From Cytobacillus oceanisediminis (lineage in GTDB: Bacteria > Bacillota > Bacilli > Bacillales > Cytobacillaceae), in assembly GCF_022811925.1 (NCBI RefSeq), contig NZ_CP065511.1, positions 434,001-498,000 of the forward strand: a DNA stretch of 64,000 nt. The letters run 5' to 3'. The notes below the pieces were generated by a model, which saw only the letters and a program-made list of their open reading frames with translations, did no database searches and was not told the origin of the DNA. Every line of letters begins with the position of its first letter. Positions within the stretch are counted from its first letter, which is position 1. This document shows positions 1 to 64,000 of the stretch, piece by piece. A program made the translations under genes and the position numbers.

Positions 1-40
1 TGATTTTTATAGGTAGATAATAGATTATGGGAGCGGAATA

Positions 41-430
41 ATGAAAGAATTAACATTCAAATCTTACGACCAATTTCTCCAATTTAACGAACATAAGGCG
101 ATGGAAAAAGCGGTCATGAAGGGACTTCAAGGAGATGAACTAGTAAAATTCAAACTTGATTTCCTGCAAAGAGCCAAAACAATGTGGAAAGAGTATGATT
201 GTGATCTTTGGATTCAAAAACACGGATATGTCATCATAAATGTATGGAAAGACGGCAGTGGCAAAAGAAAAGTAACAAGAGGAAGACCAAAAAAACTAGA
301 TTCTGAAAAATATATACATACCGTTCATGTTAGGTTAGATGAGGAAACGTATCGGCAGCTCACGAATCACTGCCAGGAAAATCAAATCGATGTATCTGAA
401 GCTATTCGGGTTCTTATTAAAACACTATAG
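41..430 (+). CDS. Small ribbon-helix-helix-like protein of unknown function
   Basis: The product is 129 residues. The N-terminal half is charged and resembles no family I recognise. A basic RGRPKK stretch near residues 81-86 looks like an AT-hook core. It leads into a C-terminal strand-helix-helix segment (VHVRLDEETYRQL, then a helix ending VLIKTL) typical of ribbon-helix-helix DNA-binding folds. A GGGAG site lies 7 bases before the ATG, and a hairpin terminator follows the stop, so it looks like a single-gene unit or the end of one starting outside the window. A small DNA-binding regulator is an inference. The reading frame itself is well supported. Confidence 0.7.
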   Translation: MKELTFKSYDQFLQFNEHKAMEKAVMKGLQGDELVKFKLDFLQRAKTMWKEYDCDLWIQKHGYVIINVWKDGSGKRKVTRGRPKKLDSEKYIHTVHVRLDEETYRQLTNHCQENQIDVSEAIRVLIKTL

Positions 431-441
431 AGGCAACAAAT

Positions 442-478
442 GGGAGGTTCAACTTTTCTGCTTGAATCTCCTTTTTAT
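442..478 (+). terminator. Intrinsic terminator after the small RHH gene
   Basis: The arms GGGAGGTTCAA and TTGAATCTCC form a stem around a 9-base loop and are followed by CTTTTTATTT. Confidence 0.75.
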
Positions 479-587
479 TTGAGCTTCTTTATTTTAAAGT
501 GAGAATAAAATTAGACAATTGCCGGAATTTACAATCTGCCTCTTTTCTTTTATTATTTTTTGTGATACATTAATTGTGTTGGCAAGT

Positions 588-602
588 TGATAATCATTTT
601 CA
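588..602 (+). promoter_or_regulatory. Upstream Fur box of the siderophore operon
   Basis: TGATAATCATTTTCA matches the Bacillus 7-1-7 Fur consensus TGATAATNATTATCA at all but one fixed position. It sits over a possible promoter (TTGGCA at 579 and an AT-rich -10 near 602). The rest of the 430-767 gap is AT-rich and holds this box, the second box and a terminator. Confidence 0.65.
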
Positions 603-650
603 ATAAACAAAAAATCTATACATATCAAGGTTCTTTTTTTTGCTATGCGA

Positions 651-665
651 TGATAATGATTATCA
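651..665 (+). promoter_or_regulatory. Perfect Fur box before the siderophore importer
   Basis: TGATAATGATTATCA is a full 15/15 match to the Bacillus Fur 7-1-7 consensus. It lies about 100 bases before the first permease start and 63 bases after a near-perfect first box. This predicts iron-dependent repression of the operon. Confidence 0.85.
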
Positions 666-766
666 TTATTTTAAAAATAGTTTTATAGATTTACTGATAT
701 TCCTCTACTTGGAATAAAGATTTTTTCAATTGCTGGATGATAATAAACATGTTATGAGGGTTATTA

Positions 767-1720
767 ATGAGATTATGGATGTTAGGAATTGCAGCCATCG
801 TTCTGTCTTTTATCTCGCTATTTATCGGAGCAATAGATATAACGCCTAAGGATCTGCTTAATTGGGAATCAGATGAAACACATATTTTCCTTATTAGCCG
901 CATCCCACGGTTATTGGCGATTATATTAGCGGGGGCAGGGATGAGTATTGCCGGTTTAATTATGCAGTCTTTAAGCCGAAATAAGTTTGTATCACCAACT
1001 ACTGCTGGAACATTGGATGCAGCAAAGCTGGGTATTTTAATTTCCATGCTGTTTTTTACGAATGTAACCTATACACAGCAAGTTATTTTTAGTTTTGCCT
1101 TTGCTTTAGCAGGCACATTTCTCTTTATGCAGATTTTAGATCGTATAAAATTTAAAGATGTTATTTTTGTTCCATTAGTTGGAATTATGTATGGGAATAT
1201 TTTATCTTCCATTACAACGTTCTTTGGATATGAAGCAGATCTTCTGCAAAATATATCTTCTTGGCTTATGGGAAGTTTCACTTTGATTATTGCTGGCCGT
1301 TATGAGCTTTTATATGTTAGTATTCCAGCTATTATTTTAGCGTATCTTTATGCGAATAAATTTACAGTTGCAGGAATGGGTGAAGATTTTGCGAGAAATC
1401 TAGGTTTAAGTTATAAGCTGGTACTAAATATAGGTCTGATACTTGTTGCGGTTATATCGACAACGGTTGTCCTAACTGTCGGGGTTATTCCATTTTTAGG
1501 ACTGATTGTGCCGAATATTGTCTCTCTTTATTTAGGTGATAACCTGCGCAAAACGATTCCGCATACAGCGGTGTTAGGAATTGTTTTCCTATTAATATGC
1601 GACATTCTAGGGCGAATCATCATTCATCCTTATGAAATTCCAGTTAATGTAACAGTGGCAGTGATAGGCAGTGCAATCTTCTTAACGATGCTGCTTAGGG
1701 GGAGAGCATATGCGAAATAG
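767..1720 (+). CDS. yclN: Iron-siderophore ABC transporter permease (YclN/FatD type)
   Basis: This is a 317-residue, very hydrophobic protein with about nine membrane segments, of the FecCD (BtuC-like) permease family that carries ferric siderophores across the membrane. Family marks include the SRIPRLLAIILAGAGMSIAG region near residues 44-63 and the cytoplasmic GLIVPNIVSLYLGDN motif near 245-259, which contacts the ATPase. GAGGG lies 6 bases before the ATG. It overlaps the next permease by 11 bases, so the two are translationally coupled. Order and sequence style match B. subtilis yclNOPQ, whose substrate is petrobactin; the exact substrate here is inferred. Confidence 0.88.
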   Translation: MRLWMLGIAAIVLSFISLFIGAIDITPKDLLNWESDETHIFLISRIPRLLAIILAGAGMSIAGLIMQSLSRNKFVSPTTAGTLDAAKLGILISMLFFTNVTYTQQVIFSFAFALAGTFLFMQILDRIKFKDVIFVPLVGIMYGNILSSITTFFGYEADLLQNISSWLMGSFTLIIAGRYELLYVSIPAIILAYLYANKFTVAGMGEDFARNLGLSYKLVLNIGLILVAVISTTVVLTVGVIPFLGLIVPNIVSLYLGDNLRKTIPHTAVLGIVFLLICDILGRIIIHPYEIPVNVTVAVIGSAIFLTMLLRGRAYAK

Positions 1721-2663
1721 TACAAAACTGATGATTTTAGCAGCTATTGCCATTGTGTTTATTTTGTTATATGGCTTTTATGATATTAAAGGCGGCTTTG
1801 ATTATGCCTTTCCTAAGCGCATGCTCCGAGTTACAGCGATGGTTATAACAGGAATCGCAATTGCTTATTCTACAGTTGTGTTTCAGACAATTACACATAA
1901 TCGCATTTTAACACCTTCTGTTATGGGCCTTGATTCTATGTATCAAGTAGTGCAGACATTAATCTACTTCTTTGCAGGGTCGATGTCAGTGTGGGTATTA
2001 AATAAATACTTAAACTTTGGTGCAGCCATTTTTGCCATGGTCGTCTTTGCCTTGATTTTATATCGGTTTTTGTTCAGGGCTGATAAGCATCCCATTTATT
2101 TTCTTCTATTAATAGGGATGATTATAGGGACACTCCTGGGAAGCTTTGTCACATTCCTGCAAGTATTGATAGATCCAGTCGAATATTTAAGCCTTCAAAG
2201 CCGGTTGTTTGCGACCTTTACAAACGTAAAGGCGGAGTTATTATTTATTTCAATTGGCATCCTATTTCTTGCGTTTCTTTATGGCTATCTTATTATGGAT
2301 AAACTGGATGTTATGTCACTTGGCCGCGAAAATGCGATAAATCTTGGTATTAATTATGACGGCATGGTAATGAGAATTTTAATTTTATCATCTGTTTTAA
2401 TTGCCACCTCTACAGCGCTTGTCGGCCCAATTACATTTTTTGGATTAATCGTTGCCAATCTCTCCTATCAATATCTGGTGACATATAAACACTCTATCCA
2501 CATATTAGGGGCGAGCTTGATCAGTATTATTGCATTGGTCGGCGGTAATTTCCTTGTGGAGCATATTTTTGAGCTGCGTACAACATTAAGTGTCATTATT
2601 AACTTTATCGGCGGTATTTACTTTATTTATCTATTACTTAAGGAAAGTAGGGCAGCAGGATGA
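1710..2663 (+). CDS. yclO: Iron-siderophore ABC transporter permease (YclO/FatC type)
   Basis: This is the second FecCD-type permease, 317 residues with about nine membrane segments. It should form the heterodimeric channel with the preceding permease. Typical marks are KRMLRVTAMVITGIAIAYS near residue 36 and GPITFFGLIVANLSYQ near residue 245, the ATPase-coupling loop. It overlaps its neighbours on both sides (ATGA with the ATPase gene), so it is the middle gene of one transcript. Naming follows synteny with B. subtilis yclNOPQ. Confidence 0.88.
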   Translation: MRNSTKLMILAAIAIVFILLYGFYDIKGGFDYAFPKRMLRVTAMVITGIAIAYSTVVFQTITHNRILTPSVMGLDSMYQVVQTLIYFFAGSMSVWVLNKYLNFGAAIFAMVVFALILYRFLFRADKHPIYFLLLIGMIIGTLLGSFVTFLQVLIDPVEYLSLQSRLFATFTNVKAELLFISIGILFLAFLYGYLIMDKLDVMSLGRENAINLGINYDGMVMRILILSSVLIATSTALVGPITFFGLIVANLSYQYLVTYKHSIHILGASLISIIALVGGNFLVEHIFELRTTLSVIINFIGGIYFIYLLLKESRAAG

Positions 2664-3427
2664 TTGAAATCAAAGGATTAACAAAACAATTTGGTAAAAA
2701 GCCTGTTGTAGAGGATGTTACAGTCACAATCGAACCGGGGACCATAACCTCTTTTATTGGACCGAATGGTGCTGGTAAATCAACACTTCTTTCTATGGTA
2801 AGCCGTTTATTAGAAGCAGATACAGGTGAGGTATTACTCGATCAGAATAATGTGAAAAAATGGAAGTCTTCGGATTTTGCAAAGAGAGTATCCATTTTGA
2901 AACAAGCCAATTACCTTAATGTGAGATTAACAGTGCGTGAGCTTGTGTCATTTGGGCGCTACCCCTATTCAAGGGGGCGTTTAACAGCAGAAGACGAAAA
3001 GTTTGTTGATCAAGCCATTGAATATATGAATTTAACTGATATGCAAGACAAATATTTAGATGAATTATCAGGTGGTCAAAAGCAACGGGCATTTATTGCA
3101 ATGGTCATTGCTCAGGATACGGATTATATCCTGCTGGATGAGCCTTTAAATAACCTGGATATGAAGCATTCAGTTCAAATTATGAAAATTTTGCGCAAGC
3201 TGGTTGATGAACTTGGAAAGACAGTTGTCATTGTTTTACATGACATAAATTTTGCATCTGTTTATTCTGATCGTATCGTAGCGTTGAAAAACGGCCGGCT
3301 GATGAAAAATGGGCCTACTCGTGAAATCATAAATTCTGATGTGCTTCGTGAAATTTATGATATGGATATTCCAATTCAAGAACAGAATGGCTGCAGGATT
3401 TGTGTCTATTTTAATTCACATACGTAA
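2660..3427 (+). CDS. yclP: Iron-siderophore ABC transporter ATPase (YclP type)
   Basis: This is a 255-residue ABC ATPase of the FepC/BtuD class that powers the two upstream permeases. Visible motifs are Walker A GPNGAGKST (about 34-42), signature LSGGQKQR (about 136-143), Walker B DYILLDEP (about 154-161) and an H-loop in VIVLHDINFA. The start overlaps the permease stop. The end is followed by an 11-bp imperfect hairpin before the binding-protein gene, which has its own Fur-controlled promoter. Confidence 0.9.
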   Translation: MIEIKGLTKQFGKKPVVEDVTVTIEPGTITSFIGPNGAGKSTLLSMVSRLLEADTGEVLLDQNNVKKWKSSDFAKRVSILKQANYLNVRLTVRELVSFGRYPYSRGRLTAEDEKFVDQAIEYMNLTDMQDKYLDELSGGQKQRAFIAMVIAQDTDYILLDEPLNNLDMKHSVQIMKILRKLVDELGKTVVIVLHDINFASVYSDRIVALKNGRLMKNGPTREIINSDVLREIYDMDIPIQEQNGCRICVYFNSHT

Positions 3428-3447
3428 ACATTGAAGTAATAAATATA

Positions 3448-3476
3448 CCTGGAGAAATCTATTGTATTTCTTCAGG
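3448..3476 (+). terminator. Weak hairpin between ATPase and binding-protein genes
   Basis: CCTGGAGAAAT pairs with ATTTCTTCAGG around a 7-base loop. There is no good T tract after it, so it may be a weak terminator or an mRNA 3'-end stabiliser. Confidence 0.4.
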
Positions 3477-3544
3477 GGTTAGCTTATTTTATGTCAGATT
3501 TTTAAAATACTGGAAGATAATTTAAAAAATCTTGCAAAAAGTTA

Positions 3545-3600
3545 TTGACTAATAAAGATTATTCAATAATAATTATCATCATGATTGATAATGATAATCA
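3545..3600 (+). promoter_or_regulatory. Promoter with two Fur boxes for the siderophore-binding protein
   Basis: TTGACT (3545-3550), a 17-base spacer and AATAAT (3568-3573) form a sigma-A promoter. CAATAATAATTATCA (3564-3578, two mismatches) overlaps the -10. TGATAATGATAATCA (3586-3600, one mismatch) lies just downstream. Iron repression of this gene independent of the permease genes is expected. Confidence 0.8.
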
Positions 3601-3636
3601 ATATCAATAATAAGTAAAAAGGGAGAGTTATGAAAG

Positions 3637-4662
3637 ATGAAAAAAATATTTTTTGCGTTGTTAGCAGCTATGGTATTATTGCTTGCCGCATGTGGTTCTA
3701 ACGAAGAAGCTTCAAAAGAAGAATCAGCTGATAAAGCTGCAGCTGAAGAAACAAGTGCAGCTGGAACAGAAGGAAGCTCTGCTTATCCAATGACGGTATC
3801 TCCGACAGTTGCTTCAACAGAAGGCAGTGAGGGTGGTACAACTAATTTTGAAGATGTAGAATTTGAAAAGATGCCAGAAAAAATTGCCGTATTCGATTAT
3901 GGTTTCTTAGATACATTAGATGCTCTAGGTGTTGAAGGAATTGTTGGGGTTGCAAAAGATTCTACCCTGCCTGCTCACCTTGAAAAATACGCTTCTGATG
4001 AGTATAAAAGCGTTGGTGGATTAAAGGAACCTTTACTTGAAGATATCGCTGAAATGGATCCGGATGTAATCTTTATCTCTGGGCGTCAGTCAGCATTCTA
4101 TGAAGAATTAAAAGAAATTGCTCCTGTCGTGTTTGTTGGTACTTCTGAGGATGACTACTGGAACACATTCCAATCTTCTGTAGATCTAGCGGCGAAAATG
4201 TTTGGTAAAGAAGCAGAAGCTGAAGAATACACGGCAAAATATGATTCAGCTTTAGAAGAAATCAAAGCTTTAGCTGGAAACTACAAAACCTCTTTAGTTA
4301 CAATGTACAATGAAGGTAAATTATCAGGTTTTGCAACAAATTCCCGTTTCGGCTACATTTATGACATTTATGGATTCAAGCCGGTAACAGAAGATATCGA
4401 GTCTTCTTCTCACGGTTCTAACTTCGGTTTTGAAGCCATCCTGGAATTTAACCCACAAGTGCTATTTGTAATTGACCGTACAGCTGCTGTTGGCGGCGAC
4501 TCTAATATTGAAGCGGATATGGAAAATGATATCGTTAAGAAAACAGATGCTTATCAAAATAAAAAAATCGTTTACTTGGATGGACCACTTTGGTACCTGA
4601 GCGGCGGCGGTTTACAATCGGAGCTTGCTAAGATTGAAGAAGTTTTAGCTGAGTTGAAATAA
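3637..4662 (+). CDS. yclQ: Siderophore-binding lipoprotein (YclQ/FatB type)
   Basis: This is a 341-residue lipoprotein that captures the ferric siderophore outside the cell and delivers it to the permeases. The signal peptide MKKIFFALLAAMVLLLAACG ends in lipobox LAAC with Cys19. A Glu/Ala/Ser-rich tether follows (about 22-60), then the class III periplasmic-binding fold. FDYGFLDTLDALG and DPDVIFISGRQ are typical of the petrobactin-binding YclQ group. A Fur-boxed promoter directly upstream lets it be made in excess over the permeases. Petrobactin specificity is inferred from resemblance and synteny. Confidence 0.88.
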   Translation: MKKIFFALLAAMVLLLAACGSNEEASKEESADKAAAEETSAAGTEGSSAYPMTVSPTVASTEGSEGGTTNFEDVEFEKMPEKIAVFDYGFLDTLDALGVEGIVGVAKDSTLPAHLEKYASDEYKSVGGLKEPLLEDIAEMDPDVIFISGRQSAFYEELKEIAPVVFVGTSEDDYWNTFQSSVDLAAKMFGKEAEAEEYTAKYDSALEEIKALAGNYKTSLVTMYNEGKLSGFATNSRFGYIYDIYGFKPVTEDIESSSHGSNFGFEAILEFNPQVLFVIDRTAAVGGDSNIEADMENDIVKKTDAYQNKKIVYLDGPLWYLSGGGLQSELAKIEEVLAELK

Positions 4663-4672
4663 TTTTAAATGT

Positions 4673-4724
4673 AAGGGGCTGTCTGGAGAATCGGTGAAAG
4701 TTGACTCTCTGGCGGCCCCTTTTA
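4673..4724 (+). terminator. Terminator of the siderophore operon
   Basis: AAGGGGC (4673-4679) pairs with GCCCCTT (4715-4721), with weaker pairing inside, and is followed by TTT. The right edge touches the MITE target duplication. Confidence 0.6.
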
Positions 4725-4727
4725 ATA

Positions 4728-4909
4728 GGCTCTTTTCGTAAAGTTTGTGCTTTTTCATAACTTAGTTTAATTTTCTGAGTTGATTGGAGCGGAGGGCACT
4801 TGACTCCTGCGGGAGGCTCACATTCCTCCCCGCGGAAAGCAAGTGCCTGGAGCGGAAATCAACGGGCAGAATTCATAAACAAAAAACAACAATCTTTGAA
4901 AAAAGAGCC
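4728..4909. mobile_element. 182-bp MITE-like element with 8-bp target duplication
   Basis: The left end GGCTCTTTTCGTAAAG and the inverted right end GGCTCTTTTTTCAAAG agree over their first 9 bases and in about 17 of 22 overall. Both ends are directly flanked by TTTTAATA (4720-4727 and 4910-4917), a perfect 8-bp direct repeat. The interior is a large imperfect palindrome: GTTGATT and GGCACTTG on the left mirror CAAGTGCC and AATCAAC on the right, with GCGGGAGG facing CCTCCCCGC at the centre. No ORF lies inside. The core resembles a short dispersed repeat I recall from many Bacillaceae intergenic regions. An 8-bp duplication fits IS6- or IS256-type transposition, but no transposase is present to confirm this. 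Confidence 0.7.
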
Positions 4910-4942
4910 TTTTAATAAGGATAATATAAAGGGGCGGGAAAA

Positions 4943-5581
4943 ATGAAACAGATTAACAGATATATCGATTCAGTTTTTTATAGCCAAGATGATATTCTAG
5001 AGGAAGTTCTTATTTCCATAAAAGAGAATGGCATGCGATCCATCTCAGTATCTCCTTCTACTGGTAAGCTTCTTACGCTGCTAGTATCTATGTCTGGAGC
5101 AAAAAATGTCCTTGAGATCGGGGCGCTTGGAGGATATAGCGGGATTTGTTTAGCCAGGGGATTCGATAGGGCAGGGAAATTAACTTCCCTGGAACTAGTA
5201 GAGAGTTACGCAAAATTAGCAAACAGTAATCTGGCTAAAACCGGGTTTGGAGATCAAGTATCCTATTTGATTGGACCAGCTTTGCAAAGCCTCGAACAGC
5301 TTGTTAGCGATAATAGACAATTTGATTTTTTCTTTATCGATGCAGATAAAGAAAATTACGAAAACTATCTGAACTATTGCATCAGACTAGCGGAAAATGG
5401 TGCTTTAATTGTTTGTGATAATGTACTGGCCAGAGGCAGTGTAGCAGACGAGAGTGCTGAACCTGAACGTCATACTGAATTCATGAGGAAATTTAATGAA
5501 ACAGTTGCCAGCCATCCTCAATTGGAATCTGTGCTTATTCCTATTGGTGATGGGCTGACTGTTTCAAAAGTAAAAAAATAA
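4943..5581 (+). CDS. SAM-dependent O-methyltransferase (caffeoyl-CoA OMT-like)
   Basis: This is a 212-residue class I methyltransferase of the O-methyltransferase family 3 type (YrrM/caffeoyl-CoA OMT-like). The SAM-binding glycine loop is seen in VLEIGALGGYSGICLARG (about 56-73), and the acidic strand-2 end in SLELVE. The metal/substrate motif is FFFIDADKENYENYL (about 131-145), followed by VCDNVLARGSV. The usual substrate type is a catechol-like hydroxyl, but nothing local names it. GGGGCGGG lies before the ATG. It stands alone between the MITE and a bidirectional terminator. Confidence 0.85.
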   Translation: MKQINRYIDSVFYSQDDILEEVLISIKENGMRSISVSPSTGKLLTLLVSMSGAKNVLEIGALGGYSGICLARGFDRAGKLTSLELVESYAKLANSNLAKTGFGDQVSYLIGPALQSLEQLVSDNRQFDFFFIDADKENYENYLNYCIRLAENGALIVCDNVLARGSVADESAEPERHTEFMRKFNETVASHPQLESVLIPIGDGLTVSKVKK

Positions 5582-5608
5582 AAAATATTTAAGTGCAATA
5601 CACAAAAA

Positions 5609-5638
5609 GCAGGATGCTTGCTAAAGCATTCTGCCTTT
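5609..5638. terminator. Bidirectional terminator between methyltransferase and TetR gene
   Basis: GCAGGATGCTT pairs with AAGCATTCTGC around GCTA. It is flanked by A5 on the left and TTTTA on the right, so it can serve both convergent genes. Confidence 0.8.
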
Positions 5639-5644
5639 TATTGT

Positions 5645-6481
5645 CTATGCATCATAGTAATTTAAAAGCAGATAAGCAATCCATCTGCAATGAGGGTTGT
5701 TTCTGATATTTGTAATCAGCCCTTTTACGATAGCAGGATTCAAGCTGCGCTCCTGTAAATCCTGCTTTAGCAGGATGAGGGATTCTTTTTCAATGGAGTC
5801 TTCTAATTCCTCTATTTTTTGCTCCATAATTTCAATTATTTGCCCGTGAGTCATCTCTTCATGCCCCGTCTTCCTGAACATCTCGTAAAGCCCGTCGGTT
5901 ATAAACGGGATAGTCGAATGCTTTGCAAGAAGTTCTGTCTTCTCCGCAAGTGATCGGCACAGAAGGTCCAGATCCAAAGGAACATTGAAAAATAAAAATA
6001 AATGAGAGTATACATGCATAAAGCCTTTGATGCAATAGATTAAATCGTATTTTGTATGCTGGACAGTCTCTCCATATAACTGATCAAGCATGGATAGGGT
6101 GATATCATCGATTAATTGGTCAAAGTGACGCCCTTTTGATATCAGTTCTTCGTTGAATGTATGCGCCTGTTCTTTAATGAAAATCTTGGCGAAGTCTGAA
6201 TGCTTTTGAAAGGAGTAGAACGTTGTGTAAAAAAACTTCACTAAAAGCTCTTCACCACTGTTACTCGGGTCCTTGACTATGTAGTCAATATCTGAAACGA
6301 ACTGCTCCATAAAATGATCAATCAAAGCCATGATCAATTCATCTTTTGATTTGAATGATAAGTAGAAAGCTCCTTTGGATATACCGGAGTGCTCTGTGAT
6401 CTGCTGTACAGAGGTAGCTTCAAATCCTTGCTTCGCAAAGAGTTCTAAAGCGCTTTCCATAATTAATTGCTTTTTGCTCAT
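5645..6481 (-). CDS. yerO: TetR-family repressor of the divergent RND exporter (YerO-like)
   Basis: This is a 278-residue TetR regulator. The N-terminal helix-turn-helix is clear (AKQGFEATSVQQITEHSGISKGAFYLSFKSKDEL; the recognition helix is ISKGAFYLSF, about 33-42). The long C-terminal ligand and dimer domain has no recognisable ligand motif. It is divergent from the swrC-like gene, as yerO is from swrC in B. subtilis. The shared gap carries a TetR-type palindrome placed to block both promoters, so autoregulation and control of the exporter are inferred. AAGGAG lies 12 bases before the ATG, a rather long spacing. Confidence 0.85.
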   Translation of the reverse strand: MSKKQLIMESALELFAKQGFEATSVQQITEHSGISKGAFYLSFKSKDELIMALIDHFMEQFVSDIDYIVKDPSNSGEELLVKFFYTTFYSFQKHSDFAKIFIKEQAHTFNEELISKGRHFDQLIDDITLSMLDQLYGETVQHTKYDLIYCIKGFMHVYSHLFLFFNVPLDLDLLCRSLAEKTELLAKHSTIPFITDGLYEMFRKTGHEEMTHGQIIEIMEQKIEELEDSIEKESLILLKQDLQERSLNPAIVKGLITNIRNNPHCRWIAYLLLNYYDA

Positions 6482-6504
6482 GTAATGGTGTCACTCCTTT
6501 TTGA

Positions 6505-6534
6505 TTGACAAATGACCAACCAGTCATTATTATA
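6505..6534. promoter_or_regulatory. Divergent promoters with TetR-type operator (yerO-swrC)
   Basis: Rightward: TTGACA (6505-6510), 17 bases, TATTAT (6528-6533). Leftward: TATAAT on the minus strand at 6534-6529. The palindrome AATGAC-N6-GTCATT (6511-6528), containing ACCAACCAGT, fills the rightward spacer and covers the leftward start site. One bound repressor could shut both genes. Confidence 0.8.
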
Positions 6535-6575
6535 TGTAATTGAGTCTAACAAGTCAATTTAGGGTAGGTGCACAA

Positions 6576-9500
6576 GTGAAAGGTTTAGTGAATTTTGTCC
6601 TGCAGAACAAACTTGCAGTCTGGCTGTTAACAATTATTATCACGGTATCTGGCATCTATTCAGGTACACGGATGAATATGGAGACCATTCCGGATGTCTC
6701 AATTCCTTACTTAATGGTTATGGACGTATATCCAGGGGAGACTCCTGAAAAAGTGATGGAAGATGTGTCCATCCCAATTGAAAAAGCCGTAGAAGGCCTT
6801 GAAAATGTTAAATCAGTTTACTCAAATTCATATTCTAACATGTCAAATATCCAAGTGGAATATGAATATGGTATTGATATGGACGAAGCCAAGCGCGCTC
6901 TCCAATCAGCTCTTGATACAGTGGAGCTGCCGGAAGGAGCACAGGAACCTTCCATCACTGCCATCAGCATGAATATGATGCCGGTTGCTGCGCTGAGTGT
7001 AAGCAGTAAATCAGAGGATATTGTTGAATTAACCTCAACAGTAGAAGATATCATACTGCCAAAACTTGAAAAAATTGATGGTGTGGCATCAGCGACTATC
7101 ACTGGTCAGCATGTGGAAGAGGTACAGCTCACATACAACGAAGAAAAATTGGCTGAGCTTGAGCTGACCGAAGATAAAGTAAAGGAAATGATCCAGGCGA
7201 GCAACATGGCTGTATCATTGGGACTTTACGAGTTTGAGGAAGGAGAACAGGCTGTCGCAGTAGACGGCAAGTTCATGACCGAGGATGAATTAAAGAACAT
7301 GCTGATCCCGGTATCACCAACCGCACAAAACCAGTCACCTTTTGTGAAGCTGAGTGACATTGCCAAGATTGATACCGTCGGCAGAGTACAATCCGTTTCC
7401 CGTACAAATGGTGATGATGCCATTGCGATTCAAATTGTGAAAGAACAGCAGGCAAACACCGTTGAGGTGGTCAACAGTGTCAAAGAATTAATCAAGGAAG
7501 AAAAAGAAAAGGTCGAGGGCCTTGTTATAGATCTTTCACTTGACCAGGGTAAGCCGATTGAAGAATCTGTTTCAACCATGATTGAAAAAGCCGTGTTTGG
7601 CGGGCTGATCGCGGTTTTGATTATTTTGCTGTTCCTGCGTGATTTTAAATCAACAATTATTTCGATAGTATCTATTCCAGTTTCGATTTTCATGGCTTTG
7701 CTGCTGCTGAACTGGATGAATATTACCTTGAATATTATGACGCTTGGAGCCATTACGGTTGCTATCGGCCGTGTAATCGATGACTCTATCGTTGTGGTTG
7801 AAAATATTTACCGCCGCCTGCATTTAAAAGAAGAAAAACTAACAGGGCGGGCACTTATTCGTGAAGCTACGATTGAGATGTTCAAGCCAATTCTCTCCTC
7901 GACATTAGTAACGGTTGCCGTATTTGCACCGCTCATTTTTGTAGGAGGCATGGTGGGCGAGCTGTTTATGCCATTCGCTTTGACGATGACGTTTGCACTT
8001 GGCGCTTCACTCCTTGTGGCAATTACAATCGTTCCAGCGCTGTCTCACTTCTTGTTTAGAAAGAAATTGTACAGTGAAAAAACGGAAGGCAGCCATAAAG
8101 AAGCTGGAAAGCTATCAAAATGGTATAAAGGCATTCTTGAGAAGTCTCTTAATCATAAGATTATTACATCCATCATTGCGGTTGTATTGCTGGCGGGCAG
8201 CTTAGCTCTGACACCAATGATCGGATTCAGCTTTATGGGCAGTGAAGAAGATAAAGTAATGTATCTAACTTACACGCCTGAAGCTGGAGAACTTAAAGAT
8301 GAAACTTTAAAGAACGTTGAAGCAGTAGAAGAAGAGATGCTTAAGCGTGATGATATTGACATCGTTCAAATATCTGTAACCGAAGAAGCGGATCAAATGG
8401 CTGCCATGATGGGCGGAGGAGCAGGCGGAGCCTTAATGTACCTGATCTTTGACCCTGAAATGGATAATTTCCCTGAAGTCCGTGAAGAAATAGAAGATTA
8501 TGTGTTTAATATCGGACAATCAGGTGAATGGAAGAGCCAGAACTTCTCATCTATGTCCGGTTCAACCAATGAAGTCAGCTACACATTCTACAGTGAAGAT
8601 TTAGATAAACTGAATGACTCTGTCAAAATGGTAGAAGACGTAATGAAGGAAAATGAAGAATTGGAGGATGTTTCTTCAAGTGCAGAAGACGCATTTGTTG
8701 AATATACCTTCAATGTTGAGCAGGATGAACTGCTGCAGTACGGTCTGACAGCCGGACAAATTGTCATGATGCTGAATCCGTCAAACACCAAGGATGTTCT
8801 GACAACGATTGAAAAAGACGGTGAGACGCTTGAAGTCATTGTCCAGCAGGAGCAGGCGGAACAGCCGAAATCCATTAATGATATCCTGGCAACACAGGTG
8901 CCGACAGCAATGGGTACAACTATGCCTCTTTCCGAGCTTGTCACAGTGAAAGAAGGTACAACGCATAATACGCTTGCCCGCAGTAAAGGCGAGTACTACG
9001 CAACCGTGTCAGGTACGGTGAAAGGCGATGACATCTCAAAAGCTACTTCTATAACAGATGAAGCGATTGAAGAATTGGATCTGCCTAAGGGTGTAACAGT
9101 CGGAGTTGCGGGCGTTCAGGCAGATATGACCGAGACGTTCACTCAGCTTGGCGCTGCGATGCTTGCAGCCATCGCGATTGTGTACTTTATTCTGGTCGTT
9201 ACATTCCGTGAAGGAGTGGCGCCATTTGCGATTCTCTTCTCCCTTCCATTTGCCGTGATTGGTTCTTTCGTTGGCTTATTAATTGCCGGTGAAACCATTT
9301 CTGTATCGGTCATGATGGGACTATTAATGCTAATTGGTATTGTCGTAACCAATGCCATCGTTCTGGTGGACCGGATCATCCATATGGAACGTGACGGTCT
9401 GGTCATGAGGGAAGCAGTGCTGGAAGCAGGAGCAACCCGACTTCGCCCAATCCTGATGACAGCCATTGCGACAATTGGTGCATTAATTCCATTGGCCATC

Positions 9501-9659
9501 GGCTCTGGCGGCGGAGGGCTTATCTCCAAAGGCCTTGCGATTACTGTTATCGGCGGTCTGACAAGTTCAACGCTATTGACCCTTATCATTGTGCCAATCG
9601 TGTACGAAGTATTATCTAAAATGTTTAAGAAGAACCGCAGAGAAATCGAAGAAAACTAA
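6576..9659 (+). CDS. swrC: RND-family exporter (SwrC/YerP-like)
   Basis: This is a roughly 1027-residue inner-membrane RND pump of the AcrB/HAE type. The layout is one N-terminal membrane helix, a large extracellular loop (PDVSIPYLMVMDVYPGETPE near 40-60), a six-helix bundle with the proton-relay helix (GRVIDDSIVVVENIYRR), then the same pattern repeated. B. subtilis SwrC exports surfactin and similar amphiphiles; the substrate here is not known. I place the start at GTG 6576, with AGGGTAGGTG 5 bases before it. An upstream in-frame TTG at 6540 would sit at the predicted transcription start and has no ribosome site. No membrane-fusion or outer-membrane partner is needed in a monoderm. Confidence 0.9.
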   Translation: MKGLVNFVLQNKLAVWLLTIIITVSGIYSGTRMNMETIPDVSIPYLMVMDVYPGETPEKVMEDVSIPIEKAVEGLENVKSVYSNSYSNMSNIQVEYEYGIDMDEAKRALQSALDTVELPEGAQEPSITAISMNMMPVAALSVSSKSEDIVELTSTVEDIILPKLEKIDGVASATITGQHVEEVQLTYNEEKLAELELTEDKVKEMIQASNMAVSLGLYEFEEGEQAVAVDGKFMTEDELKNMLIPVSPTAQNQSPFVKLSDIAKIDTVGRVQSVSRTNGDDAIAIQIVKEQQANTVEVVNSVKELIKEEKEKVEGLVIDLSLDQGKPIEESVSTMIEKAVFGGLIAVLIILLFLRDFKSTIISIVSIPVSIFMALLLLNWMNITLNIMTLGAITVAIGRVIDDSIVVVENIYRRLHLKEEKLTGRALIREATIEMFKPILSSTLVTVAVFAPLIFVGGMVGELFMPFALTMTFALGASLLVAITIVPALSHFLFRKKLYSEKTEGSHKEAGKLSKWYKGILEKSLNHKIITSIIAVVLLAGSLALTPMIGFSFMGSEEDKVMYLTYTPEAGELKDETLKNVEAVEEEMLKRDDIDIVQISVTEEADQMAAMMGGGAGGALMYLIFDPEMDNFPEVREEIEDYVFNIGQSGEWKSQNFSSMSGSTNEVSYTFYSEDLDKLNDSVKMVEDVMKENEELEDVSSSAEDAFVEYTFNVEQDELLQYGLTAGQIVMMLNPSNTKDVLTTIEKDGETLEVIVQQEQAEQPKSINDILATQVPTAMGTTMPLSELVTVKEGTTHNTLARSKGEYYATVSGTVKGDDISKATSITDEAIEELDLPKGVTVGVAGVQADMTETFTQLGAAMLAAIAIVYFILVVTFREGVAPFAILFSLPFAVIGSFVGLLIAGETISVSVMMGLLMLIGIVVTNAIVLVDRIIHMERDGLVMREAVLEAGATRLRPILMTAIATIGALIPLAIGSGGGGLISKGLAITVIGGLTSSTLLTLIIVPIVYEVLSKMFKKNRREIEEN

Positions 9660-9662
9660 AAG

Positions 9663-9704
9663 GAAGCCCTGCAGGATAAATAAATGCCTGCAGGGCTTCT
9701 CTAT
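9663..9704. terminator. Bidirectional terminator between swrC and the MFS gene
   Basis: GAAGCCCTGCAGG and CCTGCAGGGCTTC form a perfect 13-bp stem around an 11-base loop, followed by TCTATTTATT. Confidence 0.85.
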
Positions 9705-9712
9705 TTATTCAA

Positions 9713-10936
9713 TTAATTACCCCTAATAAACTCCCTCTTTTCTTTTACAAGATCCACTCTTGCAAACAGAAGCGCATATATTATGGTAAAAACAAGATAC
9801 GCCAGGCCAATGATCAGACTAAGGGTTCTTGGTGCAAATATCTCCAGCAGGAATCCTGCTGTACCCATGGAGATAGCCAGGGAAAGGTTTGAAACCATCT
9901 GCATTAAACCAAAAAAGGTTCCCTGTTTGGATCGGGGTATAAATTTCATCATGACCGTGTCCAGGCATATGTTGCCAAGGCCGCCCGCAAAGGTGATCAG
10001 CACAACGGTGAAAAGTGCTGCATAAAAGCTTGGTGCGAGGCTTAATAAAATATGGCCAGTACCTTCTAAAGCAATAAAGATGATCGCGAGTATCAGGAGC
10101 CCCTTCTTGATCATATGAGAAAAGAATGAACTTAGAATGAGTCCAATCCCCAATGCGCCATACATAAACCCAACGCCCAATTCTCCCATGTTAAAAACTT
10201 CCATCCCATAAATGCTTACAAGAATATTGTCAATTCCGTTGGCAAGCGGCATGGTCAGCATCATAATAAAAAAGGCAATCAGTGCGGAGGAGCCAAGAAT
10301 AAGTCTCGCTGGTGAAATCGCTGCAGATGTTTTGATTTTTTTTCTATTTACCTCAGAGACATCCGGGAAAACCATCCTGGAGATTAGATATGCTGATAAC
10401 AGGAAGGTAAGGCCGTTAATCATGAAAGCAGCATTGTTTCCTAGAAAGTAGGCGATGATTCCGCCGGTGCTTGATCCAATAATGAGGACGGCTCCGATCA
10501 TGATTTGTTCAATCGCGTTCACATATATGAGTCTATCTGATTTTACAAGAGCAGGTATCGCAGACATCCTGGCCGGGGAGTAGATCGCTTCTCCCATTGA
10601 GATGAGGAATGCACTTGCGTAAACAATCCATAAATCCCCTGCTTCTCTTACGAAAAGCAGCCCCAGGACCGCAGGCACTCTCAACAAGTCTACTGTCACC
10701 AGAATGGCCTTTTTGGAAAAGCGGTCTGCGAGCATTCCTCCTAATGGAGCAATGAAGAAAAAAGGTGCCATGCGGATGGCAAATAAGAGGCCAATTGCTA
10801 CTCCGGAACCTGTGACGTGGTATAGCAGGGCAAGCAGCGCAACCTGTGTAAATCGATTTCCAATTCCATTAATGACGCCAGCCCAAAAGAGATTTTGATA
10901 ATTTTTTTCCTGTTTCCATACAGTCCAATTTGTCAT
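9713..10936 (-). CDS. MFS transporter, drug-exporter-like
   Basis: This is a 407-residue major facilitator with about twelve membrane helices. The loop 2-3 motif is seen in APLGGMLADRFSKKAILVTVDLLR (about 58-81). The set-up (MTNWTVWKQEKNYQNLFWAGVINGIGNRFTQVALLALLYH start, ARMSAIPALV mid-region) resembles MdtH/enterobactin-exporter-like MFS_3 proteins in Bacillaceae. The substrate cannot be told. It is a single gene, convergent with swrC and preceded by its own operator-bearing promoter. The start is supported by AGAGGTG upstream. Confidence 0.8.
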   Translation of the reverse strand: MTNWTVWKQEKNYQNLFWAGVINGIGNRFTQVALLALLYHVTGSGVAIGLLFAIRMAPFFFIAPLGGMLADRFSKKAILVTVDLLRVPAVLGLLFVREAGDLWIVYASAFLISMGEAIYSPARMSAIPALVKSDRLIYVNAIEQIMIGAVLIIGSSTGGIIAYFLGNNAAFMINGLTFLLSAYLISRMVFPDVSEVNRKKIKTSAAISPARLILGSSALIAFFIMMLTMPLANGIDNILVSIYGMEVFNMGELGVGFMYGALGIGLILSSFFSHMIKKGLLILAIIFIALEGTGHILLSLAPSFYAALFTVVLITFAGGLGNICLDTVMMKFIPRSKQGTFFGLMQMVSNLSLAISMGTAGFLLEIFAPRTLSLIIGLAYLVFTIIYALLFARVDLVKEKREFIRGN

Positions 10937-10994
10937 TTTTTCCGCACCTCTGCGAACGCTAATTCGACATATATCTAATTCGTTGACAAAAAAA

Positions 10995-11046
10995 TAATTA
11001 GATAAGTATCTAATTAGATTATATTCGAATTAGCTTGTTTTCACAA
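10995..11046 (-). promoter_or_regulatory. Leftward promoter with 22-bp inverted-repeat operator for the MFS gene
   Basis: On the minus strand TTGTGA (11046-11041), 17 bases and TATAAT (11023-11018) form a promoter. Immediately after the -10, arms TAATTAGATA (10995-11004) and TATCTAATTA (11007-11016) form a perfect inverted repeat with a 2-base centre, over the expected start site. CGAATTAG half-sites recur nearby at 10954-10981 and 11025-11032. A MarR-like or similar dimeric repressor is likely; no regulator gene is adjacent. Confidence 0.7.
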
Positions 11047-11124
11047 TCATAAATTTGACATTTTTTTGTAGAGATGAAACTTTATCTTATGTCTAACGTA
11101 AAGATTATTAAGGAGGCGGGTTTG

Positions 11125-11691
11125 ATGAAATTAATTTTCGAGGTTCTATTTCTATTAATTGTTATCTATTACAGCTATCATTACATCATTTTAATAACGA
11201 AAATGAAGAAGAAAACTGCCCTTATTCCTTTTGACAAGACTGACCTGAAAACAGTAAGGAAATTCCCCCAGAAATCTGCAGATGCACCTGTTATCTCAAA
11301 AAATAAGCTGGGACTAACGATGTATGCTGTCATGCTGGTTTTTCTAATCGCTATGTTTATATTCGGAAAATATAACATGAAATTCAGCTGGACGTTTCTC
11401 TATCTGCTGTTTATCCCTTTAATCAATGCCAAGGATCTGCTGAATGTATTTGCTGTCTATGATGACGGCTTTATAAGCGGAAGCAAGTTTGTTCCATGGA
11501 AAAAACTGCAATCCATCCATTTCAAAAAAATCGATCTGAATCATAAATACTATGGTTTTTCTCAAGAAGTTAATGAAGGCTATGAACTTATCCTTAAAAC
11601 AAAAATGGCCAGTCACAGCATTGTTGTAACGGAAGAGGAAATGAAGGAAAGGCTGGCCAGTATTTTTGAAGAGCATGTGAAAACGGCATAG
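11125..11691 (+). CDS. Membrane-anchored protein of unknown function with PH-like C-terminus
   Basis: This is a 188-residue protein from the ATG that follows AAGGAGG by 8 bases; an earlier in-frame ATG at 11074 lacks a ribosome site. There is one N-terminal helix (LIFEVLFLLIVIYYSYHYI). After a hydrophilic stretch come two close helices (about 69-110). The C-terminal domain (YDDGFISGSKFVPWKKLQSIHFKK, then ELILKTK) looks like a bacterial PH-type or DUF5673 fold. The cell role is unknown. A sigma-B-like promoter for the next small gene starts just past its stop. Confidence 0.65.
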   Translation: MKLIFEVLFLLIVIYYSYHYIILITKMKKKTALIPFDKTDLKTVRKFPQKSADAPVISKNKLGLTMYAVMLVFLIAMFIFGKYNMKFSWTFLYLLFIPLINAKDLLNVFAVYDDGFISGSKFVPWKKLQSIHFKKIDLNHKYYGFSQEVNEGYELILKTKMASHSIVVTEEEMKERLASIFEEHVKTA

Positions 11692-11695
11692 AAAA

Positions 11696-11721
11696 GTTTT
11701 AAATCGTCCTTTTGTTGGTAT
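11696..11721 (+). promoter_or_regulatory. Sigma-B-type promoter for the 44-residue protein
   Basis: GTTTTA, a 14-base spacer and TGGTAT match the sigma-B consensus GTTTAA-N14-GGGTAT at 10 of 12 positions. A TATAAT sits just downstream at 11725. Confidence 0.55.
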
Positions 11722-11756
11722 TTATATAATAAAACATCAGGAAAGGATCAAGAGAG

Positions 11757-11891
11757 ATGAAAGAAATTACCGTAACTGTTGACTATGAAGGTTTAAAATA
11801 TCAAACGAATATCATTACAAATAAAGAAGCCGGCGACGAGGAAATTTTAAAGCAGGCAGAAGACCAGATCAGAAAACAGCTGAATAATTAA
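11757..11891 (+). CDS. 44-residue protein, BA3454-type stress response family
   Basis: The ATG follows AGGAAAGGATCAAGAG. The product begins MKEITVTVDYEGLKYQTN and ends in an acidic amphipathic helix (EEILKQAEDQIRKQLNN). The beta-hairpin-plus-helix pattern resembles what is annotated elsewhere as BA3454 family stress response protein; I recall this by pattern only. A sigma-B-like promoter upstream and a strong terminator directly downstream make it a self-contained stress-type gene. The function is unknown. Confidence 0.65.
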   Translation: MKEITVTVDYEGLKYQTNIITNKEAGDEEILKQAEDQIRKQLNN

Positions 11892-11900
11892 GAATAAAAA

Positions 11901-11938
11901 TTAACCCCCTTAATCAGCGAAGATAAGGGGGTTAATTG
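11901..11938. terminator. Strong bidirectional terminator
   Basis: TTAACCCCCTTA and TAAGGGGGTTAA form a perfect 12-bp stem. It is shared by the small gene and the convergent zinc-ribbon gene. Confidence 0.85.
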
Positions 11939-11943
11939 TGGGG

Positions 11944-12633
11944 TCAATGCAGTTTTTGATTTAGTTTTTGCTGCAGCAATTCAATTTTATTCGGCAGGAC
12001 AAATAAGTACTCTATTAAACTCTCTAAGAGCTCCATCAGCAATGTGGCCATTTCCTGATCAATATCTTTTTCAAGATCAAGCATCTGGTAAAAGGCGCTG
12101 CCTGGCTGTGCCAGCTGGCTTAAAGATTGCAGAGGCCTTGCTAAATCAACATGCTCTGGCAGCTGTTCAAACTGCTTTGAAAGGTTTTGCCCCTTTACCT
12201 CTTCACCGAGAAAGTTTTTTAGTATGCTTTCAAGTACCCGTTTGGACATCACGGCAGTAGCTACTGTATCTTTTGAATAGCTGACATTTAAAGCCGATCG
12301 GTAGGCTCTTGTCAGGTCTCCCGGCACTTCCTTTATTTTCTCAAGCTGAGTCAGGAGCTCTTTCGCTGAATTGGGATCATAGATATAGAGAATAGTCTCG
12401 TCGCTGGATTGTTCAGCTTGATTAAGAATCATAATAAAAACCGATTCCTTTTTGCAGGCAGAACAACTTCCGTGGGAAAGTATGCTGGACTTGCTTGTAT
12501 GATTATAATTTGCCTTTATCGTAAAAAGGCTCGGTTTACTGCATTTAGGGCACTCGCATTGGACACTTGATGGTATCTTTCTATAACCAAATTGACTATG
12601 AGAAATAATTTGTGCTGGCAACACTCTTCTCAT
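11944..12633 (-). CDS. Zinc-ribbon protein of unknown function, DUF4145-like
   Basis: The product is about 229 residues. The N-terminus holds two Cys pairs (CECPKC about 26-31 and CSACK about 57-61), as in a zinc ribbon. The middle includes YDPNSAKELLTQLEKIKEVPGDLTRAYRSALN, then VMSKRVLESILKNFL, resembling DUF4145-type proteins sometimes linked to defence or RNA metabolism. The C-terminus is helical. I start at the second ATG because GGGGGG lies 8 bases ahead of it but only 2 ahead of the first (12639). It stands alone between two other leftward or convergent units, with no defence neighbours. Confidence 0.6.
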   Translation of the reverse strand: MRRVLPAQIISHSQFGYRKIPSSVQCECPKCSKPSLFTIKANYNHTSKSSILSHGSCSACKKESVFIMILNQAEQSSDETILYIYDPNSAKELLTQLEKIKEVPGDLTRAYRSALNVSYSKDTVATAVMSKRVLESILKNFLGEEVKGQNLSKQFEQLPEHVDLARPLQSLSQLAQPGSAFYQMLDLEKDIDQEMATLLMELLESLIEYLFVLPNKIELLQQKLNQKLH

Positions 12634-12788
12634 TATCATTTCCCCCCGCTAGATTTCTGTTTTCCATTCCATTACATTTAAGTATAACTTTGAAAATTAT
12701 TTGGACATACCTGAAAAATATGGAATTTTTCAATGGGAAATCTAGTAGGAGAATGAGAAAACTGATGCCAAATTCTGATAAACTTAAA

Positions 12789-12822
12789 AAAGGAGCTAAT
12801 CCCATTATTGGGAAAAGCCCCT
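12789..12822 (-). terminator. Terminator of the general stress gene
   Basis: On the minus strand GGGGCT-TTT-CCC faces GGG-ATT-AGCTCC, followed by TTTTTT. Confidence 0.7.
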
Positions 12823-12828
12823 TTTTCA

Positions 12829-13602
12829 TTATCCTTTATAAGGGTTATTGCGGTTCTCCCTTACGTTATTATAATCATAAGCATCTCTGTAGCGGGCATC
12901 CACATCATCGTTGTAGGCCGAAACAGTACGGTCTGTATAGTCATCTGTTTTCGTGTCGTCGAGCTTTTCGCTTAGCGGACGGTTTGAGTCCAGATTCTCA
13001 TCTGTCCAAACACTGCTGCTGTTTCTGGTGTTATCCTTAAAAGCATTCGTTCCGCGGTCAAGCTCACCCGGATTTAAAGGATCAGCGTTTGTATAGGTTG
13101 TCCGGTCTCCTTCCAGAACAGAACGGTTTGTATCCGCATAGCCGTCAGTAAAATCGGCAGACTTAGTCTCAGGATCGACTAACACAAGGATTTTCCCTGA
13201 TTTGACATCAGCTTCATAACGATGTGCTTCCTCTTCGGGGATGCCCATGCCGATAAGTGCTCCTGCAATACCGCCGGCACCTGCTCCGACTGCTGCACCC
13301 GTTAAAGTAGCGGCGATTGGTCCGGCTGCCACAATTGGCCCAATTCCAGGGATCGCCAATGCGCCAACTCCGGCCAGAAGACCTGTTAAGCCTCCCAGAA
13401 TTCCGCCTGTAGCCGCTCCGGCAGCTAATCCTTCTTCAGTTTTTGTGCCTGTTTCTTCTGTAACGGCTTCCACATCATCTTTATTTTTGCTGATTACGGA
13501 AATATCCTCAGGACGGTAGCCCTCCGCTCTTAACTTTTCAACCGCTTGAATAGCTTCCTGTTCTGTATCATATGCACCTACAATATGCTTGTTTGTTGCC
13601 AT
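12829..13602 (-). CDS. General stress protein 17M-type (YflT domain) with long acidic tail
   Basis: The product is about 257 residues. The first 70 form a YflT/general stress protein 17M domain (HIVGAYDTEQEAIQAVEKL, RPEDISVISK). Then comes a Gly/Ala-rich hydrophobic hairpin (about 77-125) like those of glycine-zipper membrane-associated stress proteins, and GIPEEEAHRYEADVKSGKILVLV. The last 90 residues are hydrophilic and Asp/Asn/Thr-rich. I choose the third ATG, 9 bases after GGAGG; the first abuts it. A sigma-B promoter upstream supports a general stress role. The molecular action is unknown. Confidence 0.8.
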   Translation of the reverse strand: MATNKHIVGAYDTEQEAIQAVEKLRAEGYRPEDISVISKNKDDVEAVTEETGTKTEEGLAAGAATGGILGGLTGLLAGVGALAIPGIGPIVAAGPIAATLTGAAVGAGAGGIAGALIGMGIPEEEAHRYEADVKSGKILVLVDPETKSADFTDGYADTNRSVLEGDRTTYTNADPLNPGELDRGTNAFKDNTRNSSSVWTDENLDSNRPLSEKLDDTKTDDYTDRTVSAYNDDVDARYRDAYDYNNVRENRNNPYKG

Positions 13603-13646
13603 GTTCATCATCCTCCTTATAATTTATTGCTTATCTATTGGTGTAC

Positions 13647-13672
13647 ATACCTTTTTCATCACAGATATAAAC
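13647..13672 (-). promoter_or_regulatory. Sigma-B promoter of the general stress gene
   Basis: On the minus strand GTTTAT, a 14-base spacer and AGGTAT match the sigma-B consensus at 10 of 12 positions, about 45 bases before the start codon. Confidence 0.65.
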
Positions 13673-13782
13673 CGTGTGGATAAAATTACTAATAATTTCC
13701 CCTTGACTAATAAGCAGCTTGACCTGTAACTGCATAATCGGTAGTTTAAAAATAGAATAGGCACAAGGAAGGTTGGTTCGCT

Positions 13783-14985
13783 TTGAAAAAACTTTTTTAT
13801 GAAGACCCATATATCCAAACATTTGAAACGGAACTTGTATATCAGGCTGCAGATGATATGGAAAAGGTATATGCCGTCCTGAAAGAAACGGCCTTTTATC
13901 CAACTGGCGGAGGACAGCCGCATGATGAGGGAACACTAAATGGCGTAAAAGTGGTGGATGTCGAAGAAGTGGAAGGGGAAATCCGTCATTATTTAGAAAG
14001 GGAATTGGATTCGTCCATTTCCAGGGTATCAGGAGAAATCGATTGGAACAGACGGTTTGACCATATGCAGCAGCATGCAGGCCAGCATATATTATCGGCT
14101 GCCTTTGAAGAGCTTTACGGCTATAAAACGGTCAGCTTTCATTTAGGCAAAGAAACATTAACCATTGATTTGGAAATCAGTGAATTGCCAGTCCGGCATG
14201 CAGAGGAAGCGGAGAGGCTGGCGAATAGCATCATTCTTGAGAACCGTCCAATTGAAGCCAGGTGGGTGAGTGCGGAAGAAGCTTCCCAATTCCCGCTTCG
14301 CAAGCAGCTGTCTGTCAGTGAAGACATTCGGCTTGTGATGATTCCGGAATTTGATTATAACGGATGCGGCGGAACCCATCCATCTTCAACCGGTCAGGTT
14401 GCCGGCATTAAAGTATTAGACTGGGAACGCCAAAAAAAGAAAATCCGTGTGCAGTTTGTCTGTGGGAGCCGGATCCTTGCGCAGCTTCAGACCAAACATG
14501 AAATTACAAAAAATTTTAGTCAGCTTCTTAATGCACCAGAACAGGACTTGCCTTCAGCAGCCAGCCGTTTGATTGAAAATGGAAAGGACCTGGAGAAACA
14601 ACTGGAAGCAGCAAAGGAAGCAGTGTTAGCTTATGAAGCAAAAGAAATGTTCACAGCAGGGAACGAAGAGTGGATCAGCAAAGTCTTTGAGGGACGCTCC
14701 ATTCAGGAGCTGCAGAAACTGGCCCGTCTAATCGCCTCCCAAACTGAAAATGCTGTTGTTATCCTAATCAATGAAACCACCGATAAACTCCAATTTGTTT
14801 GCGCCAGGGGAGCAGATTCTGAGTCTGATATGAAGGGCCTTGCTGGAGAACTTCTGCAGAAGATTAACGGCAAAGGCGGGGGGAACCCTCAATTTGCTCA
14901 GGGTGGGGGAGACAAGCTCATGAGCGGGGAAGACCTGCTGCAGTATGCACTGAGACTTGCCGGGCAAAGCAGCACTGAAAACTAA
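13783..14985 (+). CDS. AlaX-like alanyl-tRNA editing protein with DHHA1 domain
   Basis: This 400-residue free-standing relative of the alanyl-tRNA synthetase editing and C-terminal domains should hydrolyse Ser- or Gly-mischarged tRNA-Ala. FYPTGGGQPHDEG (about 37-49) and the zinc site HAGQH (about 97-101) with CGGTH (about 194-198) are the editing signature. A coiled-coil segment (about 265-290) and a DHHA1-like C-terminus with a KINGKGGGNPQFAQGGG motif follow. There is no aminoacylation domain. The start is TTG with GGAAGG 10 bases upstream. It is a single gene with no partner. Confidence 0.85.
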   Translation: MKKLFYEDPYIQTFETELVYQAADDMEKVYAVLKETAFYPTGGGQPHDEGTLNGVKVVDVEEVEGEIRHYLERELDSSISRVSGEIDWNRRFDHMQQHAGQHILSAAFEELYGYKTVSFHLGKETLTIDLEISELPVRHAEEAERLANSIILENRPIEARWVSAEEASQFPLRKQLSVSEDIRLVMIPEFDYNGCGGTHPSSTGQVAGIKVLDWERQKKKIRVQFVCGSRILAQLQTKHEITKNFSQLLNAPEQDLPSAASRLIENGKDLEKQLEAAKEAVLAYEAKEMFTAGNEEWISKVFEGRSIQELQKLARLIASQTENAVVILINETTDKLQFVCARGADSESDMKGLAGELLQKINGKGGGNPQFAQGGGDKLMSGEDLLQYALRLAGQSSTEN

Positions 14986-15048
14986 TTAAGTAATATTTAA
15001 AAGGAACAGCTGCAATTGATAAAATATTTAGAAAAGTATTGAAAAATG

Positions 15049-15103
15049 ATTGTAATAGAGCCTCTGTTGTATTACAATTTTGGTACGGGCCATGCATTAT
15101 AAT
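15049..15103 (+). promoter_or_regulatory. Inverted repeat and -10 element before the DUF3870 gene
   Basis: ATTGTAATA (15049-15057) and TATTACAAT (15070-15078) are perfect 9-bp arms 12 bases apart. A TATAAT -10 lies at 15098-15103 and no good -35 is visible. The right arm falls where the -35 should be, so the site may be bound by an activator or repressor. Confidence 0.5.
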
Positions 15104-15165
15104 GAATGTTTATGATAACCTCATAAACGCCTCATATAATATCCGGTTCTGCAGGAGGCAAGTTC

Positions 15166-15483
15166 ATGTACAGACAAAATACCGTCTATATCATCGGTGA
15201 CAGCAAAACATCATTGAACAATCCGATTATGCAAAAATACAATGGCTTCTTTATAGGTCTTGTAATTGACAGGGAAACAGATGAAATTGTAGATGCAGAA
15301 TGCTCATCTACCATAAACTTAACCTCATTATTTATTAAATCTATATTTGTCGGCAAATCCATACTGGAAGCAGACAAGGTAATGGAAGATATCGAAAGCC
15401 GCTACTTCGGCTCCTCGCAAAAGGCACTAATGGTTGCCTTTAAAAATGCCCATATAAAATATACACAAATTATGAATAAGTAG
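15166..15483 (+). CDS. DUF3870 domain protein
   Basis: This is a 105-residue protein that matches the DUF3870 pattern: NTVYIIGDSKTS start, a GFFIGLVIDRETDEIVDAECSST core and a helical end. Members of this family are often near amino acid or sulfur metabolism genes, but their function is unknown. There is no signal peptide or membrane helix. The ATG follows AGGAGG by 7 bases. A strong terminator follows, so it is monocistronic under a promoter with an inverted-repeat operator. Confidence 0.75.
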   Translation: MYRQNTVYIIGDSKTSLNNPIMQKYNGFFIGLVIDRETDEIVDAECSSTINLTSLFIKSIFVGKSILEADKVMEDIESRYFGSSQKALMVAFKNAHIKYTQIMNK

Positions 15484-15510
15484 AGCTGCTTTTTCTGTTT
15501 TCCGCAGATG

Positions 15511-15561
15511 AAATCCAGCTATCAGAGAAAAGCATTATTTTCTCCGATAGCTGGATTTTTT
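15511..15561 (+). terminator. Strong terminator before the dpp operon
   Basis: AAATCCAGCTATC and GATAGCTGGATTT pair, with an inner GAGAAAA/TTTTCTC pairing, followed by TTTTTT. Confidence 0.9.
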
Positions 15562-15597
15562 GCATTCTGCCTGTATAAAAAGGTAGATTACAGGTGG

Positions 15598-15628
15598 ATT
15601 TTACAGAAAATATCAAATAATCTATAAT
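15598..15628 (+). promoter_or_regulatory. dppA promoter with CodY-type box
   Basis: TTTACA (15600-15605), 17 bases and TATAAT (15623-15628) form a good sigma-A promoter. Overlapping the -35, ATTTTACAGAAAATA (15598-15612) matches the CodY consensus AATTTTCWGAAAATT at 12 of 15 positions. B. subtilis dpp is a classic CodY target, so repression in rich medium is expected. Confidence 0.7.
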
Positions 15629-15665
15629 ATGAAACTATAACAATATAATATTTGGGGGATTCTTA

Positions 15666-16490
15666 ATGAAGCTTTATCTATCGGTTGATATGGAAGGAAT
15701 AACGGGTCTGGCTGATCACACTCATGTAGACTCTTCGAAGCACAATTATGAACGCAGCAGGGTGATTATGACTGATGAAGCAAATCATGTGGTAACAGCT
15801 GCCTTTGAAGAGGGCTGCAGCGAGGTTATTGTAAATGACAGCCACTCGAAAATGAATAATCTGCTGATTGAAAGGATGCATCCTGAAACACAGCTGATTA
15901 CTGGCGATGTAAAGCCATACTCAATGGTTCAGGGTCTTGATTCAACCTTTAGCGGTGCCATGTTTGTTGGTTATCATGCACGTGCTTCCATGAAAGGAGT
16001 TATGTCCCACTCCATGATATTCGGTGTAAGGCATATGTACATCAATGACCATGCCATTGGGGAAATGGGCTTTAATGCCTATGTGGCAGGTTATCATGGC
16101 GTACCGGTTCTCATGGTAGCCGGAGATGACCAGGCGGCTCTGGAAGCAGAAAAATTAATTCCGAATGTCACCACTGCTGTTGTAAAGGAAACGATTTCCC
16201 GCTCAAGCGTGAAATCGCTGACACCTGCAAAAGCCGGACAGCTTTTAAGAGAAAAAGCAGCAGAGGCTCTTAGCAGGAAGGATCTTGTAGAACCTCTTGT
16301 TCCGCCTGAAAACCCTGTATTGAAAATTGAATTTGCCAACTATGGCCAGGCTGAGTGGGCTGCTTTAATGCCTGGTGCAGAGATAGAAGAGAATACAACC
16401 ATTGTCCGCTATCAGGCTAAAGATATTCTTGAAGCATACCAGGCAATGCTGGTGATGACTGAGCTGGCCATGAGAACTACATTCTGTTAG
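15666..16490 (+). CDS. dppA: D-aminopeptidase DppA (M55)
   Basis: This is a 274-residue zinc D-aminopeptidase that removes N-terminal D-amino acids such as D-Ala from short peptides. All five zinc-site residues of the B. subtilis enzyme are at the same numbers here: Asp8 and Glu10 in SVDMEG, His60 in NDSHSK, His104 in GYHARA, and Glu133 in IGEMG. It is the first gene of the muropeptide operon, behind a CodY-type promoter; GGGGG lies before the ATG. It has no signal peptide, so it acts in the cytoplasm after import by DppBCDE. Confidence 0.95.
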   Translation: MKLYLSVDMEGITGLADHTHVDSSKHNYERSRVIMTDEANHVVTAAFEEGCSEVIVNDSHSKMNNLLIERMHPETQLITGDVKPYSMVQGLDSTFSGAMFVGYHARASMKGVMSHSMIFGVRHMYINDHAIGEMGFNAYVAGYHGVPVLMVAGDDQAALEAEKLIPNVTTAVVKETISRSSVKSLTPAKAGQLLREKAAEALSRKDLVEPLVPPENPVLKIEFANYGQAEWAALMPGAEIEENTTIVRYQAKDILEAYQAMLVMTELAMRTTFC

Positions 16491-16503
16491 GAAGTGTTAA
16501 TGA

Positions 16504-17436
16504 ATGACTGGATACATAATAAAACGCCTTATCGCAATGGTCGTCACACTTTGGTTCATTATCACTCTGACTTTTTTCTTAATGCATTCCATACCGGGGT
16601 CGCCTTTTAACGAAGAAAGAAATACAAGTGAAGCGGTCCAGCGAAATCTGGAGAAATTCTATCATTTGGATGAACCGCTCTATGTCCAATATGGGATGTA
16701 CTTGAAGTCCGTTGTGACATTTGACTTCGGGCCATCTATTAAAAAATCTTCCCAGACGGTTAATGAAATGCTCGGACGGGGCTTTCCGGTGTCTTTTGAA
16801 CTGGGAATCGTCACATTGATCGTGGCGGTTTTTTCGGGAATTGCCCTCGGAATCATAGCTGCCCTCCGGCACAATGGCTTTATTGATTATCTAGCGATGA
16901 CCATTGCTGTTCTGGGAATATCCGTCCCAAACTTTGTGCTTGCCACACTGTTAATTCAGCAGCTTGCTGTCAACCTGGCAATCCTGCCGGTGGCTACCTG
17001 GTCAAGTCCGAAGCATATGATTCTGCCGACTCTGGCGCTTGCGACCGGGCCCATGGCGATTATTGCCCGTCTGACGCGTTCAAGCATGCTGGAAGTGCTG
17101 ACGCAGGATTACATAAAAACAGCCAAAGCAAAAGGCCTATCACCAGTGAAAATAGTGTTTAAGCATGCGCTGAGGAATGCCCTTCTGCCTGTCGTAACTG
17201 TATTGGGGTCCCTGGCAGCAAGCATTTTGACAGGCACGTTTGTCATTGAAAAAATCTTTGCCATTCCTGGAATGGGAAAGTATTTCGTAGAAAGCATCAA
17301 TACACGTGATTATCCCGTCATAATGGGAACCACCGTTTTTTACAGTTCAATATTGATTATTATGCTGTTCCTTGTGGACATTGCATACGGAATTTTAGAC
17401 CCGAGAATTAAGCTTCACAAAAAGGAGGCGAGCTAA
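16504..17436 (+). CDS. dppB: Peptide ABC transporter permease DppB
   Basis: This is a 310-residue permease of the OppB/DppB class with six membrane helices. The first helix is MTGYIIKRLIAMVVTLWFIITLTFFLMHSIPGSPF, followed by the family ectodomain. The coupling loop LTRSSMLEVLTQDYIKTAKAKGLS (about 180-203) is the EAA-type contact with the ATPases. The start is just past dppA, and the stop overlaps the dppC start by one base. With DppC it forms the channel for di- and tripeptides from the cell wall. Confidence 0.93.
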   Translation: MTGYIIKRLIAMVVTLWFIITLTFFLMHSIPGSPFNEERNTSEAVQRNLEKFYHLDEPLYVQYGMYLKSVVTFDFGPSIKKSSQTVNEMLGRGFPVSFELGIVTLIVAVFSGIALGIIAALRHNGFIDYLAMTIAVLGISVPNFVLATLLIQQLAVNLAILPVATWSSPKHMILPTLALATGPMAIIARLTRSSMLEVLTQDYIKTAKAKGLSPVKIVFKHALRNALLPVVTVLGSLAASILTGTFVIEKIFAIPGMGKYFVESINTRDYPVIMGTTVFYSSILIIMLFLVDIAYGILDPRIKLHKKEAS

Positions 17437-18392
17437 TGGAACTGCGCAAACAGCATGATAACCGCAACCTTGCACCCGATATTCCGGATGATTGGTTTGT
17501 GCCTAAGGCCAAGGACCAGGCAGCAGCGGAAGCAGTTGTAAGGCCAAGCCTTTCCTATTGGCAGGATGCATGGCGCCGGCTTTTGAAAAATAAGCTGGCA
17601 ATGGCAGGGCTATTCTTTCTTATTGCTTTAGCCTTTATGGCCATTTTTGGCCCGATGATTTCCCCGCATAATGTATCTGAGCAATCATTGGCCAATCAAA
17701 ATCTCCCGCCATCTTCAAAATACTGGTTCGGAACAGATGAATTAGGCCGTGATGTTTTTGCACGAACATGGTACGGAGCAAGGATTTCCTTATTCGTTGG
17801 AATTGTGGCAGCCATGATTGATTTTGCAATCGGAGTCATTTACGGCGGTATTGCCGGTTATAAAGGCGGCAGAACAGATAATGCCATGATGAGGGTAGTG
17901 GAAATTCTTTATGGACTTCCTTACTTGCTAGTTGTTATTTTAATCAGTGTCGTAATGGGACCTGGTTTGTTCACCATTATTTTCGCCCTTTCTGTGACGG
18001 GCTGGGTCGGGATGGCCCGGATTGTCCGCGGGCAGGTTCTGCAGATCAAGAACTATGAATTTGTACTGGCATCAAAGACTTTTGGGACAAAAACTACGAG
18101 GATAATTAAGAAAAACCTGCTGCCGAATACGATGGGCCCTATCATTGTACAGATGACTCTTACAGTGCCATCGGCCATCTTTGCAGAGGCGTTCCTGAGC
18201 TTTCTGGGATTAGGCATTCAGCCTCCTTTTGCCAGCTGGGGCTCCATGGCTAATGATGGGTTGTCTACGATTCTATCAGGTCACTGGTGGCGCCTGTTCT
18301 TCCCTGCCTTTTTCATCTCCCTGACCATGTTTTCGTTTAATGTGCTTGGAGACGGATTGCAGGATGCCCTCGATCCGAAGTTAAGGAGGTAG
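17436..18392 (+). CDS. dppC: Peptide ABC transporter permease DppC
   Basis: This is a 318-residue OppC/DppC-class permease. The OppC N-terminal segment (SYWQDAWRRLLKNKLAMAGLFFLI, about 40-63) is followed by YWFGTDELGRDVFARTWYGARISL, the classic DppC signature, and the EAA loop VLASKTFGTKTTRIIKKNLLPN (about 207-228). It pairs with DppB. The hydrophilic 40-residue N-terminus is a little longer than the core domain needs. Confidence 0.93.
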   Translation: MELRKQHDNRNLAPDIPDDWFVPKAKDQAAAEAVVRPSLSYWQDAWRRLLKNKLAMAGLFFLIALAFMAIFGPMISPHNVSEQSLANQNLPPSSKYWFGTDELGRDVFARTWYGARISLFVGIVAAMIDFAIGVIYGGIAGYKGGRTDNAMMRVVEILYGLPYLLVVILISVVMGPGLFTIIFALSVTGWVGMARIVRGQVLQIKNYEFVLASKTFGTKTTRIIKKNLLPNTMGPIIVQMTLTVPSAIFAEAFLSFLGLGIQPPFASWGSMANDGLSTILSGHWWRLFFPAFFISLTMFSFNVLGDGLQDALDPKLRR

Positions 18393-18396
18393 CAGC

Positions 18397-19395
18397 ATGG
18401 AGAAAGTACTTGAAGTAAAAGACCTGCATGTCACATTTACCACTTATGGCGGAGAAGTCCAGGCCGTAAGGGGGGTATCATTTGATCTCTTCAAAGGGGA
18501 AACCCTGGCGATTGTCGGTGAATCAGGCTGCGGGAAAAGCGTGACTTCCCAGAGCATCATGCGGCTGATTCCATCCCCTCCCGGAAGAATAGCAGATGGC
18601 GCTGTCCTCTTTAAAGGGAAGGATCTGACAAAACTAAAAGAGTCTGAAATGCGGGATATCCGCGGCGCAGACATTTCAATGATCTTTCAGGATCCAATGA
18701 CGGCTTTGAACCCCACGATTACCATTGGGGAGCAAATTATAGAAGGAATTATGCAGCATGAAACCATTTCCCGGCAGGATGCCCGTAAAAAGGCCCTGGA
18801 AATGCTTAATTTAGTGGGGATACCAAATCCCTCCGAAAGATTGAAGCATTACCCGCACCAATTCAGCGGAGGAATGAGGCAGCGGATTGTGATTGCCATG
18901 GCCCTTGTCTGTGAGCCGGAAGTGCTGATTGCCGATGAACCCACTACAGCACTTGATGTAACGATTCAAGCGCAAATATTGGATTTGTTTAAAGATATCC
19001 AGAAGAAAACGGGGGTATCCATTATCATCATTACCCATGACCTGGGGGTTGTCGCTCAAGTAGCGGACCGCATTGCCGTGATGTATGCAGGAAAAATAGT
19101 GGAAGCCGGTGAAAGAAGGGAAATCTTCTATAAACCACAGCATCCCTATACGAAAGGCCTGCTGAATTCAGTTCCGCGTCTTGACCTGGATGGAGCCGAT
19201 CTTGTTCCCATCGGCGGATCGCCACCGGATTTATTCGCTCCGCCGGCTGGCTGCCCATTTGCTGCCCGCTGCGGCTTCGCAATGGAAGTATGTGACCGGG
19301 TTTATCCATATAAAACTCATTTAAGCCGGGATCATCATGTTGATTGCTGGCTCCAGGATGAGCGGGCACAGAAAATGCTTGCAGGTGTAAAATAG
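18397..19395 (+). CDS. dppD: Peptide ABC transporter ATPase DppD
   Basis: This is a 332-residue ATPase of the DppD/OppD type. Walker A is GESGCGKS (about 41-48), signature FSGGMRQR, Walker [13 protein letters not shown]. The C-terminal oligopeptide-transporter extension has the four-Cys cluster typical of iron-sulfur or zinc-bearing Opp/Dpp ATPases ([14 protein letters not shown], later HHVDC). It is expected to pair with the second ATPase YkfD/DppF farther down the same operon. AAGGAGG precedes its ATG. Confidence 0.93.
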
Positions 19396-19441
19396 GTTTT
19401 TCCTTTCGCAGTGCCAGCCTGGTACGGTGAAAGTTATGATT

Positions 19442-19470
19442 CTATCAGCTGTCAAACAGGCTTCTGATAG
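19442..19470 (+). other. Intercistronic hairpin between dppD and dppE
   Basis: CTATCAG and CTGATAG pair, with inner AGC/GCT-type pairing, and no T tract follows. The 109-base gap holds nothing else clear. Such hairpins commonly stabilise the mRNA end or set higher expression of the binding protein. Confidence 0.45.
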
Positions 19471-19503
19471 ATAAAGAAATATATTTTAAGAGGGGGAAAA
19501 AGA

Positions 19504-21132
19504 ATGAAAAAGTTTTTATCGCTGCTGCTGGCAGGTGTATTGCTATTTGTTATGGCAGCCTGTACGGCAAACGAAAATGCCGGCAAAGAAACAGACAACA
19601 AGGATGATGGCAAGAAAGAAGAAGAAAGTGCTGAAAAAGTGCTTTATTTGAACAATGGCCAGGAGCCGACTTCGTTTGACCCTCCAATCGGCTTTGACTC
19701 TGTTTCCTGGAGTGCACTGAACAACTTAATGGAAGGTTTGACCCGTCTGGGACAAAATCATGAGCCGGAAGCAGCAATTGCCGAAAAGTGGGACTTATCA
19801 GAAGATGGAAAGACGTATACATTCCATATCCGTGAAGATGCAAAATGGTCAAATGGCGAACCTGTAACAGCAGGCGATTTTGAATTTGCCTGGAAGCGTC
19901 TTTTAAATCCTGATACAGGTTCATCAGCAGCTTTCCTTGGCTACTTCATTGAAGGCGGAGAAGCTTATAACAACGGAGAAGGATCAGCTGATGATGTAAA
20001 AGTGAAAGCAGTTGATGACAAAACATTTGAAGTCACTTTAGTTAGTCCGCAAGCTTATTTCTTAAGTGTTATCACAAACCCTGCGTTCTTCCCGATCAAC
20101 GAAAAAGTAGCTACAGAAAACCCTCAGTGGTTTGCTGAAGCAGAATCTTTTGTGGGCAATGGTCCTTTCAACCTGACAGAGTGGGAACATGACAGCCACT
20201 TTGTAATGGAGAAAAACGATCAGTACTGGGATGCTGAAAATGTAAAACTGGATAAAATTAATTGGGCGATCATTGATGATACCAATACAGAATACCAAAT
20301 GTACCAAACAGGAGAGCTTGATGTATCTGCTGTTCCATCTGAGCTGAGCGAACAGCTATTAGGTGAAGCAAAGGTTGAAGACCAGGCTGGCGATTATTTT
20401 TACCGTTTTAACGTAAATATGGAGCCCTTCCAGAACGAAAACATCCGTAAAGCTTTCGCAATGGCAGTGGACCAGAAGCAAATCGTTGACTTTGTAACCA
20501 AGAATGGAGAAAAGCCTGCATACGGTTTTGTAGCCTACGGATTTGCTGATCCGTCAGGAAAAGATTTCCGTGAAACGGCAGGAGATCTTGTTCAAACAAA
20601 TGTTGAAGAAGCTAAGGCACTTCTGAAAAAAGGAATGGAAGAGGAAGGCTATGAAACTCTTCCTGAAGTCACATTGACTTATAGCACAAGTGATTCTCAC
20701 AAAAAGATCGCAGAAGCACTTCAGCAAATGTTCAAAGAAAACCTTGGCGTTGAAGTAAAGCTTGCCAACATGGAATGGAATGTATTCGCTGAAGAACAAA
20801 AAGCGCTTAAATTCCAATTATCACGCAGCTCATTCCTTGCTGACTATGCTGACCCAATCAACTTCCTTGAAAACTTCCAGACAGGACATTCCATGAACCG
20901 CACTGGCTGGAGCAATGAGAAGTACGATCAGCTGATCAAAGATGCTAAGAATGAAGCAGACGAAGCAAAGCGCTTTGAACTGATGTATGAAGCGGAAAAA
21001 ATCTTATTCGAAGAAATGCCGATTATCCCTATCCATTTCTACAACCAGGTTTATCTCTATAATGATGCTGTTTCAGGAATCGTCCGCCATCCGGTTGGAT
21101 ACCTGGAGCTTAAATGGGCAGATAAGAAGTAA
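19504..21132 (+). CDS. dppE: Peptide-binding lipoprotein DppE
   Basis: This is a 542-residue SBP_bac_5 family lipoprotein. The signal MKKFLSLLLAGVLLFVMAAC ends at lipobox Cys20, followed by an acidic Lys/Glu linker. Domain signs include LYLNNGQEPTSFDPPIG and YTFHIREDAKWSNGEPVTAGDFEFAWKRLLNP, typical of the OppA/DppE group. It binds peptides, in B. subtilis including murein tripeptide, outside the membrane and feeds DppBC. A terminator follows, so some transcripts probably end here, before ykfA. Confidence 0.93.
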   Translation: MKKFLSLLLAGVLLFVMAACTANENAGKETDNKDDGKKEEESAEKVLYLNNGQEPTSFDPPIGFDSVSWSALNNLMEGLTRLGQNHEPEAAIAEKWDLSEDGKTYTFHIREDAKWSNGEPVTAGDFEFAWKRLLNPDTGSSAAFLGYFIEGGEAYNNGEGSADDVKVKAVDDKTFEVTLVSPQAYFLSVITNPAFFPINEKVATENPQWFAEAESFVGNGPFNLTEWEHDSHFVMEKNDQYWDAENVKLDKINWAIIDDTNTEYQMYQTGELDVSAVPSELSEQLLGEAKVEDQAGDYFYRFNVNMEPFQNENIRKAFAMAVDQKQIVDFVTKNGEKPAYGFVAYGFADPSGKDFRETAGDLVQTNVEEAKALLKKGMEEEGYETLPEVTLTYSTSDSHKKIAEALQQMFKENLGVEVKLANMEWNVFAEEQKALKFQLSRSSFLADYADPINFLENFQTGHSMNRTGWSNEKYDQLIKDAKNEADEAKRFELMYEAEKILFEEMPIIPIHFYNQVYLYNDAVSGIVRHPVGYLELKWADKK

Positions 21133-21165
21133 TACTTCTTTGGCTTTGATGTGAAAGTGACAGGA

Positions 21166-21196
21166 AAAGGGGTGTTCGTGTGAACATCCCTTTTTT
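21166..21196 (+). terminator. Terminator after dppE
   Basis: AAAGGGGTGTTC and GAACATCCCTTT pair around GTGT, followed by TTTTTT. Read-through or a new promoter would be needed for ykfA. Confidence 0.8.
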
Positions 21197-21248
21197 AAAA
21201 GTAAAAAGTGTGAAGAGCGAAATTCTCTGCTTGCGCTTTTCGAGATTA

Positions 21249-21277
21249 TTTCCCGAAAAATAATGCATTTTCCCGAA
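21249..21277 (+). repeat. Direct repeat TTTCCCGAA, 20-bp spacing, before ykfA
   Basis: Exact copies lie at 21249-21257 and 21269-21277, two helical turns apart. A TATAAT lies further down at 21339-21344 without a clear -35. The pattern is operator-like. Each copy is also a poor CodY match (10 or 11 of 15). Confidence 0.35.
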
Positions 21278-21372
21278 TTTTAGCTTATATCCTCGACAAT
21301 TATTTCATTTCCCAAACAATGCTTTTGCTGCAGGAGCATATAATGCTAATAAAACTAAAAGGATGTGACAGC

Positions 21373-22293
21373 ATGGCAATCAAACCTCAGCGCCTGAAAA
21401 AAGGTGATGCGATTGGAATTATAGCACCGGCAAGCCCACCCAATCAGGAAAACCTGAAACGATCCCTGTCTTTTTTGGATGAGCTTGGTGTAAAGGTAAA
21501 GATGGGCGAGCATGTGACAGATCAATATGGTTACCTGGCCGGGAAGGATGAAGACCGTCTGGCTGATTTACATAACATGTTTTCGGATAAGGAAGTCAAA
21601 GCCATCATTTGTGCAGGCGGCGGCTATGGAACCGGGAGAATTGCGTCCCAAATTGACTACAGTCTGATTAAAGAAAACCCGAAAATTTTCTGGGGATACA
21701 GTGATATAACATTCCTGCACACCGCCATCCGCCAGCAGACAGGATTGGTCACCTTCCATGGGCCCATGCTCGCCTCTGATATTGGCAAAGAGGATGCGGA
21801 TCCGCTATCCAAGCAATATTTTAACCAGCTATTTGAGCCAGTAACGCTTGACTATCCAGAAGGAATTTCAGAACTGGAGACGATGGTGAACGGGAGGGCC
21901 GCGGGTATCTTAACGGGCGGAAATCTGTCTCTTATGGCCAGTACAATCGGAACACCATTTGAAATTGATACAAAAGATAAACTCGTGCTTATTGAAGACA
22001 TCAACGAAGAGCCCCGTGCGGTCGACCGCATGCTAAACCAGCTGCATATGGCCGGGAAGCTTGCGGATGCGGCCGGCTTTATCATTGGGGACTTTAATAA
22101 TTGCGTTCCGGAAAGAGAACTTTCCCTGGAGCTGGATGAAGTGCTGGATACGTATATCAAAAGGGTGAATAAGCCTGCTGTAAAAGGCTTTCATATCGGC
22201 CATTGCTCTCCGCATATTTCTGTGCCATTAGGTGTAAGGGCAGAATTGGATGCAGCCGGTAAAAAGCTGACAATCGAAAGCGGAGTTAAGTAA
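21373..22293 (+). CDS. ykfA: LD-carboxypeptidase YkfA (S66 family)
   Basis: This is a 306-residue serine peptidase of family S66, which cleaves the L,D bond of murein tetrapeptides to release D-Ala. The nucleophile elbow is FWGYSDIT with Ser110. The Glu and His of the triad fit LIEDINEEPRAVDRML and GFHIGHCSPH. There is no signal peptide, so it works in the cytoplasm. The start is the ATG 8 bases after AAAAGGATG; an in-frame ATG 54 bases earlier has no ribosome site. It is the first gene of the ykf part of the operon. Confidence 0.9.
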   Translation: MAIKPQRLKKGDAIGIIAPASPPNQENLKRSLSFLDELGVKVKMGEHVTDQYGYLAGKDEDRLADLHNMFSDKEVKAIICAGGGYGTGRIASQIDYSLIKENPKIFWGYSDITFLHTAIRQQTGLVTFHGPMLASDIGKEDADPLSKQYFNQLFEPVTLDYPEGISELETMVNGRAAGILTGGNLSLMASTIGTPFEIDTKDKLVLIEDINEEPRAVDRMLNQLHMAGKLADAAGFIIGDFNNCVPERELSLELDEVLDTYIKRVNKPAVKGFHIGHCSPHISVPLGVRAELDAAGKKLTIESGVK

Positions 22294-22306
22294 AAGGGTG
22301 GTATAG

Positions 22307-23413
22307 ATGAAAATAAACACGATCGAAACATTTAGAGCTGCGGTACCACTGAAAAAACCATTTAAAACAGCTTTGAGAACAGTTGAGACAGCTGAAACGC
22401 TTGTTGTAAAAGTTACATGCGATAACGGGATAGCCGGGTGGGGAGAAGCACCTCCCACTGTGGTGATCACTGGAGACAGCCTGTCAAGCATAGAGTCAGC
22501 CATTCATCATGTATTAAAGCCAATGCTGATTAATAAGAGTCTTCTAAACTATGAGGAAATTTTCCAGGGAATTCAGTCAGCTTTAATAGGAAATTCAAGT
22601 GCAAAGGCAGCAGTGGATATGGCATTGTATGATTGTCTTGCACAGCAATGCAAACTGCCCCTTTACCAATTTTTAGGCGGACATAAAAATGAGGTGGAAA
22701 CGGATTATACGGTAAGTGTCAATGGCCCGGAGGAAATGGGGGAAGATGCTGTTTCCTATGTTCAGCAAGGCTTTAATGTCCTTAAGGTGAAGGTCGGCAA
22801 GGATGAAATTTTAACAGATATTGAGAGAATTAGAGAAATCCGCACACGAGTCGGATCTAAGATTAAAATCCGGCTGGATGCCAATCAGGGCTGGAAATCA
22901 AAGGATGCTATCTATGCCATCCGAAAAATGGAAGCTTTGGACTTGAATATTGAGCTTGTCGAACAGCCTGTGAAGGCTTGGGATATAGAGGGCCTTAAGC
23001 AGGTTACCGATGCGGTTGATACACCGATTATGGCTGACGAAAGTGTCTTTACCCCGAAGCAGGCATTTGAAGTCATTAAAACGCGAAGTGCTGATTTAAT
23101 CAATATTAAGCTGATGAAATCAGGCGGCATTTATCAGGCTCAGATCATCAATCAGCTCGCTGAAGTCTGCGGGATGGAGTGCATGGTGGGCAGCATGATT
23201 GAAACCAAGATCGGCATTACGGCCGCAGCCCATTTTGCAGCAAGCAAAAAGAATATAACCCGTTTTGATTTTGACGCCCCATTGATGATGGCAAAAGAAA
23301 TTGTGGAAGGCGGAATCCATTATTCCGGCCGCAGAATCACCCTGCCGTCCGAACATGGCCTTGGCATCAGGAATGTATCGTTAATAGTGAACAAGGAGGA
23401 ACTGACTTCCTGA
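22307..23413 (+). CDS. ykfB: L-Ala-D/L-Glu epimerase YkfB
   Basis: This is a 368-residue member of the enolase superfamily, muconate-lactonising subgroup. It epimerises the Glu in L-Ala-D-Glu from murein so that ordinary peptidases can finish. The acid-base lysines lie in LKVKVG (about 162-167) and NIKLMKSGG. Metal ligands lie in RLDANQGW, ELVEQP and MADES. These motifs and the place beside ykfC match B. subtilis ykfB. AAGGGTGG precedes the ATG. Confidence 0.93.
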   Translation: MKINTIETFRAAVPLKKPFKTALRTVETAETLVVKVTCDNGIAGWGEAPPTVVITGDSLSSIESAIHHVLKPMLINKSLLNYEEIFQGIQSALIGNSSAKAAVDMALYDCLAQQCKLPLYQFLGGHKNEVETDYTVSVNGPEEMGEDAVSYVQQGFNVLKVKVGKDEILTDIERIREIRTRVGSKIKIRLDANQGWKSKDAIYAIRKMEALDLNIELVEQPVKAWDIEGLKQVTDAVDTPIMADESVFTPKQAFEVIKTRSADLINIKLMKSGGIYQAQIINQLAEVCGMECMVGSMIETKIGITAAAHFAASKKNITRFDFDAPLMMAKEIVEGGIHYSGRRITLPSEHGLGIRNVSLIVNKEELTS

Positions 23414-23446
23414 TAAAGTATGGATAATAAAAAGGAGGAGTTCGTT

Positions 23447-24376
23447 TTGGCAATTCAGCAAAAATGGCTGGTTTCGGTTCCTGCTGCGACCTTGTGGACA
23501 GCAAGCGATTCATCGAGAGAAATAGACCTTGAAGCCATCACCAATCCAGTTAATCTGGATTCCTGGCTTGAAAAGCTCACATATAAGCCCCGGCTGGAAC
23601 TTTGCGACGGGAATCTTGTTCAATCACAAGTTCTGTACGGAGAAGAAGTGATTGTGTTGGAGGAGAAGGATGGGTGGGTTCATGTTGTTGTCCCGAGTCA
23701 GCCTTCTTCAAAAGACGAAAGAGGATACCCTGGCTGGGTGCCGAAAGCCCAGCTGACTAAAAATGAAGATTGGAAGCTTGATAGAAGAAAGGCTGCGGTC
23801 ATTCAGAAGAAAAAGGCAACTCTCTATTCTAATGATAGAGAGCCTGAAATTGTTCTAAGTTATCAAACCATACTCCCAGTGTTAAAAGAAGAAGCTGAGT
23901 GGATCCAGGTGCAGACACCTGAGGGAGCAGGATATCTAAAACCTGAAGATGTGCAGGTGTATGAATCAATCGAGGCTATACGGAAAGGCAGCGGAAAAGA
24001 CATTAGCGATGCGGGGGAACAATTTATAGGCCTGCCATATCTATGGGGCGGCATGAGCAGCTTTGGATATGACTGCTCAGGCTTCAGCTATTCTATGTGC
24101 AAAGCAAATGGATTTATCATCCCCCGTGATGCCCATGATCAGGCGGAAGCAGGGAATCCGGTTGAACTTGACGCCATTGAACCCGGCGACTTATTATTTT
24201 TTGCTTATGAAGAAGGAAAAGGCAAACTCCATCATGTAGGCATTTATTATGGTGATGGAAAGCTGCTTCATTCTCCTAATACCGGTAAAACCATCGAAAT
24301 TATCGACTTGAAAGATACCATCTATGAAAAGGAATTATGTGCAGCTAGACGTTACTGGCAAGAGACGGGGGAATAA
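23447..24376 (+). CDS. ykfC: Gamma-D-glutamyl-L-diamino acid endopeptidase YkfC (NlpC/P60)
   Basis: The product is about 309 residues. Two SH3-like domains (about 1-180) precede an NlpC/P60 cysteine peptidase with the catalytic Cys in YDCSGFSYS and His in LHHVGIYYG, plus a third polar residue in LLHSPNT. It splits L-Ala-gamma-D-Glu from the diamino acid. It has no signal peptide, as in the B. subtilis enzyme. I choose TTG at 23447, which follows AAGGAGG by 8 bases. An ATG 27 bases upstream is possible, but then the strong ribosome site would be inside the gene. Confidence 0.9.
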   Translation: MAIQQKWLVSVPAATLWTASDSSREIDLEAITNPVNLDSWLEKLTYKPRLELCDGNLVQSQVLYGEEVIVLEEKDGWVHVVVPSQPSSKDERGYPGWVPKAQLTKNEDWKLDRRKAAVIQKKKATLYSNDREPEIVLSYQTILPVLKEEAEWIQVQTPEGAGYLKPEDVQVYESIEAIRKGSGKDISDAGEQFIGLPYLWGGMSSFGYDCSGFSYSMCKANGFIIPRDAHDQAEAGNPVELDAIEPGDLLFFAYEEGKGKLHHVGIYYGDGKLLHSPNTGKTIEIIDLKDTIYEKELCAARRYWQETGE

Positions 24377-24378
24377 AT

Positions 24379-25389
24379 ATGTCAAAAGAAGCACTGTTAA
24401 AGGTCAATCATTTGAAAAAGCATTTTTCAATGGGGAAAGGACAGACTCTGAAGGCCGTTGATGATGTCTCCTTTCATATCAAACAAGGAGAAACCTTCGG
24501 GATTGTCGGCGAATCCGGCTGCGGAAAGTCAACCGCAGGGCGTACGATTATTGGTTTATATAACCGTACAGAAGGCGAAGTCCTTTATGACGGAAAAAAT
24601 GTCCATACCATGACTGGAAAAGAAAGATTTGCTTTTCACAGGAAGATGCAGATGATCTTTCAGGATCCATATGCTTCGTTGAATCCGCGGTCAACTGTCC
24701 AGGAGATTATTTCGGAGCCCATGGAAGTGCATGGGTTATATCCGAACAAAAAGGAACGGCTTGAGCGGGTCTATCAGCTTTTAGAGGATGTTGGTCTTAA
24801 CCGCGATCATGCCAACCGCTATCCGCATGAATTCAGCGGCGGACAAAGGCAAAGAATTGGGATTGCCCGTGCTTTAGCGCTCGATCCAGAATTCATTATT
24901 GCTGATGAGCCGATCTCCGCACTGGATGTATCGGTACAAGCCCAGGTAGTCAACCTGCTTAAGGGGCTCCAAAAGAAAAAAGGCCTGACCTACTTATTTA
25001 TTGCCCATGATCTCTCGATGGTTAAACATATCAGCGACAGAATTGGCGTTATGTATTTGGGGAATTTAGTGGAATTAACCACAAGCGAAAACTTATATAA
25101 GAATCCGCTTCACCCTTATACACAGGCCTTGCTGTCTGCGATTCCCATCCCTGACCCTGATGTCGAGGATCACCGGGAAAGAATCATTTTGGAAGGGGAA
25201 CTCCCGAGTCCAATGAATCCGCCAAGCGGCTGTGTATTCCGGACGCGCTGTCCATATGCGATGGAGGCTTGTGCTTCCATGAAGCCTGAGTGGCAGGAGA
25301 TTGAGAAGGATCACTTTGTGGCCTGCCATTTATATAATGAAAAGGTAACGGGCGACCATAACCGGCCGCAAGTAGCCGCTGCGAAATAA
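24379..25389 (+). CDS. ykfD: Peptide ABC transporter ATPase YkfD (DppF/OppF type)
   Basis: This is a 336-residue second ATPase of the peptide importer. Walker A is GESGCGKST (about 43-51), Q-loop MIFQDPYASLNPR, signature FSGGQRQR, Walker B FIIADEPISALD. The C-terminal Cys cluster is CVFRTRCPYAMEAC with a later CHLY. It is placed after ykfC rather than beside dppD, as in B. subtilis. DppD plus YkfD would make the heterodimer. Confidence 0.93.
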   Translation: MSKEALLKVNHLKKHFSMGKGQTLKAVDDVSFHIKQGETFGIVGESGCGKSTAGRTIIGLYNRTEGEVLYDGKNVHTMTGKERFAFHRKMQMIFQDPYASLNPRSTVQEIISEPMEVHGLYPNKKERLERVYQLLEDVGLNRDHANRYPHEFSGGQRQRIGIARALALDPEFIIADEPISALDVSVQAQVVNLLKGLQKKKGLTYLFIAHDLSMVKHISDRIGVMYLGNLVELTTSENLYKNPLHPYTQALLSAIPIPDPDVEDHRERIILEGELPSPMNPPSGCVFRTRCPYAMEACASMKPEWQEIEKDHFVACHLYNEKVTGDHNRPQVAAAK

Positions 25390-25390
25390 A

Positions 25391-26176
25391 ATGAACTTTA
25401 ATACTCTCAAAGCAGAAATTCTTGATTTGGCCAGCTGCTGTGAAGGACGTGTGGCCGTATACATCCATACAGAGGATGGTGTAATCGAAACAAATGCCGA
25501 TGACGGTTTTTCTTCCGCAAGCTTAATTAAGGTTCCTATTTTACTCGCAGGGCTTTCACAGGCGGAGAAAGGGCTGCTTCAGCTTGATGAAGCAGCGGAA
25601 GTGAAGGATGCTGCCCGGGTTGGCGGAGCCGGGGTATTGCAGGCTATGTCCAAGAGTCTGAAGATGAAGTTCATAGACTTAATGACGCTCATGATCATTG
25701 TATCTGATAATACAGCGACTAATCTCATCATTGAGAGGCTGGGAATAGAGAAAATCAATCAGCTAATCAAAGGTTTGGGGTATAATTGCACAGAATTAAA
25801 CAGGAAGATGATGGACTTTGAGGCATTGAAAAACGGCATGGACAACACCACGACTGCCAGGGATATGGTGTATGGCATAAAGGCGTTGGCAGAGCAGTCG
25901 CTTTTATCCGGGAAATATACACAAAAAGCACTGGATATATTGGAAAAACAGCAGTATAAAAACAAACTTGCAAACACAATGGATACGGAAAAAGTCAAGG
26001 TTGCCAGCAAAACAGGTGAACTTCCCGGAATAGAGCATGATTGCGCCATATTTACCCATAAAGGAAACACAGTTTACGCTGCTGTACTTGTGGACCAGCT
26101 TCAAAGTCAGGCAGCCGGCGGAGAAGTACTGTCCGCAATCGGCAGTCGCATTAATCAATATATAACTAATAAATAA
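25391..26176 (+). CDS. Cytoplasmic class A beta-lactamase-like serine hydrolase
   Basis: This 261-residue protein belongs to the class A beta-lactamase/D,D-peptidase fold. It has SLIK (Ser44-Lys47), SDN (105-107) and KTG (207-209), with spacings close to class A enzymes. Two things are odd. There is no signal peptide. In the omega region the ELN at 135-137 is preceded by Cys133 where class A enzymes have Glu166, so deacylation of a beta-lactam is doubtful. The start is 2 bases past ykfD, and a strong terminator ends the operon here. I infer a role in muropeptide processing inside the cell rather than drug resistance. Confidence 0.75.
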   Translation: MNFNTLKAEILDLASCCEGRVAVYIHTEDGVIETNADDGFSSASLIKVPILLAGLSQAEKGLLQLDEAAEVKDAARVGGAGVLQAMSKSLKMKFIDLMTLMIIVSDNTATNLIIERLGIEKINQLIKGLGYNCTELNRKMMDFEALKNGMDNTTTARDMVYGIKALAEQSLLSGKYTQKALDILEKQQYKNKLANTMDTEKVKVASKTGELPGIEHDCAIFTHKGNTVYAAVLVDQLQSQAAGGEVLSAIGSRINQYITNK

Positions 26177-26210
26177 GGAACCGTTTACTCAGAACGGTTC
26201 CTTATTTATT
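26175..26210 (+). terminator. Terminator of the dpp-ykf operon
   Basis: AAGGAACCGTT and AACGGTTCCTT form a perfect 11-bp stem, followed by ATTTATTT. Confidence 0.85.
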
Positions 26211-26253
26211 TATGCAGTTTTTGCTTTTCAGGCAGATCACCGATTTACTCGCT

Positions 26254-26275
26254 TAGTTGATTGGAGCGGAAGACG
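26254..26275 (+). repeat. Fragment of the Bacillaceae repeat found in the MITE
   Basis: GTTGATTGGAGCGGA also occurs inside the 4.7-kb MITE at 4779-4793. Here the rest of the element and its ends are missing, so this looks like a decayed or solo remnant. Confidence 0.45.
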
Positions 26276-26322
26276 GAAGATCCTCGAAAATAATTAATGC
26301 GCAAGGCGCTGCGCTTTCAAAA

Positions 26323-27048
26323 TTATTTATGATGAAAAGGGCATTTCCCTTCGATTGGTTTAATGTCATCACCGATAAAGTATTGTTTCCACTCACGGTG
26401 TTCGGGATCGCCATAGTGGCTGATGTTTGGATGGGTAGGGAGGCCATCCCATTTTTCAACCCGTTCCCTTACTTTTTCTCTGGACATGATGCCGCCTTTA
26501 GAGGTGCCTTCAAGGCCTTCAAAAATGCGGCGCGGCTGGAAACCGAGCACAAGGCTGCTGCCTAGATCCCTCGTCTTTCTCTGCTTGTAGGCAGGCGCAT
26601 TTCCAAACACAAAGAATGGCTCCTCAGCAAAAGAAAATGCCCATAAATGATGGTCAGGATCTGTCGGATAATCCTTCGGCCAAGGCTTTGTATCAACCTT
26701 ATGCAAATACTGAAGGATATTCCAGAAATAATCTCTGTAATGTTCAAGCGGTTTTTCATCTTTTTCCGGCTCTACAAATACAAACAGGCCATGGCGAATC
26801 AGTTTTGGTGCGTCAAAAAGCTCGATAAATGATTCGAGGGCTTCCGGCAGGTTAGACCAGTCCTCCTGTGTAATATAGGCATATCTCAATTCGCCGCGCA
26901 TTTCAGCAGTCATTCCAAAATAGCACGGGAAGGTTTTATCTGTAACCGTATCATGAAATGTTTTATATTCTTGAATAACCCACTCAGGCACAATTTCGGG
27001 GTTAGTCATATCTTCTTTTGTTAAAAGAAACTTACTGGCAGTTTTCAT
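26323..27048 (-). CDS. YqcI/YcgG family protein
   Basis: This is a 241-residue protein of the YqcI/YcgG family, recognised from PCYFGMTAEMRGELRYAY, DPDHHLWAFSFAEEPFFVFGNAPAYKQRK and the terminal CPFHHK. One studied member group (GntA of guanitoxin synthesis) is a heme-dependent N-hydroxylase. The conserved terminal CPF-His motif and multiple His residues would fit heme or metal binding, but no substrate or pathway is indicated here. There is no signal peptide. It stands alone. Confidence 0.75.
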   Translation of the reverse strand: MKTASKFLLTKEDMTNPEIVPEWVIQEYKTFHDTVTDKTFPCYFGMTAEMRGELRYAYITQEDWSNLPEALESFIELFDAPKLIRHGLFVFVEPEKDEKPLEHYRDYFWNILQYLHKVDTKPWPKDYPTDPDHHLWAFSFAEEPFFVFGNAPAYKQRKTRDLGSSLVLGFQPRRIFEGLEGTSKGGIMSREKVRERVEKWDGLPTHPNISHYGDPEHREWKQYFIGDDIKPIEGKCPFHHK

Positions 27049-27130
27049 TTTTTCACCTCAGAATGATTTACTTATGAAATATGTACCCCTTAAAAAGTCC
27101 TTTGAAACTAGCTGGATGGAAAAGGAAAAG

Positions 27131-27154
27131 AAAAAGACAGCCATGGTGGCTGCC
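27131..27154 (-). terminator. Terminator of the DUF4395 gene
   Basis: On the minus strand GGCAGCCA and TGGCTGTC pair, followed by TTTTTC. Confidence 0.7.
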
Positions 27155-27586
27155 TTAAGCTTTTTCTAACGATTTTCGGTATTTATATTGATTGAGCTGA
27201 AAGCGGATAAAACAGCCTATACAAAATCCCAGAATGGCAACAAATGCTGATAGAGCTACCATAGCTGTAAAAACATACCCTGCAGCTGTCCAGCCCAGAA
27301 GAAAGCTGATTTGGCCCAGCGCCAGGCAGGCAACGGCAATCACTTGATTAAATTGCTGCTGCTCCCAGTCTTCGGGAATGTAATCAGCAGGTTTTTTTCT
27401 TAGAAAATGTTTTGCTGTACGCATAATGGGATTGTAGCCGAACAATAGGCCCATTATACCTGCAAGCAGGGGGATGGCGAGAATCCATGCTTCTCCGGTA
27501 AGCCACGAAGCTAAAACACTTAATACGATCGACCATTGATTGGTTCTTACGAGCGGACGGGGAATAGAACCCGGTGTATTTGCCAT
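27155..27586 (-). CDS. DUF4395 membrane protein
   Basis: This is a 143-residue protein with four membrane helices (about 17-50 as a pair, 80-125 as a pair). It matches DUF4395 in IPRPLVRTNQWSIVL, LLFGYNPIM and the C-terminal FCIGCFIRFQLNQYKYR. The close Cys in GFCIGC is a family mark and hints at a thiol role, as many DUF4395 proteins sit near thiosulfate or thioredoxin-like genes. No such neighbour is seen here. The function is unknown. Confidence 0.8.
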   Translation of the reverse strand: MANTPGSIPRPLVRTNQWSIVLSVLASWLTGEAWILAIPLLAGIMGLLFGYNPIMRTAKHFLRKKPADYIPEDWEQQQFNQVIAVACLALGQISFLLGWTAAGYVFTAMVALSAFVAILGFCIGCFIRFQLNQYKYRKSLEKA

Positions 27587-27670
27587 TTATTTTCCGACCT
27601 TTCTCATTGGTTTTATGGGTATTATTAGTTTACTTAAATTGCAGGTTTTTGTGAAGAGAAAAAGCCTGGA

Positions 27671-27702
27671 AAAATAAAAAGCACGCCCACTAGGACGTGC
27701 TT
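27671..27702 (-). terminator. Terminator of the MscS-like gene
   Basis: On the minus strand GCACGTCC and GGGCGTGC pair around TAGT, followed by TTTTTATTTTT. Confidence 0.8.
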
Positions 27703-27708
27703 CCAATA

Positions 27709-29403
27709 TTATTTCAACGGCCCATTGTTTTCATCCATCCGGTTATTGCGCGGATTTAACGGGTCGTTTGCCGGATTCATAGATGGATCTGAACTTGTTG
27801 GATTAATCGGTTTATCAGCACTGCTAGGGGCATTGCCTGGTTTCATCTCCGGCATAGCCTTTTTCATCACTGCTTTCGTATCGGCATCTTTATTAATGGT
27901 TGTTTCTTCAAATTTACGATCAAGCTTTTGAAGATACTTGGCAGCAAAGGCTTTCCCTCCCAGACCAAATGATAAGCCGAATGCCAGTGAAAGTGCACCA
28001 AGCGTTAGAATGAACGCAGCATTGACAATAGAAGCGGCAAGACCAAGCTGATCAAGAGCCATAAAGATTGAAATTGCGATAATGGCTGCCTGAGCGACAT
28101 TGGCAAGGAATTTATAATGCGGTCCTTGAAGAATCGTGCTCAGCAATTTCTTAACCAGACTGCCCAGCCACAAACCTACGCCAAGAATGACAAGAGCTGC
28201 AATTACATGAGGCAGGTAGGCAATTACACCTGTCGCCAATGTTACCAGGAAGTCAAGGCCAAGGATATTAAGAGCCTGCACCACAAACAACAGGACAATA
28301 ATCACTTCTGCAATATAGCCAATTACCTGGGAGAAGCTTAAACCATTGCCTGCTGCAGCAGACTTGTTTAATCCCATACCGGAGAAGTAAGAATTCAATC
28401 CGATGCGTTCAAGTAAACTGGAGACGAATTTGCGGACCCATTTTCCGAGCCAAACACCAATCAGCACGAAGAATATAGCTACAGCAATATTCGGCAGCAT
28501 CGTCAGGACATCATTCAGCATGGCAATGGCAGGTCCGGAAATGCCTTCAATATCCAATCTCTCGAGAGCGGCAATGACTGTTGGGATTAGAATAAGAACA
28601 AACACAAATGTGCCAATTACAGATGCCAGGCTTGTCCCTTCAAACAATCGGTTTAAGCCAAGTCTTGCGGTCAGTTTTTCACTTCCAATTGTCTGCAGGA
28701 AATTCGTTACAATATCGCGCACGATTTTCGCAACAAACCAGCCGACAAATAAAATCAGGGCTGCTGCGAGAAGCTTAGGCAAAAAGGCCAGAATGCTTTC
28801 AAGCATGCCGGTGAACGGTCCGGCGATTCCATTCAGGTTTAGAGCTCCCAATACAGCCGGCAGGAATACCAGCAATGTCAGGTAGAAAACAATTTTAGCT
28901 ACGTTATCAATAACATTGACAGGCTGCTCTTTATTGTCTGTTAAATTCCATTTGCTCAGCTTTTCATGTACTTTGAGCGTTCTGCCGCTCTTTCTGATCA
29001 GCAGGCTGAGTCCAGTGGCGATAAGCCATGCGAATAATAGAATTAGAGCTGCTTTCAAAATGCTCGGCACTGCTGCCATTATGGAGGAGAACATGCCCAC
29101 AAGCGGTGCAGCGATAATATCGAGGTCCAATATATTGAAGAACAAGATAAACACGAACACTAACAGGAGATAGTAAATAATCTTGCTGATTATCTTCTCA
29201 GATGAATATTTTCTATTTGCTTTATCAGGGAACACTCTGTCATCAAGGCTGGTTTTACGCAGACCTTTTAAAAGGGCTTTTTCGATTGCTTTTGCAATAA
29301 TCCAGCCAACTAATAATACTAATAGTGCTAATAATAAATCAGGCAGTTTGGCCAAAAGGTAATCAAATCCGCCCCAGTACCGATTATTGTCCAATATTGT
29401 CAC
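27709..29403 (-). CDS. Mechanosensitive-channel-like protein with five conserved TM repeats
   Basis: This 564-residue membrane protein carries five copies of the conserved TM-helix repeat (pattern LP-x-LL-x-A-x-x-x-L-x-x-G-W-x-x-A-K). They start near residues 20, 110, 208, 305 and 393. Near residue 470 a Gly/Ala-rich helix (LTLGALSLAFGLSFGLGG) recalls the pore helix of MscS-type channels. The tail is soluble and Pro/Asn/Asp-rich (about 515-564). These proteins are thought to protect against osmotic shock; this one lacks an obvious MscS beta domain. It is a single gene, with the 52-bp repeat array directly upstream of its promoter region. Confidence 0.8.
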   Translation of the reverse strand: MTILDNNRYWGGFDYLLAKLPDLLLALLVLLVGWIIAKAIEKALLKGLRKTSLDDRVFPDKANRKYSSEKIISKIIYYLLLVFVFILFFNILDLDIIAAPLVGMFSSIMAAVPSILKAALILLFAWLIATGLSLLIRKSGRTLKVHEKLSKWNLTDNKEQPVNVIDNVAKIVFYLTLLVFLPAVLGALNLNGIAGPFTGMLESILAFLPKLLAAALILFVGWFVAKIVRDIVTNFLQTIGSEKLTARLGLNRLFEGTSLASVIGTFVFVLILIPTVIAALERLDIEGISGPAIAMLNDVLTMLPNIAVAIFFVLIGVWLGKWVRKFVSSLLERIGLNSYFSGMGLNKSAAAGNGLSFSQVIGYIAEVIIVLLFVVQALNILGLDFLVTLATGVIAYLPHVIAALVILGVGLWLGSLVKKLLSTILQGPHYKFLANVAQAAIIAISIFMALDQLGLAASIVNAAFILTLGALSLAFGLSFGLGGKAFAAKYLQKLDRKFEETTINKDADTKAVMKKAMPEMKPGNAPSSADKPINPTSSDPSMNPANDPLNPRNNRMDENNGPLK

Positions 29404-29519
29404 TCCTTAAAAAAATTTGTAGAATTGCATACTTTCATATACCCACTGCTTTTAGGAGTAAACAGTCCTCTTTAAATAGTCCGTTATGAAGGAGAATATC
29501 GTAAAGAACCCTGCGCTAA

Positions 29520-30039
29520 TTCGGACAGTAGGAGATGAATTCTGGTCAAGTGAGTCCGAACATGGTAAAACTTCGGACAGTAGGAGGTGAATTCTAGTCA
29601 AGAGAGTCCGAACCCGGTGCAACTTCGGACAGGAGAAGAAGAAATCCGCAGGAGAGAGTCCGAACATGGTAAAACTTCGGACAGTAGGAGGTGAATTCTG
29701 GTCAAGAGAGTCCGAACCCGGTGCAACTTCGGACAGGAGAAGAAGAAATCCGCAGGAGAGAGTCCGAACATGGTAAAACTTCGGACAGTAGGAGATGAAT
29801 TCTGGTCAAGAGAGTCCGAACCCGGTGCAACTTCGGACAGGAGAAGAAGAAATCCGCAGGAGAGAGTCCGAACATGGTAAAACTTCGGACAGTAGGAGGT
29901 AAATTCTGGTCAAATGAGTCCGAACCCGGTGCAACTTCGGACAGGAGAAGAAGAAATCCGCAGGAGAGAGTCCGAACATGGTAAAACTTCGGACAGTAGG
30001 AGGTGAATTCTGGTCAAATGAGTCCGAACCCATGCAACA
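29520..30039. repeat. Tandem array of ten 52-bp modules with palindromic ends
   Basis: Modules start at 29520, 29572, 29624, 29676, 29728, 29780, 29832, 29884, 29936 and 29988, exactly 52 bp apart. Each opens with TTCGGAC and has GTCCGAA at offset 34. Bodies are of two kinds: A (contains GTAGGAGGTGAATTCTGGTC) and B (contains GAAGAAGAAATCCGCAGGAG). The order is A-A-B-A-B-A-B-A-B-A, so the higher-order period is 104 bp. Links between modules alternate CATGGTAAAAC and CCCGGTGCAAC, each flanked by GTCCGAA and TTCGGAC and so able to form a 7-bp hairpin with an 11-base loop. It is non-coding: 52 is not a multiple of 3. Confidence 0.9.
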
Positions 30040-30047
30040 GCCTTTAA

Positions 30048-30080
30048 AGAAAAAAGACTTTGGAGTGGATCTCCAAAGTC
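30048..30080 (-). terminator. Terminator of the drug/metabolite transporter gene
   Basis: On the minus strand GACTTTGGAG and CTCCAAAGTC form a perfect 10-bp stem around a 5-base loop, then TTTTTTCTTT. Confidence 0.85.
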
Positions 30081-30111
30081 TCCTGAAGATAATTTTTGCC
30101 GTAAAAACTCA

Positions 30112-31005
30112 TTACGTGCTAAAACGATTCTTTGCTGCTTTTTTAAATGAGAATTGCGGAATGCTGATTCCAATCAGGATCAGCACAATTCCGAAAGTCT
30201 GTGCTACTGAAATTCTTTCGCCAAGAATCAGCATGGCAGCAGCGACAGCAGCCGGGAGTTCGGCAGAACCTACAATTGTGGCAAGCCCTGAATCTAAATG
30301 GGGTGAACCGATTGCAAAGAATACAATTGGGAAAATGGCGCCGAACAATGCCATCAGCAGCCCGAATTTCCATAGTCCTTCAAGCTGAATGCCGCCGCTT
30401 ATTAAGACGGGGCCTGAAACAGCTGCAACCAAAAGAAGTCCGCCAAATGTGATGAAGATGCTCCTCTGGATGGTTGGAATTCCTTTACCTGCCTTGCCGC
30501 TCGCAAAAATGAATACGGCAAATGTAACCGCTGATAATAAGCCATAGATCAGTCCATCAGCTTGAATAGGGTGTGACCCGGAATTCATCAGGTTGCTAGC
30601 AAATACAGTTCCTATAATAAGCAAGATCGAAGAAATGATTTTTGTTTTGCTGGGCATCTTTCTTTCATATAGGGCTTCTAAAAGAATCCCTATCCAGGTG
30701 AACTGAAATAAGAGAACAACAGCGATGGAGGCCGGATTCCGGCCGAGGCTCATTCCATAAAGAATGCCTGTTAAACTTAGGGAGGCACCGGTCAATAACA
30801 AAGCTGCTGTTTGTTTAAGGGTGATTTTCGTTCTTTTGATAAATGGGAAAGAAAGCAACAACAAAAGGAGCCCAAATAAATATTGGCTTCCGGTCAATTC
30901 AGGAACAGAGTGGCCGGCCAGGAGTCCGAGCTTTACAATGGATGCCAGAATGCCATAACTGCATGCACCAAGAAAAATAAATAAAGAATATTTTAAGTTT
31001 GCCAT
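30112..31005 (-). CDS. EamA-family (DMT) transporter
   Basis: The product is about 297 residues with ten membrane helices in two EamA halves. The first half includes LKYSLFIFLGACSYGILASIVKLG and the second GLIYGLLSAVTFAVFIFASGKAGK. Members export amino acids or other small metabolites; the substrate is unknown. The start is the ATG 8 bases after AAAGGAG. An in-frame ATG 48 bases earlier has no ribosome site. It lies just past the repeat array, with its own terminator between them. Confidence 0.82.
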   Translation of the reverse strand: MANLKYSLFIFLGACSYGILASIVKLGLLAGHSVPELTGSQYLFGLLLLLLSFPFIKRTKITLKQTAALLLTGASLSLTGILYGMSLGRNPASIAVVLLFQFTWIGILLEALYERKMPSKTKIISSILLIIGTVFASNLMNSGSHPIQADGLIYGLLSAVTFAVFIFASGKAGKGIPTIQRSIFITFGGLLLVAAVSGPVLISGGIQLEGLWKFGLLMALFGAIFPIVFFAIGSPHLDSGLATIVGSAELPAAVAAAMLILGERISVAQTFGIVLILIGISIPQFSFKKAAKNRFST

Positions 31006-31101
31006 TATGGATACTCCTTTCTGAAGGTGAAATGAGGCAATCAGGTCAATCATAACATCTCAGTGAGCCTATAGGGGAAAGATTTTTTTCTGCACAAAAA
31101 T

Positions 31102-31131
31102 AAGAGCCAGTGATTTTTCTCACTGACTCTT
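31102..31131. terminator. Terminator of dps, usable from both sides
   Basis: AAGAGCCAGTGA and TCACTGACTCTT form a 12-bp stem with one mismatch, followed on the minus strand by ATTTTTG. Confidence 0.75.
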
Positions 31132-31144
31132 TCATTATTATCGA

Positions 31145-31582
31145 TTATTCTCCTAAGTAGGCATTTAACATCCAAATATGAGTATCCAATTTTTCCATAA
31201 GACCGATGGCGAAGTCGCCTGTCACTTGATCTTCCTGCTCCTCAGCAAGCTGGGCTAAAGAAATTAATTGTTCTTTAATATGTCTATAATCGGAAGCAAG
31301 AGCGGCAACCATGTCTTCTGCTTTCTTTTCCCCATTAGACTCTTCAAGAGTAGTAATACTTAGGAATTCCTTAAATGTTGCTGCCGGTGAACCGCCGATT
31401 GCAAGCAGGCGTTCCGCTCCCTCATCTACAACTTCCGCTGCTTCATTATATAATTCTTCGAACTTTTCATGAAGGGTAAAGAAGAGCGGGCCTTTTACAA
31501 ACCAGTGGTAGCGGTGCAATTTAGTATAAAGAACACTCCAGTTTGCAATTTGTACATTTAATGCTGCATGTAATTTTTCCAT
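31145..31582 (-). CDS. dps: Dps/MrgA-type mini-ferritin
   Basis: This is a 145-residue Dps-family protein, which oxidises Fe(II) with hydrogen peroxide, stores iron in a 12-mer and often protects DNA. The ferroxidase residues are at expected spacing: His26 (HW), Asp53 and Glu57 (DEGAERLLAIGG), with His38 in the same motif. AGGGGG precedes the ATG. A perfect PerR box upstream predicts induction by peroxide, as for B. subtilis mrgA. The N-terminus is short and not Lys-rich, so direct DNA binding is uncertain. Confidence 0.92.
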   Translation of the reverse strand: MEKLHAALNVQIANWSVLYTKLHRYHWFVKGPLFFTLHEKFEELYNEAAEVVDEGAERLLAIGGSPAATFKEFLSITTLEESNGEKKAEDMVAALASDYRHIKEQLISLAQLAEEQEDQVTGDFAIGLMEKLDTHIWMLNAYLGE

Positions 31583-31649
31583 TTTTATATTCCCCCTAAG
31601 TTATTTATATATTTATTATAACAAATATTAAATTATAATCAATACTTAT

Positions 31650-31664
31650 TTATAATAATTATAA
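31650..31664 (-). promoter_or_regulatory. Perfect PerR box before dps
   Basis: TTATAATAATTATAA is a 15/15 match to the PerR 7-1-7 consensus. On the minus strand it lies just upstream of a likely promoter, TTGATT (31642-31637), 16 bases, TATAAT (31620-31615). Confidence 0.82.
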
Positions 31665-31763
31665 ATATATAAATTCGAAATCCGCAGTATAACCCTGGCT
31701 GATTATGGTAAAGTGATATAGTACCGCTTAATGGCAAGACATAAAGGTTAGTGAGGATTTTTA

Positions 31764-32645
31764 ATGGATTATCTTTTATTTATTATGCTCGGAGCGCTTA
31801 TTAGTGTGCTTTCTGGTTTTTTTGGGGTAGGCGGGGGATTCATTCTTACTCCGACGCTCATGCTATTTGGCTTTTCTCCGGTGGAAGCAATCACCACGAG
31901 TTTGCTTTTTTCAATTGGAACCTCTCTTTCAGGCATCTTCGCTCATGTCAGGATGAAGAATATACGGCTTAAGCAAGGGCTGATTCTTGGACTGAGCGGC
32001 ATGGCAGCTACCCAGGCCGCCCATCCCTTTGTGCTGTTTCTTGAGGAAAAGGGCTGGGATACATGGGCAGTTCCTTTGTTTTATATCATTCTGCTGTCTT
32101 ATTTTGCTTTGGGCATGTTAAAAAGAGGGAAAAAATCAGCCAGTGCCGCTCCGTCATCTGAACATTCTCCATCCATTGTGAAAATGGTGCTGATTGGATT
32201 TTTTGCAGGATTTGTCTCTACGACATTAGGTGTGGGCGGCGGCTTTATTATGGTGCCTCTATCGGTTGCCTATTTAGGGATGATGCCGAAGAAAGCAGTA
32301 GGTACAAGCTTGTTTGCTGTCATGTTAATCGTATCCGCAGGCTACCTATCCTACGCTTCCACTGTCAGCATTGATTATTGGATTGGCCTTTCACTCGTAG
32401 GAGGAGGCCTGATAGGGTCTCAATTTGGAGCGAAGCTTACCTCCTATTTTGAAAACGAAGAGATCACCTATATGCTCGGAGCCTTATATATGGCTACTGT
32501 GGCAAGTGTGATTTTGAAGTTAATACACTTGAATTATACCGGCTTACTGGTGATGGCCATCTTTGTCGGCGGGTTTTTAGTAAGAAGCCTTGTGAAAATG
32601 CAGAAAGCAAATACCCGCACAAAGGCAAAAAAGGAGAGACCATAA
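31764..32645 (+). CDS. TSUP (TauE/SafE) family permease
   Basis: This 293-residue protein has about eight membrane helices in two inverted halves, each with the family motif: GVGGGFILTPTLMLFG (about 21-36) and GVGGGFIMVPLSVAYLG (about 153-169). The family exports sulfite or organosulfonates or takes up small anions. The substrate is unknown here and there is no sulfur gene nearby. The tail is basic and cytoplasmic. GTGAGGA precedes the ATG. It converges on argS with a shared terminator. Confidence 0.85.
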   Translation: MDYLLFIMLGALISVLSGFFGVGGGFILTPTLMLFGFSPVEAITTSLLFSIGTSLSGIFAHVRMKNIRLKQGLILGLSGMAATQAAHPFVLFLEEKGWDTWAVPLFYIILLSYFALGMLKRGKKSASAAPSSEHSPSIVKMVLIGFFAGFVSTTLGVGGGFIMVPLSVAYLGMMPKKAVGTSLFAVMLIVSAGYLSYASTVSIDYWIGLSLVGGGLIGSQFGAKLTSYFENEEITYMLGALYMATVASVILKLIHLNYTGLLVMAIFVGGFLVRSLVKMQKANTRTKAKKERP

Positions 32646-32659
32646 TGGCCTCTCCTTTT
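32630..32659. terminator. Shared terminator of the TSUP gene and argS
   Basis: AAAAGGAGAG and CTCTCCTTTT pair around a partly paired ACCATAATGGC loop. It overlaps both gene ends. Confidence 0.8.
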
Positions 32660-34346
32660 ACATTTGCCGGGGCACCTTCATGCCGAGTGTTTGCATGCCG
32701 TCGGAAAGAACAATTGTGACTGCTTTTACAAGGGCAAGTCTTGATTTAATGCCGTTATCTTTCTCCAATATTCTTACCTGTCCGTAATATTTATTGAAGG
32801 CTTGAGCCACATCAATCAAATATTTAGCCAGGACAGAAGGGGAAAGCTGCATATAAGATTGTTTGATTTTTTCAGGATACTGATAGAGCAGCTTGATAAT
32901 TTCCCAGCTGTAAGAATCAGAAAGCCCGTTTTCTGCAGAAGGGAGCTCGTCAGCCTTGCGGAGCAGGGAATAGGCCCGGGCATTGGTGTATTGCAGATAG
33001 GGACCTGTTTCTCCTTCAAATGTCAGCATATCTTCAAGTGAAAATTCAATATTATTCATGCGGTCATTTTTCAGATCATGGAACAGAATAGCCCCGATCC
33101 CGACTGCTTCAGCGACTTCACCTTTGTTTTCCAAGCCGGGATTTTTAGCTTTGATATTGTTCTTTGCGAGAAGGATTGCTTCATTCAGGACCTCCTCAAG
33201 AAGGATGACTCTGCCTTTTCGGGTAGACATCTTTTTCCCACCTTTTAAATAGAGGCCAAACGGGACATGTGTCATATTATCCGCCCACTCATAGCCCATC
33301 TTTTTGATAACACTTTTAACCTGCCTGAAATGGATGCTCTGTTCCTGACCGACAATGTATAGGGAGTGATCAAACTGATAGGTTTCTTTTCTGTAAAAAG
33401 CTGCAGCCAGATCCCGTGTTGCATACAGAGTCGCTCCATCGGATTTTTTTATCAGGCATGGAGGAAGGTCTTCATCAGGCAGCTGGACGACCTCTGCACC
33501 ATCAGACTCAGCCAGCAGGTCTTTTGCCATCAGCTCCTCTATGATGGGTTCCATTTTATCATTATAAAAAGCTTCGCCATTGTATGAGTCGAAATGAATG
33601 CCAAGCATATCATAAACCCGCTGGAATTCTTTCAATGATTCATCTCTAAACCAGCTCCAGAGTGCCTGTGCTTGCTCATTTCCGTTTTCAAGCTCTTTGA
33701 ACCAGGAACGTGCTTCATCTTCAAGGGCTGGGTTATCTTCTGCTTCTTCATGGAAGCGTATATAAAGGCTTAGGAGTTCCTTTATCGGATTTTCCTTCAC
33801 TTTATCCGGGCTGCCCCACATTTTATAAGCGGTGATCAGCTTGCCGAATTGTGTGCCCCAGTCGCCTAAGTGGTTGATTCTGACAGCTGTATAACCGCAT
33901 TTTTCGGCCAGGCTGCCGAGGGCATTTCCAATGACCGTAGACCGTAAATGGCCCATGGAGAAAGGCTTTGCGATGTTTGGCGAAGAGAAATCAAGCACGG
34001 CTGTTTTGCCTGCGCCATCATTCAGCTGCCCATATTCTTTTCCTTCGTTCAATATTTTTTCCATTATGACTGCACCGGCTGACTCTTTGGAAAAGAAGAT
34101 GTTAATGTAAGGACCAGCAGCCTCTGCTTTTTCGATATGCGGTCCCTGAATCAGGCACGCTGTCTCTTCAGCAATTGAGGCAGGTGATTTCCTGAATGCT
34201 TTTGCAAGTGTAAAACAGGGAAAAGCGAGATCGCCATGTGCTGGATTCTTTGGTGTTTCGATTAAGTCTGCAATTGCTTCGTCAGAAAGCTGCCCATTCA
34301 GCACTGAAGCCAGCTGATAAGTGAAAATAGCTTTGAAATTGATCAT
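32658..34346 (-). CDS. argS: Arginyl-tRNA synthetase
   Basis: This is a 562-residue class Ic enzyme that joins Arg to tRNA-Arg. The N-terminal add1 domain is followed by the HIGH-like motif in SSPNIAKPFSMGHLRSTVIGN (about 122-142), the KMSKS-like motif in GGKKMSTRKGRVILLEEV, and the DALR anticodon domain ending in LGMKVPRQM. The start is the ATG 7 bases after GGAGG. An upstream in-frame extension runs back through the leader and is not real. A T-box leader controls it. Confidence 0.95.
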   Translation of the reverse strand: MINFKAIFTYQLASVLNGQLSDEAIADLIETPKNPAHGDLAFPCFTLAKAFRKSPASIAEETACLIQGPHIEKAEAAGPYINIFFSKESAGAVIMEKILNEGKEYGQLNDGAGKTAVLDFSSPNIAKPFSMGHLRSTVIGNALGSLAEKCGYTAVRINHLGDWGTQFGKLITAYKMWGSPDKVKENPIKELLSLYIRFHEEAEDNPALEDEARSWFKELENGNEQAQALWSWFRDESLKEFQRVYDMLGIHFDSYNGEAFYNDKMEPIIEELMAKDLLAESDGAEVVQLPDEDLPPCLIKKSDGATLYATRDLAAAFYRKETYQFDHSLYIVGQEQSIHFRQVKSVIKKMGYEWADNMTHVPFGLYLKGGKKMSTRKGRVILLEEVLNEAILLAKNNIKAKNPGLENKGEVAEAVGIGAILFHDLKNDRMNNIEFSLEDMLTFEGETGPYLQYTNARAYSLLRKADELPSAENGLSDSYSWEIIKLLYQYPEKIKQSYMQLSPSVLAKYLIDVAQAFNKYYGQVRILEKDNGIKSRLALVKAVTIVLSDGMQTLGMKVPRQM

Positions 34347-34370
34347 ATTAACACCTCCTGGAAAATAAAA

Positions 34371-34670
34371 AAGCCCGCCTCTATATAAAATAGAGACGAG
34401 CTGAAATCTACCCGCGGTACCACTCTGATTGTCCAAAGGACCTCTTCTGAAAGGACGCTTCAAAATGTGCTTGAACGCATTTCCTAAAGGGGTTTGGTAA
34501 CGGGACTCCTTACCCGGCATAGCCTACTTTTCTTTCAGCTATGCATCTCCGAAGTGCGCTTCGCAAAAAGGATTTTCCGACAGGCTTGCACCGTCCCTGT
34601 CTCGCTTTTAGGAAAGAGCCCTTTGCTACTCTCTTCATCATAGACACTAAATATATTAATGTTATTATAC
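34371..34670 (-). promoter_or_regulatory. T-box riboswitch and promoter of argS
   Basis: On the minus strand the antiterminator core AGAGTGGTACCGCGG (34426-34412) is followed by a terminator whose arms are GCTCGTCTCTA and TAGAGGCGGGC, then TTTTTT. Stem I shows the AGTA motif (GAGAGTAGCAAAGG). Its specifier region GAAGCGCAC suggests codon CGC (34558-34556) for tRNA-Arg. The promoter is TTGCAA (34691-34686), 16 bases, TATAAT (34669-34664), inside the end of rodA. Uncharged tRNA-Arg is expected to turn argS on. Confidence 0.88.
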
Positions 34671-34680
34671 GCTGTCGGAA

Positions 34681-35865
34681 TTATTTTGCAACATAATTTG
34701 AATCAGTTGAAAACATATAGGTTCTGTGATGGTAGCGAATGCTGAAAATCAGGCCCATCGCCATCATGTTTCCCATAAGCGAGCTTCCGCCGTAGCTGAT
34801 AAAAGGCAGCGGAATGCCAGTGATTGGCAGTACCTGAATAGTCATTCCGATATTTTGAAATACATGGAAGGTGATCATACTGATGACCCCGACGCAAATA
34901 TAGGTATTAAATGGGTCGGACGTCTCCAAGCCGGTTTTAGTTAAGTGATAGATGAGCAGAAAGAAAAGGCTGATTACTACACTGGCACCAAAAAAGCCGT
35001 ACTCCTCGCCAATGACGCTAAAAATAAAATCAGTATGGGCATCAGGCACATACACCTGTCTGTCAGTAAACCCTTTTCCGGATATTAATCCTGAGCCGAT
35101 TGCGAGCATGGAGTTATACAGCTGCATTCCGGCTCCCTGCTTGTGATTAACCGGGTCAAGCCAGGAATAAATTCTACTGAACTGATAGGGGTCTATCCCA
35201 AGGTACTTCTCCAAAATCTCCGGTGCTATGATCACCAGATAAAGAACGGTTCCTGCGAAGGCGCCCAGGATACCATAAATCGGAACAAGGATTTTCCAGG
35301 TGATTCCGGAAACCAGGATGATTCCTGTTAATATGGCGATGAGGACAAGGGCGGTACCCAGGTCTTCAATAATAATCAATCCTAATGGAGGCAATGTGGC
35401 TGCCCCTAATTTGATTAGAAGGAAAAAGTCCGTGCCTGCGGTCTTAGCCTGATATTTCAGATGGTGGTCAGCGATTATTTTGCTGAGGGCAATGATAAGG
35501 AATACCTTAACAAACTCTGAAGGCTGCACAGAACCAAGTCCAGGAATGATATACCACAATGTAGCCCCTTTGCGCTCTGGTGCAATGCTTTCCGGTGCAA
35601 TGAATAACCCGACAAGCAATAGGATGCCTAAACCATAAAGCAGCCAAGTGAGCCTCCGGATTTGCTCGCTGTCAAAATACATGACTATCGCTACAATCAC
35701 GGCTCCAACAATATAATTTTTAATTTGTGAAATGACAAAATTCCCTTCATATTGATTGGAGGATTGTCCGCTGTAAATAGCGATGCAGCTGATGAGGAAA
35801 AATAGCAGCAGAAGAAAGCATAACGTCCAATCGAATCGGTCTGAGAATCTATTATTCTGGTTCAT
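34681..35865 (-). CDS. rodA: RodA/FtsW-type SEDS glycosyltransferase
   Basis: This 394-residue polytopic protein with about ten membrane helices is of the SEDS family, which polymerises lipid II into glycan strands during wall growth. Family marks are PGLGSVQPSEFVKV (about 107-120), IIIEDLGTALV, the SRIYSWLDP stretch before the large loop, and PLPFISYGGSSLMGNM near the C-terminus. The elongation type (RodA) is favoured over FtsW or SpoVE because there is no division or sporulation context, but that is a choice by resemblance. It is a single gene. Confidence 0.85.
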   Translation of the reverse strand: MNQNNRFSDRFDWTLCFLLLLFFLISCIAIYSGQSSNQYEGNFVISQIKNYIVGAVIVAIVMYFDSEQIRRLTWLLYGLGILLLVGLFIAPESIAPERKGATLWYIIPGLGSVQPSEFVKVFLIIALSKIIADHHLKYQAKTAGTDFFLLIKLGAATLPPLGLIIIEDLGTALVLIAILTGIILVSGITWKILVPIYGILGAFAGTVLYLVIIAPEILEKYLGIDPYQFSRIYSWLDPVNHKQGAGMQLYNSMLAIGSGLISGKGFTDRQVYVPDAHTDFIFSVIGEEYGFFGASVVISLFFLLIYHLTKTGLETSDPFNTYICVGVISMITFHVFQNIGMTIQVLPITGIPLPFISYGGSSLMGNMMAMGLIFSIRYHHRTYMFSTDSNYVAK

Positions 35866-36104
35866 CTGTATACACCTGGTTTCTTTACCTTTTTACATTT
35901 TTATCCTAACAAAGAAAAATAACCCTTACAATGGAGAAACAGATTTCATTTTTTCTCTGCATGTAGTTAGACGAATGAATCAGCATGATAGTTTCCTGTA
36001 TTTTCAAAAAAACCGGGCATTCTGCTATTTAAAATTTTTTCTCATCAGCAAAGATATTTTCATTCATTTTTGCTACAATAGGAGAATAAAATACTGGATG
36101 TTTT

Positions 36105-36136
36105 GACAGGCAGTTTCAAAAAGAAGCTGTCTTTTT
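36105..36136 (+). terminator. Orphan terminator in the gap before the gene at 36.2 kb
   Basis: GACAGGCAGTTTC and GAAGCTGTC pair around AAAAA, followed by TTTTTAAT. No rightward gene lies upstream. A TACAAT element sits about 30 bases before it, so it could end a short leader or a small RNA. The rest of the 35,866-36,232 gap is AT-rich, with no clear gene. Confidence 0.6.
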
Positions 36137-36146
36137 AATAATTTGT

Positions 36147-36190
36147 GGAGGCGCTTGCGCTATTCTTAACTGTCTAGCCCAGCGCTTTTC
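36147..36190 (+). repeat. Remnant of a dispersed Bacillaceae repeat
   Basis: GGCGCTTGCGC then TTAACTGTCTAGCCCAGCGC follow each other here. A related TAACTGTCCAGCGCAAGCG occurs at 39463-39481 after btuC. The pattern resembles a short GC-rich repeat I recall from Bacillaceae intergenic DNA. Confidence 0.4.
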
Positions 36191-36232
36191 TTTGAAAACA
36201 CCAATTTGGGTAACGGTTCGGAGGTTTCGTCA

Positions 36233-37009
36233 TTGAAAAGAAGGAATCATGCTATTCGTGATCTCATCTACATCCATCTTAATGAACAGGATCAGTATGT
36301 GATGACTTATGGAATTGAGTTTGCAGAGTTTGCCCAAACTCTTTCAGATTCTATTAATAATCTGCTGTTGTTAAAGCATCGTTTTGAACATGGGGACTTT
36401 AATACTCACACGATGTTCGATTATGTCTCAAGGGACAAGCTGGGCAGGCTGGTTGAGGATGATGTATACGGCTATGGCGATTTTTGCTGGATCGACTTCG
36501 AGGAAGAGGAAGCGGTAAATGAGCTTCCCGGCCAGACAATTGCTGAACTTCTTTATCTCGGCCATGTCAAAGAACATCTTAAACCGCCTTTTTACAATTA
36601 TCTGAGCAATCGATATGTGTACCTTGCCCATGATGATGGCTGGTTTAACCGCACATATTATCGCGATCTGAACGATTTTTACCGTATGCTTGGGGAAGTA
36701 ATCCCCGGTAAAATGGGACAGATGAAAGTCGAAAAAACGCTCCTTGGCATTAAAAAGAAAAAGACGTATCCTCCAATTACCAGAGATGTCCTGCTTTCCT
36801 TAAAGTCTCTTATGAAAGAAGGAGCGGTCCTTTCCATCAAGGATATCGAACAGAATCGGGTCCGGATAGAAATTCCTATTTGGATTATTGGTGATTTTGC
36901 GAATATGGATGATATGTATGATGAGTATGAAGCCATTGTGAAAGAGCCATGTGAGGCGAAGGTTGTGTTCGATAAGAAAACAAGAGAATGGAAAATATAC
37001 TCGCGTTAG
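36233..37009 (+). CDS. Conserved-looking protein of unknown function
   Basis: This is a 258-residue soluble protein with no signal or membrane segment. It begins MKRRNHAIRDLIYIHLNEQDQYVMTYG. It is rich in aromatic and acidic residues (DYVSRDKLGRLVEDDVYGYGDFCWIDFEEEE, about 72-102) and has a basic KKKKTYPPITRD turn near 180. I recognise no catalytic motif. The start is TTG, 8 bases after CGGAGG; an upstream in-frame TTG has no ribosome site. The gene sits between rodA and the B12 riboswitch and has no obvious link to either. Confidence 0.7.
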   Translation: MKRRNHAIRDLIYIHLNEQDQYVMTYGIEFAEFAQTLSDSINNLLLLKHRFEHGDFNTHTMFDYVSRDKLGRLVEDDVYGYGDFCWIDFEEEEAVNELPGQTIAELLYLGHVKEHLKPPFYNYLSNRYVYLAHDDGWFNRTYYRDLNDFYRMLGEVIPGKMGQMKVEKTLLGIKKKKTYPPITRDVLLSLKSLMKEGAVLSIKDIEQNRVRIEIPIWIIGDFANMDDMYDEYEAIVKEPCEAKVVFDKKTREWKIYSR

Positions 37010-37099
37010 AATTCTGAACTTTTTTACAACATTCAGCAAATTTCTCTTACTTTTTCTGCGGGATGGTGTATAATCGGAGGTAGAAAATTTTATATCCGC

Positions 37100-37328
37100 A
37101 TAGAACAGGTGTCTTCCCAAAAGGGTTTTAAAAGCAGGCTCTTTTGAAGACTTAATAGGGAAGCTGGTGAAATTCCAGCGCGGTCCCGCCACTGTAAATG
37201 GAAGCTGTCTGCAAATCCACTGTACATGAATGTATGGGAAGGAGCAGAACGCATTGACCATGAGCCAGGAGACCTGCCTGATTCTTAAGCACCCATAAAC
37301 CTACGAGGATAGGGAGGTGTTTGGTCCG
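37100..37328 (+). promoter_or_regulatory. Cobalamin riboswitch of the B12 operon
   Basis: The core is unmistakable: AAGCTGGTGAAATTCCAGC followed by GCGGTCCCGCCACTGTAA (the B12-box pairings), then GAGCCAGGAGACCTGCC about 60 bases on. A TATAAT at 37069-37074 lies just upstream, with a poor -35. A terminator follows at 37366-37399 as the expression platform. High adenosylcobalamin should switch off all genes to 49.3 kb. Confidence 0.93.
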
Positions 37329-37365
37329 GCCATCCTTTCTGCACTAATTGATAAATGACCATACC

Positions 37366-37399
37366 AACATCTCCTTGCCGTTCGAGGAGATGTTTTTTT
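37366..37399 (+). terminator. Riboswitch-controlled terminator
   Basis: AACATCTCCT and AGGAGATGTT form a perfect 10-bp stem around TGCCGTTCG, then TTTTTTA, 64 bases before btuF. Confidence 0.88.
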
Positions 37400-37462
37400 A
37401 TTTTAAAGGTGGTGACAGGCACCACCCGAATTTTGTCGAAAGTTCTAGGAGGATTGCTGAGT

Positions 37463-38437
37463 ATGAGAAAGTTTTATGCATTTTTATTAACGATGCTTCT
37501 GGCTGCAGGAGTGCTTGCAGGCTGCGGAGAGAGTGCTGAACAGCCTAAAGAAGAGAAAAAAGTTGAGGAAGGGCAGAATGCCGGCGGAGAAGCGACTGCA
37601 TTTCCTGTAACGATAAAGGATGCTCTTGATAATGAAATCGTCATTGAGTCCAAGCCTGAAAGAATCGTGTCTATGATTCCAAGCAATACCGAAATTGCCT
37701 TTGAATTGGGGCTTGGAGAAGAAGTTGTCGGAGTCTCCGATTTTGATAACTACCCGCCCGAAGCTACAGAAAAAGAAAAGATTGGCGGCATGGAATTTAA
37801 TGTCGAGAAAATCATCTCTTTAAACCCGGATCTTGTCCTTGCGCACGCTTCAAGCGCACATAATTCAGAAGCAGGCCTTCAGCAATTAAGGGATGCAGGT
37901 GTGACCGTCCTTGTTGTCAATGATGCGAAGAGCTTTGATCAGGTTTTTGAATCCATTGAAATGGTTGGAACCGCAGCGGGGGAGAAAGATAAAGCAGAGC
38001 AGCTCGTTTCAGACATGAAGAGCAAGCTCGAGGAAATTAAAACAAAAGCTCAGGGCATAAAAGAAGAAGACCGCAAATCGGTATTCGTGGAAGTTTCACC
38101 TGCTCCTGAAATCTATACGGCTGGTACAAAAACATTTATGGACGAAATGTTAAGTGCCATTAATGCAGAAAATATCATTACAGAAGAAGGATGGCCTAAG
38201 ATGGATCCGGAAGCGATTATCGAACGGAATCCGGATGTAATCATCACAACTCATGGCTATTACACTGAAGATGCTGTTGGCAATGTAATGAGCAGGGATG
38301 GCTGGCAGGATATAACCGCAGTGAAAAATAAGCAGGTTGCCGATGTTGATTCCGATATGGTAACCCGCTCTGGCCCTCGTATTATTGAAGGAGTCGAGGA
38401 ACTTGCAAAAGCAGTATATCCGGACGTATTTAAATAA
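37463..38437 (+). CDS. btuF: Cobalamin-binding lipoprotein BtuF
   Basis: This is a 324-residue binding protein for cobalamins and cobinamides. The signal MRKFYAFLLTMLLAAGVLAGC ends in lipobox LAGC (Cys21), then an acidic linker. The domain begins PVTIKDALDNEIVIESKPERIVSMIPSNTEIAFELGLGEEVVGVS, the typical BtuF/FhuD pattern. I start at the ATG 10 bases after AGGAGG; the upstream extension lies inside the terminator hairpin and is not real. It is the first gene of the riboswitch operon and overlaps the permease gene. Confidence 0.92.
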   Translation: MRKFYAFLLTMLLAAGVLAGCGESAEQPKEEKKVEEGQNAGGEATAFPVTIKDALDNEIVIESKPERIVSMIPSNTEIAFELGLGEEVVGVSDFDNYPPEATEKEKIGGMEFNVEKIISLNPDLVLAHASSAHNSEAGLQQLRDAGVTVLVVNDAKSFDQVFESIEMVGTAAGEKDKAEQLVSDMKSKLEEIKTKAQGIKEEDRKSVFVEVSPAPEIYTAGTKTFMDEMLSAINAENIITEEGWPKMDPEAIIERNPDVIITTHGYYTEDAVGNVMSRDGWQDITAVKNKQVADVDSDMVTRSGPRIIEGVEELAKAVYPDVFK

Positions 38438-39455
38438 TAAATTTTTAGCTTATATAACAGCAGCAGCTTTCCTGCTTTGTGCCATGCTGATGGGGATTTC
38501 AATTGGAACAGTGTCTGTTCACCCCATGACGATTTTCAGAGTATTAAGCGCTGAGATTTTTCCTTTTATTTCATTGGGAAACACGGATGCTATGCATTCA
38601 AATATCATTATGAATATTCGCCTGCCGCGCGTATTGCTGGCTGGCTTAGTAGGGGCGTCTCTTGCAATTGCGGGAGCCGCCTTTCAAGGTTTATTAAGAA
38701 ACCCGCTGGCAGATCCATATACAATTGGAGTTTCTTCCGGGGCTTCACTCGGTGCTGTTTTAACATTGTTCTTAGGATTATCCATTCCGTTTGCAGGAAT
38801 GTTTACACTGCCTTTATTCAGCATCTTATTTTCCTTTTTAACCATTTTTGCCGTTTTACTATTTGCCAGAAATATTGAAAGATCCATGAAAGTGGAAACG
38901 ATTATTTTAACAGGCATCATCTTCAGTTCTTTTCTTGGCGCCCTAATTTCTCTGATGATTGCCCTGACTGGAGAGGAGCTTAGACAGATTATTGGCTGGC
39001 TTCTTGGCAGTGTATCTATGAGAGGCTGGGCGTATATTAATATTATCCTTCCGTTTTTTGTGATAGGTGCCCTCCTTCTTTTAGTGAACAGCAAGGAGCT
39101 TAATGCCATGAGTTTCGGAGAAGAAAAGGCCCAGCATATAGGGGTGGACGTTCAGAAGAGAAAAATGATGGTCCTGATAGCGGGTTCCATCTTAACGGGT
39201 GCAGCTGTTGCTGTGTCTGGAACGATAGGATTTGTCGGGCTTGTGATCCCTCATCTGACCAGGCTGTTATGGGGACCGGATCATAGGCACCTATTGCCGC
39301 TATCCATTCTGATGGGTGCAGGTTTTCTTATTATTGCCGATCTGGTTTCACGGACGATCATTGCACCTACCGAGCTTCCAATCGGTGTGATTACAGCGAT
39401 AATCGGCGCGCCTACGTTTGCCATTATTTTAATTAAAAGAAAGAATAAACTTTGA
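38403..39455 (+). CDS. btuC: Cobalamin ABC transporter permease BtuC
   Basis: This 350-residue FecCD-family permease has about ten membrane helices. It has SVHPMTIFRVL, NIRLPRVLLAGLVGASLAIAGAAFQGLLRNPLADPYTIG (about 60-98) and the ATPase-contact loop GTIGFVGLVIPHLTRLLWGPDHR. The start is uncertain: TTG at 38403 has AAGGAG 9 bases ahead inside btuF, giving a 35-base overlap. With BtuF and the next gene's ATPase part it forms the B12 importer. Confidence 0.9.
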   Translation: MQKQYIRTYLNNKFLAYITAAAFLLCAMLMGISIGTVSVHPMTIFRVLSAEIFPFISLGNTDAMHSNIIMNIRLPRVLLAGLVGASLAIAGAAFQGLLRNPLADPYTIGVSSGASLGAVLTLFLGLSIPFAGMFTLPLFSILFSFLTIFAVLLFARNIERSMKVETIILTGIIFSSFLGALISLMIALTGEELRQIIGWLLGSVSMRGWAYINIILPFFVIGALLLLVNSKELNAMSFGEEKAQHIGVDVQKRKMMVLIAGSILTGAAVAVSGTIGFVGLVIPHLTRLLWGPDHRHLLPLSILMGAGFLIIADLVSRTIIAPTELPIGVITAIIGAPTFAIILIKRKNKL

Positions 39456-39597
39456 ACTTCGATAACTGTCCAGCGCAAGCGTACACCCATTCAAGGGGGA
39501 GCACCAAGGGGAAAGCTTCCTTGGATTATCTTCGCAGGAACAAGCGGTTTTTACTTGTTCCGAAGGCATATCTCAGTTCAGAAAGAAGTGGTTAATC
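39456..39597 (+). repeat. Structured repeat insert between btuC and btuD
   Basis: The 142-base gap in an otherwise tight operon starts with TAACTGTCCAGCGCAAGCG (related to 36147-36190). It holds two hairpins: CCAAGG/CCTTGG (39504-39524) and GGAACAAG/CTTGTTCC (39537-39561), the latter extended by TTCG/CGAA. No T tract follows, so transcription should continue. Confidence 0.5.
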
Positions 39598-41070
39598 ATG
39601 CTAAGCGTTCAGCAAGTTACTGGCGGATATGCCGGTGCACCGGTTGTGAATAATATCAGTTTTGAAGTGGAAAAAGGGGAGCTTTTCGGAATATTGGGGC
39701 CGAATGGAAGCGGCAAGACCACGATTCTGAAAATGCTGAGCGGCATTCTGCCTCATAAGTCAGGAGATATACTGATCAAAGGAAAGAACCTTTCACAGTA
39801 TACACCGAAAGAGCTTGCAAAAATTATTGCTGTTCTGCCGCAGCACTCCTCTCAGGCCTTTTCTTATACCGTAAAGGAAACGGTTTCCCTCGGCCGGTAT
39901 GCCCATCAAAAGGGGTGGTTCCAGAGCTGGTCCAGCAAAGATGAAGAAGCGGTCAATCGGGTCATGGAGCAGACAGGCATTTCCCGTTTTCAGGATTATG
40001 ATATTCAGCAATTATCCGGCGGTGAAAGACAGAGGGTGTTTTTAGCTCAGGCCCTTGCCCAGGAGCCGGAAATATTATTGCTGGATGAGCCGACTAACCA
40101 TCTTGATTTATCTTATCAAAAAGAATTGCTTGATCTCCTTTCTGTATGGTCAAAGGACTGCGGGCTGACGGTCATTTCCATTTTTCATGATTTGAATTTG
40201 GCCGGCCTGTATTGTGACCGCCTATTGCTGCTGGAGAATGGCGAAGTCAATATTAACCACGTTCCCAATGAGGTTTTAAAAGAAGGCAGGATACGTGAGG
40301 TCTATAGGACGAAGATTGAGAAGCTTCCGCATCCAAGAGTCCCGGCCCCTCAGATGGTGTTGGTGCCCGAACGCTCTCAGGCGGAAAGCCAATCAGTGAA
40401 TCGAATTGATCGATCCAGTCTTGAGGTAAAGGAAAACTTACTTGTCCTTCGCTCCCCATTTCCGCTGAAAACCATGTCATCAGGTGTAACCGGATCGGGC
40501 ACCGGCTGGAATCGCATATTTCTTAACCGGCATGTGAGCAAGAATTATGATTGCAGTGATCATAGAGCAGAGATGGCGGATTTTGTCCGGGAGATCGGCT
40601 TTGAACCCGGGGAAACCGTGGGGATGATGACCGCTGTATATGTTGAGGATCATAGCAGCAAATTTTACGAAGAAGGAACCTTCTCTGTATATGTGGTCGT
40701 GACAGCAGGTGTCGGCAATGCTGTTGATGCCTCGAAAAGTGAAGCACATTCTTATCATCTGACTCCGGGTACAATCAATACATGGGTTTTCGTTAATGGC
40801 AATCTGACAGAGGAAGCCTTTATTCAATGCATTATGACTGCAACCGAGGCAAAGACAAGAGCCTTATATGATCAGAAAGTAAAGGATGCAGTCACAGGGA
40901 CGATAGCGACCGGAACATCGACAGACAGCATTATGATTGCGGCCACACAGCAGGGAGAAAACCTGGAGTATGCGGGTACCATTACACCGCTTGGCAAAGT
41001 GATCGGAAAAGGTGTCTACGAATGTACTGTTGAGGCGATAAAAAAATCGCAAAGAAGGATAAAGAGATGA
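39598..41070 (+). CDS. btuD: BtuD ATPase fused to CbiZ adenosylcobinamide amidohydrolase
   Basis: This is a 490-residue fusion. Residues 1 to about 260 are an ABC ATPase: Walker A GPNGSGKTT (about 35-43), signature LSGGERQR, Walker B ILLLDEPTNHLD. After a linker, residues about 275-480 are CbiZ, recognised from VTGSGTGWNRIFLNRHVSKNYDCSDH, MTAVYVEDH and the closing GTATGTSTDSI-like Gly/Thr stretch. CbiZ removes the aminopropanol arm from adenosylcobinamide, giving cobyric acid that CbiB can rebuild. B. subtilis YvrA has the same fusion. The stop overlaps cbiB by 4 bases. Confidence 0.92.
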   Translation: MLSVQQVTGGYAGAPVVNNISFEVEKGELFGILGPNGSGKTTILKMLSGILPHKSGDILIKGKNLSQYTPKELAKIIAVLPQHSSQAFSYTVKETVSLGRYAHQKGWFQSWSSKDEEAVNRVMEQTGISRFQDYDIQQLSGGERQRVFLAQALAQEPEILLLDEPTNHLDLSYQKELLDLLSVWSKDCGLTVISIFHDLNLAGLYCDRLLLLENGEVNINHVPNEVLKEGRIREVYRTKIEKLPHPRVPAPQMVLVPERSQAESQSVNRIDRSSLEVKENLLVLRSPFPLKTMSSGVTGSGTGWNRIFLNRHVSKNYDCSDHRAEMADFVREIGFEPGETVGMMTAVYVEDHSSKFYEEGTFSVYVVVTAGVGNAVDASKSEAHSYHLTPGTINTWVFVNGNLTEEAFIQCIMTATEAKTRALYDQKVKDAVTGTIATGTSTDSIMIAATQQGENLEYAGTITPLGKVIGKGVYECTVEAIKKSQRRIKR

Positions 41071-42032
41071 TTTTATATCACCTGATCGCTTTAACCTTTG
41101 CCTGCATCATAGATAAGCTGATAGGAGACCCGCCAAACTGGCCGCATCCGGTCAGATGGATGGGAGCCCTGATACATAAACTTGAACAAGTTCTTAATAA
41201 AGGCCGCTTTAGAAAATTAAAAGGGATCATCATGCTATTTATAGTCCTGCTGGCAGCAGGAGGTATAACTTATTTAATCATATGGCTCTTCTATGAAATT
41301 CACCCGGTTGCCGGTATTCTGGCAGATGGGATTCTTATCTTCACAGCCATTGCACAAAAGAGTTTAAAAGACGCAGCACTGGAGGTCTATGAGCCTCTGG
41401 CAAAAGGAGATGTGGAAGAAGCAAGATTAAAGCTTTCATACATTGTCGGCAGGGATACAGATCGATTGGATGAGCCAGGCATTGTCAGGGCTGCCGTGGA
41501 GACAGTGGCTGAAAACACCAGTGATGGCATTACAGCTCCATTATTTTGGGCCATGATTGGCGGTGCTCCGCTGGCCCTTATCTACCGGGCCATTAATACA
41601 TGCGATTCGATGGTTGGCCATAGAAATGATAGATATATGGATTTTGGATGGGCATCCGCCAAAGTGGATGATATCGCGAACTGGATCCCGAGCCGGCTGA
41701 CATCGGTTTGCATCATGCTCACACAAAAGCCGGAACATTCTCCATATGAGGAAGCATGGGGAATCCTTTTAAGAGATGCACCAAAGCACCCGAGCCCAAA
41801 TAGCGGCTGGGGCGAAGCAGCTGTTGCAGCCCTTCTGGGGGTTCAGCTGGGAGGAATCAATTTTTATAAGGGTGTAATCTCAAACCGTGCAACGATGGGA
41901 AAGCCAATGGTGCTGCTTGAAAAAGAACATATTATAAAAAGCATTTCGATCATGAACAAGACGGTTTTCTTATTCTTGCTTTTATTATGGACAGGAGGGG
42001 TGTTCCTTGATTTGGCCTTCACATGGATCTAA
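41067..42032 (+). CDS. cbiB: Adenosylcobinamide-phosphate synthase CbiB
   Basis: This is a 321-residue membrane enzyme that joins aminopropanol (phosphate) to cobyric acid. Family marks are IDKLIGDPPNWPHPVRWMG (about 13-31), LSYIVGRDTDRLDEPGIVRAAVETVAENTSDG (about 127-158) and INTCDSMVGHRNDRYMDFGWASAKVDD. There are four or five membrane helices. It overlaps both neighbours. It is the direct user of the CbiZ product and of the amine made by the next enzyme. Confidence 0.95.
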   Translation: MILYHLIALTFACIIDKLIGDPPNWPHPVRWMGALIHKLEQVLNKGRFRKLKGIIMLFIVLLAAGGITYLIIWLFYEIHPVAGILADGILIFTAIAQKSLKDAALEVYEPLAKGDVEEARLKLSYIVGRDTDRLDEPGIVRAAVETVAENTSDGITAPLFWAMIGGAPLALIYRAINTCDSMVGHRNDRYMDFGWASAKVDDIANWIPSRLTSVCIMLTQKPEHSPYEEAWGILLRDAPKHPSPNSGWGEAAVAALLGVQLGGINFYKGVISNRATMGKPMVLLEKEHIIKSISIMNKTVFLFLLLLWTGGVFLDLAFTWI

Positions 42033-43083
42033 TCCGCAATATTTATATGAAGCGATTGATAAGCAAATGCCTGAGGAGCGGATTGATTTCAGTGCCAATA
42101 TCAATCCCCTTGGCCCTCCCCGCGAATTAAAAGAAAGGTGGGGAAGTCTATTCCAATATATTAGCGATTATCCGGATCCCCATTCTTCTCTATTAAAAAG
42201 CAAATTGGCGGATGCAGAGGGAATAAAAGAAACACAGATTCTGATAGGAAATGGAGGCGCAGAGCTAATCACCCTGATTGGCCGGATGATAGCCGGAAAA
42301 AGGGTGCTGATTATTCAGCCGGCTTTTTCGGAATATGAAGAGGCCTGCCGCGTTAATCATAGTACGGTGTCCTATCATCAGCTGGAGCCTGGAGACTGGG
42401 ATCTGAATATGGAAGCGCTATCTGAAAAGCTAAAAGTCGCGGAGGTTGTTTTCTTCTGCAACCCGAATAACCCGACAGGTATTTTTTACCCATCTTCAAT
42501 TGTGGGGAAATTGATTAAGAAGTGTCATATCCACAGCTGCCTGCTTATTATGGATGAAGCTTTTTATGACTTTGCCTGCGACTATCAATCTATTGTTCCT
42601 TTCATAGGAAAGGATTCGAATGTTGTGGTGCTGCGCTCCATGACAAAGATGTTTTCGATACCGGGCCTGCGCCTTGGATACATGATGGCAAGTGAGAGGT
42701 TAATTGAAAGAGCGGCTGCTCTGAAACCGCACTGGAGCGTGAATGCTCTTGCTTTAAAAGCAGGAGAATGGTGTCTGGACAGCAAAGAGCATGTCAGGCT
42801 GACAAAGAATTTGATCCGGCAGGAGAGAGAGAGGCTGGTTCAATTTTATCAGCAATTGGATTTTGAGGTTTCTCCTTCTTCCGTTAATTTCTATTTGTTA
42901 AGAGATCCGAAACTTGATGTGCAGCTGCCTCTCTTTCAATTTTTGCTTGAGAAAGGAATTATCCCAAGGCACACAATGAATTTCCCTGGCCTGGAAGGAA
43001 GATGGCTGCGCTTTGCGATTAAAGGGCCGAAAGACAATGATGTGCTGATGGAGGCGATGCAGGAATGGCGGAAGGATCGCTGA
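42007..43083 (+). CDS. cobD: Threonine-phosphate decarboxylase CobD
   Basis: This is a 358-residue PLP enzyme of the histidinol-phosphate aminotransferase fold. It decarboxylates L-Thr phosphate to aminopropanol phosphate for CbiB. It shows DFSANINPLGPP (about 27-38), CNPNNPTG (about 151-158) and the PLP lysine in SMTKMFSIPGLRLGY (Lys near 214). The start is TTG, 6 bases after AGGAGGGG and inside the end of cbiB. The operon place separates it from true histidine-pathway paralogues. Confidence 0.9.
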   Translation: MIWPSHGSNPQYLYEAIDKQMPEERIDFSANINPLGPPRELKERWGSLFQYISDYPDPHSSLLKSKLADAEGIKETQILIGNGGAELITLIGRMIAGKRVLIIQPAFSEYEEACRVNHSTVSYHQLEPGDWDLNMEALSEKLKVAEVVFFCNPNNPTGIFYPSSIVGKLIKKCHIHSCLLIMDEAFYDFACDYQSIVPFIGKDSNVVVLRSMTKMFSIPGLRLGYMMASERLIERAAALKPHWSVNALALKAGEWCLDSKEHVRLTKNLIRQERERLVQFYQQLDFEVSPSSVNFYLLRDPKLDVQLPLFQFLLEKGIIPRHTMNFPGLEGRWLRFAIKGPKDNDVLMEAMQEWRKDR

Positions 43084-43640
43084 TTTTTATCTCCGGTGGA
43101 GTACGGAGCGGAAAGAGCTCCTTTGCAGAAAGGACTGCTGCCGGGCTGGCAATAAAGACGGAAGGAAAGCTTCATTATATTGCTGCCGGAAAAGCATATG
43201 ATTCCGAGATGGAGGCACGAATTCAGAGGCACCAAGATGACCGGGAAAAGAGCGGCTTGCACTGGACAACATGGGAACAGCCTTCCGCACTTGAAGAGAT
43301 CTCAGGGAACTTTAACAATCAGGATATTATTCTTTTCGATTGCTTGACCACTCTCTTAAATAATGAGCTTTTTAGAGCGGAAGACGTTTGGCGGAACAGA
43401 GAATTCCAGGACAAGCTGTCATCTGATCTTCTCAGGGCCATTTCTGAAATTCGCCAAAGATGCAGGTTCTTGATCGTTGTCAGCAACGAAGTCTTAAATG
43501 TGCCAATTGGCGAAAATGAACTGGTGATTACCTATTCAAAAATACTTGGGACGCTTCACAGGAATATAGTAGAGATGGCAGACGAAGCCGTTCTTGTCGA
43601 AGCTGGCATTCCCATTCTAATGAAAGGAGAACCGGCATGA
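43065..43640 (+). CDS. cobU: Adenosylcobinamide kinase/guanylyltransferase CobU
   Basis: This is a 191-residue protein. The P-loop GGVRSGKS is at 11-18. The RIQRHQDDR segment carries the His expected to take GMP. FDCLTTLLNNELF is the DCLT motif and the end ADEAVLVEAGIPILMKG is typical. The stretch where other CobU proteins read GIVP and R-x-FRD is altered (VPIGENELVITYSKILGTLHRN). It phosphorylates adenosylcobinamide and turns it into the GDP form for CobS. It overlaps cobD by 19 bases and cobQ by 4. Confidence 0.9.
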   Translation: MAEGSLIFISGGVRSGKSSFAERTAAGLAIKTEGKLHYIAAGKAYDSEMEARIQRHQDDREKSGLHWTTWEQPSALEEISGNFNNQDIILFDCLTTLLNNELFRAEDVWRNREFQDKLSSDLLRAISEIRQRCRFLIVVSNEVLNVPIGENELVITYSKILGTLHRNIVEMADEAVLVEAGIPILMKGEPA

Positions 43641-45160
43641 AAGGAATTATGATTCAGGGCACGTCATCTGACGCCGGGAAAAGCCTGATTGCTACGGCTC
43701 TTTGCCGGGCATTCTCCAATGAAGGTTTCCGCACGGCTCCTTTTAAATCCCAGAATATGTCCAATAATTCATACGTGACAAAGGATGGAAATGAAATCGG
43801 CAGGGCACAGGGCATTCAGGCTGAAGCGGCAAGAACTGAAGCTGCTGTCTGGATGAATCCCATTCTCCTTAAGCCTCAATCCGCTCAGAATGCGGAGGTC
43901 ATTCTCCTTGGAAAAGCAGTCAATTCCCTATCTGGAAGAAGCTATCGGGAATCCTTTTATGAGAAAGGATTGGAAACAATCAGGGAGGCGCTGCAGCTGC
44001 TTGATGCTCAATACGAGCTGCTTGTGATAGAGGGAGCTGGCAGCCCTGTTGAAATTAATTTAAAAGATAAAGAGCTTGTTAATATGAAAGTCGCCGAAAT
44101 GGCGGATGTGCCAGTCATCCTGGTTGCCGATATTGACAGGGGCGGTGTTTTTGCCAGCATTGTTGGAACCCTGGAGCTTTTCACCAAACTGGAAAGACAG
44201 CGGGTTGCGGGCATTATCATTAATAAATTCCGCGGAGATATCACGCTGTTTGAGGATGGCATCCGCTGGATCGAGGAAAGGACTGGCATCCCTGTCCTTG
44301 GGGTTCTTCCATACTTGGATGACCATATGATCGATGCAGAGGATTCCCTATCCATTCAGGCTGCTGTTCCAAGGGCTGGAGGAGGTATTCTGGATATTGC
44401 AGTGCTTCGGCCGCCATTTATTTCAAACTTCAGTGACATCGATCCGTTTTACTATGAAGATGACGTAAGCATTAGATGGGTAAGGCATCTATCGGAGGCT
44501 GGCTCGCCTGATGCGGTGATCATTCCCGGCACAAAGAGCACTATTCGCGATTTGCGCTATTTCAAGGAAAAAGGTCTGGCGGAATGGATTGTGCGCTATG
44601 CTGCCGATGGAGGTTCTATTGCCGGCATTTGCGGAGGATACCAGATGCTGGGCAGGAGATTAATCGATATGGCAGGTTCTGATACCGGGAATCCATATGA
44701 AAAGGAAAAAGGCTTGAATTTGATACCGGCAGATACCATTTTTCATGAACGCAAGAAGACCGTGCAGGTGAAGGGCAGTCTGCATTCAAGCACGAACCTT
44801 CCCGTAAAAGAAATTTTGGATGGATATGAAATCCATTTAGGTGAAACAGTTCTTGAAAATGATTTTGGTGGCAATCGCCTTCTGCTGCTTCAAAATGGCG
44901 AAGAAGATGGATTTTATGGGAATGAAGGCCGTCTGGTAGGGACGTATATGCACCACATCTTCCATAATGATGAATGGAGGGGTGCGTGGCTTAATTCCCT
45001 GCGCAAACAAAAAGGCATTCCAAGTAAGGAGCCTGTCCGAATAAAAGCCCTGAAGGATAGGAAATACAACGAACTGGCGGAAAATATGATACAGCATCTT
45101 GATTGGGAAAAATTAAAGGAAATTGTCTTTAGCTGGAGAAAACAGAATGAAATGGCTTAA
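43637..45160 (+). CDS. cobQ: Cobyric acid synthase CobQ
   Basis: This 507-residue amidotransferase adds four amides to the corrin ring. The N-terminal dethiobiotin-synthetase-like part starts MIQGTSSDAGKSLIATALCR with the P-loop, then SQNMSNNSYVTKDGNEIGRAQ. DRGGVFASIVGT is near 168-179. The class I glutaminase part has GICGGYQMLG (Cys near 333) and GTYMHHIF (His near 438). It is the only gene here acting before the cobinamide stage, although the ring-making genes are not in this window. Confidence 0.95.
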   Translation: MKGIMIQGTSSDAGKSLIATALCRAFSNEGFRTAPFKSQNMSNNSYVTKDGNEIGRAQGIQAEAARTEAAVWMNPILLKPQSAQNAEVILLGKAVNSLSGRSYRESFYEKGLETIREALQLLDAQYELLVIEGAGSPVEINLKDKELVNMKVAEMADVPVILVADIDRGGVFASIVGTLELFTKLERQRVAGIIINKFRGDITLFEDGIRWIEERTGIPVLGVLPYLDDHMIDAEDSLSIQAAVPRAGGGILDIAVLRPPFISNFSDIDPFYYEDDVSIRWVRHLSEAGSPDAVIIPGTKSTIRDLRYFKEKGLAEWIVRYAADGGSIAGICGGYQMLGRRLIDMAGSDTGNPYEKEKGLNLIPADTIFHERKKTVQVKGSLHSSTNLPVKEILDGYEIHLGETVLENDFGGNRLLLLQNGEEDGFYGNEGRLVGTYMHHIFHNDEWRGAWLNSLRKQKGIPSKEPVRIKALKDRKYNELAENMIQHLDWEKLKEIVFSWRKQNEMA

Positions 45161-45938
45161 AGGATTATTGATCAACCTTCAATTTTTTACAAGCATTCCC
45201 ATTCCAATATCCCTGCCCATGGATAAGCCTCATTTGGAGAAGGCAATCAGAACCTTCCCTATAGCCGGCCTCATTCAGGGGAGCATATACGCATTTATTC
45301 TCTATGCTTTTCTTGAATGGACTCCTTTTTCACTCTTGGCTGCGGCCTTTGCCGTCTGGCTGGCCGGCATTTTGCTAACCGGCGGGATCCATCTTGATGG
45401 GTGGATGGATGCGAGCGATGCGTTCTTCTCCTATCGCGATCAGGAAAGGCGGCTGGAAATCATGAGTGATCCCCGGGTGGGGGCGTTCGGGGTGCTGTCC
45501 ATCATTGTATTGCTGGGTACCCGTTTTCTATTTATCTATGAAATTGTCCTTTTATCAAATGCATATTCCTATTTTTTAATCGCATTGATTCCTTTTTTAA
45601 GCAAGATGATAATGGGGGTATTGCTGATAAAAGTTAAGGCAGCCAAAAAAGAGGGGCTGGGCTCATTATTTCAGCAGGCTGCTTCGAAAAGCACCTTATT
45701 TATTTACCCAATCTTCCTTCTGGCCGCCGCTGCAGCTGCCGGGCTGGCTGGTTACCCGGCTATTGTTGGATTTCTTTTCATGGTTCTTTTTTCAATATTG
45801 TTATTCGCATTCTTATCAAGGAAAGTCATTGCCTGGTTTGGCGGAATGACTGGGGATGTACTTGGGGCCAGTGTGGAAGGGACGGAGGTGCTATTATGGA
45901 TGATACTGTGGCTGTTGCATTATTTCGTCATGGGCTGA
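45147..45938 (+). CDS. cobS: Cobalamin synthase CobS
   Basis: This is a 263-residue membrane enzyme that joins GDP-cobinamide with alpha-ribazole or its phosphate. MKWLKGLLINLQFFTSIPIPI starts the protein, and the catalytic acidic motif GGIHLDGWMDASDAFFSY is near 79-96. Several membrane helices follow, and GGMTGDVLGASVEGTEVL is the C-terminal family mark. The start is the ATG 9 bases after GGAGAAA, overlapping the cobQ end. Confidence 0.94.
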   Translation: MKWLKGLLINLQFFTSIPIPISLPMDKPHLEKAIRTFPIAGLIQGSIYAFILYAFLEWTPFSLLAAAFAVWLAGILLTGGIHLDGWMDASDAFFSYRDQERRLEIMSDPRVGAFGVLSIIVLLGTRFLFIYEIVLLSNAYSYFLIALIPFLSKMIMGVLLIKVKAAKKEGLGSLFQQAASKSTLFIYPIFLLAAAAAAGLAGYPAIVGFLFMVLFSILLFAFLSRKVIAWFGGMTGDVLGASVEGTEVLLWMILWLLHYFVMG

Positions 45939-46513
45939 CAGAAGCCAATAAGTCCCATGCTTATCTGGGATGGACAGATTCCCCTTTGTGTCCCGAACAT
46001 AGGGATAAGCTTGCCGCGGAGCCTCAAGACTATAGAAGAATTTTTGCAAGTGATTTAGGCAGATGCATGAAGACGGCAGCTATTCTTTTCCCTAATCATT
46101 CTATTGAATCATGTCCCGAATGGAGAGAAATGCATTTTGGTGAGTGGGAAGGCAGGACTTATCAAGAACTGAAAGATAAACCAGCTTATCAAAAATGGCT
46201 GGAAGATCCTTTCTCAGGAGTGCTGCCTGGAGGGGAATCCTTTTCAGCATTTACAGCAAGAGTGGATAAAGGGTGGCAGAATTTAACCGATCAATTGCTT
46301 CGGAAGGATATTCGTGATGCTGCCGTTATTACACACGGCGGGGTCATAAGGTATCTTCTGGGAAAGTATGCTCCGGAGAAAAAAGAATTCTGGGAATGGC
46401 AAGTTCCGTTTGGAAGAGGCTATGAGCTTAGATGGACACGGGAAGAGTTTAGGAGGGGCGAGAGATGCACTTCATTACAGGAGGCGCCTTTAACGGGAAA
46501 TCCCGATGGGTGA
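45896..46513 (+). CDS. cobC: Histidine phosphatase, CobC-like (first copy)
   Basis: This 205-residue phosphoglycerate-mutase-fold phosphatase has the catalytic His12 in LFRHGLTEAN, a second His in VITHGGVIRYLLG, and EWREMHFGEWEGRTYQEL. In B12 operons such proteins remove phosphate from alpha-ribazole-5-phosphate or from cobalamin-5-phosphate. GGAGGTG precedes the ATG and it overlaps cobS by 43 bases. A second CobC-like protein ends the operon, so division of labour is unclear. Confidence 0.85.
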   Translation: MDDTVAVALFRHGLTEANKSHAYLGWTDSPLCPEHRDKLAAEPQDYRRIFASDLGRCMKTAAILFPNHSIESCPEWREMHFGEWEGRTYQELKDKPAYQKWLEDPFSGVLPGGESFSAFTARVDKGWQNLTDQLLRKDIRDAAVITHGGVIRYLLGKYAPEKKEFWEWQVPFGRGYELRWTREEFRRGERCTSLQEAPLTGNPDG

Positions 46514-46890
46514 AGGAATTTTATCAATTGGATGATACTCCTCATAAATGGATTTCAGCTTATCAAGGTGAGTTGGCCGGCGATTTGGATCAAAATCTAA
46601 TCGTCTATGAGGGAATCGAGCTGATGATTCGGGAATGGTCACAAGCGCTGGAGTTTGAAGAGATTCGGGACAAGTGGCAGGAGATGCTGGCAAAATGGCA
46701 AAAGTGGGAAAAAACAGCTGTCAATCGAAAGCTCGTTTTAATCGGATCTGATATTTCAAAAGGCATTGTTCCAATGGAAGCAGCTGACCGAAAGTGGCGG
46801 GATGCGTCAGGCTGGGCCTTTCAGGATGCCGCTGCTGCTGCAGATAGAGTTGATTTGATTTGGTATGGCATTAGTCAAAAAATAAAATGA
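46465..46890 (+). CDS. Short CobU-like P-loop protein (second copy)
   Basis: This 141-residue protein has a P-loop (GGAFNGKS, 6-13) and a C-terminal part GSDISKGIVPMEAADRKWRDASGWAFQDAAAAADRVDLIWYGI that fits the conserved end of CobU (GIVP, R-x-(F/W)RD). The middle is shortened, and the guanylylated His and DCLT motifs are missing. It is thus nearly the complement of the first CobU, which keeps those but lacks GIVP. AGGAGGGG lies 6 bases ahead and it overlaps cobC by 49 bases. It may be a kinase-only or assisting form; this is inference. Confidence 0.75.
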   Translation: MHFITGGAFNGKSRWVKEFYQLDDTPHKWISAYQGELAGDLDQNLIVYEGIELMIREWSQALEFEEIRDKWQEMLAKWQKWEKTAVNRKLVLIGSDISKGIVPMEAADRKWRDASGWAFQDAAAAADRVDLIWYGISQKIK

Positions 46891-46905
46891 AATGGGGAAT
46901 TGCTG

Positions 46906-47493
46906 ATGAAACTTTATACACGAACTGGTGATGAGGGAAAAACAAGCATTATCGGAGGCAGGGTGGAAAAGGATGATGTAAGGGTTGAAGCATACGGAAC
47001 AGTGGATGAAGTCAACTGTTTTGTCGGGCAGGCTATGACACAGCTGGATCCGTCCATTTTTCAGGATGTCCTGGAGGATCTGGAGAAGATCCAGCATGAG
47101 CTTTTTGACTGTGGCGGCGACCTTGCAAATGTTTCGAAAAAGCGGGAGCTGAAATTGTCGAAGGAATCTGTAGACTATTTGGAGACTACGATTGATAAAT
47201 TGATTGAAGAAGCGCCAAAGCTTGAAAGGTTTATTCTGCCTGGGGGAGCACCTGCATCTGCATCCATTCATATTGCCAGGACAGTAACCCGGAGAGCGGA
47301 GCGGCTCGTGGTCTCACTAAAAAAAGCGGATCCGGAAACCTCTGCAGTGGCACTGAAATTCCTGAATCGTTTATCTGATTATTTCTTTGCCCTGGCAAGA
47401 GTGGTTAATTTCCGTCTTAACCAGAAAGATGTGGAGTATGTGCGCAGTGCCAATGTATTCCGTGAAGGAAAGCGCAAGGAGGATAAAGAATGA
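46906..47493 (+). CDS. pduO: PduO-type ATP:cob(I)alamin adenosyltransferase
   Basis: This is a 195-residue enzyme that attaches the adenosyl group to reduced cobalamin or cobinamide. The N-terminal LYTRTGDEGKTSIIGG binds ATP. YGTVDEVNCFVGQA and the helix FILPGGAPASASIHIARTVTRRAERLVV (about 110-137), with the catalytic Arg cluster, are family marks. B. subtilis YvqK is similar and also lies in a B12 uptake operon. The start is the ATG 9 bases after GGGG. It overlaps cblT by 4 bases. Confidence 0.93.
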   Translation: MKLYTRTGDEGKTSIIGGRVEKDDVRVEAYGTVDEVNCFVGQAMTQLDPSIFQDVLEDLEKIQHELFDCGGDLANVSKKRELKLSKESVDYLETTIDKLIEEAPKLERFILPGGAPASASIHIARTVTRRAERLVVSLKKADPETSAVALKFLNRLSDYFFALARVVNFRLNQKDVEYVRSANVFREGKRKEDKE

Positions 47494-47984
47494 AAAGCAA
47501 GCGATTGGGCATGGCAGCCATGCTTGTTGCACTGACAGCAATCGGTGCAGCGATTAAAGTTCCGGCCATAATCGGAAGCGTGGCACTGGATGCATTTCCT
47601 GCTTTGCTTGCAGCCGTACTGCTTGGAGGCTATGGCGGTGCGGCCGTTGCGGCCATCGGGCATCTGCTGTCGGCGTTATTGGGCGGCATGCCTTTAGGGC
47701 CTCTTCATCTCCTGATTGCTGTTGAAATGGCACTGTTAGCCTTTATTTTCAGTTCATTGTATCAGAGAGGCCGGCACTGGCTGGCGGGAATTCTTTTTGT
47801 GTTAGGCAATGCCTTTGCAGCCCCGCTTCCATTTATCTTTTTAATGGGCCAGGCCTTTTACCTGGCAATTGTGCCTTCTCTTTTTATAGGCTCTGTGATA
47901 AATGCTGCTATTGCTTATATAGCTATTCCGAGACTCGCCAAGCTTGTGGGCCCGGCTATGACCAAAGCGGGTGCTGAGCAGTGA
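47490..47984 (+). CDS. cblT: ECF-type alpha-ribazole transporter S component CblT
   Basis: This 164-residue membrane protein with five or six helices is of the ECF S-component type. MLVALTAIGAAIKVPAIIGSVALDAFPALLAAVLLGGYGGAAVAAIGHLLSALLGG is the substrate-cradle region. Position directly before a CblS-type kinase in a B12 operon matches the CblT-CblS pair described from Geobacillus and Listeria, which scavenges alpha-ribazole. No energising ECF module is near; those are usually shared and encoded elsewhere. Confidence 0.88.
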   Translation: MKSKRLGMAAMLVALTAIGAAIKVPAIIGSVALDAFPALLAAVLLGGYGGAAVAAIGHLLSALLGGMPLGPLHLLIAVEMALLAFIFSSLYQRGRHWLAGILFVLGNAFAAPLPFIFLMGQAFYLAIVPSLFIGSVINAAIAYIAIPRLAKLVGPAMTKAGAEQ

Positions 47985-48700
47985 GGGATGTCTTAAGCTT
48001 TCCTTTTAATTCTGAAGAAATGATTGTGGTAGCCAGTGATAACAGCGGAGCAATCGGCGAGAAAGAACAGGATGCTGTCCAGGTTCCTTACGAGACCGTT
48101 TCGTATTATTCCTTCCGTGTCGCTGTCATGGAATGTTTGTCAGCAGGTGCTCAGCCATTTGCAGCTGCCCTTCAGAATTTCTGCGGTGATGATGCCTGGG
48201 ATCAGCTTATACGGGGCATTAAGAAGGGGGCCGATGAATTAGGCCTTGCGGAACTGCAAATCACCGGCAGTACCGAAAGTAATTTTAACCTGCTTCAATC
48301 TGCTGTAGGGTTATCTGTACTTGGCAAAAGGCAGGGAAAGCTTCCTGCTGAGACCCTAACGTATACAGATGATACAAGGATAGGGGTTATCGGTTCCCCT
48401 TTGGTTGGCCAGGAGCTGATTGAGAGGGAGGCGGAGGCAGCACCCCTGAAGCTTTTTAAAATAATTAACTCCATTAAAGATATCGAGACGCTTCCTGTAG
48501 GTTCAAAAGGCATTCTGAACGAGCTGAACGGGCTGTTCTCCAATAGGAAGTTTGAGGTTAAGGACCTTGAATCAGAAGTGGACTTGGGGAAATCAGCAGG
48601 CCCATCCACTTGTTTTATAGCCATTTTTTCCGAAGCGAAATCGGAAGAAATCAGAAAATTGGCAGGAAGTTATTTTCATATACTGAAAAGAAAGGCATGA
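47981..48700 (+). CDS. cblS: Alpha-ribazole kinase CblS
   Basis: This is a 239-residue protein of the AIR-synthase/PurM-like fold: VVASDNSGAIGEKEQDAVQVPYETVSYYSFRVAVMECLSAGAQPFAAALQNF, then a GSTESN turn near residue 97. This is the CblS pattern. CblS phosphorylates imported alpha-ribazole to alpha-ribazole-5-phosphate, the nucleotide substrate of CobS. It replaces the CobT route, which is absent here. It overlaps cblT and the next phosphatase by 4 bases each. The start is GTG. Confidence 0.88.
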   Translation: MRDVLSFPFNSEEMIVVASDNSGAIGEKEQDAVQVPYETVSYYSFRVAVMECLSAGAQPFAAALQNFCGDDAWDQLIRGIKKGADELGLAELQITGSTESNFNLLQSAVGLSVLGKRQGKLPAETLTYTDDTRIGVIGSPLVGQELIEREAEAAPLKLFKIINSIKDIETLPVGSKGILNELNGLFSNRKFEVKDLESEVDLGKSAGPSTCFIAIFSEAKSEEIRKLAGSYFHILKRKA

Positions 48701-49317
48701 AAAAAGGGATGCTGACTTTATATATCATCCGGCACGGTGAAACGGAATGGAACAAAGAGAAAAGAATGCAGGGGCGCCTGGACTCTGATTTAACGGAGAA
48801 AGGCAGACGTGATGCGAAGCTGCTGGGGGAGAGAGTAAAGGATATAGAATTTAAGCGTATTATCTCTTCACCGAGCAAACGGACTTTACATACAGCACAG
48901 CTTGTAAGTGGAGCAAGGGAGATTCCGGTCGAGACAGATGAAAGGCTTATGGAAATAGATCTTGGTGATTGGCAGGGAAGAGTGGAAAGTGAAATAAGGG
49001 AGCTTTATCCGGCTGTGTTCGATGCTTATTGGAACCGGCCGGAGTCCTATGAAAGTGCAGGAGGAGAAAGCTTTTACGATGTGGCAAACCGCGTTGATTC
49101 CTTTCTGGAAGACCTGCAAAGTACCTCATCAGAAGGCAGTGTGCTGATTGTTACCCATGGAGTTGCTGTCAAAGCTCTTTATATGCTTTGCCGCAATGCT
49201 GCTGTCGAACGCATTTGGGACCCACCCTTCATTCATGGAACCAGCCTGACCATCCTGCAGATTGATCAGGATAATAAGGAATTCCTCTTAGAAGGATGCA
49301 TGGCTCACTGCGAATAA
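48697..49317 (+). CDS. Histidine phosphatase, CobC-like (second copy)
   Basis: This 206-residue phosphatase has IIRHGETEWNKEKRMQGRLDSDLTEKG (catalytic His13), the middle ERLMEIDLGDWQGR, and VLIVTHGVAVKALY (second His). It looks closer to the canonical CobC/PhoE type than the first copy. Last gene of the B12 operon, ATGA overlap with cblS, strong terminator after. It may remove the 5-phosphate from cobalamin-phosphate made by CobS. The exact substrate split from the first copy is unknown. Confidence 0.85.
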   Translation: MKKGMLTLYIIRHGETEWNKEKRMQGRLDSDLTEKGRRDAKLLGERVKDIEFKRIISSPSKRTLHTAQLVSGAREIPVETDERLMEIDLGDWQGRVESEIRELYPAVFDAYWNRPESYESAGGESFYDVANRVDSFLEDLQSTSSEGSVLIVTHGVAVKALYMLCRNAAVERIWDPPFIHGTSLTILQIDQDNKEFLLEGCMAHCE

Positions 49318-49347
49318 GGCTCGCTAAAAACGAGCCTTATTATTTTT
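49313..49347. terminator. Terminator of the cobalamin operon
   Basis: AATAAGGCTCG and CGAGCCTTATT form a perfect 11-bp stem around CTAAAAA, then ATTTTTT. Confidence 0.9.
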
Positions 49348-49362
49348 TATAAGGTTCCTTCA

Positions 49363-49851
49363 TTATATCTTAGCAAAAACCCTCGTCTTGCTCGCTCCTT
49401 CTGTATTTTGCTCTTCATCCCAAACTGAATGGATCTCAAAAGTCCCTTCTTCGAAAAAAAGCGGCAGCTTTCTCTTGAACCAATCCTGCATGGGGAGGTC
49501 CATTGCATCTTGTCTTGAAACCCATTGCAATTCTCCTTCAGGAGGATCTGCAAGAAGGCTTCCTTCAAAGGAGTCTGCCAGATAATTAAATACCATGTAG
49601 CGGACATTCATCTGGGGGTTTACGTACTCATCCCAACCTTTAAAAATAATATTCCTGACATGCAACCCTGTCTCCTCAAGCACTTCGCGTTTTGCTGCGT
49701 CCGTAATGCTCTCGGGAAACTCTACTTTTCCGCCTGGTGCGAGATAGCCAGGGAAGCCTTTATAATCTGGCCGTTTTATGAGAAGGATCTGATCTCCGTC
49801 TGCAACCATGCACATCGTGTACATCTGATGTTCGATTTCTTTCCAGTTCAT
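49363..49851 (-). CDS. NUDIX hydrolase (MutT/8-oxo-dGTPase-like)
   Basis: This 162-residue protein has a complete NUDIX box (GGKVEFPESITDAAKREVLEETGL, about 41-64) with the REVLEETG core that binds metal and diphosphate. TMCMVADGDQILLIKRPDYKGFPGYLAPGG precedes it. Bacillus relatives with this layout are annotated as 8-oxo-dGTP diphosphatases. The substrate cannot be fixed from sequence. It is a single gene divergent from the VOC gene and convergent with the B12 operon. Confidence 0.85.
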   Translation of the reverse strand: MNWKEIEHQMYTMCMVADGDQILLIKRPDYKGFPGYLAPGGKVEFPESITDAAKREVLEETGLHVRNIIFKGWDEYVNPQMNVRYMVFNYLADSFEGSLLADPPEGELQWVSRQDAMDLPMQDWFKRKLPLFFEEGTFEIHSVWDEEQNTEGASKTRVFAKI

Positions 49852-49964
49852 TGCTGCACCTCTATTAATAATGATTCCAAAGTTTATACATTCTTTTAAA
49901 AGGAGAAAATACCTCCTTTATTGAAATCATATCATGAATAGAAAACTCGAAGAGGTGAAAAAGA

Positions 49965-50348
49965 GTGGAATTGAAGATGGGGTATGTCATTTTATATGCG
50001 GAAAGCCTGGAAAGAACGAAGCATTTTTATGGTGAATTGCTGGGACTGAAGCTTATGAATGAATTTGGAACTTACATCGAGTATGATACAGGCAGCACCA
50101 TTCTTTCCTTTAATACGAGAGAAGGCGGGCGGGAAGTCACCGGGCTTCCGATACCGGATGGATTGAGAAAGGAGCAGACATTTGAGCTTGGCTTTGTCAC
50201 AGAAGAGGTAGAAGCTGCTGTTGATAAGCTAAAGTCTGCAGGAGTGCCTGTCCTGCTCGAGCCTGTTGAAAAGCCTTGGGGCCAGAAAGTGGCATATGTG
50301 GAAGATCCGGATGGACATTATATTGAGATTTGTTCGCCTATCGGTTAA
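49965..50348 (+). CDS. VOC (glyoxalase/bleomycin-resistance) family protein
   Basis: This is a 127-residue VOC-fold protein with two beta-alpha-beta-beta-beta repeats. It opens LKMGYVILYAESLERTKHFYGELLGL and ends YVEDPDGHYIEICSPIG, whose Glu and His would be metal ligands. The family spans glyoxalases, dioxygenases and antibiotic-binding proteins, so no activity is claimed. The start is GTG after GAGGTG. It is monocistronic with its own terminator. Confidence 0.82.
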   Translation: MELKMGYVILYAESLERTKHFYGELLGLKLMNEFGTYIEYDTGSTILSFNTREGGREVTGLPIPDGLRKEQTFELGFVTEEVEAAVDKLKSAGVPVLLEPVEKPWGQKVAYVEDPDGHYIEICSPIG

Positions 50349-50378
50349 AAAATGACTCTGCTCCAGGGTCATTTTTTT
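50347..50378 (+). terminator. Terminator of the VOC gene
   Basis: AAAAAATGAC and GTCATTTTTT pair around TCTGCTCCAGG and run into more Ts. Confidence 0.8.
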
Positions 50379-50468
50379 GTTGGGAATTATTTTTTTATAT
50401 GCATAGTAATCTGTTGATTTCAAAAGAAAAACATAGATTTTAAGTGTTTTTAGCGCTTACATAAGAGT

Positions 50469-50540
50469 TTGTAAATATAAGTAAATGTGTTATGATTCTA
50501 TATGTTTTTGTCGGCCCGACTTTGATGAGAGTTCAAAGTC
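50469..50540 (+). promoter_or_regulatory. Promoter and leader hairpin of the SulP gene
   Basis: TTGTAA (50469-50474), 16 bases and TATGAT (50491-50496) form the promoter. The leader contains GACTTTGA (50519-50526) pairing with TCAAAGTC (50533-50540), ahead of a GAGGTG ribosome site. Confidence 0.5.
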
Positions 50541-50574
50541 ATTACTATAAATCTACTAATAAAGAGGTGTTTAT

Positions 50575-52041
50575 TTGAAAGTTTTATCAAAAAAAGAACA
50601 ATGGTTTGGCAATGTTAAGGGTGACATCCTTGCTGGAATCGTAGTGGCATTGGCACTAATTCCAGAGGCGATTGCATTCTCGATTATTGCTGGTGTTGAT
50701 CCAATGGTTGGATTGTATGCTTCTTTCTGTATTGCTGTAACCATTGCAATAGTTGGCGGAAGGCCTGGAATGATTTCTGCTGCAACCGGTGCGATGGCGT
50801 TACTAATGGTTACATTAGTAGCTGATCACGGACTGCAGTATTTATTTGCTGCGACCATTTTGACGGGAGTTCTGCAGATCTTATTTGGTGTGCTTAAGTT
50901 GGCCCGCTTTATGAAATTCATTCCGCGTGCGGTTATGATTGGGTTTGTTAACGCGCTGGCGATCTTGATTTTCATGGCGCAGCTTGAACAGTTTGTAGAT
51001 GCTACATGGGTAATGTATGCAATGGTTGCCGGTGCATTGGCGATTATTTATATTTTCCCGAGATTCACTAAAGCAGTGCCATCTCCTCTGGTGGCTATTA
51101 TTGTTATTACTATCATTGCCATCATGACAAAGAGTGATGTGCGTACAGTTGGCGATATGGGGGCCATCACATCAGCCCTCCCGGCATTCTTTATACCGGA
51201 TGTTCCATTTAACCTTGAGACTCTGAAGATTATTTTCCCGTACTCTATTGCCCTTGCGATCGTGGGCTTGCTTGAATCTTTGCTGACTGCATCCATTGTT
51301 GATGACATGACCGATACGGCCAGTGATAAGAATATGGAAAGCCGCGGACAGGGAATTGCGAATATCATAGCAGGTTTATTCGGCGGAATGGCAGGCTGTG
51401 CCATGATTGGACAGTCCGTCATTAATGTGAAATCTGGCGGAAGAGGCAGACTGTCTGCTTTGACAGCCGGCACATTCCTTATGTTTCTGATTTTAGTATT
51501 AGGAAATATTGTCGTTCAAATACCGATGGCTGCATTAGTCGGTGTAATGATCATGGTATCGATCGGTACATTTGACTGGTCATCCATTAAGGGCCTTGCT
51601 AAGACTCCTGTCACAGATTCGATTGTTATGGTTGTAACGACTGTTACAACTGTTTTCACCCATGACCTATCCAAAGGAGTTTTCGCGGGGATCATTCTAA
51701 GTGCCATCTTCTTTGTGGCTAAAATTTCGAAAGTGCATGTTGCAGCACGAGTTGAAGGAGATAAGAAAATATACGCTGTAAGAGGCCAGGTTTTCTTTGC
51801 TTCTGTAGATGAACTTATAGCAGCATTCGACTTTAACGAAGAATTGAAAGAAGTTGAAATTGACTTTACACAGGCGCATGTCTGGGATGACTCAGGAGTC
51901 GCTGCCATCGATAAAATTGTATTAAAGCTTCGTGACAACGGTGTGCTGGTCCGCCTATCAGGATTAAACGCGCCAAGCTCGAACTTGATTGAGCGTTTGG
52001 CCGTCCACCGCAAACCTGGTGCGAAATTATCCGGCCATTAA
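50575..52041 (+). CDS. SulP-family anion transporter with STAS domain
   Basis: This is a 488-residue transporter. A SulP membrane domain of about 12 to 14 helices ([33 protein letters not shown] near 19-51; [34 protein letters not shown] near 261-294) is followed by a C-terminal STAS domain (about 385-485). Substrates in the family include sulfate and bicarbonate; this one is not decided. The start is TTG after AAAGAGGTG. A universal stress protein follows after a terminator. Confidence 0.9.
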
Positions 52042-52055
52042 AAAATACTGTAATT

Positions 52056-52091
52056 AATACCACAGTCAGCTTTGACTGTGGTATTTTTTTT
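52056..52091 (+). terminator. Terminator of the SulP gene
   Basis: AATACCACAGTCA and TGACTGTGGTATT form a perfect 13-bp stem around GCTT, then TTTTTT. Confidence 0.9.
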
Positions 52092-52116
52092 ATAAGAATA
52101 AGTTAGGGGTGAGGCT

Positions 52117-52536
52117 GTGTTTAAAAAGATACTGATTGCTGCAGATGGATCCGACCATTCCATTCGTGCAGCCGCTAAAGCCATTCAACTGGCTGAACAG
52201 AATCCTGATTCTGAAATAACCGTAGTGTATGCCGTTGATGGCCAGACCTCAAAAGAAGATATCCTTCACCATTTTGATAAGAGTATAGTGGACCAGGTGA
52301 GGAAAAAACGTTTAGAGCCAATAGAAAACTTATTAAAAGAAAAGGGCGTTTCATATGAAATAAAAATCCTGCAGGGAGAGCCTGGACCAGCCATTGTTGA
52401 GTTCGCCAACAAGATGGATTTTGATGTTGCTGTAGTAGGAAGCCGGGGTCTGAATACACTTCAGGAAATGGTGCTCGGAAGTGTTAGCCATAAAATAGCC
52501 AAACGTGTTAAAGCGCCTGTTTTGATTGTTAAGTAA
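52117..52536 (+). CDS. Universal stress protein (UspA family)
   Basis: This 139-residue single-domain UspA protein starts FKKILIAADGSDHSIRAAAKAIQLA. The ATP-binding motif is present near the end: VVGSRGLNTLQEMVLGSVSHKIAKRVKAPVLIVK (G-2x-G-9x-G-S pattern). It is probably an ATP-binding dimer. The start is GTG after GGGGTGAGG. It lies just upstream of the TGACCGATA array, with no clean terminator before the array. Confidence 0.9.
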   Translation: MFKKILIAADGSDHSIRAAAKAIQLAEQNPDSEITVVYAVDGQTSKEDILHHFDKSIVDQVRKKRLEPIENLLKEKGVSYEIKILQGEPGPAIVEFANKMDFDVAVVGSRGLNTLQEMVLGSVSHKIAKRVKAPVLIVK

Positions 52537-52592
52537 AGTCCAGATATATACTTTTTCCTTTCCTGGTAATGTAAAGCTGATGCCGCGCCAAG

Positions 52593-52703
52593 TGACCGAT
52601 AAATAAAAAAAGTGACCGATATCTAGTCCGTTCTGACCGATATATTTAGAATGTGACCGATAAAATATAAAACTGGCCGATAAACTAAAGTAAGTGACCG
52701 ATA
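52593..52703 (+). repeat. Phased array of six TGACCGATA repeats
   Basis: TGACCGATA or TGGCCGATA recurs at 52593, 52613, 52634, 52654, 52674 and 52695, that is every 20-21 bp, all in one orientation. AT-rich spacers separate the copies. The fifth copy has one change (TGGCC). Two helical turns per step would put every copy on one DNA face. There is no ORF and no terminator inside. Confidence 0.85.
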
Positions 52704-52747
52704 TGACGGCTTAGTACAGCAAAATTCATAAAAACAGCACTTAAACC

Positions 52748-52781
52748 AAAAAAAGATGCCCCAACAGGGACATCTTTTTTT
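52748..52781. terminator. Bidirectional terminator before the DAACS gene
   Basis: AAAAAAAGATG and CATCTTTTTTT pair, with inner CC/GG pairs around CAACA. It ends both the leftward symporter and the rightward stress gene. Confidence 0.85.
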
Positions 52782-52784
52782 CAA

Positions 52785-53975
52785 TTAGCCAGCTTTCACT
52801 GCAGATTGAGGCTGAAGCTTCTTATCTTTGCCGCTTGCCTTATCAGACAGCAACGTCAGAGCACCGTCACCTGTTACATTGCAAGCAGTTCCAAAGCTGT
52901 CCTGGGCAAGGTATAGGGCAATCATAAGCGCAAGCATAGTTTCGTTGAATCCGAGCATGCTTTCAAGCAGACCCAATGCGGCCATGACAGCTCCTCCAGG
53001 AACACCGGGAGCTGCAATCATCGTGATGCCAAGCATTAAAATGAAAGGCAGGATTTCTGCAAATGATGCCGTTTGACCCTGCAGCATCATCACGGCAATA
53101 GCACAGCTCACAATGGTGATCGTGCTACCGGAAAGATGAATCGTTGCCAGTAATGGAACAGAGAAATCCGCGACTTTTTCACGTGCACCAAGCTTTTTAA
53201 CCTGCTTAAGCGTAACAGGAATGGTGGATGCGGATGATTGGGTTCCAAGTGCCGTAAAGTAGGCAGGCATCATATTTTTCATGAGTCTAAGCGGATTGGC
53301 TTTCATAAGGCTGCCGGCCGCTGAATATTGAAGCAGTAAAAATAAAAGATGAAGAGCAATAATCATGACAAATACTTTGGCAAATACAGAAATAATAGCG
53401 CCAACCTGTCCGCCTTGCGTCATATTGGCGAAAATCCCAAAGATATGGACAGGAAGCAATGGAATGATGACTTTTTCAATCAGTTTTTCAATAATATCAC
53501 GGAAATCATTCATAGCATTTTGCAGAGTGTTTCCTTTGATCGCAGCCAAGCCAAGGCCTAGAGTGAATGAAATCAGCAGTGCCGTCATGACCCCCATTAC
53601 AGGAGGCATGTCCACCTGGAAAAAGGGTGCAAGCAAAGCATCCTCAGGATTCTCAAACTCTTTGAAGCTTTGGTTTTTTAATAGAATAGGATATAACACC
53701 GTCGCAGAAAAATAGGCGACTAAACCAGCAGTGATCGTAGAAGCATAGGCAAAACCGGTTGTAATCCCAAGCAGTTTCCCTGCGCCTTTTCCCATACTCC
53801 CGATACCTGGAGCGATGAATCCAATAATAATTAATGGAATCGCAAAACCAAGAAAGTTTCCGAACAATCCATTAAAAGTAGCAAATAGCTGAATAAGCCA
53901 TTCAGGAGAAAAAGAACCTAATAAAATACCTAATGCTATGGCTGCAATAATTCTGGGAAGCAAACCGAACTTCAT
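52785..53975 (-). CDS. Dicarboxylate/amino acid:cation symporter (DAACS)
   Basis: This is a 396-residue secondary transporter of the GltP/SstT class, with eight membrane helices and two re-entrant hairpins. The serine-rich hairpin is ALGTQSSASTIPVTL (about 246-260). The second is MIAAPGVPGGAVMAAL. The substrate and sodium helix is AQDSFGTACNVTGDGALT (about 361-378). Substrate could be serine, threonine, glutamate or a dicarboxylate. The usual Asp/Arg pair for acidic substrates is not obvious, so a neutral amino acid is possible. Confidence 0.88.
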   Translation of the reverse strand: MKFGLLPRIIAAIALGILLGSFSPEWLIQLFATFNGLFGNFLGFAIPLIIIGFIAPGIGSMGKGAGKLLGITTGFAYASTITAGLVAYFSATVLYPILLKNQSFKEFENPEDALLAPFFQVDMPPVMGVMTALLISFTLGLGLAAIKGNTLQNAMNDFRDIIEKLIEKVIIPLLPVHIFGIFANMTQGGQVGAIISVFAKVFVMIIALHLLFLLLQYSAAGSLMKANPLRLMKNMMPAYFTALGTQSSASTIPVTLKQVKKLGAREKVADFSVPLLATIHLSGSTITIVSCAIAVMMLQGQTASFAEILPFILMLGITMIAAPGVPGGAVMAALGLLESMLGFNETMLALMIALYLAQDSFGTACNVTGDGALTLLSDKASGKDKKLQPQSAVKAG

Positions 53976-54183
53976 TTTTATGTCCCCCTAAAAAATACAG
54001 TTGTTTTTGTTAGGAGGATTATATCCTGTTTTACGTTAAAAGTTAATAGATAAAGCTTTTGTTATAATAATAAAATAAGTCTGATTATTTATCGGGGATT
54101 AAGGGTTTTTCTCGTTTATTGCTCTATCGTAGGCGGTTAAACGTTTTCTCAAGATAATAATAAAAGAAAAAGAGTTTAAATTA

Positions 54184-54309
54184 ATGCCAGAAAAGGAAAT
54201 TATTTTACTGGTTTCAGATAAGAAAAGTTTCCTTTTTCAGGGCCCTTTCATACATATAGGAATATGGGCGTATGCGGAGAAAAAAATTCCTGTGGAATTG
54301 AACATGTAA
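54184..54309 (+). CDS. Candidate 41-residue small ORF before ddl
   Basis: ATG to TAA gives 41 residues starting MPEKEIILLVSDKKSFLF and ending KKIPVELNM. Only a weak AAAGAG lies 11 bases upstream. It shows no known motif. The rest of the 53,976-54,446 gap is AT-rich, with a TACAAT element at 54335-54340 that may serve ddl. The ORF may be chance. Confidence 0.25.
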   Translation: MPEKEIILLVSDKKSFLFQGPFIHIGIWAYAEKKIPVELNM

Positions 54310-54446
54310 TCACTCCCTTTCTTAAATATGAAAGTGTTACAATAAAGAGTAGCTTGAAAGAGCATAAAAATCAGTTAAGGTTAAATAACGGAATAAAGCG
54401 GCATGAGAAGCCGGTTAGTCCATGATTGAATATTGGAGGTTCTTTT

Positions 54447-55523
54447 ATGAAAACGAAGGTTGGCCTTTTGTACGGCGGAAAATCTGCAGAGCATAAAGTA
54501 TCCATGCAGACTGCAATGGCTGTGATTAAAGCATTGGATTTAGAGAAATTTGAAATTCATCCTATTTATATATCTGAAGAAGGGCAATGGGTAAAGGGCC
54601 CTCAATTGCATGGTCCTGTTTCCAGTGTAAAGGAGCTGGAATTTTCCCAGGGGGAAGCACTTCCTCCAACAGCATTGGCACCAACCCTATTCCAGGGTGC
54701 TCAGGATAAAGGTCCATTTGATGTAATCTTCCCGCTGCTTCATGGTCCAAACGGGGAAGACGGCACAGTTCAAGGTTTACTTGAGCTCCTAAACCTGCCA
54801 TATGTGGGGAATGGAGTATTGGCTTCATCAGCGGGAATGGATAAGGTCATCATGAAGAATATCTTTGCACAGGCAGGCCTGCCGCAGGTGAAGTATGTCT
54901 GGTTTATCCGCAGCGAATGGGAGAATGAGACGAAGGCAGCCTATGATCAAGTGGAAAAGGAGCTCGGATACCCGTGTTTTGTAAAACCGGCCAACCTGGG
55001 TTCAAGTGTAGGAATCAGCAAGTGCATGAACCGTTCAGAGCTTGAGGGAGCATTCAAAGAAGCTTTCCAATTTGACCGTAAAATTATCATTGAAGAAGGC
55101 GTTACAGCCAGAGAAATTGAAGCTGGCGTATTGGGCAATGATTATCCTGAATGCTCTGTTGCAGGTGAAATCGTGCCGAAAGTTGAATTCTATGACTATA
55201 AAGCGAAGTATGAAGATGGGGACACAGCCTTAATCATTCCTGCTGAAATCTCAGAAATTGAGTACAATGAACTGAGGGACATGGCCATTAAGGCATTTAA
55301 AGCGCTTGACTGCTCAGGTCTTGTCAGAGCTGATTTCTTTTTAACGAGAGAGGGTAAGTTATACATTAATGAAGTCAATACAATGCCAGGATTTACACCT
55401 TTCAGCATGTTCCCGCTTCTATGGAAGCATACGGGAGTGGAATATCCTCAGCTGATTGAAAAGCTTGTCAATCTCGCCATCGAACGCCATGCTGAGAAAC
55501 AAAGCATCAAACACACAATGTAA
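54447..55523 (+). CDS. ddl: D-alanine--D-alanine ligase
   Basis: This is a 358-residue ATP-grasp enzyme that makes D-Ala-D-Ala for the wall precursor. [17 protein letters not shown] is the N-terminal family motif, then [31 protein letters not shown] (about 174-188) and [27 protein letters not shown]. The order of Glu-x-Asn metal residues is intact. The start is the ATG 7 bases after GGAGG. Next gene murF uses its product, separated by a hairpin and a palindrome. Confidence 0.96.
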
Positions 55524-55539
55524 TAAGACATAATTGTTG

Positions 55540-55573
55540 AAGGAAACACGGCATCTTTGTCGTGTTCCTTTTG
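55540..55573 (+). terminator. Terminator-like hairpin between ddl and murF
   Basis: AAGGAAACACG and CGTGTTCCTT pair around GCATCTTTGT, followed by TTG. The T tract is short, so it may only partly end transcription. Confidence 0.55.
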
Positions 55574-55586
55574 TTCATACATAACT

Positions 55587-55608
55587 GGCATTATGAGCTC
55601 ATAATGCC
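55587..55608. promoter_or_regulatory. Perfect 22-bp palindrome just before murF
   Basis: The half GGCATTATGAG is followed by its exact reverse complement CTCATAATGCC. It ends 6 bases before the AGGAGG of murF. It could be an operator, or as RNA a 9-bp hairpin that touches the ribosome site. Confidence 0.6.
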
Positions 55609-55625
55609 GAAATAGGAGGCGCCAT

Positions 55626-56999
55626 ATGATAAAGAAAACACTTCAGGAAATTGAACAAATGATACAGATTGAGAATGATGTTTCATCTTTTCACAATACA
55701 TCCATACAGGGCGTTAGCATTGACTCCAGAAAAATCAATCACGGCAATTTGTTCGTTCCATTCAAAGGTGAAAATTCGGACGGCCATCGATTTGTAGAAG
55801 ATGCCATCGAAAAAGGGGCAGCCGCGGCTTTTTGGCAGAAAGATGTTCCCAATCCCCCTCTTCATCTTCCAATCCTGATCGTCGAAGATACACTGACGGC
55901 TCTTCAGGAATTGGCGAGAAGCTATCGTGATGAATTAAAGGTAAAAGTCGCAGGCATTACAGGAAGCAACGGCAAAACAACAACCAAGGATATGACCGCA
56001 AACCTTCTTTCCCTGCAATATAAAGTTCAAAAAACGGAAGGTAACTATAACAACCATATCGGTTTGCCCTTAACCATTCTGGCTCTTGAGGAAGATACGG
56101 AAATCGCGGTGCTGGAAATGGGGATGAGCGGCAGGGGAGAAATCGATTTTCTTACGAAGCTTGCCCGTCCGGACGCTGTGATTATTACGAATATAGGTGA
56201 ATCCCACCTGCAGGATTTAGGTTCCAGAGAAGGGATTGCAGAAGCTAAGCTTGAGATCGTAAATGGGCTTAAGGAAAAGGGCCTGGTTATTTATTACGGC
56301 GACGAGCCACTCCTGGATAAAAAGCTGAAATCCTACATTGGTTCGGCAGCTTTAAGAACCTTTGGAAGAACCGGGAAAAATGATGTGTACCCGATGGATA
56401 TCAAGCAGAATGACAGCGGCAGCACGTTTGGAATCAATGTGTCCAGCGAGAAGTTTTATCTGCCTGTGTTAGGTACCCATAATGTTCTCAATGCCCTGGC
56501 AGCCATGATTGCAGCATCCCATTTCGGTGTTCCGTACGAAAAGATGAACGAAGGCTTCGCAAGCTTAAAGCTGACGAACATGAGGATGGAACTTCTCGAG
56601 GGTCAAAGTGGAGAAAAAATCATCAATGATGCTTATAATGCGAGTCCAACATCTATGAATGCGGCGATTGAACTGATCGCAAACCTGCCAGGATATAAAA
56701 AGAAAATTCTTGTTCTCGGCGATATGCTGGAGCTTGGTCCGCAGGAGGAAGATTTCCATTACTCCATAGGAAAATCTGTGGATCCTGAAAAGGTTGATTA
56801 TGTCTTTACATTCGGCAAGCTTGGCGAGTTTATCGCCAAGGGAGCGAAGGAGGTCCTGCCTCATGAACGGGTAGCCGCCTTTACTGACAAACAGCCGCTG
56901 ATCGAAGAGCTGAAGAAACATGTGAATCAGGAAACGATTGTACTGGTTAAGGCATCCCGGGGAATGAAGCTGGAAGAGGTTGTCTCAGCTCTTCAATAA
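55626..56999 (+). CDS. murF: UDP-MurNAc-tripeptide--D-Ala-D-Ala ligase MurF
   Basis: This is a 457-residue Mur ligase that adds D-Ala-D-Ala to the wall precursor. The N-terminal UDP domain includes GVSIDSRKINHGNLFVPFKGENSDGH. The ATP loop is AGITGSNGKTTTKDM (about 112-126). EGNYNNHIGLPLTIL and ILEMGMSGRGEID are central-domain marks. The C-terminal domain has INDAYNASPTSM. AGGAGG lies 7 bases before the ATG. It follows ddl as in B. subtilis and is followed by a terminator that contains a parS site. Confidence 0.96.
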   Translation: MIKKTLQEIEQMIQIENDVSSFHNTSIQGVSIDSRKINHGNLFVPFKGENSDGHRFVEDAIEKGAAAAFWQKDVPNPPLHLPILIVEDTLTALQELARSYRDELKVKVAGITGSNGKTTTKDMTANLLSLQYKVQKTEGNYNNHIGLPLTILALEEDTEIAVLEMGMSGRGEIDFLTKLARPDAVIITNIGESHLQDLGSREGIAEAKLEIVNGLKEKGLVIYYGDEPLLDKKLKSYIGSAALRTFGRTGKNDVYPMDIKQNDSGSTFGINVSSEKFYLPVLGTHNVLNALAAMIAASHFGVPYEKMNEGFASLKLTNMRMELLEGQSGEKIINDAYNASPTSMNAAIELIANLPGYKKKILVLGDMLELGPQEEDFHYSIGKSVDPEKVDYVFTFGKLGEFIAKGAKEVLPHERVAAFTDKQPLIEELKKHVNQETIVLVKASRGMKLEEVVSALQ

Positions 57000-57152
57000 T
57001 TGCTAGGAAAAGAATAACAATGTGTTTTAACAGAAATACTATTGCGGCTGAAACAGCATGAAGATACCCTGAGCTCTTCTTCACTCATTAACTCATATAG
57101 AGAATGAATTTCACCCAGGAATTAAGTGTATATATCTGTTATTATAGGAAAT

Positions 57153-57192
57153 AAACCCCTGTTCCACGTGAAACAGGGGTTTAAATTATTTT
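57153..57192 (+). terminator. Terminator of murF
   Basis: AAACCCCTGTT and AACAGGGGTTT pair (11 bp), the middle also being self-complementary CACGTG, followed by an AT-rich run with TTTTTA. Confidence 0.75.
57160..57175. promoter_or_regulatory. parS centromere site for ParB (Spo0J)
   Basis: TGTTCCACGTGAAACA is an exact 16/16 match to the Bacillus parS consensus TGTTNCACGTGAAACA. It forms the apex of the murF terminator. ParB/Spo0J would load here and help origin segregation. Chance occurrence of a 16-mer is unlikely. Confidence 0.85.
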
Positions 57193-57306
57193 TATATAGT
57201 TCCTTCGTTATGATTTTTATCTTCCAACAGGTTTGATTAGTATGGCAAAAAGGAAAAAGTGTAAAATAGAATTGACTAAATTATAAAAAATGGCGGTGAC
57301 TCGAGT

Positions 57307-58002
57307 ATGATTGGCTGCATGTGCATACATGGTTTTACAGGAGCTCCATTTGAAGTAGAACCTTTGGCAGAGTATTTGAAAGAACATACAGACTGGGAGA
57401 TTTCCGTGCCGACATTGCCGGGTCATGGCGATGAACTGAAGCTGAAAGGAATTGCCTATAACAAATGGATTGAGCATGCAGAGGAAGAGCTGAAAAGGCT
57501 GATAAGCCGCTGTGAGAAAGTGTATGTAGTCGGCTTTTCGATGGGCGGCCTGATCGCCAGCTACTTAACAGTGCATTACCCGGTGGATAAGCTGGTTCTG
57601 CTTAGTGCTGCTGCTTATTATGTAAATCCAAAACAGCTTTTCTTCGATATTAAAGAGATGGCAAGGGATGCCTTCAAGGGAAACCTGGCCGACAATGAGA
57701 TGTTCGTCAGATATAAGCGGAAAATAAGTGCGACACCGATTACGGCAACTCTTCAATTCCGCAGGCTTGTGGCCTCTATTAAACCTATCTTAAATCAGAT
57801 CACTGTTCCGACATTGATTGCGCAAGGTGAAAGTGATGGAGTTGTGCCTCCGAGAAGTGCCAGATATTTATACAATAATATAAGTTCATCGGCCAAAAAA
57901 TTAATTTTTATAAAGGACTCTAAACATCTTATCTGTCATTGCGGGGAAGGGGAACGCCTCTTTCAGGAGATCCTTGGTTTTCTTCAAAAAAAGCCGGAAT
58001 GA
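57307..58002 (+). CDS. Alpha/beta hydrolase, carboxylesterase-like
   Basis: This 231-residue hydrolase resembles Est30/lysophospholipase types. The oxyanion region is CIHGFTGAPFEVEPLAEYL, the nucleophile elbow GFSMGG (Ser near 79), the acid in GESDGVVPP and the His in SKHLICH. There is no signal peptide. The substrate is likely a short-chain ester, but this is inferred from the family. The exact start follows a GGCGGTGACTCG stretch with a weak GGTG site. Confidence 0.85.
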   Translation: MIGCMCIHGFTGAPFEVEPLAEYLKEHTDWEISVPTLPGHGDELKLKGIAYNKWIEHAEEELKRLISRCEKVYVVGFSMGGLIASYLTVHYPVDKLVLLSAAAYYVNPKQLFFDIKEMARDAFKGNLADNEMFVRYKRKISATPITATLQFRRLVASIKPILNQITVPTLIAQGESDGVVPPRSARYLYNNISSSAKKLIFIKDSKHLICHCGEGERLFQEILGFLQKKPE

Positions 58003-58095
58003 TAAGGTTTTCAGCCAGCCTTCAAGTTTGCAATGCTTACTTGAAAATGGTAATATAAACACCAAAGTGCCAACAGGAACTTCTTTTGAGAACCC

Positions 58096-58126
58096 GGACA
58101 TACTCCAGCAGGAGAATGTCTTTTTT
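58096..58126 (+). terminator. Terminator after the esterase gene
   Basis: GGACATACTCC and GGAGAATGTC pair around AGCA, followed by TTTTTTC. Confidence 0.8.
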
Positions 58127-58180
58127 CATTAAATACAGAGGTATTGCCGAGAACGTCATACTTCAGTATGGCCGTAAATA

Positions 58181-58213
58181 AATGAGTGCTTCTCTACGGA
58201 AGAACTCATTTTT
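58181..58213 (+). terminator. Second terminator in the region before cshA
   Basis: AATGAGTGCTTC and GAAGAACTCATT pair around TCTACG, followed by TTT. It lies 85 bases after the first. The 58,003-58,506 gap also has smaller hairpins (CATACT/AGTATG, ACCGG/CCGGT, CCTGCA/TGCAGG) and a TATAAT at 58402-58407. It looks like a structured leader. Confidence 0.65.
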
Positions 58214-58506
58214 AGAGACCTGATTGTCCGTGAACAATTTGGATAGAATTTACCTCATCCTTTCCTCAAGCGGGTTTCATAGTGAGTGGGACTCTTCTTA
58301 ACGAAACATAACCGCACTTTTTATAAAAATAAGAAGTTACAGCATCTAGAGACCGGGTACTGCCGGTTAAAAGGCTCCTTACGGGGTGCCCTAACTTTTC
58401 TTATAATCGTCCGGAAGAGTGACTCATAGGCCAATTTTCAGGAGAATTCCTGCCTGCAGGTTTGCAGGGACAAAATTTTTCTATGATTAGAAGGAGAATG
58501 AATACA

Positions 58507-59982
58507 TTGACAAAGTTTCAAGACTTGGGCATCAGCCCGGCGACAATGAAATCACTAAAGCGAATGGGATTTGAAGAAGCGACGCCTATTCAGACCCAGA
58601 CCATTCCGTTGAGTTTAGAGAATAAAGACCTGATCGGGCAGGCGCAGACAGGAACAGGAAAAACTGCTGCATTCGGAATCCCGATGATTGATAAAATCGA
58701 CAACACAAAGGATTTCATTCAGGGAATTGTGATTGCTCCAACTCGCGAGCTGGCAATTCAAGTATCGGAAGAACTGTATAAAATCGGCTACGGCAAAAGA
58801 ACGAAAGTCCTATCCATTTATGGCGGCCAGGATATTAATCGCCAAATCCGCGCTTTGAAGAACAAGCCGCATATCATCGTTGGAACGCCAGGACGTATTT
58901 TGGACCACATAAACCGCAAAACATTGCGTCTTGACCATGTCCATACTGCTATCCTTGACGAAGCGGATGAAATGCTTAACATGGGATTCATTGACGATAT
59001 TGAAGCGATCCTTGCACAAATTCCTGAAGAACGCCAGACGCTGCTTTTCTCTGCTACAATGCCTGCGCCAATCCGCAGAATGGCAGAACGCTTCATGAAG
59101 GACCCTCAAATTGTCCGTGTAAAAGCAAAGGAAATGACTGTTTCATCTATTGAACAATACTATATTGAAGTGCATGAAAAGAATAAATTTGATGTGCTGA
59201 CAAGACTTCTGGATATTCAATCACCTGAATTGGCGATTGTATTCGGACGTACAAAGCGCCGTGTCGATGAACTGGCTGAAGCCTTGAATCTTCGTGGATA
59301 CATGGCTGAAGGAATCCACGGTGACTTAAGCCAGGCTAAGAGGATTTCTGTTCTTCGAAAGTTCAAAGAGGGAAGCATTGATGTCCTCGTTGCAACAGAT
59401 GTTGCTGCGCGCGGATTGGATATTTCAGGCGTCACACATGTATACAATTTTGATATTCCGCAGGATCCTGAAAGCTATGTTCACCGCATCGGCCGTACCG
59501 GACGTGCTGGAAAAACGGGCGTTGCGATGACATTCATCAATCCGCGCGAAAAATCGTATCTGCATGTCGTAGAACGTACAACCAAGAGAAAAATGGAACG
59601 CATGGATGCTCCAACACTGGATGAGGCGCTTGAAGGCCAGCAAAAAGCAGTCATGGAAAAAATCATGCAAACCATTGAGGAAAACAATCTTGAGAGCTAT
59701 AAAGAAGCGGCAGATGAGCTTCTGGCACAAAAGGATGCTTCAACAGTGGTTCAGGCCGTGCTGAAGATGCTGACAAAAGAACCGGATACAACTCCTGTTA
59801 AATTAACAGAGGAAAAGCCGCTTCCATCTAAGCGTGACAGAAAGCCGAATGACCGCAGCCGCGGAGGCTATAACGGAAAAGGCAGACAAGGAGGCCAGAA
59901 AGGATCATATAAATCCCGTCAAGGCCACACAGGAAAACGTCAAAGCCACAATAACCGTTCGAATAGCAGCAGCTATCGTTAA
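58507..59982 (+). CDS. cshA: DEAD-box RNA helicase CshA
   Basis: This roughly 491-residue helicase takes part in mRNA decay, ribosome assembly and cold growth. All motifs are present: Q ([11 protein letters not shown]), I (AQTGTGKT), Ia (PTRELA), Ib (TPGR), II (DEAD), III (SAT), V ([10 protein letters not shown]), VI ([10 protein letters not shown]). The C-terminal tail (about 445-491) is basic and Gly/Ser/Arg-rich for RNA binding. AAGGAG sits 10 bases before TTG 58507 but 1 base before ATG 58498, so I prefer the TTG. The leader is long and structured. Confidence 0.93.
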
Positions 59983-59990
59983 TAAATTTG

Positions 59991-60017
59991 GAGAGCAGAG
60001 ATTCTGCTCTCTTTTTA
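59991..60017 (+). terminator. Terminator of cshA
   Basis: GAGAGCAGA and TCTGCTCTC form a perfect stem around GAT, then TTTTTA. Confidence 0.9.
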
Positions 60018-60106
60018 TTTTGGCCTCAATATTAAGAGCCATCCATGTGCAATTTCTCACCGGCAGCCGTACATACTAAGGGAAATGCTGTACGGGAGGA
60101 ATCGAC

Positions 60107-61069
60107 ATGACGATTGTACGCCTTGGGTATGTCGCGATGAGTATGAATCTGAAAAACGCGTCACCATCGCAAACGATGACGTTCAAGCAATTCTCGGCCA
60201 TTAAAGACCGCGAGGCGGCTATAGCAAGACTGGAGCGGATTGCCGTATCAAATCTTGAAAACTGCCTGAGGCTGCTAAAGCACAATGCAGCCCATGATAT
60301 CCATTTTTTCCGCTTTAGTTCCCGGCTGATTCCTCTTGCCAATCATGAGGAACTCTCTGATTGGAAGTATATGCGCCATCTTAAAGAAGCTCTATCCAAA
60401 ATCGGGGACTTTCTGGATGAACATCCCATGCGGGTGGATTTTCATCCGGACCATTTTGTGCTCCTTAATACGCCGAAAGTTGATACATTGAATATGTCCA
60501 TTAAAACACTGGCAATGCATGAAGCCCTGCTGAAAGGCATGAGGCTGAATCCGGCTCACCGCTGTGTTCTGCATGTGGGCGGAGGATATGATGATAAAGA
60601 AAAGGCTCTCGAACAATTTATCCATAATTGGGGCTTTACACCTTCAGGAATCCAGCAAATGATTATCCTCGAGAATGACGATACCACCTTTACCCTTGAT
60701 GATACGCTCTATCTTTGTGAAAAGCTTGGGATTCCGCTTGTATTTGATTACCACCATCACCTTGCCAATTTTGAGAATGATAACTGGACGGGGCAATGGG
60801 AAAGGGTCGCAGCGACATGGGACCATTCAGAACTGCCTGTGAAAATGCATATCTCCAGTCCGAAATCAGACAAAGATTTTAGAGCTCATGCCGATTATAT
60901 TAATTCTGAAATGTTCATGGAATTTCTGCAGAACATTAAGGGATCAGTGCCTGAGATTCATTGCATGATCGAAGCGAAAATGAAGGACAGCGCATTATTT
61001 AAGCTGGCTGAAGATTTAAGAATGAACCCTGATCTGACCTTTATTGATTCATCCAGCTTTGAAATATAA
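60107..61069 (+). CDS. uvsE: UV DNA damage endonuclease UvsE
   Basis: This 320-residue TIM-barrel endonuclease cuts DNA 5' to UV photoproducts. It starts MTIVRLGYVAMSMNLKNASPSQTMTF, the family mark. HFFRFSSRLIPLANH, VDFHPDHFVLLNT, HVGGGYDDKEKAL, LENDDTTF, DYHHH and KMHISSPK hold the His, Glu and Asp metal ligands. The C-terminus ends FIDSSSFEI. GGGAGG precedes the ATG. It is a single gene inserted between cshA and ydbS compared with the B. subtilis order. Confidence 0.93.
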   Translation: MTIVRLGYVAMSMNLKNASPSQTMTFKQFSAIKDREAAIARLERIAVSNLENCLRLLKHNAAHDIHFFRFSSRLIPLANHEELSDWKYMRHLKEALSKIGDFLDEHPMRVDFHPDHFVLLNTPKVDTLNMSIKTLAMHEALLKGMRLNPAHRCVLHVGGGYDDKEKALEQFIHNWGFTPSGIQQMIILENDDTTFTLDDTLYLCEKLGIPLVFDYHHHLANFENDNWTGQWERVAATWDHSELPVKMHISSPKSDKDFRAHADYINSEMFMEFLQNIKGSVPEIHCMIEAKMKDSALFKLAEDLRMNPDLTFIDSSSFEI

Positions 61070-61242
61070 GTAGTACCCCACTTTTTTCATAAAAGGGAGA
61101 CACTTCTTTTTTCTGTCATGTATACTTATAGAAGTGAAAGAGCTGATTCAAAACGACATGTACGGATGAGGTTTTGAGCGATGAACTGACTCTGGGTGTT
61201 TTTGAATGACTATTAATTTTATGGAATTGCGGGGGGTACTGC

Positions 61243-61722
61243 ATGATTACAGAGCCGCATAAAAGGATACCGGCAAGGGGGCTGCTTGCATGGAGAATTT
61301 CCGGCACAATCCACTCTGTTTTTCCTTTTGTGTTATCAGGGGGCGCAATTGCTGCTGCTTTCCTGTTTAATTGGCCTATTTGGGTTATTGGAGCTTCCTT
61401 AATGTTTTATTCCGCTTATGCTTACCTAGTCATTATGACTTTCCCCTCTTTAAGGTGGAAAAGATGGAGGTATGAGGTCCGGGAAAATGAAATAGAGCTT
61501 AAACATGGGATAATTGTGATTAAAAGGACCCTTGTTCCCATGATTCGGGTGCAGCATGTGGATACCAAGCAAGGGCCGATATTGCGTAAATATCGTCTTG
61601 CTACTGTCACCATCTCGACAGCTGCAACTGTTCATGAGATACCGGCATTGGATGTGGACGAAGCGGAGGAATTGCGCTTTTTCATTTCCTTGCTGGCAAG
61701 GGCTGCAGATGATGATGTCTAA
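61243..61722 (+). CDS. ydbS: PH-domain membrane protein YdbS
   Basis: This 159-residue protein has two close membrane helices (about 21-70) and one bacterial PH_2 domain: WRYEVRENEIELKHGIIVIKRTLVPMIRVQHVDTKQGPILRKYRLATVTISTAA. It matches B. subtilis YdbS in place and form. YdbS-YdbT pairs are linked to resistance to certain bacteriocins, for example amylocyclicin in B. subtilis; I recall this without checking. GGGGGG precedes the ATG. It overlaps ydbT. Confidence 0.88.
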   Translation: MITEPHKRIPARGLLAWRISGTIHSVFPFVLSGGAIAAAFLFNWPIWVIGASLMFYSAYAYLVIMTFPSLRWKRWRYEVRENEIELKHGIIVIKRTLVPMIRVQHVDTKQGPILRKYRLATVTISTAATVHEIPALDVDEAEELRFFISLLARAADDDV

Positions 61723-63178
61723 TCCGAAACGGCTGCACCCAATCTCAGCGGTAGCCAATTTCCTGAAACACCTAAAGGAGATGCTGGTGCCCTTTCTTGT
61801 TTTTGTCGTCTTTGGAAGCAGAGGAGGAAATGGGGAGATTGTTCAGCTTGTCCTGTCTTTAGGGGTCATAATCGCGGTTTTTATGATAGGGATCCTTACC
61901 TGGTGGAGATATACCTATAGACTGGAGGAAGGCGAGCTTCGAATCGAGTATGGTGTTCTGATAAGGAAGAAGAGATATATTCCACTTGAAAGAATTCAAA
62001 GTCTCGACTTATCGGAAGGTTTGCTGCAAAGGCCATTTGGCCTTGTGAAGATGAAAGTGGAGACAGCCGGTTCAAGCGGTGCTGGTGAGGCAGAAGCGGT
62101 ATTGACGGCTATTTCTAAAAAAGATGCAGCGTTCATTCAGCAGGCATTTTCAGCAGCTAAAAAGAATCCTTCCGAAATGGAAACAGTATTGCAGAACCGG
62201 GAAGTGATTTATAAAATTTCTCCTGGCGAGCTGCTCCTTCTGGCATCAACTTCAGGCGGGGCAGGTGTCGTTATTTCGGCTGTCTTTGCTTTTGTTTTTC
62301 AATTTGAAGAAATCATTCCGTATGAAAAGGTGTTTACCGGGCTCGAAGGATTTATTGCCAACGGAATTATATTTGTGAGTATCCTGGTCTTCATCGTCTT
62401 TTTTATTGCATGGCTGATTGCTCTTATTGGCAGTATGCTGAAATATGCCGATTTTACTTTAATAAAGACTGATAAGGAATTGATTGTCACAAGAGGTCTG
62501 CTGGAAAAGAGGCAGATGACGATTCCGCTGAATCGCATTCAGGCAATTCAGTTCAGGGAAAATCTGCTTAGGCAGCCACTTGGCCTGGCAACTGTCTATA
62601 TTGAAAGTGCAGGAGGTTCCATTGAGGACAATGAAAGCGCCCGCCTTATGATCCTGCCGATTGTGAAAAAAACACGGATTGCCGGTCTGTTAAAGCCCCA
62701 CTTGTTCCACTATGAACTGCAGCCCGGATTTTTTAAAGCTCCAAAAAGGGCGCTTAACCGCTATTTATGGAGAGGGCTTCTATGGGTACTGCCTTTTGTG
62801 GCTGTGCCGCTCCTCTTTTTCAGGCCATGGGGATACTTTTCTTTAGTGCTGCTGATCCTTTCGTTGGGATGGTCGTATCTCAAATACAGGGATGCAGGCT
62901 GGGATATCAGCTCTCAGCAGCTTGCTCTCAGATATCGCGGGATTGTAAGGATTACTGTCTTTATGAAAAGAAATCGAATACAGTCCCTCACCATGAGCGA
63001 AAGTTATTTTCAGAAAAGGCGCAGTCTGGCTACCATAGAAGCTGTGGCCATGTCAGGGATTGGGGGGACAGGCGGAACGGTTCCTGATCTTGACCGGAAA
63101 GAAGTGTATGCTATTTATAAGTGGTACTCTTATACTGGATTAAACAGAAGTTATTTGAAAAAGGAAAAGCGCCCATGA
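61709..63178 (+). CDS. ydbT: Three-PH-domain membrane protein YdbT
   Basis: The product is about 489 residues with paired membrane helices alternating with three bacterial PH_2 domains (about 75-150, 255-330, 410-485). The repeats show the same pattern: YRLEEGELRIEYGVLIRKKRYIPLERIQSLDL, LIKTDKELIVTRGLLEKRQMTIPLNRIQAIQF and ISSQQLALRYRGIVRITVFMKRNRIQSLTM. The start ATG 61709 has AAGGG 7 bases ahead and overlaps ydbS by 14 bases. The two very likely act as one complex in the membrane. Confidence 0.9.
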   Translation: MMMSNPKRLHPISAVANFLKHLKEMLVPFLVFVVFGSRGGNGEIVQLVLSLGVIIAVFMIGILTWWRYTYRLEEGELRIEYGVLIRKKRYIPLERIQSLDLSEGLLQRPFGLVKMKVETAGSSGAGEAEAVLTAISKKDAAFIQQAFSAAKKNPSEMETVLQNREVIYKISPGELLLLASTSGGAGVVISAVFAFVFQFEEIIPYEKVFTGLEGFIANGIIFVSILVFIVFFIAWLIALIGSMLKYADFTLIKTDKELIVTRGLLEKRQMTIPLNRIQAIQFRENLLRQPLGLATVYIESAGGSIEDNESARLMILPIVKKTRIAGLLKPHLFHYELQPGFFKAPKRALNRYLWRGLLWVLPFVAVPLLFFRPWGYFSLVLLILSLGWSYLKYRDAGWDISSQQLALRYRGIVRITVFMKRNRIQSLTMSESYFQKRRSLATIEAVAMSGIGGTGGTVPDLDRKEVYAIYKWYSYTGLNRSYLKKEKRP

Positions 63179-63190
63179 GCGCTTTTTTTT
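63165..63190. terminator. Shared terminator of ydbT and the rhomboid gene
   Basis: AAAAGCGC and GCGCTTTT pair around CCATGA, then more Ts. It overlaps the ydbT stop. Confidence 0.85.
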
Positions 63191-63194
63191 TGAA

Positions 63195-63920
63195 TTATCT
63201 AGCTAAAAACCCCAGGACAGCCAAAATGATAATAAATCCCCAGAGAACAAGCCTTGATGCGGGCACCCCTTTTAATGAAGGCCTGATGCCGGAAAGACCT
63301 CCGGGCCGTATTATGCCAGATGAAGAGGATGTACGGCCTTTGGCCAGTGATGCCGCACCGATCAGGAAACCTGCAAGCAGGCCGAATAAATGGGCTGTAA
63401 CATTAATGTTTGGCTGCAGAAAGGTCATGATTACGCCGATTATCGTAATGGTCAGTATGATTTGTGAGTTTTCCCTGGATAAAAGTTCTTTTCGGAATAC
63501 GATGATTGCCGCAAAGTATCCGAAAAGGCCAAAGATCGCACCACTGGCGCCCACATGAATATATGTCAATGGTTCAAGAAGCAGTGTTGCAATATTTGCT
63601 GCTGCACCAGCTGTGATGTAAAGCAGGATGAATCTGGTTTTTCCGAGCATTCGTTCCAGGACAGGGCCGAAGAGAACGAGAGAAAAGCTGTTGAATAAAA
63701 CATGGGGGAAACCGCTGTGCAGTATGATGGGGCTCAGCAGCCGCCAGTATTCACCTTGAACAATATATAAATTGACGCCTGCAAGCTTTTCGAAAATAAG
63801 TGTATTTGGGAATAGGGGAATGACTGTTAATAGATAGATGATAATATGGATACAAATGATAGCAGAAACAACAGGGTAGTAGCGGATAAATTCCTTAAAG
63901 CTTTCCGTTCTTGTAAACAT
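63195..63920 (-). CDS. ydcA: Rhomboid family intramembrane serine protease
   Basis: This 241-residue membrane protein has six helices. The catalytic Ser126 is in GASGAIFG and the partner His177 in TAHLFG. EYWRLLSPIILHSGFPHVLFNSFSL (about 57-81) is the L1-helix 2 motif with the conserved His and Asn. The 40-residue tail includes a final hydrophobic segment. It matches B. subtilis ydcA in place and orientation. Substrates are unknown. The last 80 bases of the window hold no gene I can support; acpS would be expected just beyond in the B. subtilis order. Confidence 0.88.
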   Translation of the reverse strand: MFTRTESFKEFIRYYPVVSAIICIHIIIYLLTVIPLFPNTLIFEKLAGVNLYIVQGEYWRLLSPIILHSGFPHVLFNSFSLVLFGPVLERMLGKTRFILLYITAGAAANIATLLLEPLTYIHVGASGAIFGLFGYFAAIIVFRKELLSRENSQIILTITIIGVIMTFLQPNINVTAHLFGLLAGFLIGAASLAKGRTSSSSGIIRPGGLSGIRPSLKGVPASRLVLWGFIIILAVLGFLAR

Positions 63921-64000
63921 GGCTCTCCTCCGTGCTTGAATTGTTGGACCGTGTATCTACATCATAGCCTGAAAAGCGGTTTTTCAGCATGCCATAACAC

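Follow-up and report, generated by a model that had tools for sequence, protein, structure and literature searches.

Tandem repeats with a unit of 52 nt were described in Bacillus by Subirana and Messeguer in 2021 (PMC8161180), who found a constant size combined with a variable, species-specific sequence, reported no sequence conservation, left the function open between protein and RNA models and named no partner gene. Here we consider an array of this type in a 64,000-nucleotide stretch of DNA from Cytobacillus oceanisediminis (the window). The array has the period of the published class (52, range 51–53) and matches one of its listed families, 79_52_5 of B. oceanisediminis, whose consensus in Table 1 of that paper contains TTCGGAC-N27-GTCCGAA. 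Like the published repeats, the arrays treated here have a period of 52, form several families per genome and are non-coding; they differ in a common GTC-N19-GAC dyad, covarying arms, a polar A-tract and linkage to one clade of genes encoding NERD-domain proteins. The repeats themselves are already known; their common anatomy looks new.

The closest working likeness is to the REP/BIME elements, palindromic extragenic repeats found beside a RAYT gene, which according to the part of PMC2817692 drawn on here coevolve with that gene and whose abundance goes with its presence. In both cases repeats lie beside an enzyme gene and gene presence goes with repeat number, and coevolution with a linked gene holds here by analogy only, with the NERD gene. 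The differences are that the protein is unrelated (NERD plus a zinc ribbon, not Y1) and that the arrays are found as a rule on the 3' side only, in tandem at a fixed 52 bp. Matches to Y1_Tnp occur in 165 of the 193 genomes of the family, with a 52-bp array beside none of the eight Y1_Tnp loci looked at, and there are none in the window's genome (G000), G042, G085 or G089, which have 91–440 matches to the array pattern defined below. Because the enzyme is unrelated and the window's genome has no Y1 match, the array system is not a member of the REP/RAYT group, and we take it, by analogy, for a repeat-plus-enzyme system that resembles REP/RAYT but whose protein is unrelated.

Two further groups invite comparison. 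The GTAG- and CGTC-tagged REPs are palindromes with conserved end tetranucleotides, CGTC being replaced by TGTC in many repeats; in the portion of PMC3733652 that describes them, the CGTC repeats are apparently without a dedicated transposase, and their tags are unpaired and sit at one end. The arrays share palindromes and conserved ends with these elements, whereas here GTC and GAC pair with each other, marking both ends, at a period of 52. CRISPR arrays also consist of regular palindromic repeats beside nuclease-like genes, but they have unique spacers between identical repeats, whereas here the spacers repeat within an array and the 25-bp dyads vary in sequence. In the window both bodies and linkers repeat, so that the verdict 'not CRISPR' of a preliminary description of this DNA stands. 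No Cas family was seen among the 25 families listed of 163 in a Pfam search of 120 array-flanking genes and NERD is not known as a Cas family. NERD appears as a putative CRISPR auxiliary gene in a figure legend of PMC10910872; 52-bp arrays could perhaps pass for CRISPR arrays in automatic searches.

We propose, with a probability of about 0.62, that the array in the window is a dispersed target array of a two-part system composed of a NERD-family protein and 52-bp satellite arrays. The pairing of a NERD clade with arrays looks new: no paper joining the NERD domain with tandem repeats was found in a search that missed most subscription journals.

The array and its intergenic region

The features of the region are as follows (positions in the window).

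27709..29403, minus strand: mechanosensitive ion channel gene, its 5' end facing the array (NF033912, 272.5 bits, above cut-off)
29520..30039, no strand: array of ten 52-bp modules with linkers of two alternating types (direct reading, TRF and genome pattern scan)
29527..29553, no strand: first 27-bp spacer (body) between dyads
29554..29578, no strand: first of nine complete 25-bp dyads GTCCGAA-N11-TTCGGAC (GTC-N19-GAC)
30052..30084, minus strand: terminator-like hairpin of the transporter gene, with the array beyond it (0.9 such sites would arise in the region by chance)
30112..31053, minus strand: transporter gene, which we take to be of EamA type, its 3' end facing the array (sole NCBIfam match TIGR00950, below cut-off)

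The array is made up of ten modules of the form TTCGGAC-N27-GTCCGAA-N11, which start every 52 bp from 29520 to 29988 and in which all 20 half-sites are exact. The bodies follow the order A A B A B A B A B A, and the two linkers, CATGGTAAAAC and CCCGGTGCAAC, alternate in step with them; TRF reports both a period of 52 (score 579) and one of 104 (score 911). The preliminary description had given ten 52-bp modules that begin with TTCGGAC and carry GTCCGAA, copied as a 104-bp unit with one extra A module at the left and placed between two leftward genes, and all of this is borne out; its remark that 52 bp amounts to five helical turns also fits. We consider the conserved unit to be better framed as GTCCGAA-N11-TTCGGAC, a 25-bp dyad that spans the linker, recurs every 52 bp and is last found at 29970–29994. 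Other short tandem repeats detected by TRF in the window lie at 52634–52703 and 31609–31672 (20 and 17/34 bp).

The transporter gene served as an anchor to trace the same intergenic region across the genus, in 14 genomes (its own included) where this gene has 92–100% identity and a readable 3' side. A 52-bp array is present in 12 of the 14. Copy number in the region shifts in complete units and ranges from 1 to about 15: between the same flanks there is a single module in G045, ten in the window and 15 exact GTCCGAA in G035, and in this respect the earlier suggestion of a recombination-prone repeat is correct. In G037 there is no 52-bp array, and a 40-bp (2 x 20) tandem repeat, TTTTTCGCGGATAAAATCAGAATTCCGCAGATATATTCAG, lies just after the transporter gene and ahead of the terminator (L257); 20–21 is the other published size class. 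Twelve more distant orthologues of the transporter gene had no 52-bp array in the stretch read.

Arrays elsewhere in the genome and in relatives

The window's genome holds 131 exact modules TTCGGAC-N27-GTCCGAA, against none for the reversed control, and the array is therefore far beyond chance; the pattern being palindromic, the same 131 are counted on both strands. The same half-sites are found at 20 or more places in this genome at least, one of which is a single module. An exact scan for TTCGGAC-N27-GTCCGAA-N11-TTCGGAC returned at least 117 stretches, and among the 80 matches listed are Cytobacillus, Mesobacillus, Neobacillus, Evansella, Aquibacillus, Texcoconibacillus, Natronobacillus, Robertmurraya, Thalassobacillus, Pullulanibacillus and others. 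Because they are found across many genera, the TTCGGAC/GTCCGAA half-sites are not species specific, and a random local duplication in one strain, which the preliminary description had named as the outcome that would speak against it, is excluded. The distance between neighbours is exactly 52 in 863 of 896 cases at the TTCGGAC loci fetched, which were chosen for exact half-sites and some of which overlap and are counted twice among the 896.

Arrays of the same period with other arms were also seen. They occur at L020:2749-2906, L046:3232-3538, L070:1310-1776 and L084:2846-3101, in genomes that also have TTCGGAC arrays. The window's genome has a 52-bp array of another arm class (GTCGCCATG..) at G000:C1:2374707-2374835, resembling the array behind a NERD gene of G057 (L368), and at G082:C4:86366-87222 two arm classes follow each other in one 52-bp register, GTCACGATT..TTTCTTGAC and then GTCCGAACT..CTTCTGAC. 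The TTCGGAC arrays in record JAGGQZ010000014.1 (L085) stand under the title Chryseobacterium sp. ISL-80, which is probably wrong, the DNA being rather of Bacillales origin.

A common anatomy of the 52-bp unit

The unit shared by these arrays is a 25-bp dyad, GTC-N19-GAC, together with a 27-bp spacer whose middle is a polar A-tract; the inner arms of the dyad vary between arrays and genera, yet covary. We searched for this anatomy with a GTC pattern, defined as GTC-N19-GAC three times at period 52, counting triplets with exact ends. It is present in 155 of the 193 genomes of the family (19 of 25 genera) and absent from 38, the reversed control giving 1–10 matches in 14 of the 193; in the order it is present in 85 of 397 genomes (35 of 135 genera), with control matches in 12 of the 397, up to 11 in number and some of them in genomes without forward matches.

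In 66 arrays from loci picked by the GTC pattern alone, arm positions 4 to 9 are complementary in 64–86% of cases, against 29–43% after shuffling, and the seven strongest column pairs of the 52-bp unit are 4-22, 5-21, 6-20, 7-19, 8-18 and 9-17 together with the flanking pair 26-52. The A-tract at the spacer centre reaches an A frequency of 0.73–0.79 at unit positions 38–40, in units that had been oriented by the A-tract itself. Within arrays (50 compared), diversity is 0.089 at arm positions 4–9, compared with 0.224 in the loop and 0.225 in the spacer; the A-tract, at 0.203, is hardly more conserved than the rest of the spacer, which counts against our preferred explanation. The dyad can also be recognised in the published material, where 7 of the 27 consensus repeats in Table 1 of PMC8161180 contain GTC-N19-GAC (shuffled mean 0.16, maximum 3) and the other 20 do not; three of the same 27 have an N17 version and none has N18 or N20.

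With gene calls taken as plain ORFs, 136 of the 149 arrays that could be used fall outside long ORFs. The genes flanking 147 arrays are tandem in 96 cases, convergent in 40 and divergent in 11, and all gapped gene pairs of the same sequences, array pairs included, are tandem in 280, convergent in 85 and divergent in 102.

When mismatches are read on the A-tract strand, G-T is about as frequent as A-C (58:52 and 114:97), concordance of mismatches within a dyad is not in excess (13:14 and 19:30), and compensatory doubles within arrays number 22 where 18.1 are expected, again without excess. Given the near equality of G-T and A-C mismatches and the lack of excess compensation within arrays, the covariation looks, from these alignments, like a DNA-level rather than an RNA-level signal. 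A symmetric DNA-binding protein would leave just such a trace, with half-sites that are independent yet remain similar over long periods.

A clade of NERD-domain genes linked to the arrays

The commonest Pfam family among array-flanking genes is NERD, with 6 of the 120 genes that came within a size limit out of 176 eligible; the six come from six genomes and all have the array at their 3' end. NERD genes as such occur in 191 of the 193 genomes, mostly without an array. In a quickly built tree of the 119 NERD proteins compared, which is subject to long-branch warnings, all 18 array-linked members (11 found via PF08378 alone and 7 via their arrays) fall into a single clade of 19 (SH-aLRT 99, stem 1.79). 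An HMM of this clade, which was trained on array-linked genes, gives scores of 366–489 inside it and at most 105 outside.

One rule was then applied to all genes found by protein searches, with plain ORFs as gene calls. A 3' array follows 49 of 56 clade genes, 0 of 102 other NERD genes and 2 of 140 genes of unselected stretches, and a 5' array precedes 1 of 38 clade genes (one that lacks a 3' array), 1 of 102 other NERD genes and 0 of 140 genes of unselected stretches. A separate count of 29 clade genes from an HMM search gave 28 with a 3' array and none with a 5' array. Against the linkage, 7 of the 56 clade genes lack a 3' array by the rule, one of them (L433) having an internal stop. This gene, at G062:C3:95321, is the only clade gene found in G062 and has no clear 3' array; the arms of the transporter-site array of the same genome (L260) look mixed.

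In the window's genome the candidate partner of the array is the gene at G000:C1:188528-189439 (plus strand), about 245 kb to the left of the window, which has a TTCGGAC array directly behind it. Two more clade genes are found in this genome: L320 (C1:4812000), with a 52-bp array with arms GTAGTTAAT..ATTAACGCC, and L314 (C1:1399423), with a weak array that the later rule leaves uncounted.

In the protein, a NERD domain bearing a PD-(D/E)XK-type motif lies at the N-terminus and is accompanied by a zinc ribbon, with four cysteines in the clade, and by C-terminal helices that we read as a helix-turn-helix; the candidate of the window's genome scores 65.9 bits against PF08378 (cut-off 22.1), and a structure model has a pLDDT of 89.7. 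Nucleases of the PD-(D/E)XK type share the conserved motif D...(E/D)xK, and in 19 clade proteins D74 and K89 are invariant and position 87 is E or D.

Matching of half-sites and proteins

Genes of the clade were found in 175 of the 193 genomes, in 1–8 copies each, under a count that scored at most 12 candidates per genome at E<=1e-50 and may thus have missed some. Gene and GTC pattern occur together in 151 genomes, the gene only in 24, the pattern only in 4 and neither in 14 (Fisher p 2.5e-8; the genomes are related, which makes p-values optimistic). The exceptions count against a strict pairing: 24 genomes have a clade gene but no GTC-pattern match, G028 has 118 pattern matches with no clade gene at E<=1e-50, and G008, G026 and G078 (66% complete) likewise have matches without a clade gene. 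Gene copies correlate with pattern count overall (Spearman 0.52), in g14 (0.56) and in g18 (0.52), are uncorrelated with it in g1 (rho -0.17, not significant), and in g8 give a non-significant 0.38; the median pattern count rises unevenly, from 0 without a copy to 95 and 180 at six and seven copies.

The sequences of the half-sites follow those of the proteins. For the 37 genes that pass an array-quality filter, half-site similarity tracks protein identity (Mantel rho 0.60, reached in 0 of 2000 permutations), being 0.72 above 85% protein identity and 0.22–0.30 below 50%. The tracking is strongest for the C-terminal region (0.68, against 0.44–0.56 elsewhere in the protein), in a region-by-region comparison where two arrays are counted twice, so that its figure of 29 of 31 does not count independent arrays. 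Within a single genome with five clade genes, G082, three of the linked arrays have clearly different arms (GTCCGAA, GTCACAATA and GTCCGATAG) and two are poorly resolved. Against the trend, L332 belongs to the TTCGGAC subclade yet has other arms.

A second comparison concerns arrays that are dispersed in the genome and those linked to its own clade genes. In 16 genomes, with one array per genome and leaving out G007 and G062 (no linked array) and one-sided genomes, the mean match is 0.82 compared with 0.51 when permuted, a value attained in 0 of 5000 permutations; for the genus only, the figures are 0.83 and 0.59, again 0 of 5000. The match holds in most of the genomes compared and is weak in G029 (0.50) and in G030 (0.75, the linked dyads being poorly resolved), which count against it. 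In the sister species G009 and G010, with one clade gene each, the arms differ in the linked as well as in the dispersed array. A prediction was also run, in which a TTCTGAC right arm at the transporter site was sought behind a NERD gene of the same species. G052 and G053 have GTCCGAA..TTCTGAC in both places and G036 has TTCTGAC behind its NERD gene, with GGCAGAA as the left arm; in G035 TTCTGAC is found behind the NERD gene, but 10 of 16 dyads at the transporter site have TTCCGAC, and the prediction held only in part. Five of the 20 genes in this check were below the array threshold, the G062 gene with the internal stop among them. Linked inheritance or gene conversion among arrays could give part of the match without any action in trans.

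Proposed mechanism and alternatives

We consider that the NERD protein and the arrays are probably a cognate pair. A NERD dimer would bind the symmetric half-sites GTCCGAA and TTCGGAC of each 25-bp dyad, and, with a repeat length of five helical turns, neighbouring dimers would lie on the same side of the helix. Each paralogue would have its own half-site class, shared by the array that follows its gene and by others in the same genome. Nicks or cuts made in array DNA by the nuclease domain would let arrays grow, shrink, become uniform and start at new sites, a part that is ascribed to RAYT in the case of REP/BIME. That the protein drives propagation in this manner is the more tentative part, suggested by analogy, and we put it at a little under even odds. 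The interpretation offered in the preliminary description is therefore supported in part: among its options a protein-binding site fares best, though on indirect evidence, namely half-sites that are constrained against a drifting loop and spacer, and a candidate partner gene.

An alternative that we regard as unlikely, though worth serious attention, is that the arrays are nucleoid or topology elements that dock a protein polymer where transcription units end, the NERD protein being structural rather than an active nuclease. BIMEs, which bind gyrase or HU, are the model for this. The exact five-turn period would suit such a role, as would the avoidance of divergent promoters and the location of 136 of the 149 arrays outside long ORFs, but promoter avoidance is expected of any neutral repeat too. 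A single intergenic region carries from 1 to 15 or so copies in related species, the pattern is absent from 38 of the 193 genomes of the family, and the D74 and K89 invariant in 19 proteins would be needless for a purely structural part. A nucleoid role had been proposed by Subirana and Messeguer (PMC8161180).

Somewhat less probable still is a neutral satellite that hitch-hikes, in which recombination spreads copies of one array that follows an old gene, gene conversion aligns the half-sites and the protein is inert. The variable copy number and homogenised arrays agree with this, and the upstream surroundings of several linked genes are the same in relatives, so that the gene looks stable. 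A neutral satellite does not, however, lead one to expect half-sites constrained relative to loop and spacer inside arrays, both half-sites covarying across arrays, the closest tracking of half-sites by the C-terminal region of the protein, or a period held at 52 in 863 of the 896 partly overlapping neighbour distances.

We give little credence to a role in defence or self-marking, with arrays that sequester or license a nuclease acting on foreign DNA. The NERD part weakly matches domains of the MAD6 and PglW defence proteins, but in fragments only and far below cut-offs; a figure legend in PMC10910872, the part of that source relevant here, lists NERD as a putative CRISPR auxiliary. One stretch of a viral collection contained the GTC pattern, and a search of plasmid records with the window's array gave no match.

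Transcription of the arrays into hairpin strings that act as sponges or small RNAs, the structured-RNA option of the preliminary description, is highly improbable: the covarying arms could form hairpins and, in the part of PMC8625621 drawn on here, B. coagulans satellites appear in RNA-seq, but there is no strand preference for G-T over A-C mismatches, neither concordance within dyads nor compensatory change within arrays is in excess, several species that belong to one lineage have a C-T mismatch at position 4, the window's array lies beyond a terminator-like site, and no Rfam family exceeded its gathering score in 29300–30200 (best 17.1 bits against 81, for IMES-1).

Implications for the Bacillales

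Beyond the window, we lean slightly towards the view that the Bacillales carry an unrecognised repeat-plus-enzyme class, in which NERD–zinc-ribbon paralogues with a diversifying C-terminal specificity would each have a private 25-bp palindrome, spaced at five helical turns in the array that follows the paralogue's own gene and in further arrays across the chromosome; the protein would bind it and drive both its copy number and its spread. If the cognate pairing of NERD protein and arrays is true, it provides the 52-nt satellites with a partner, the first candidate for a long-puzzling class of bacterial repeats, as well as a natural set of matched protein–DNA specificities. A linked and covarying gene makes the function of these enigmatic repeats testable, since both the protein and its binding site can be named and variants of differing specificity exist in nature; a recognition code might also emerge from the many pairs of protein and half-site. 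The REP/RAYT theme would gain a second solution, unrelated to the first, and an active nuclease would make the NERD protein a new kind of repeat-propagating enzyme.
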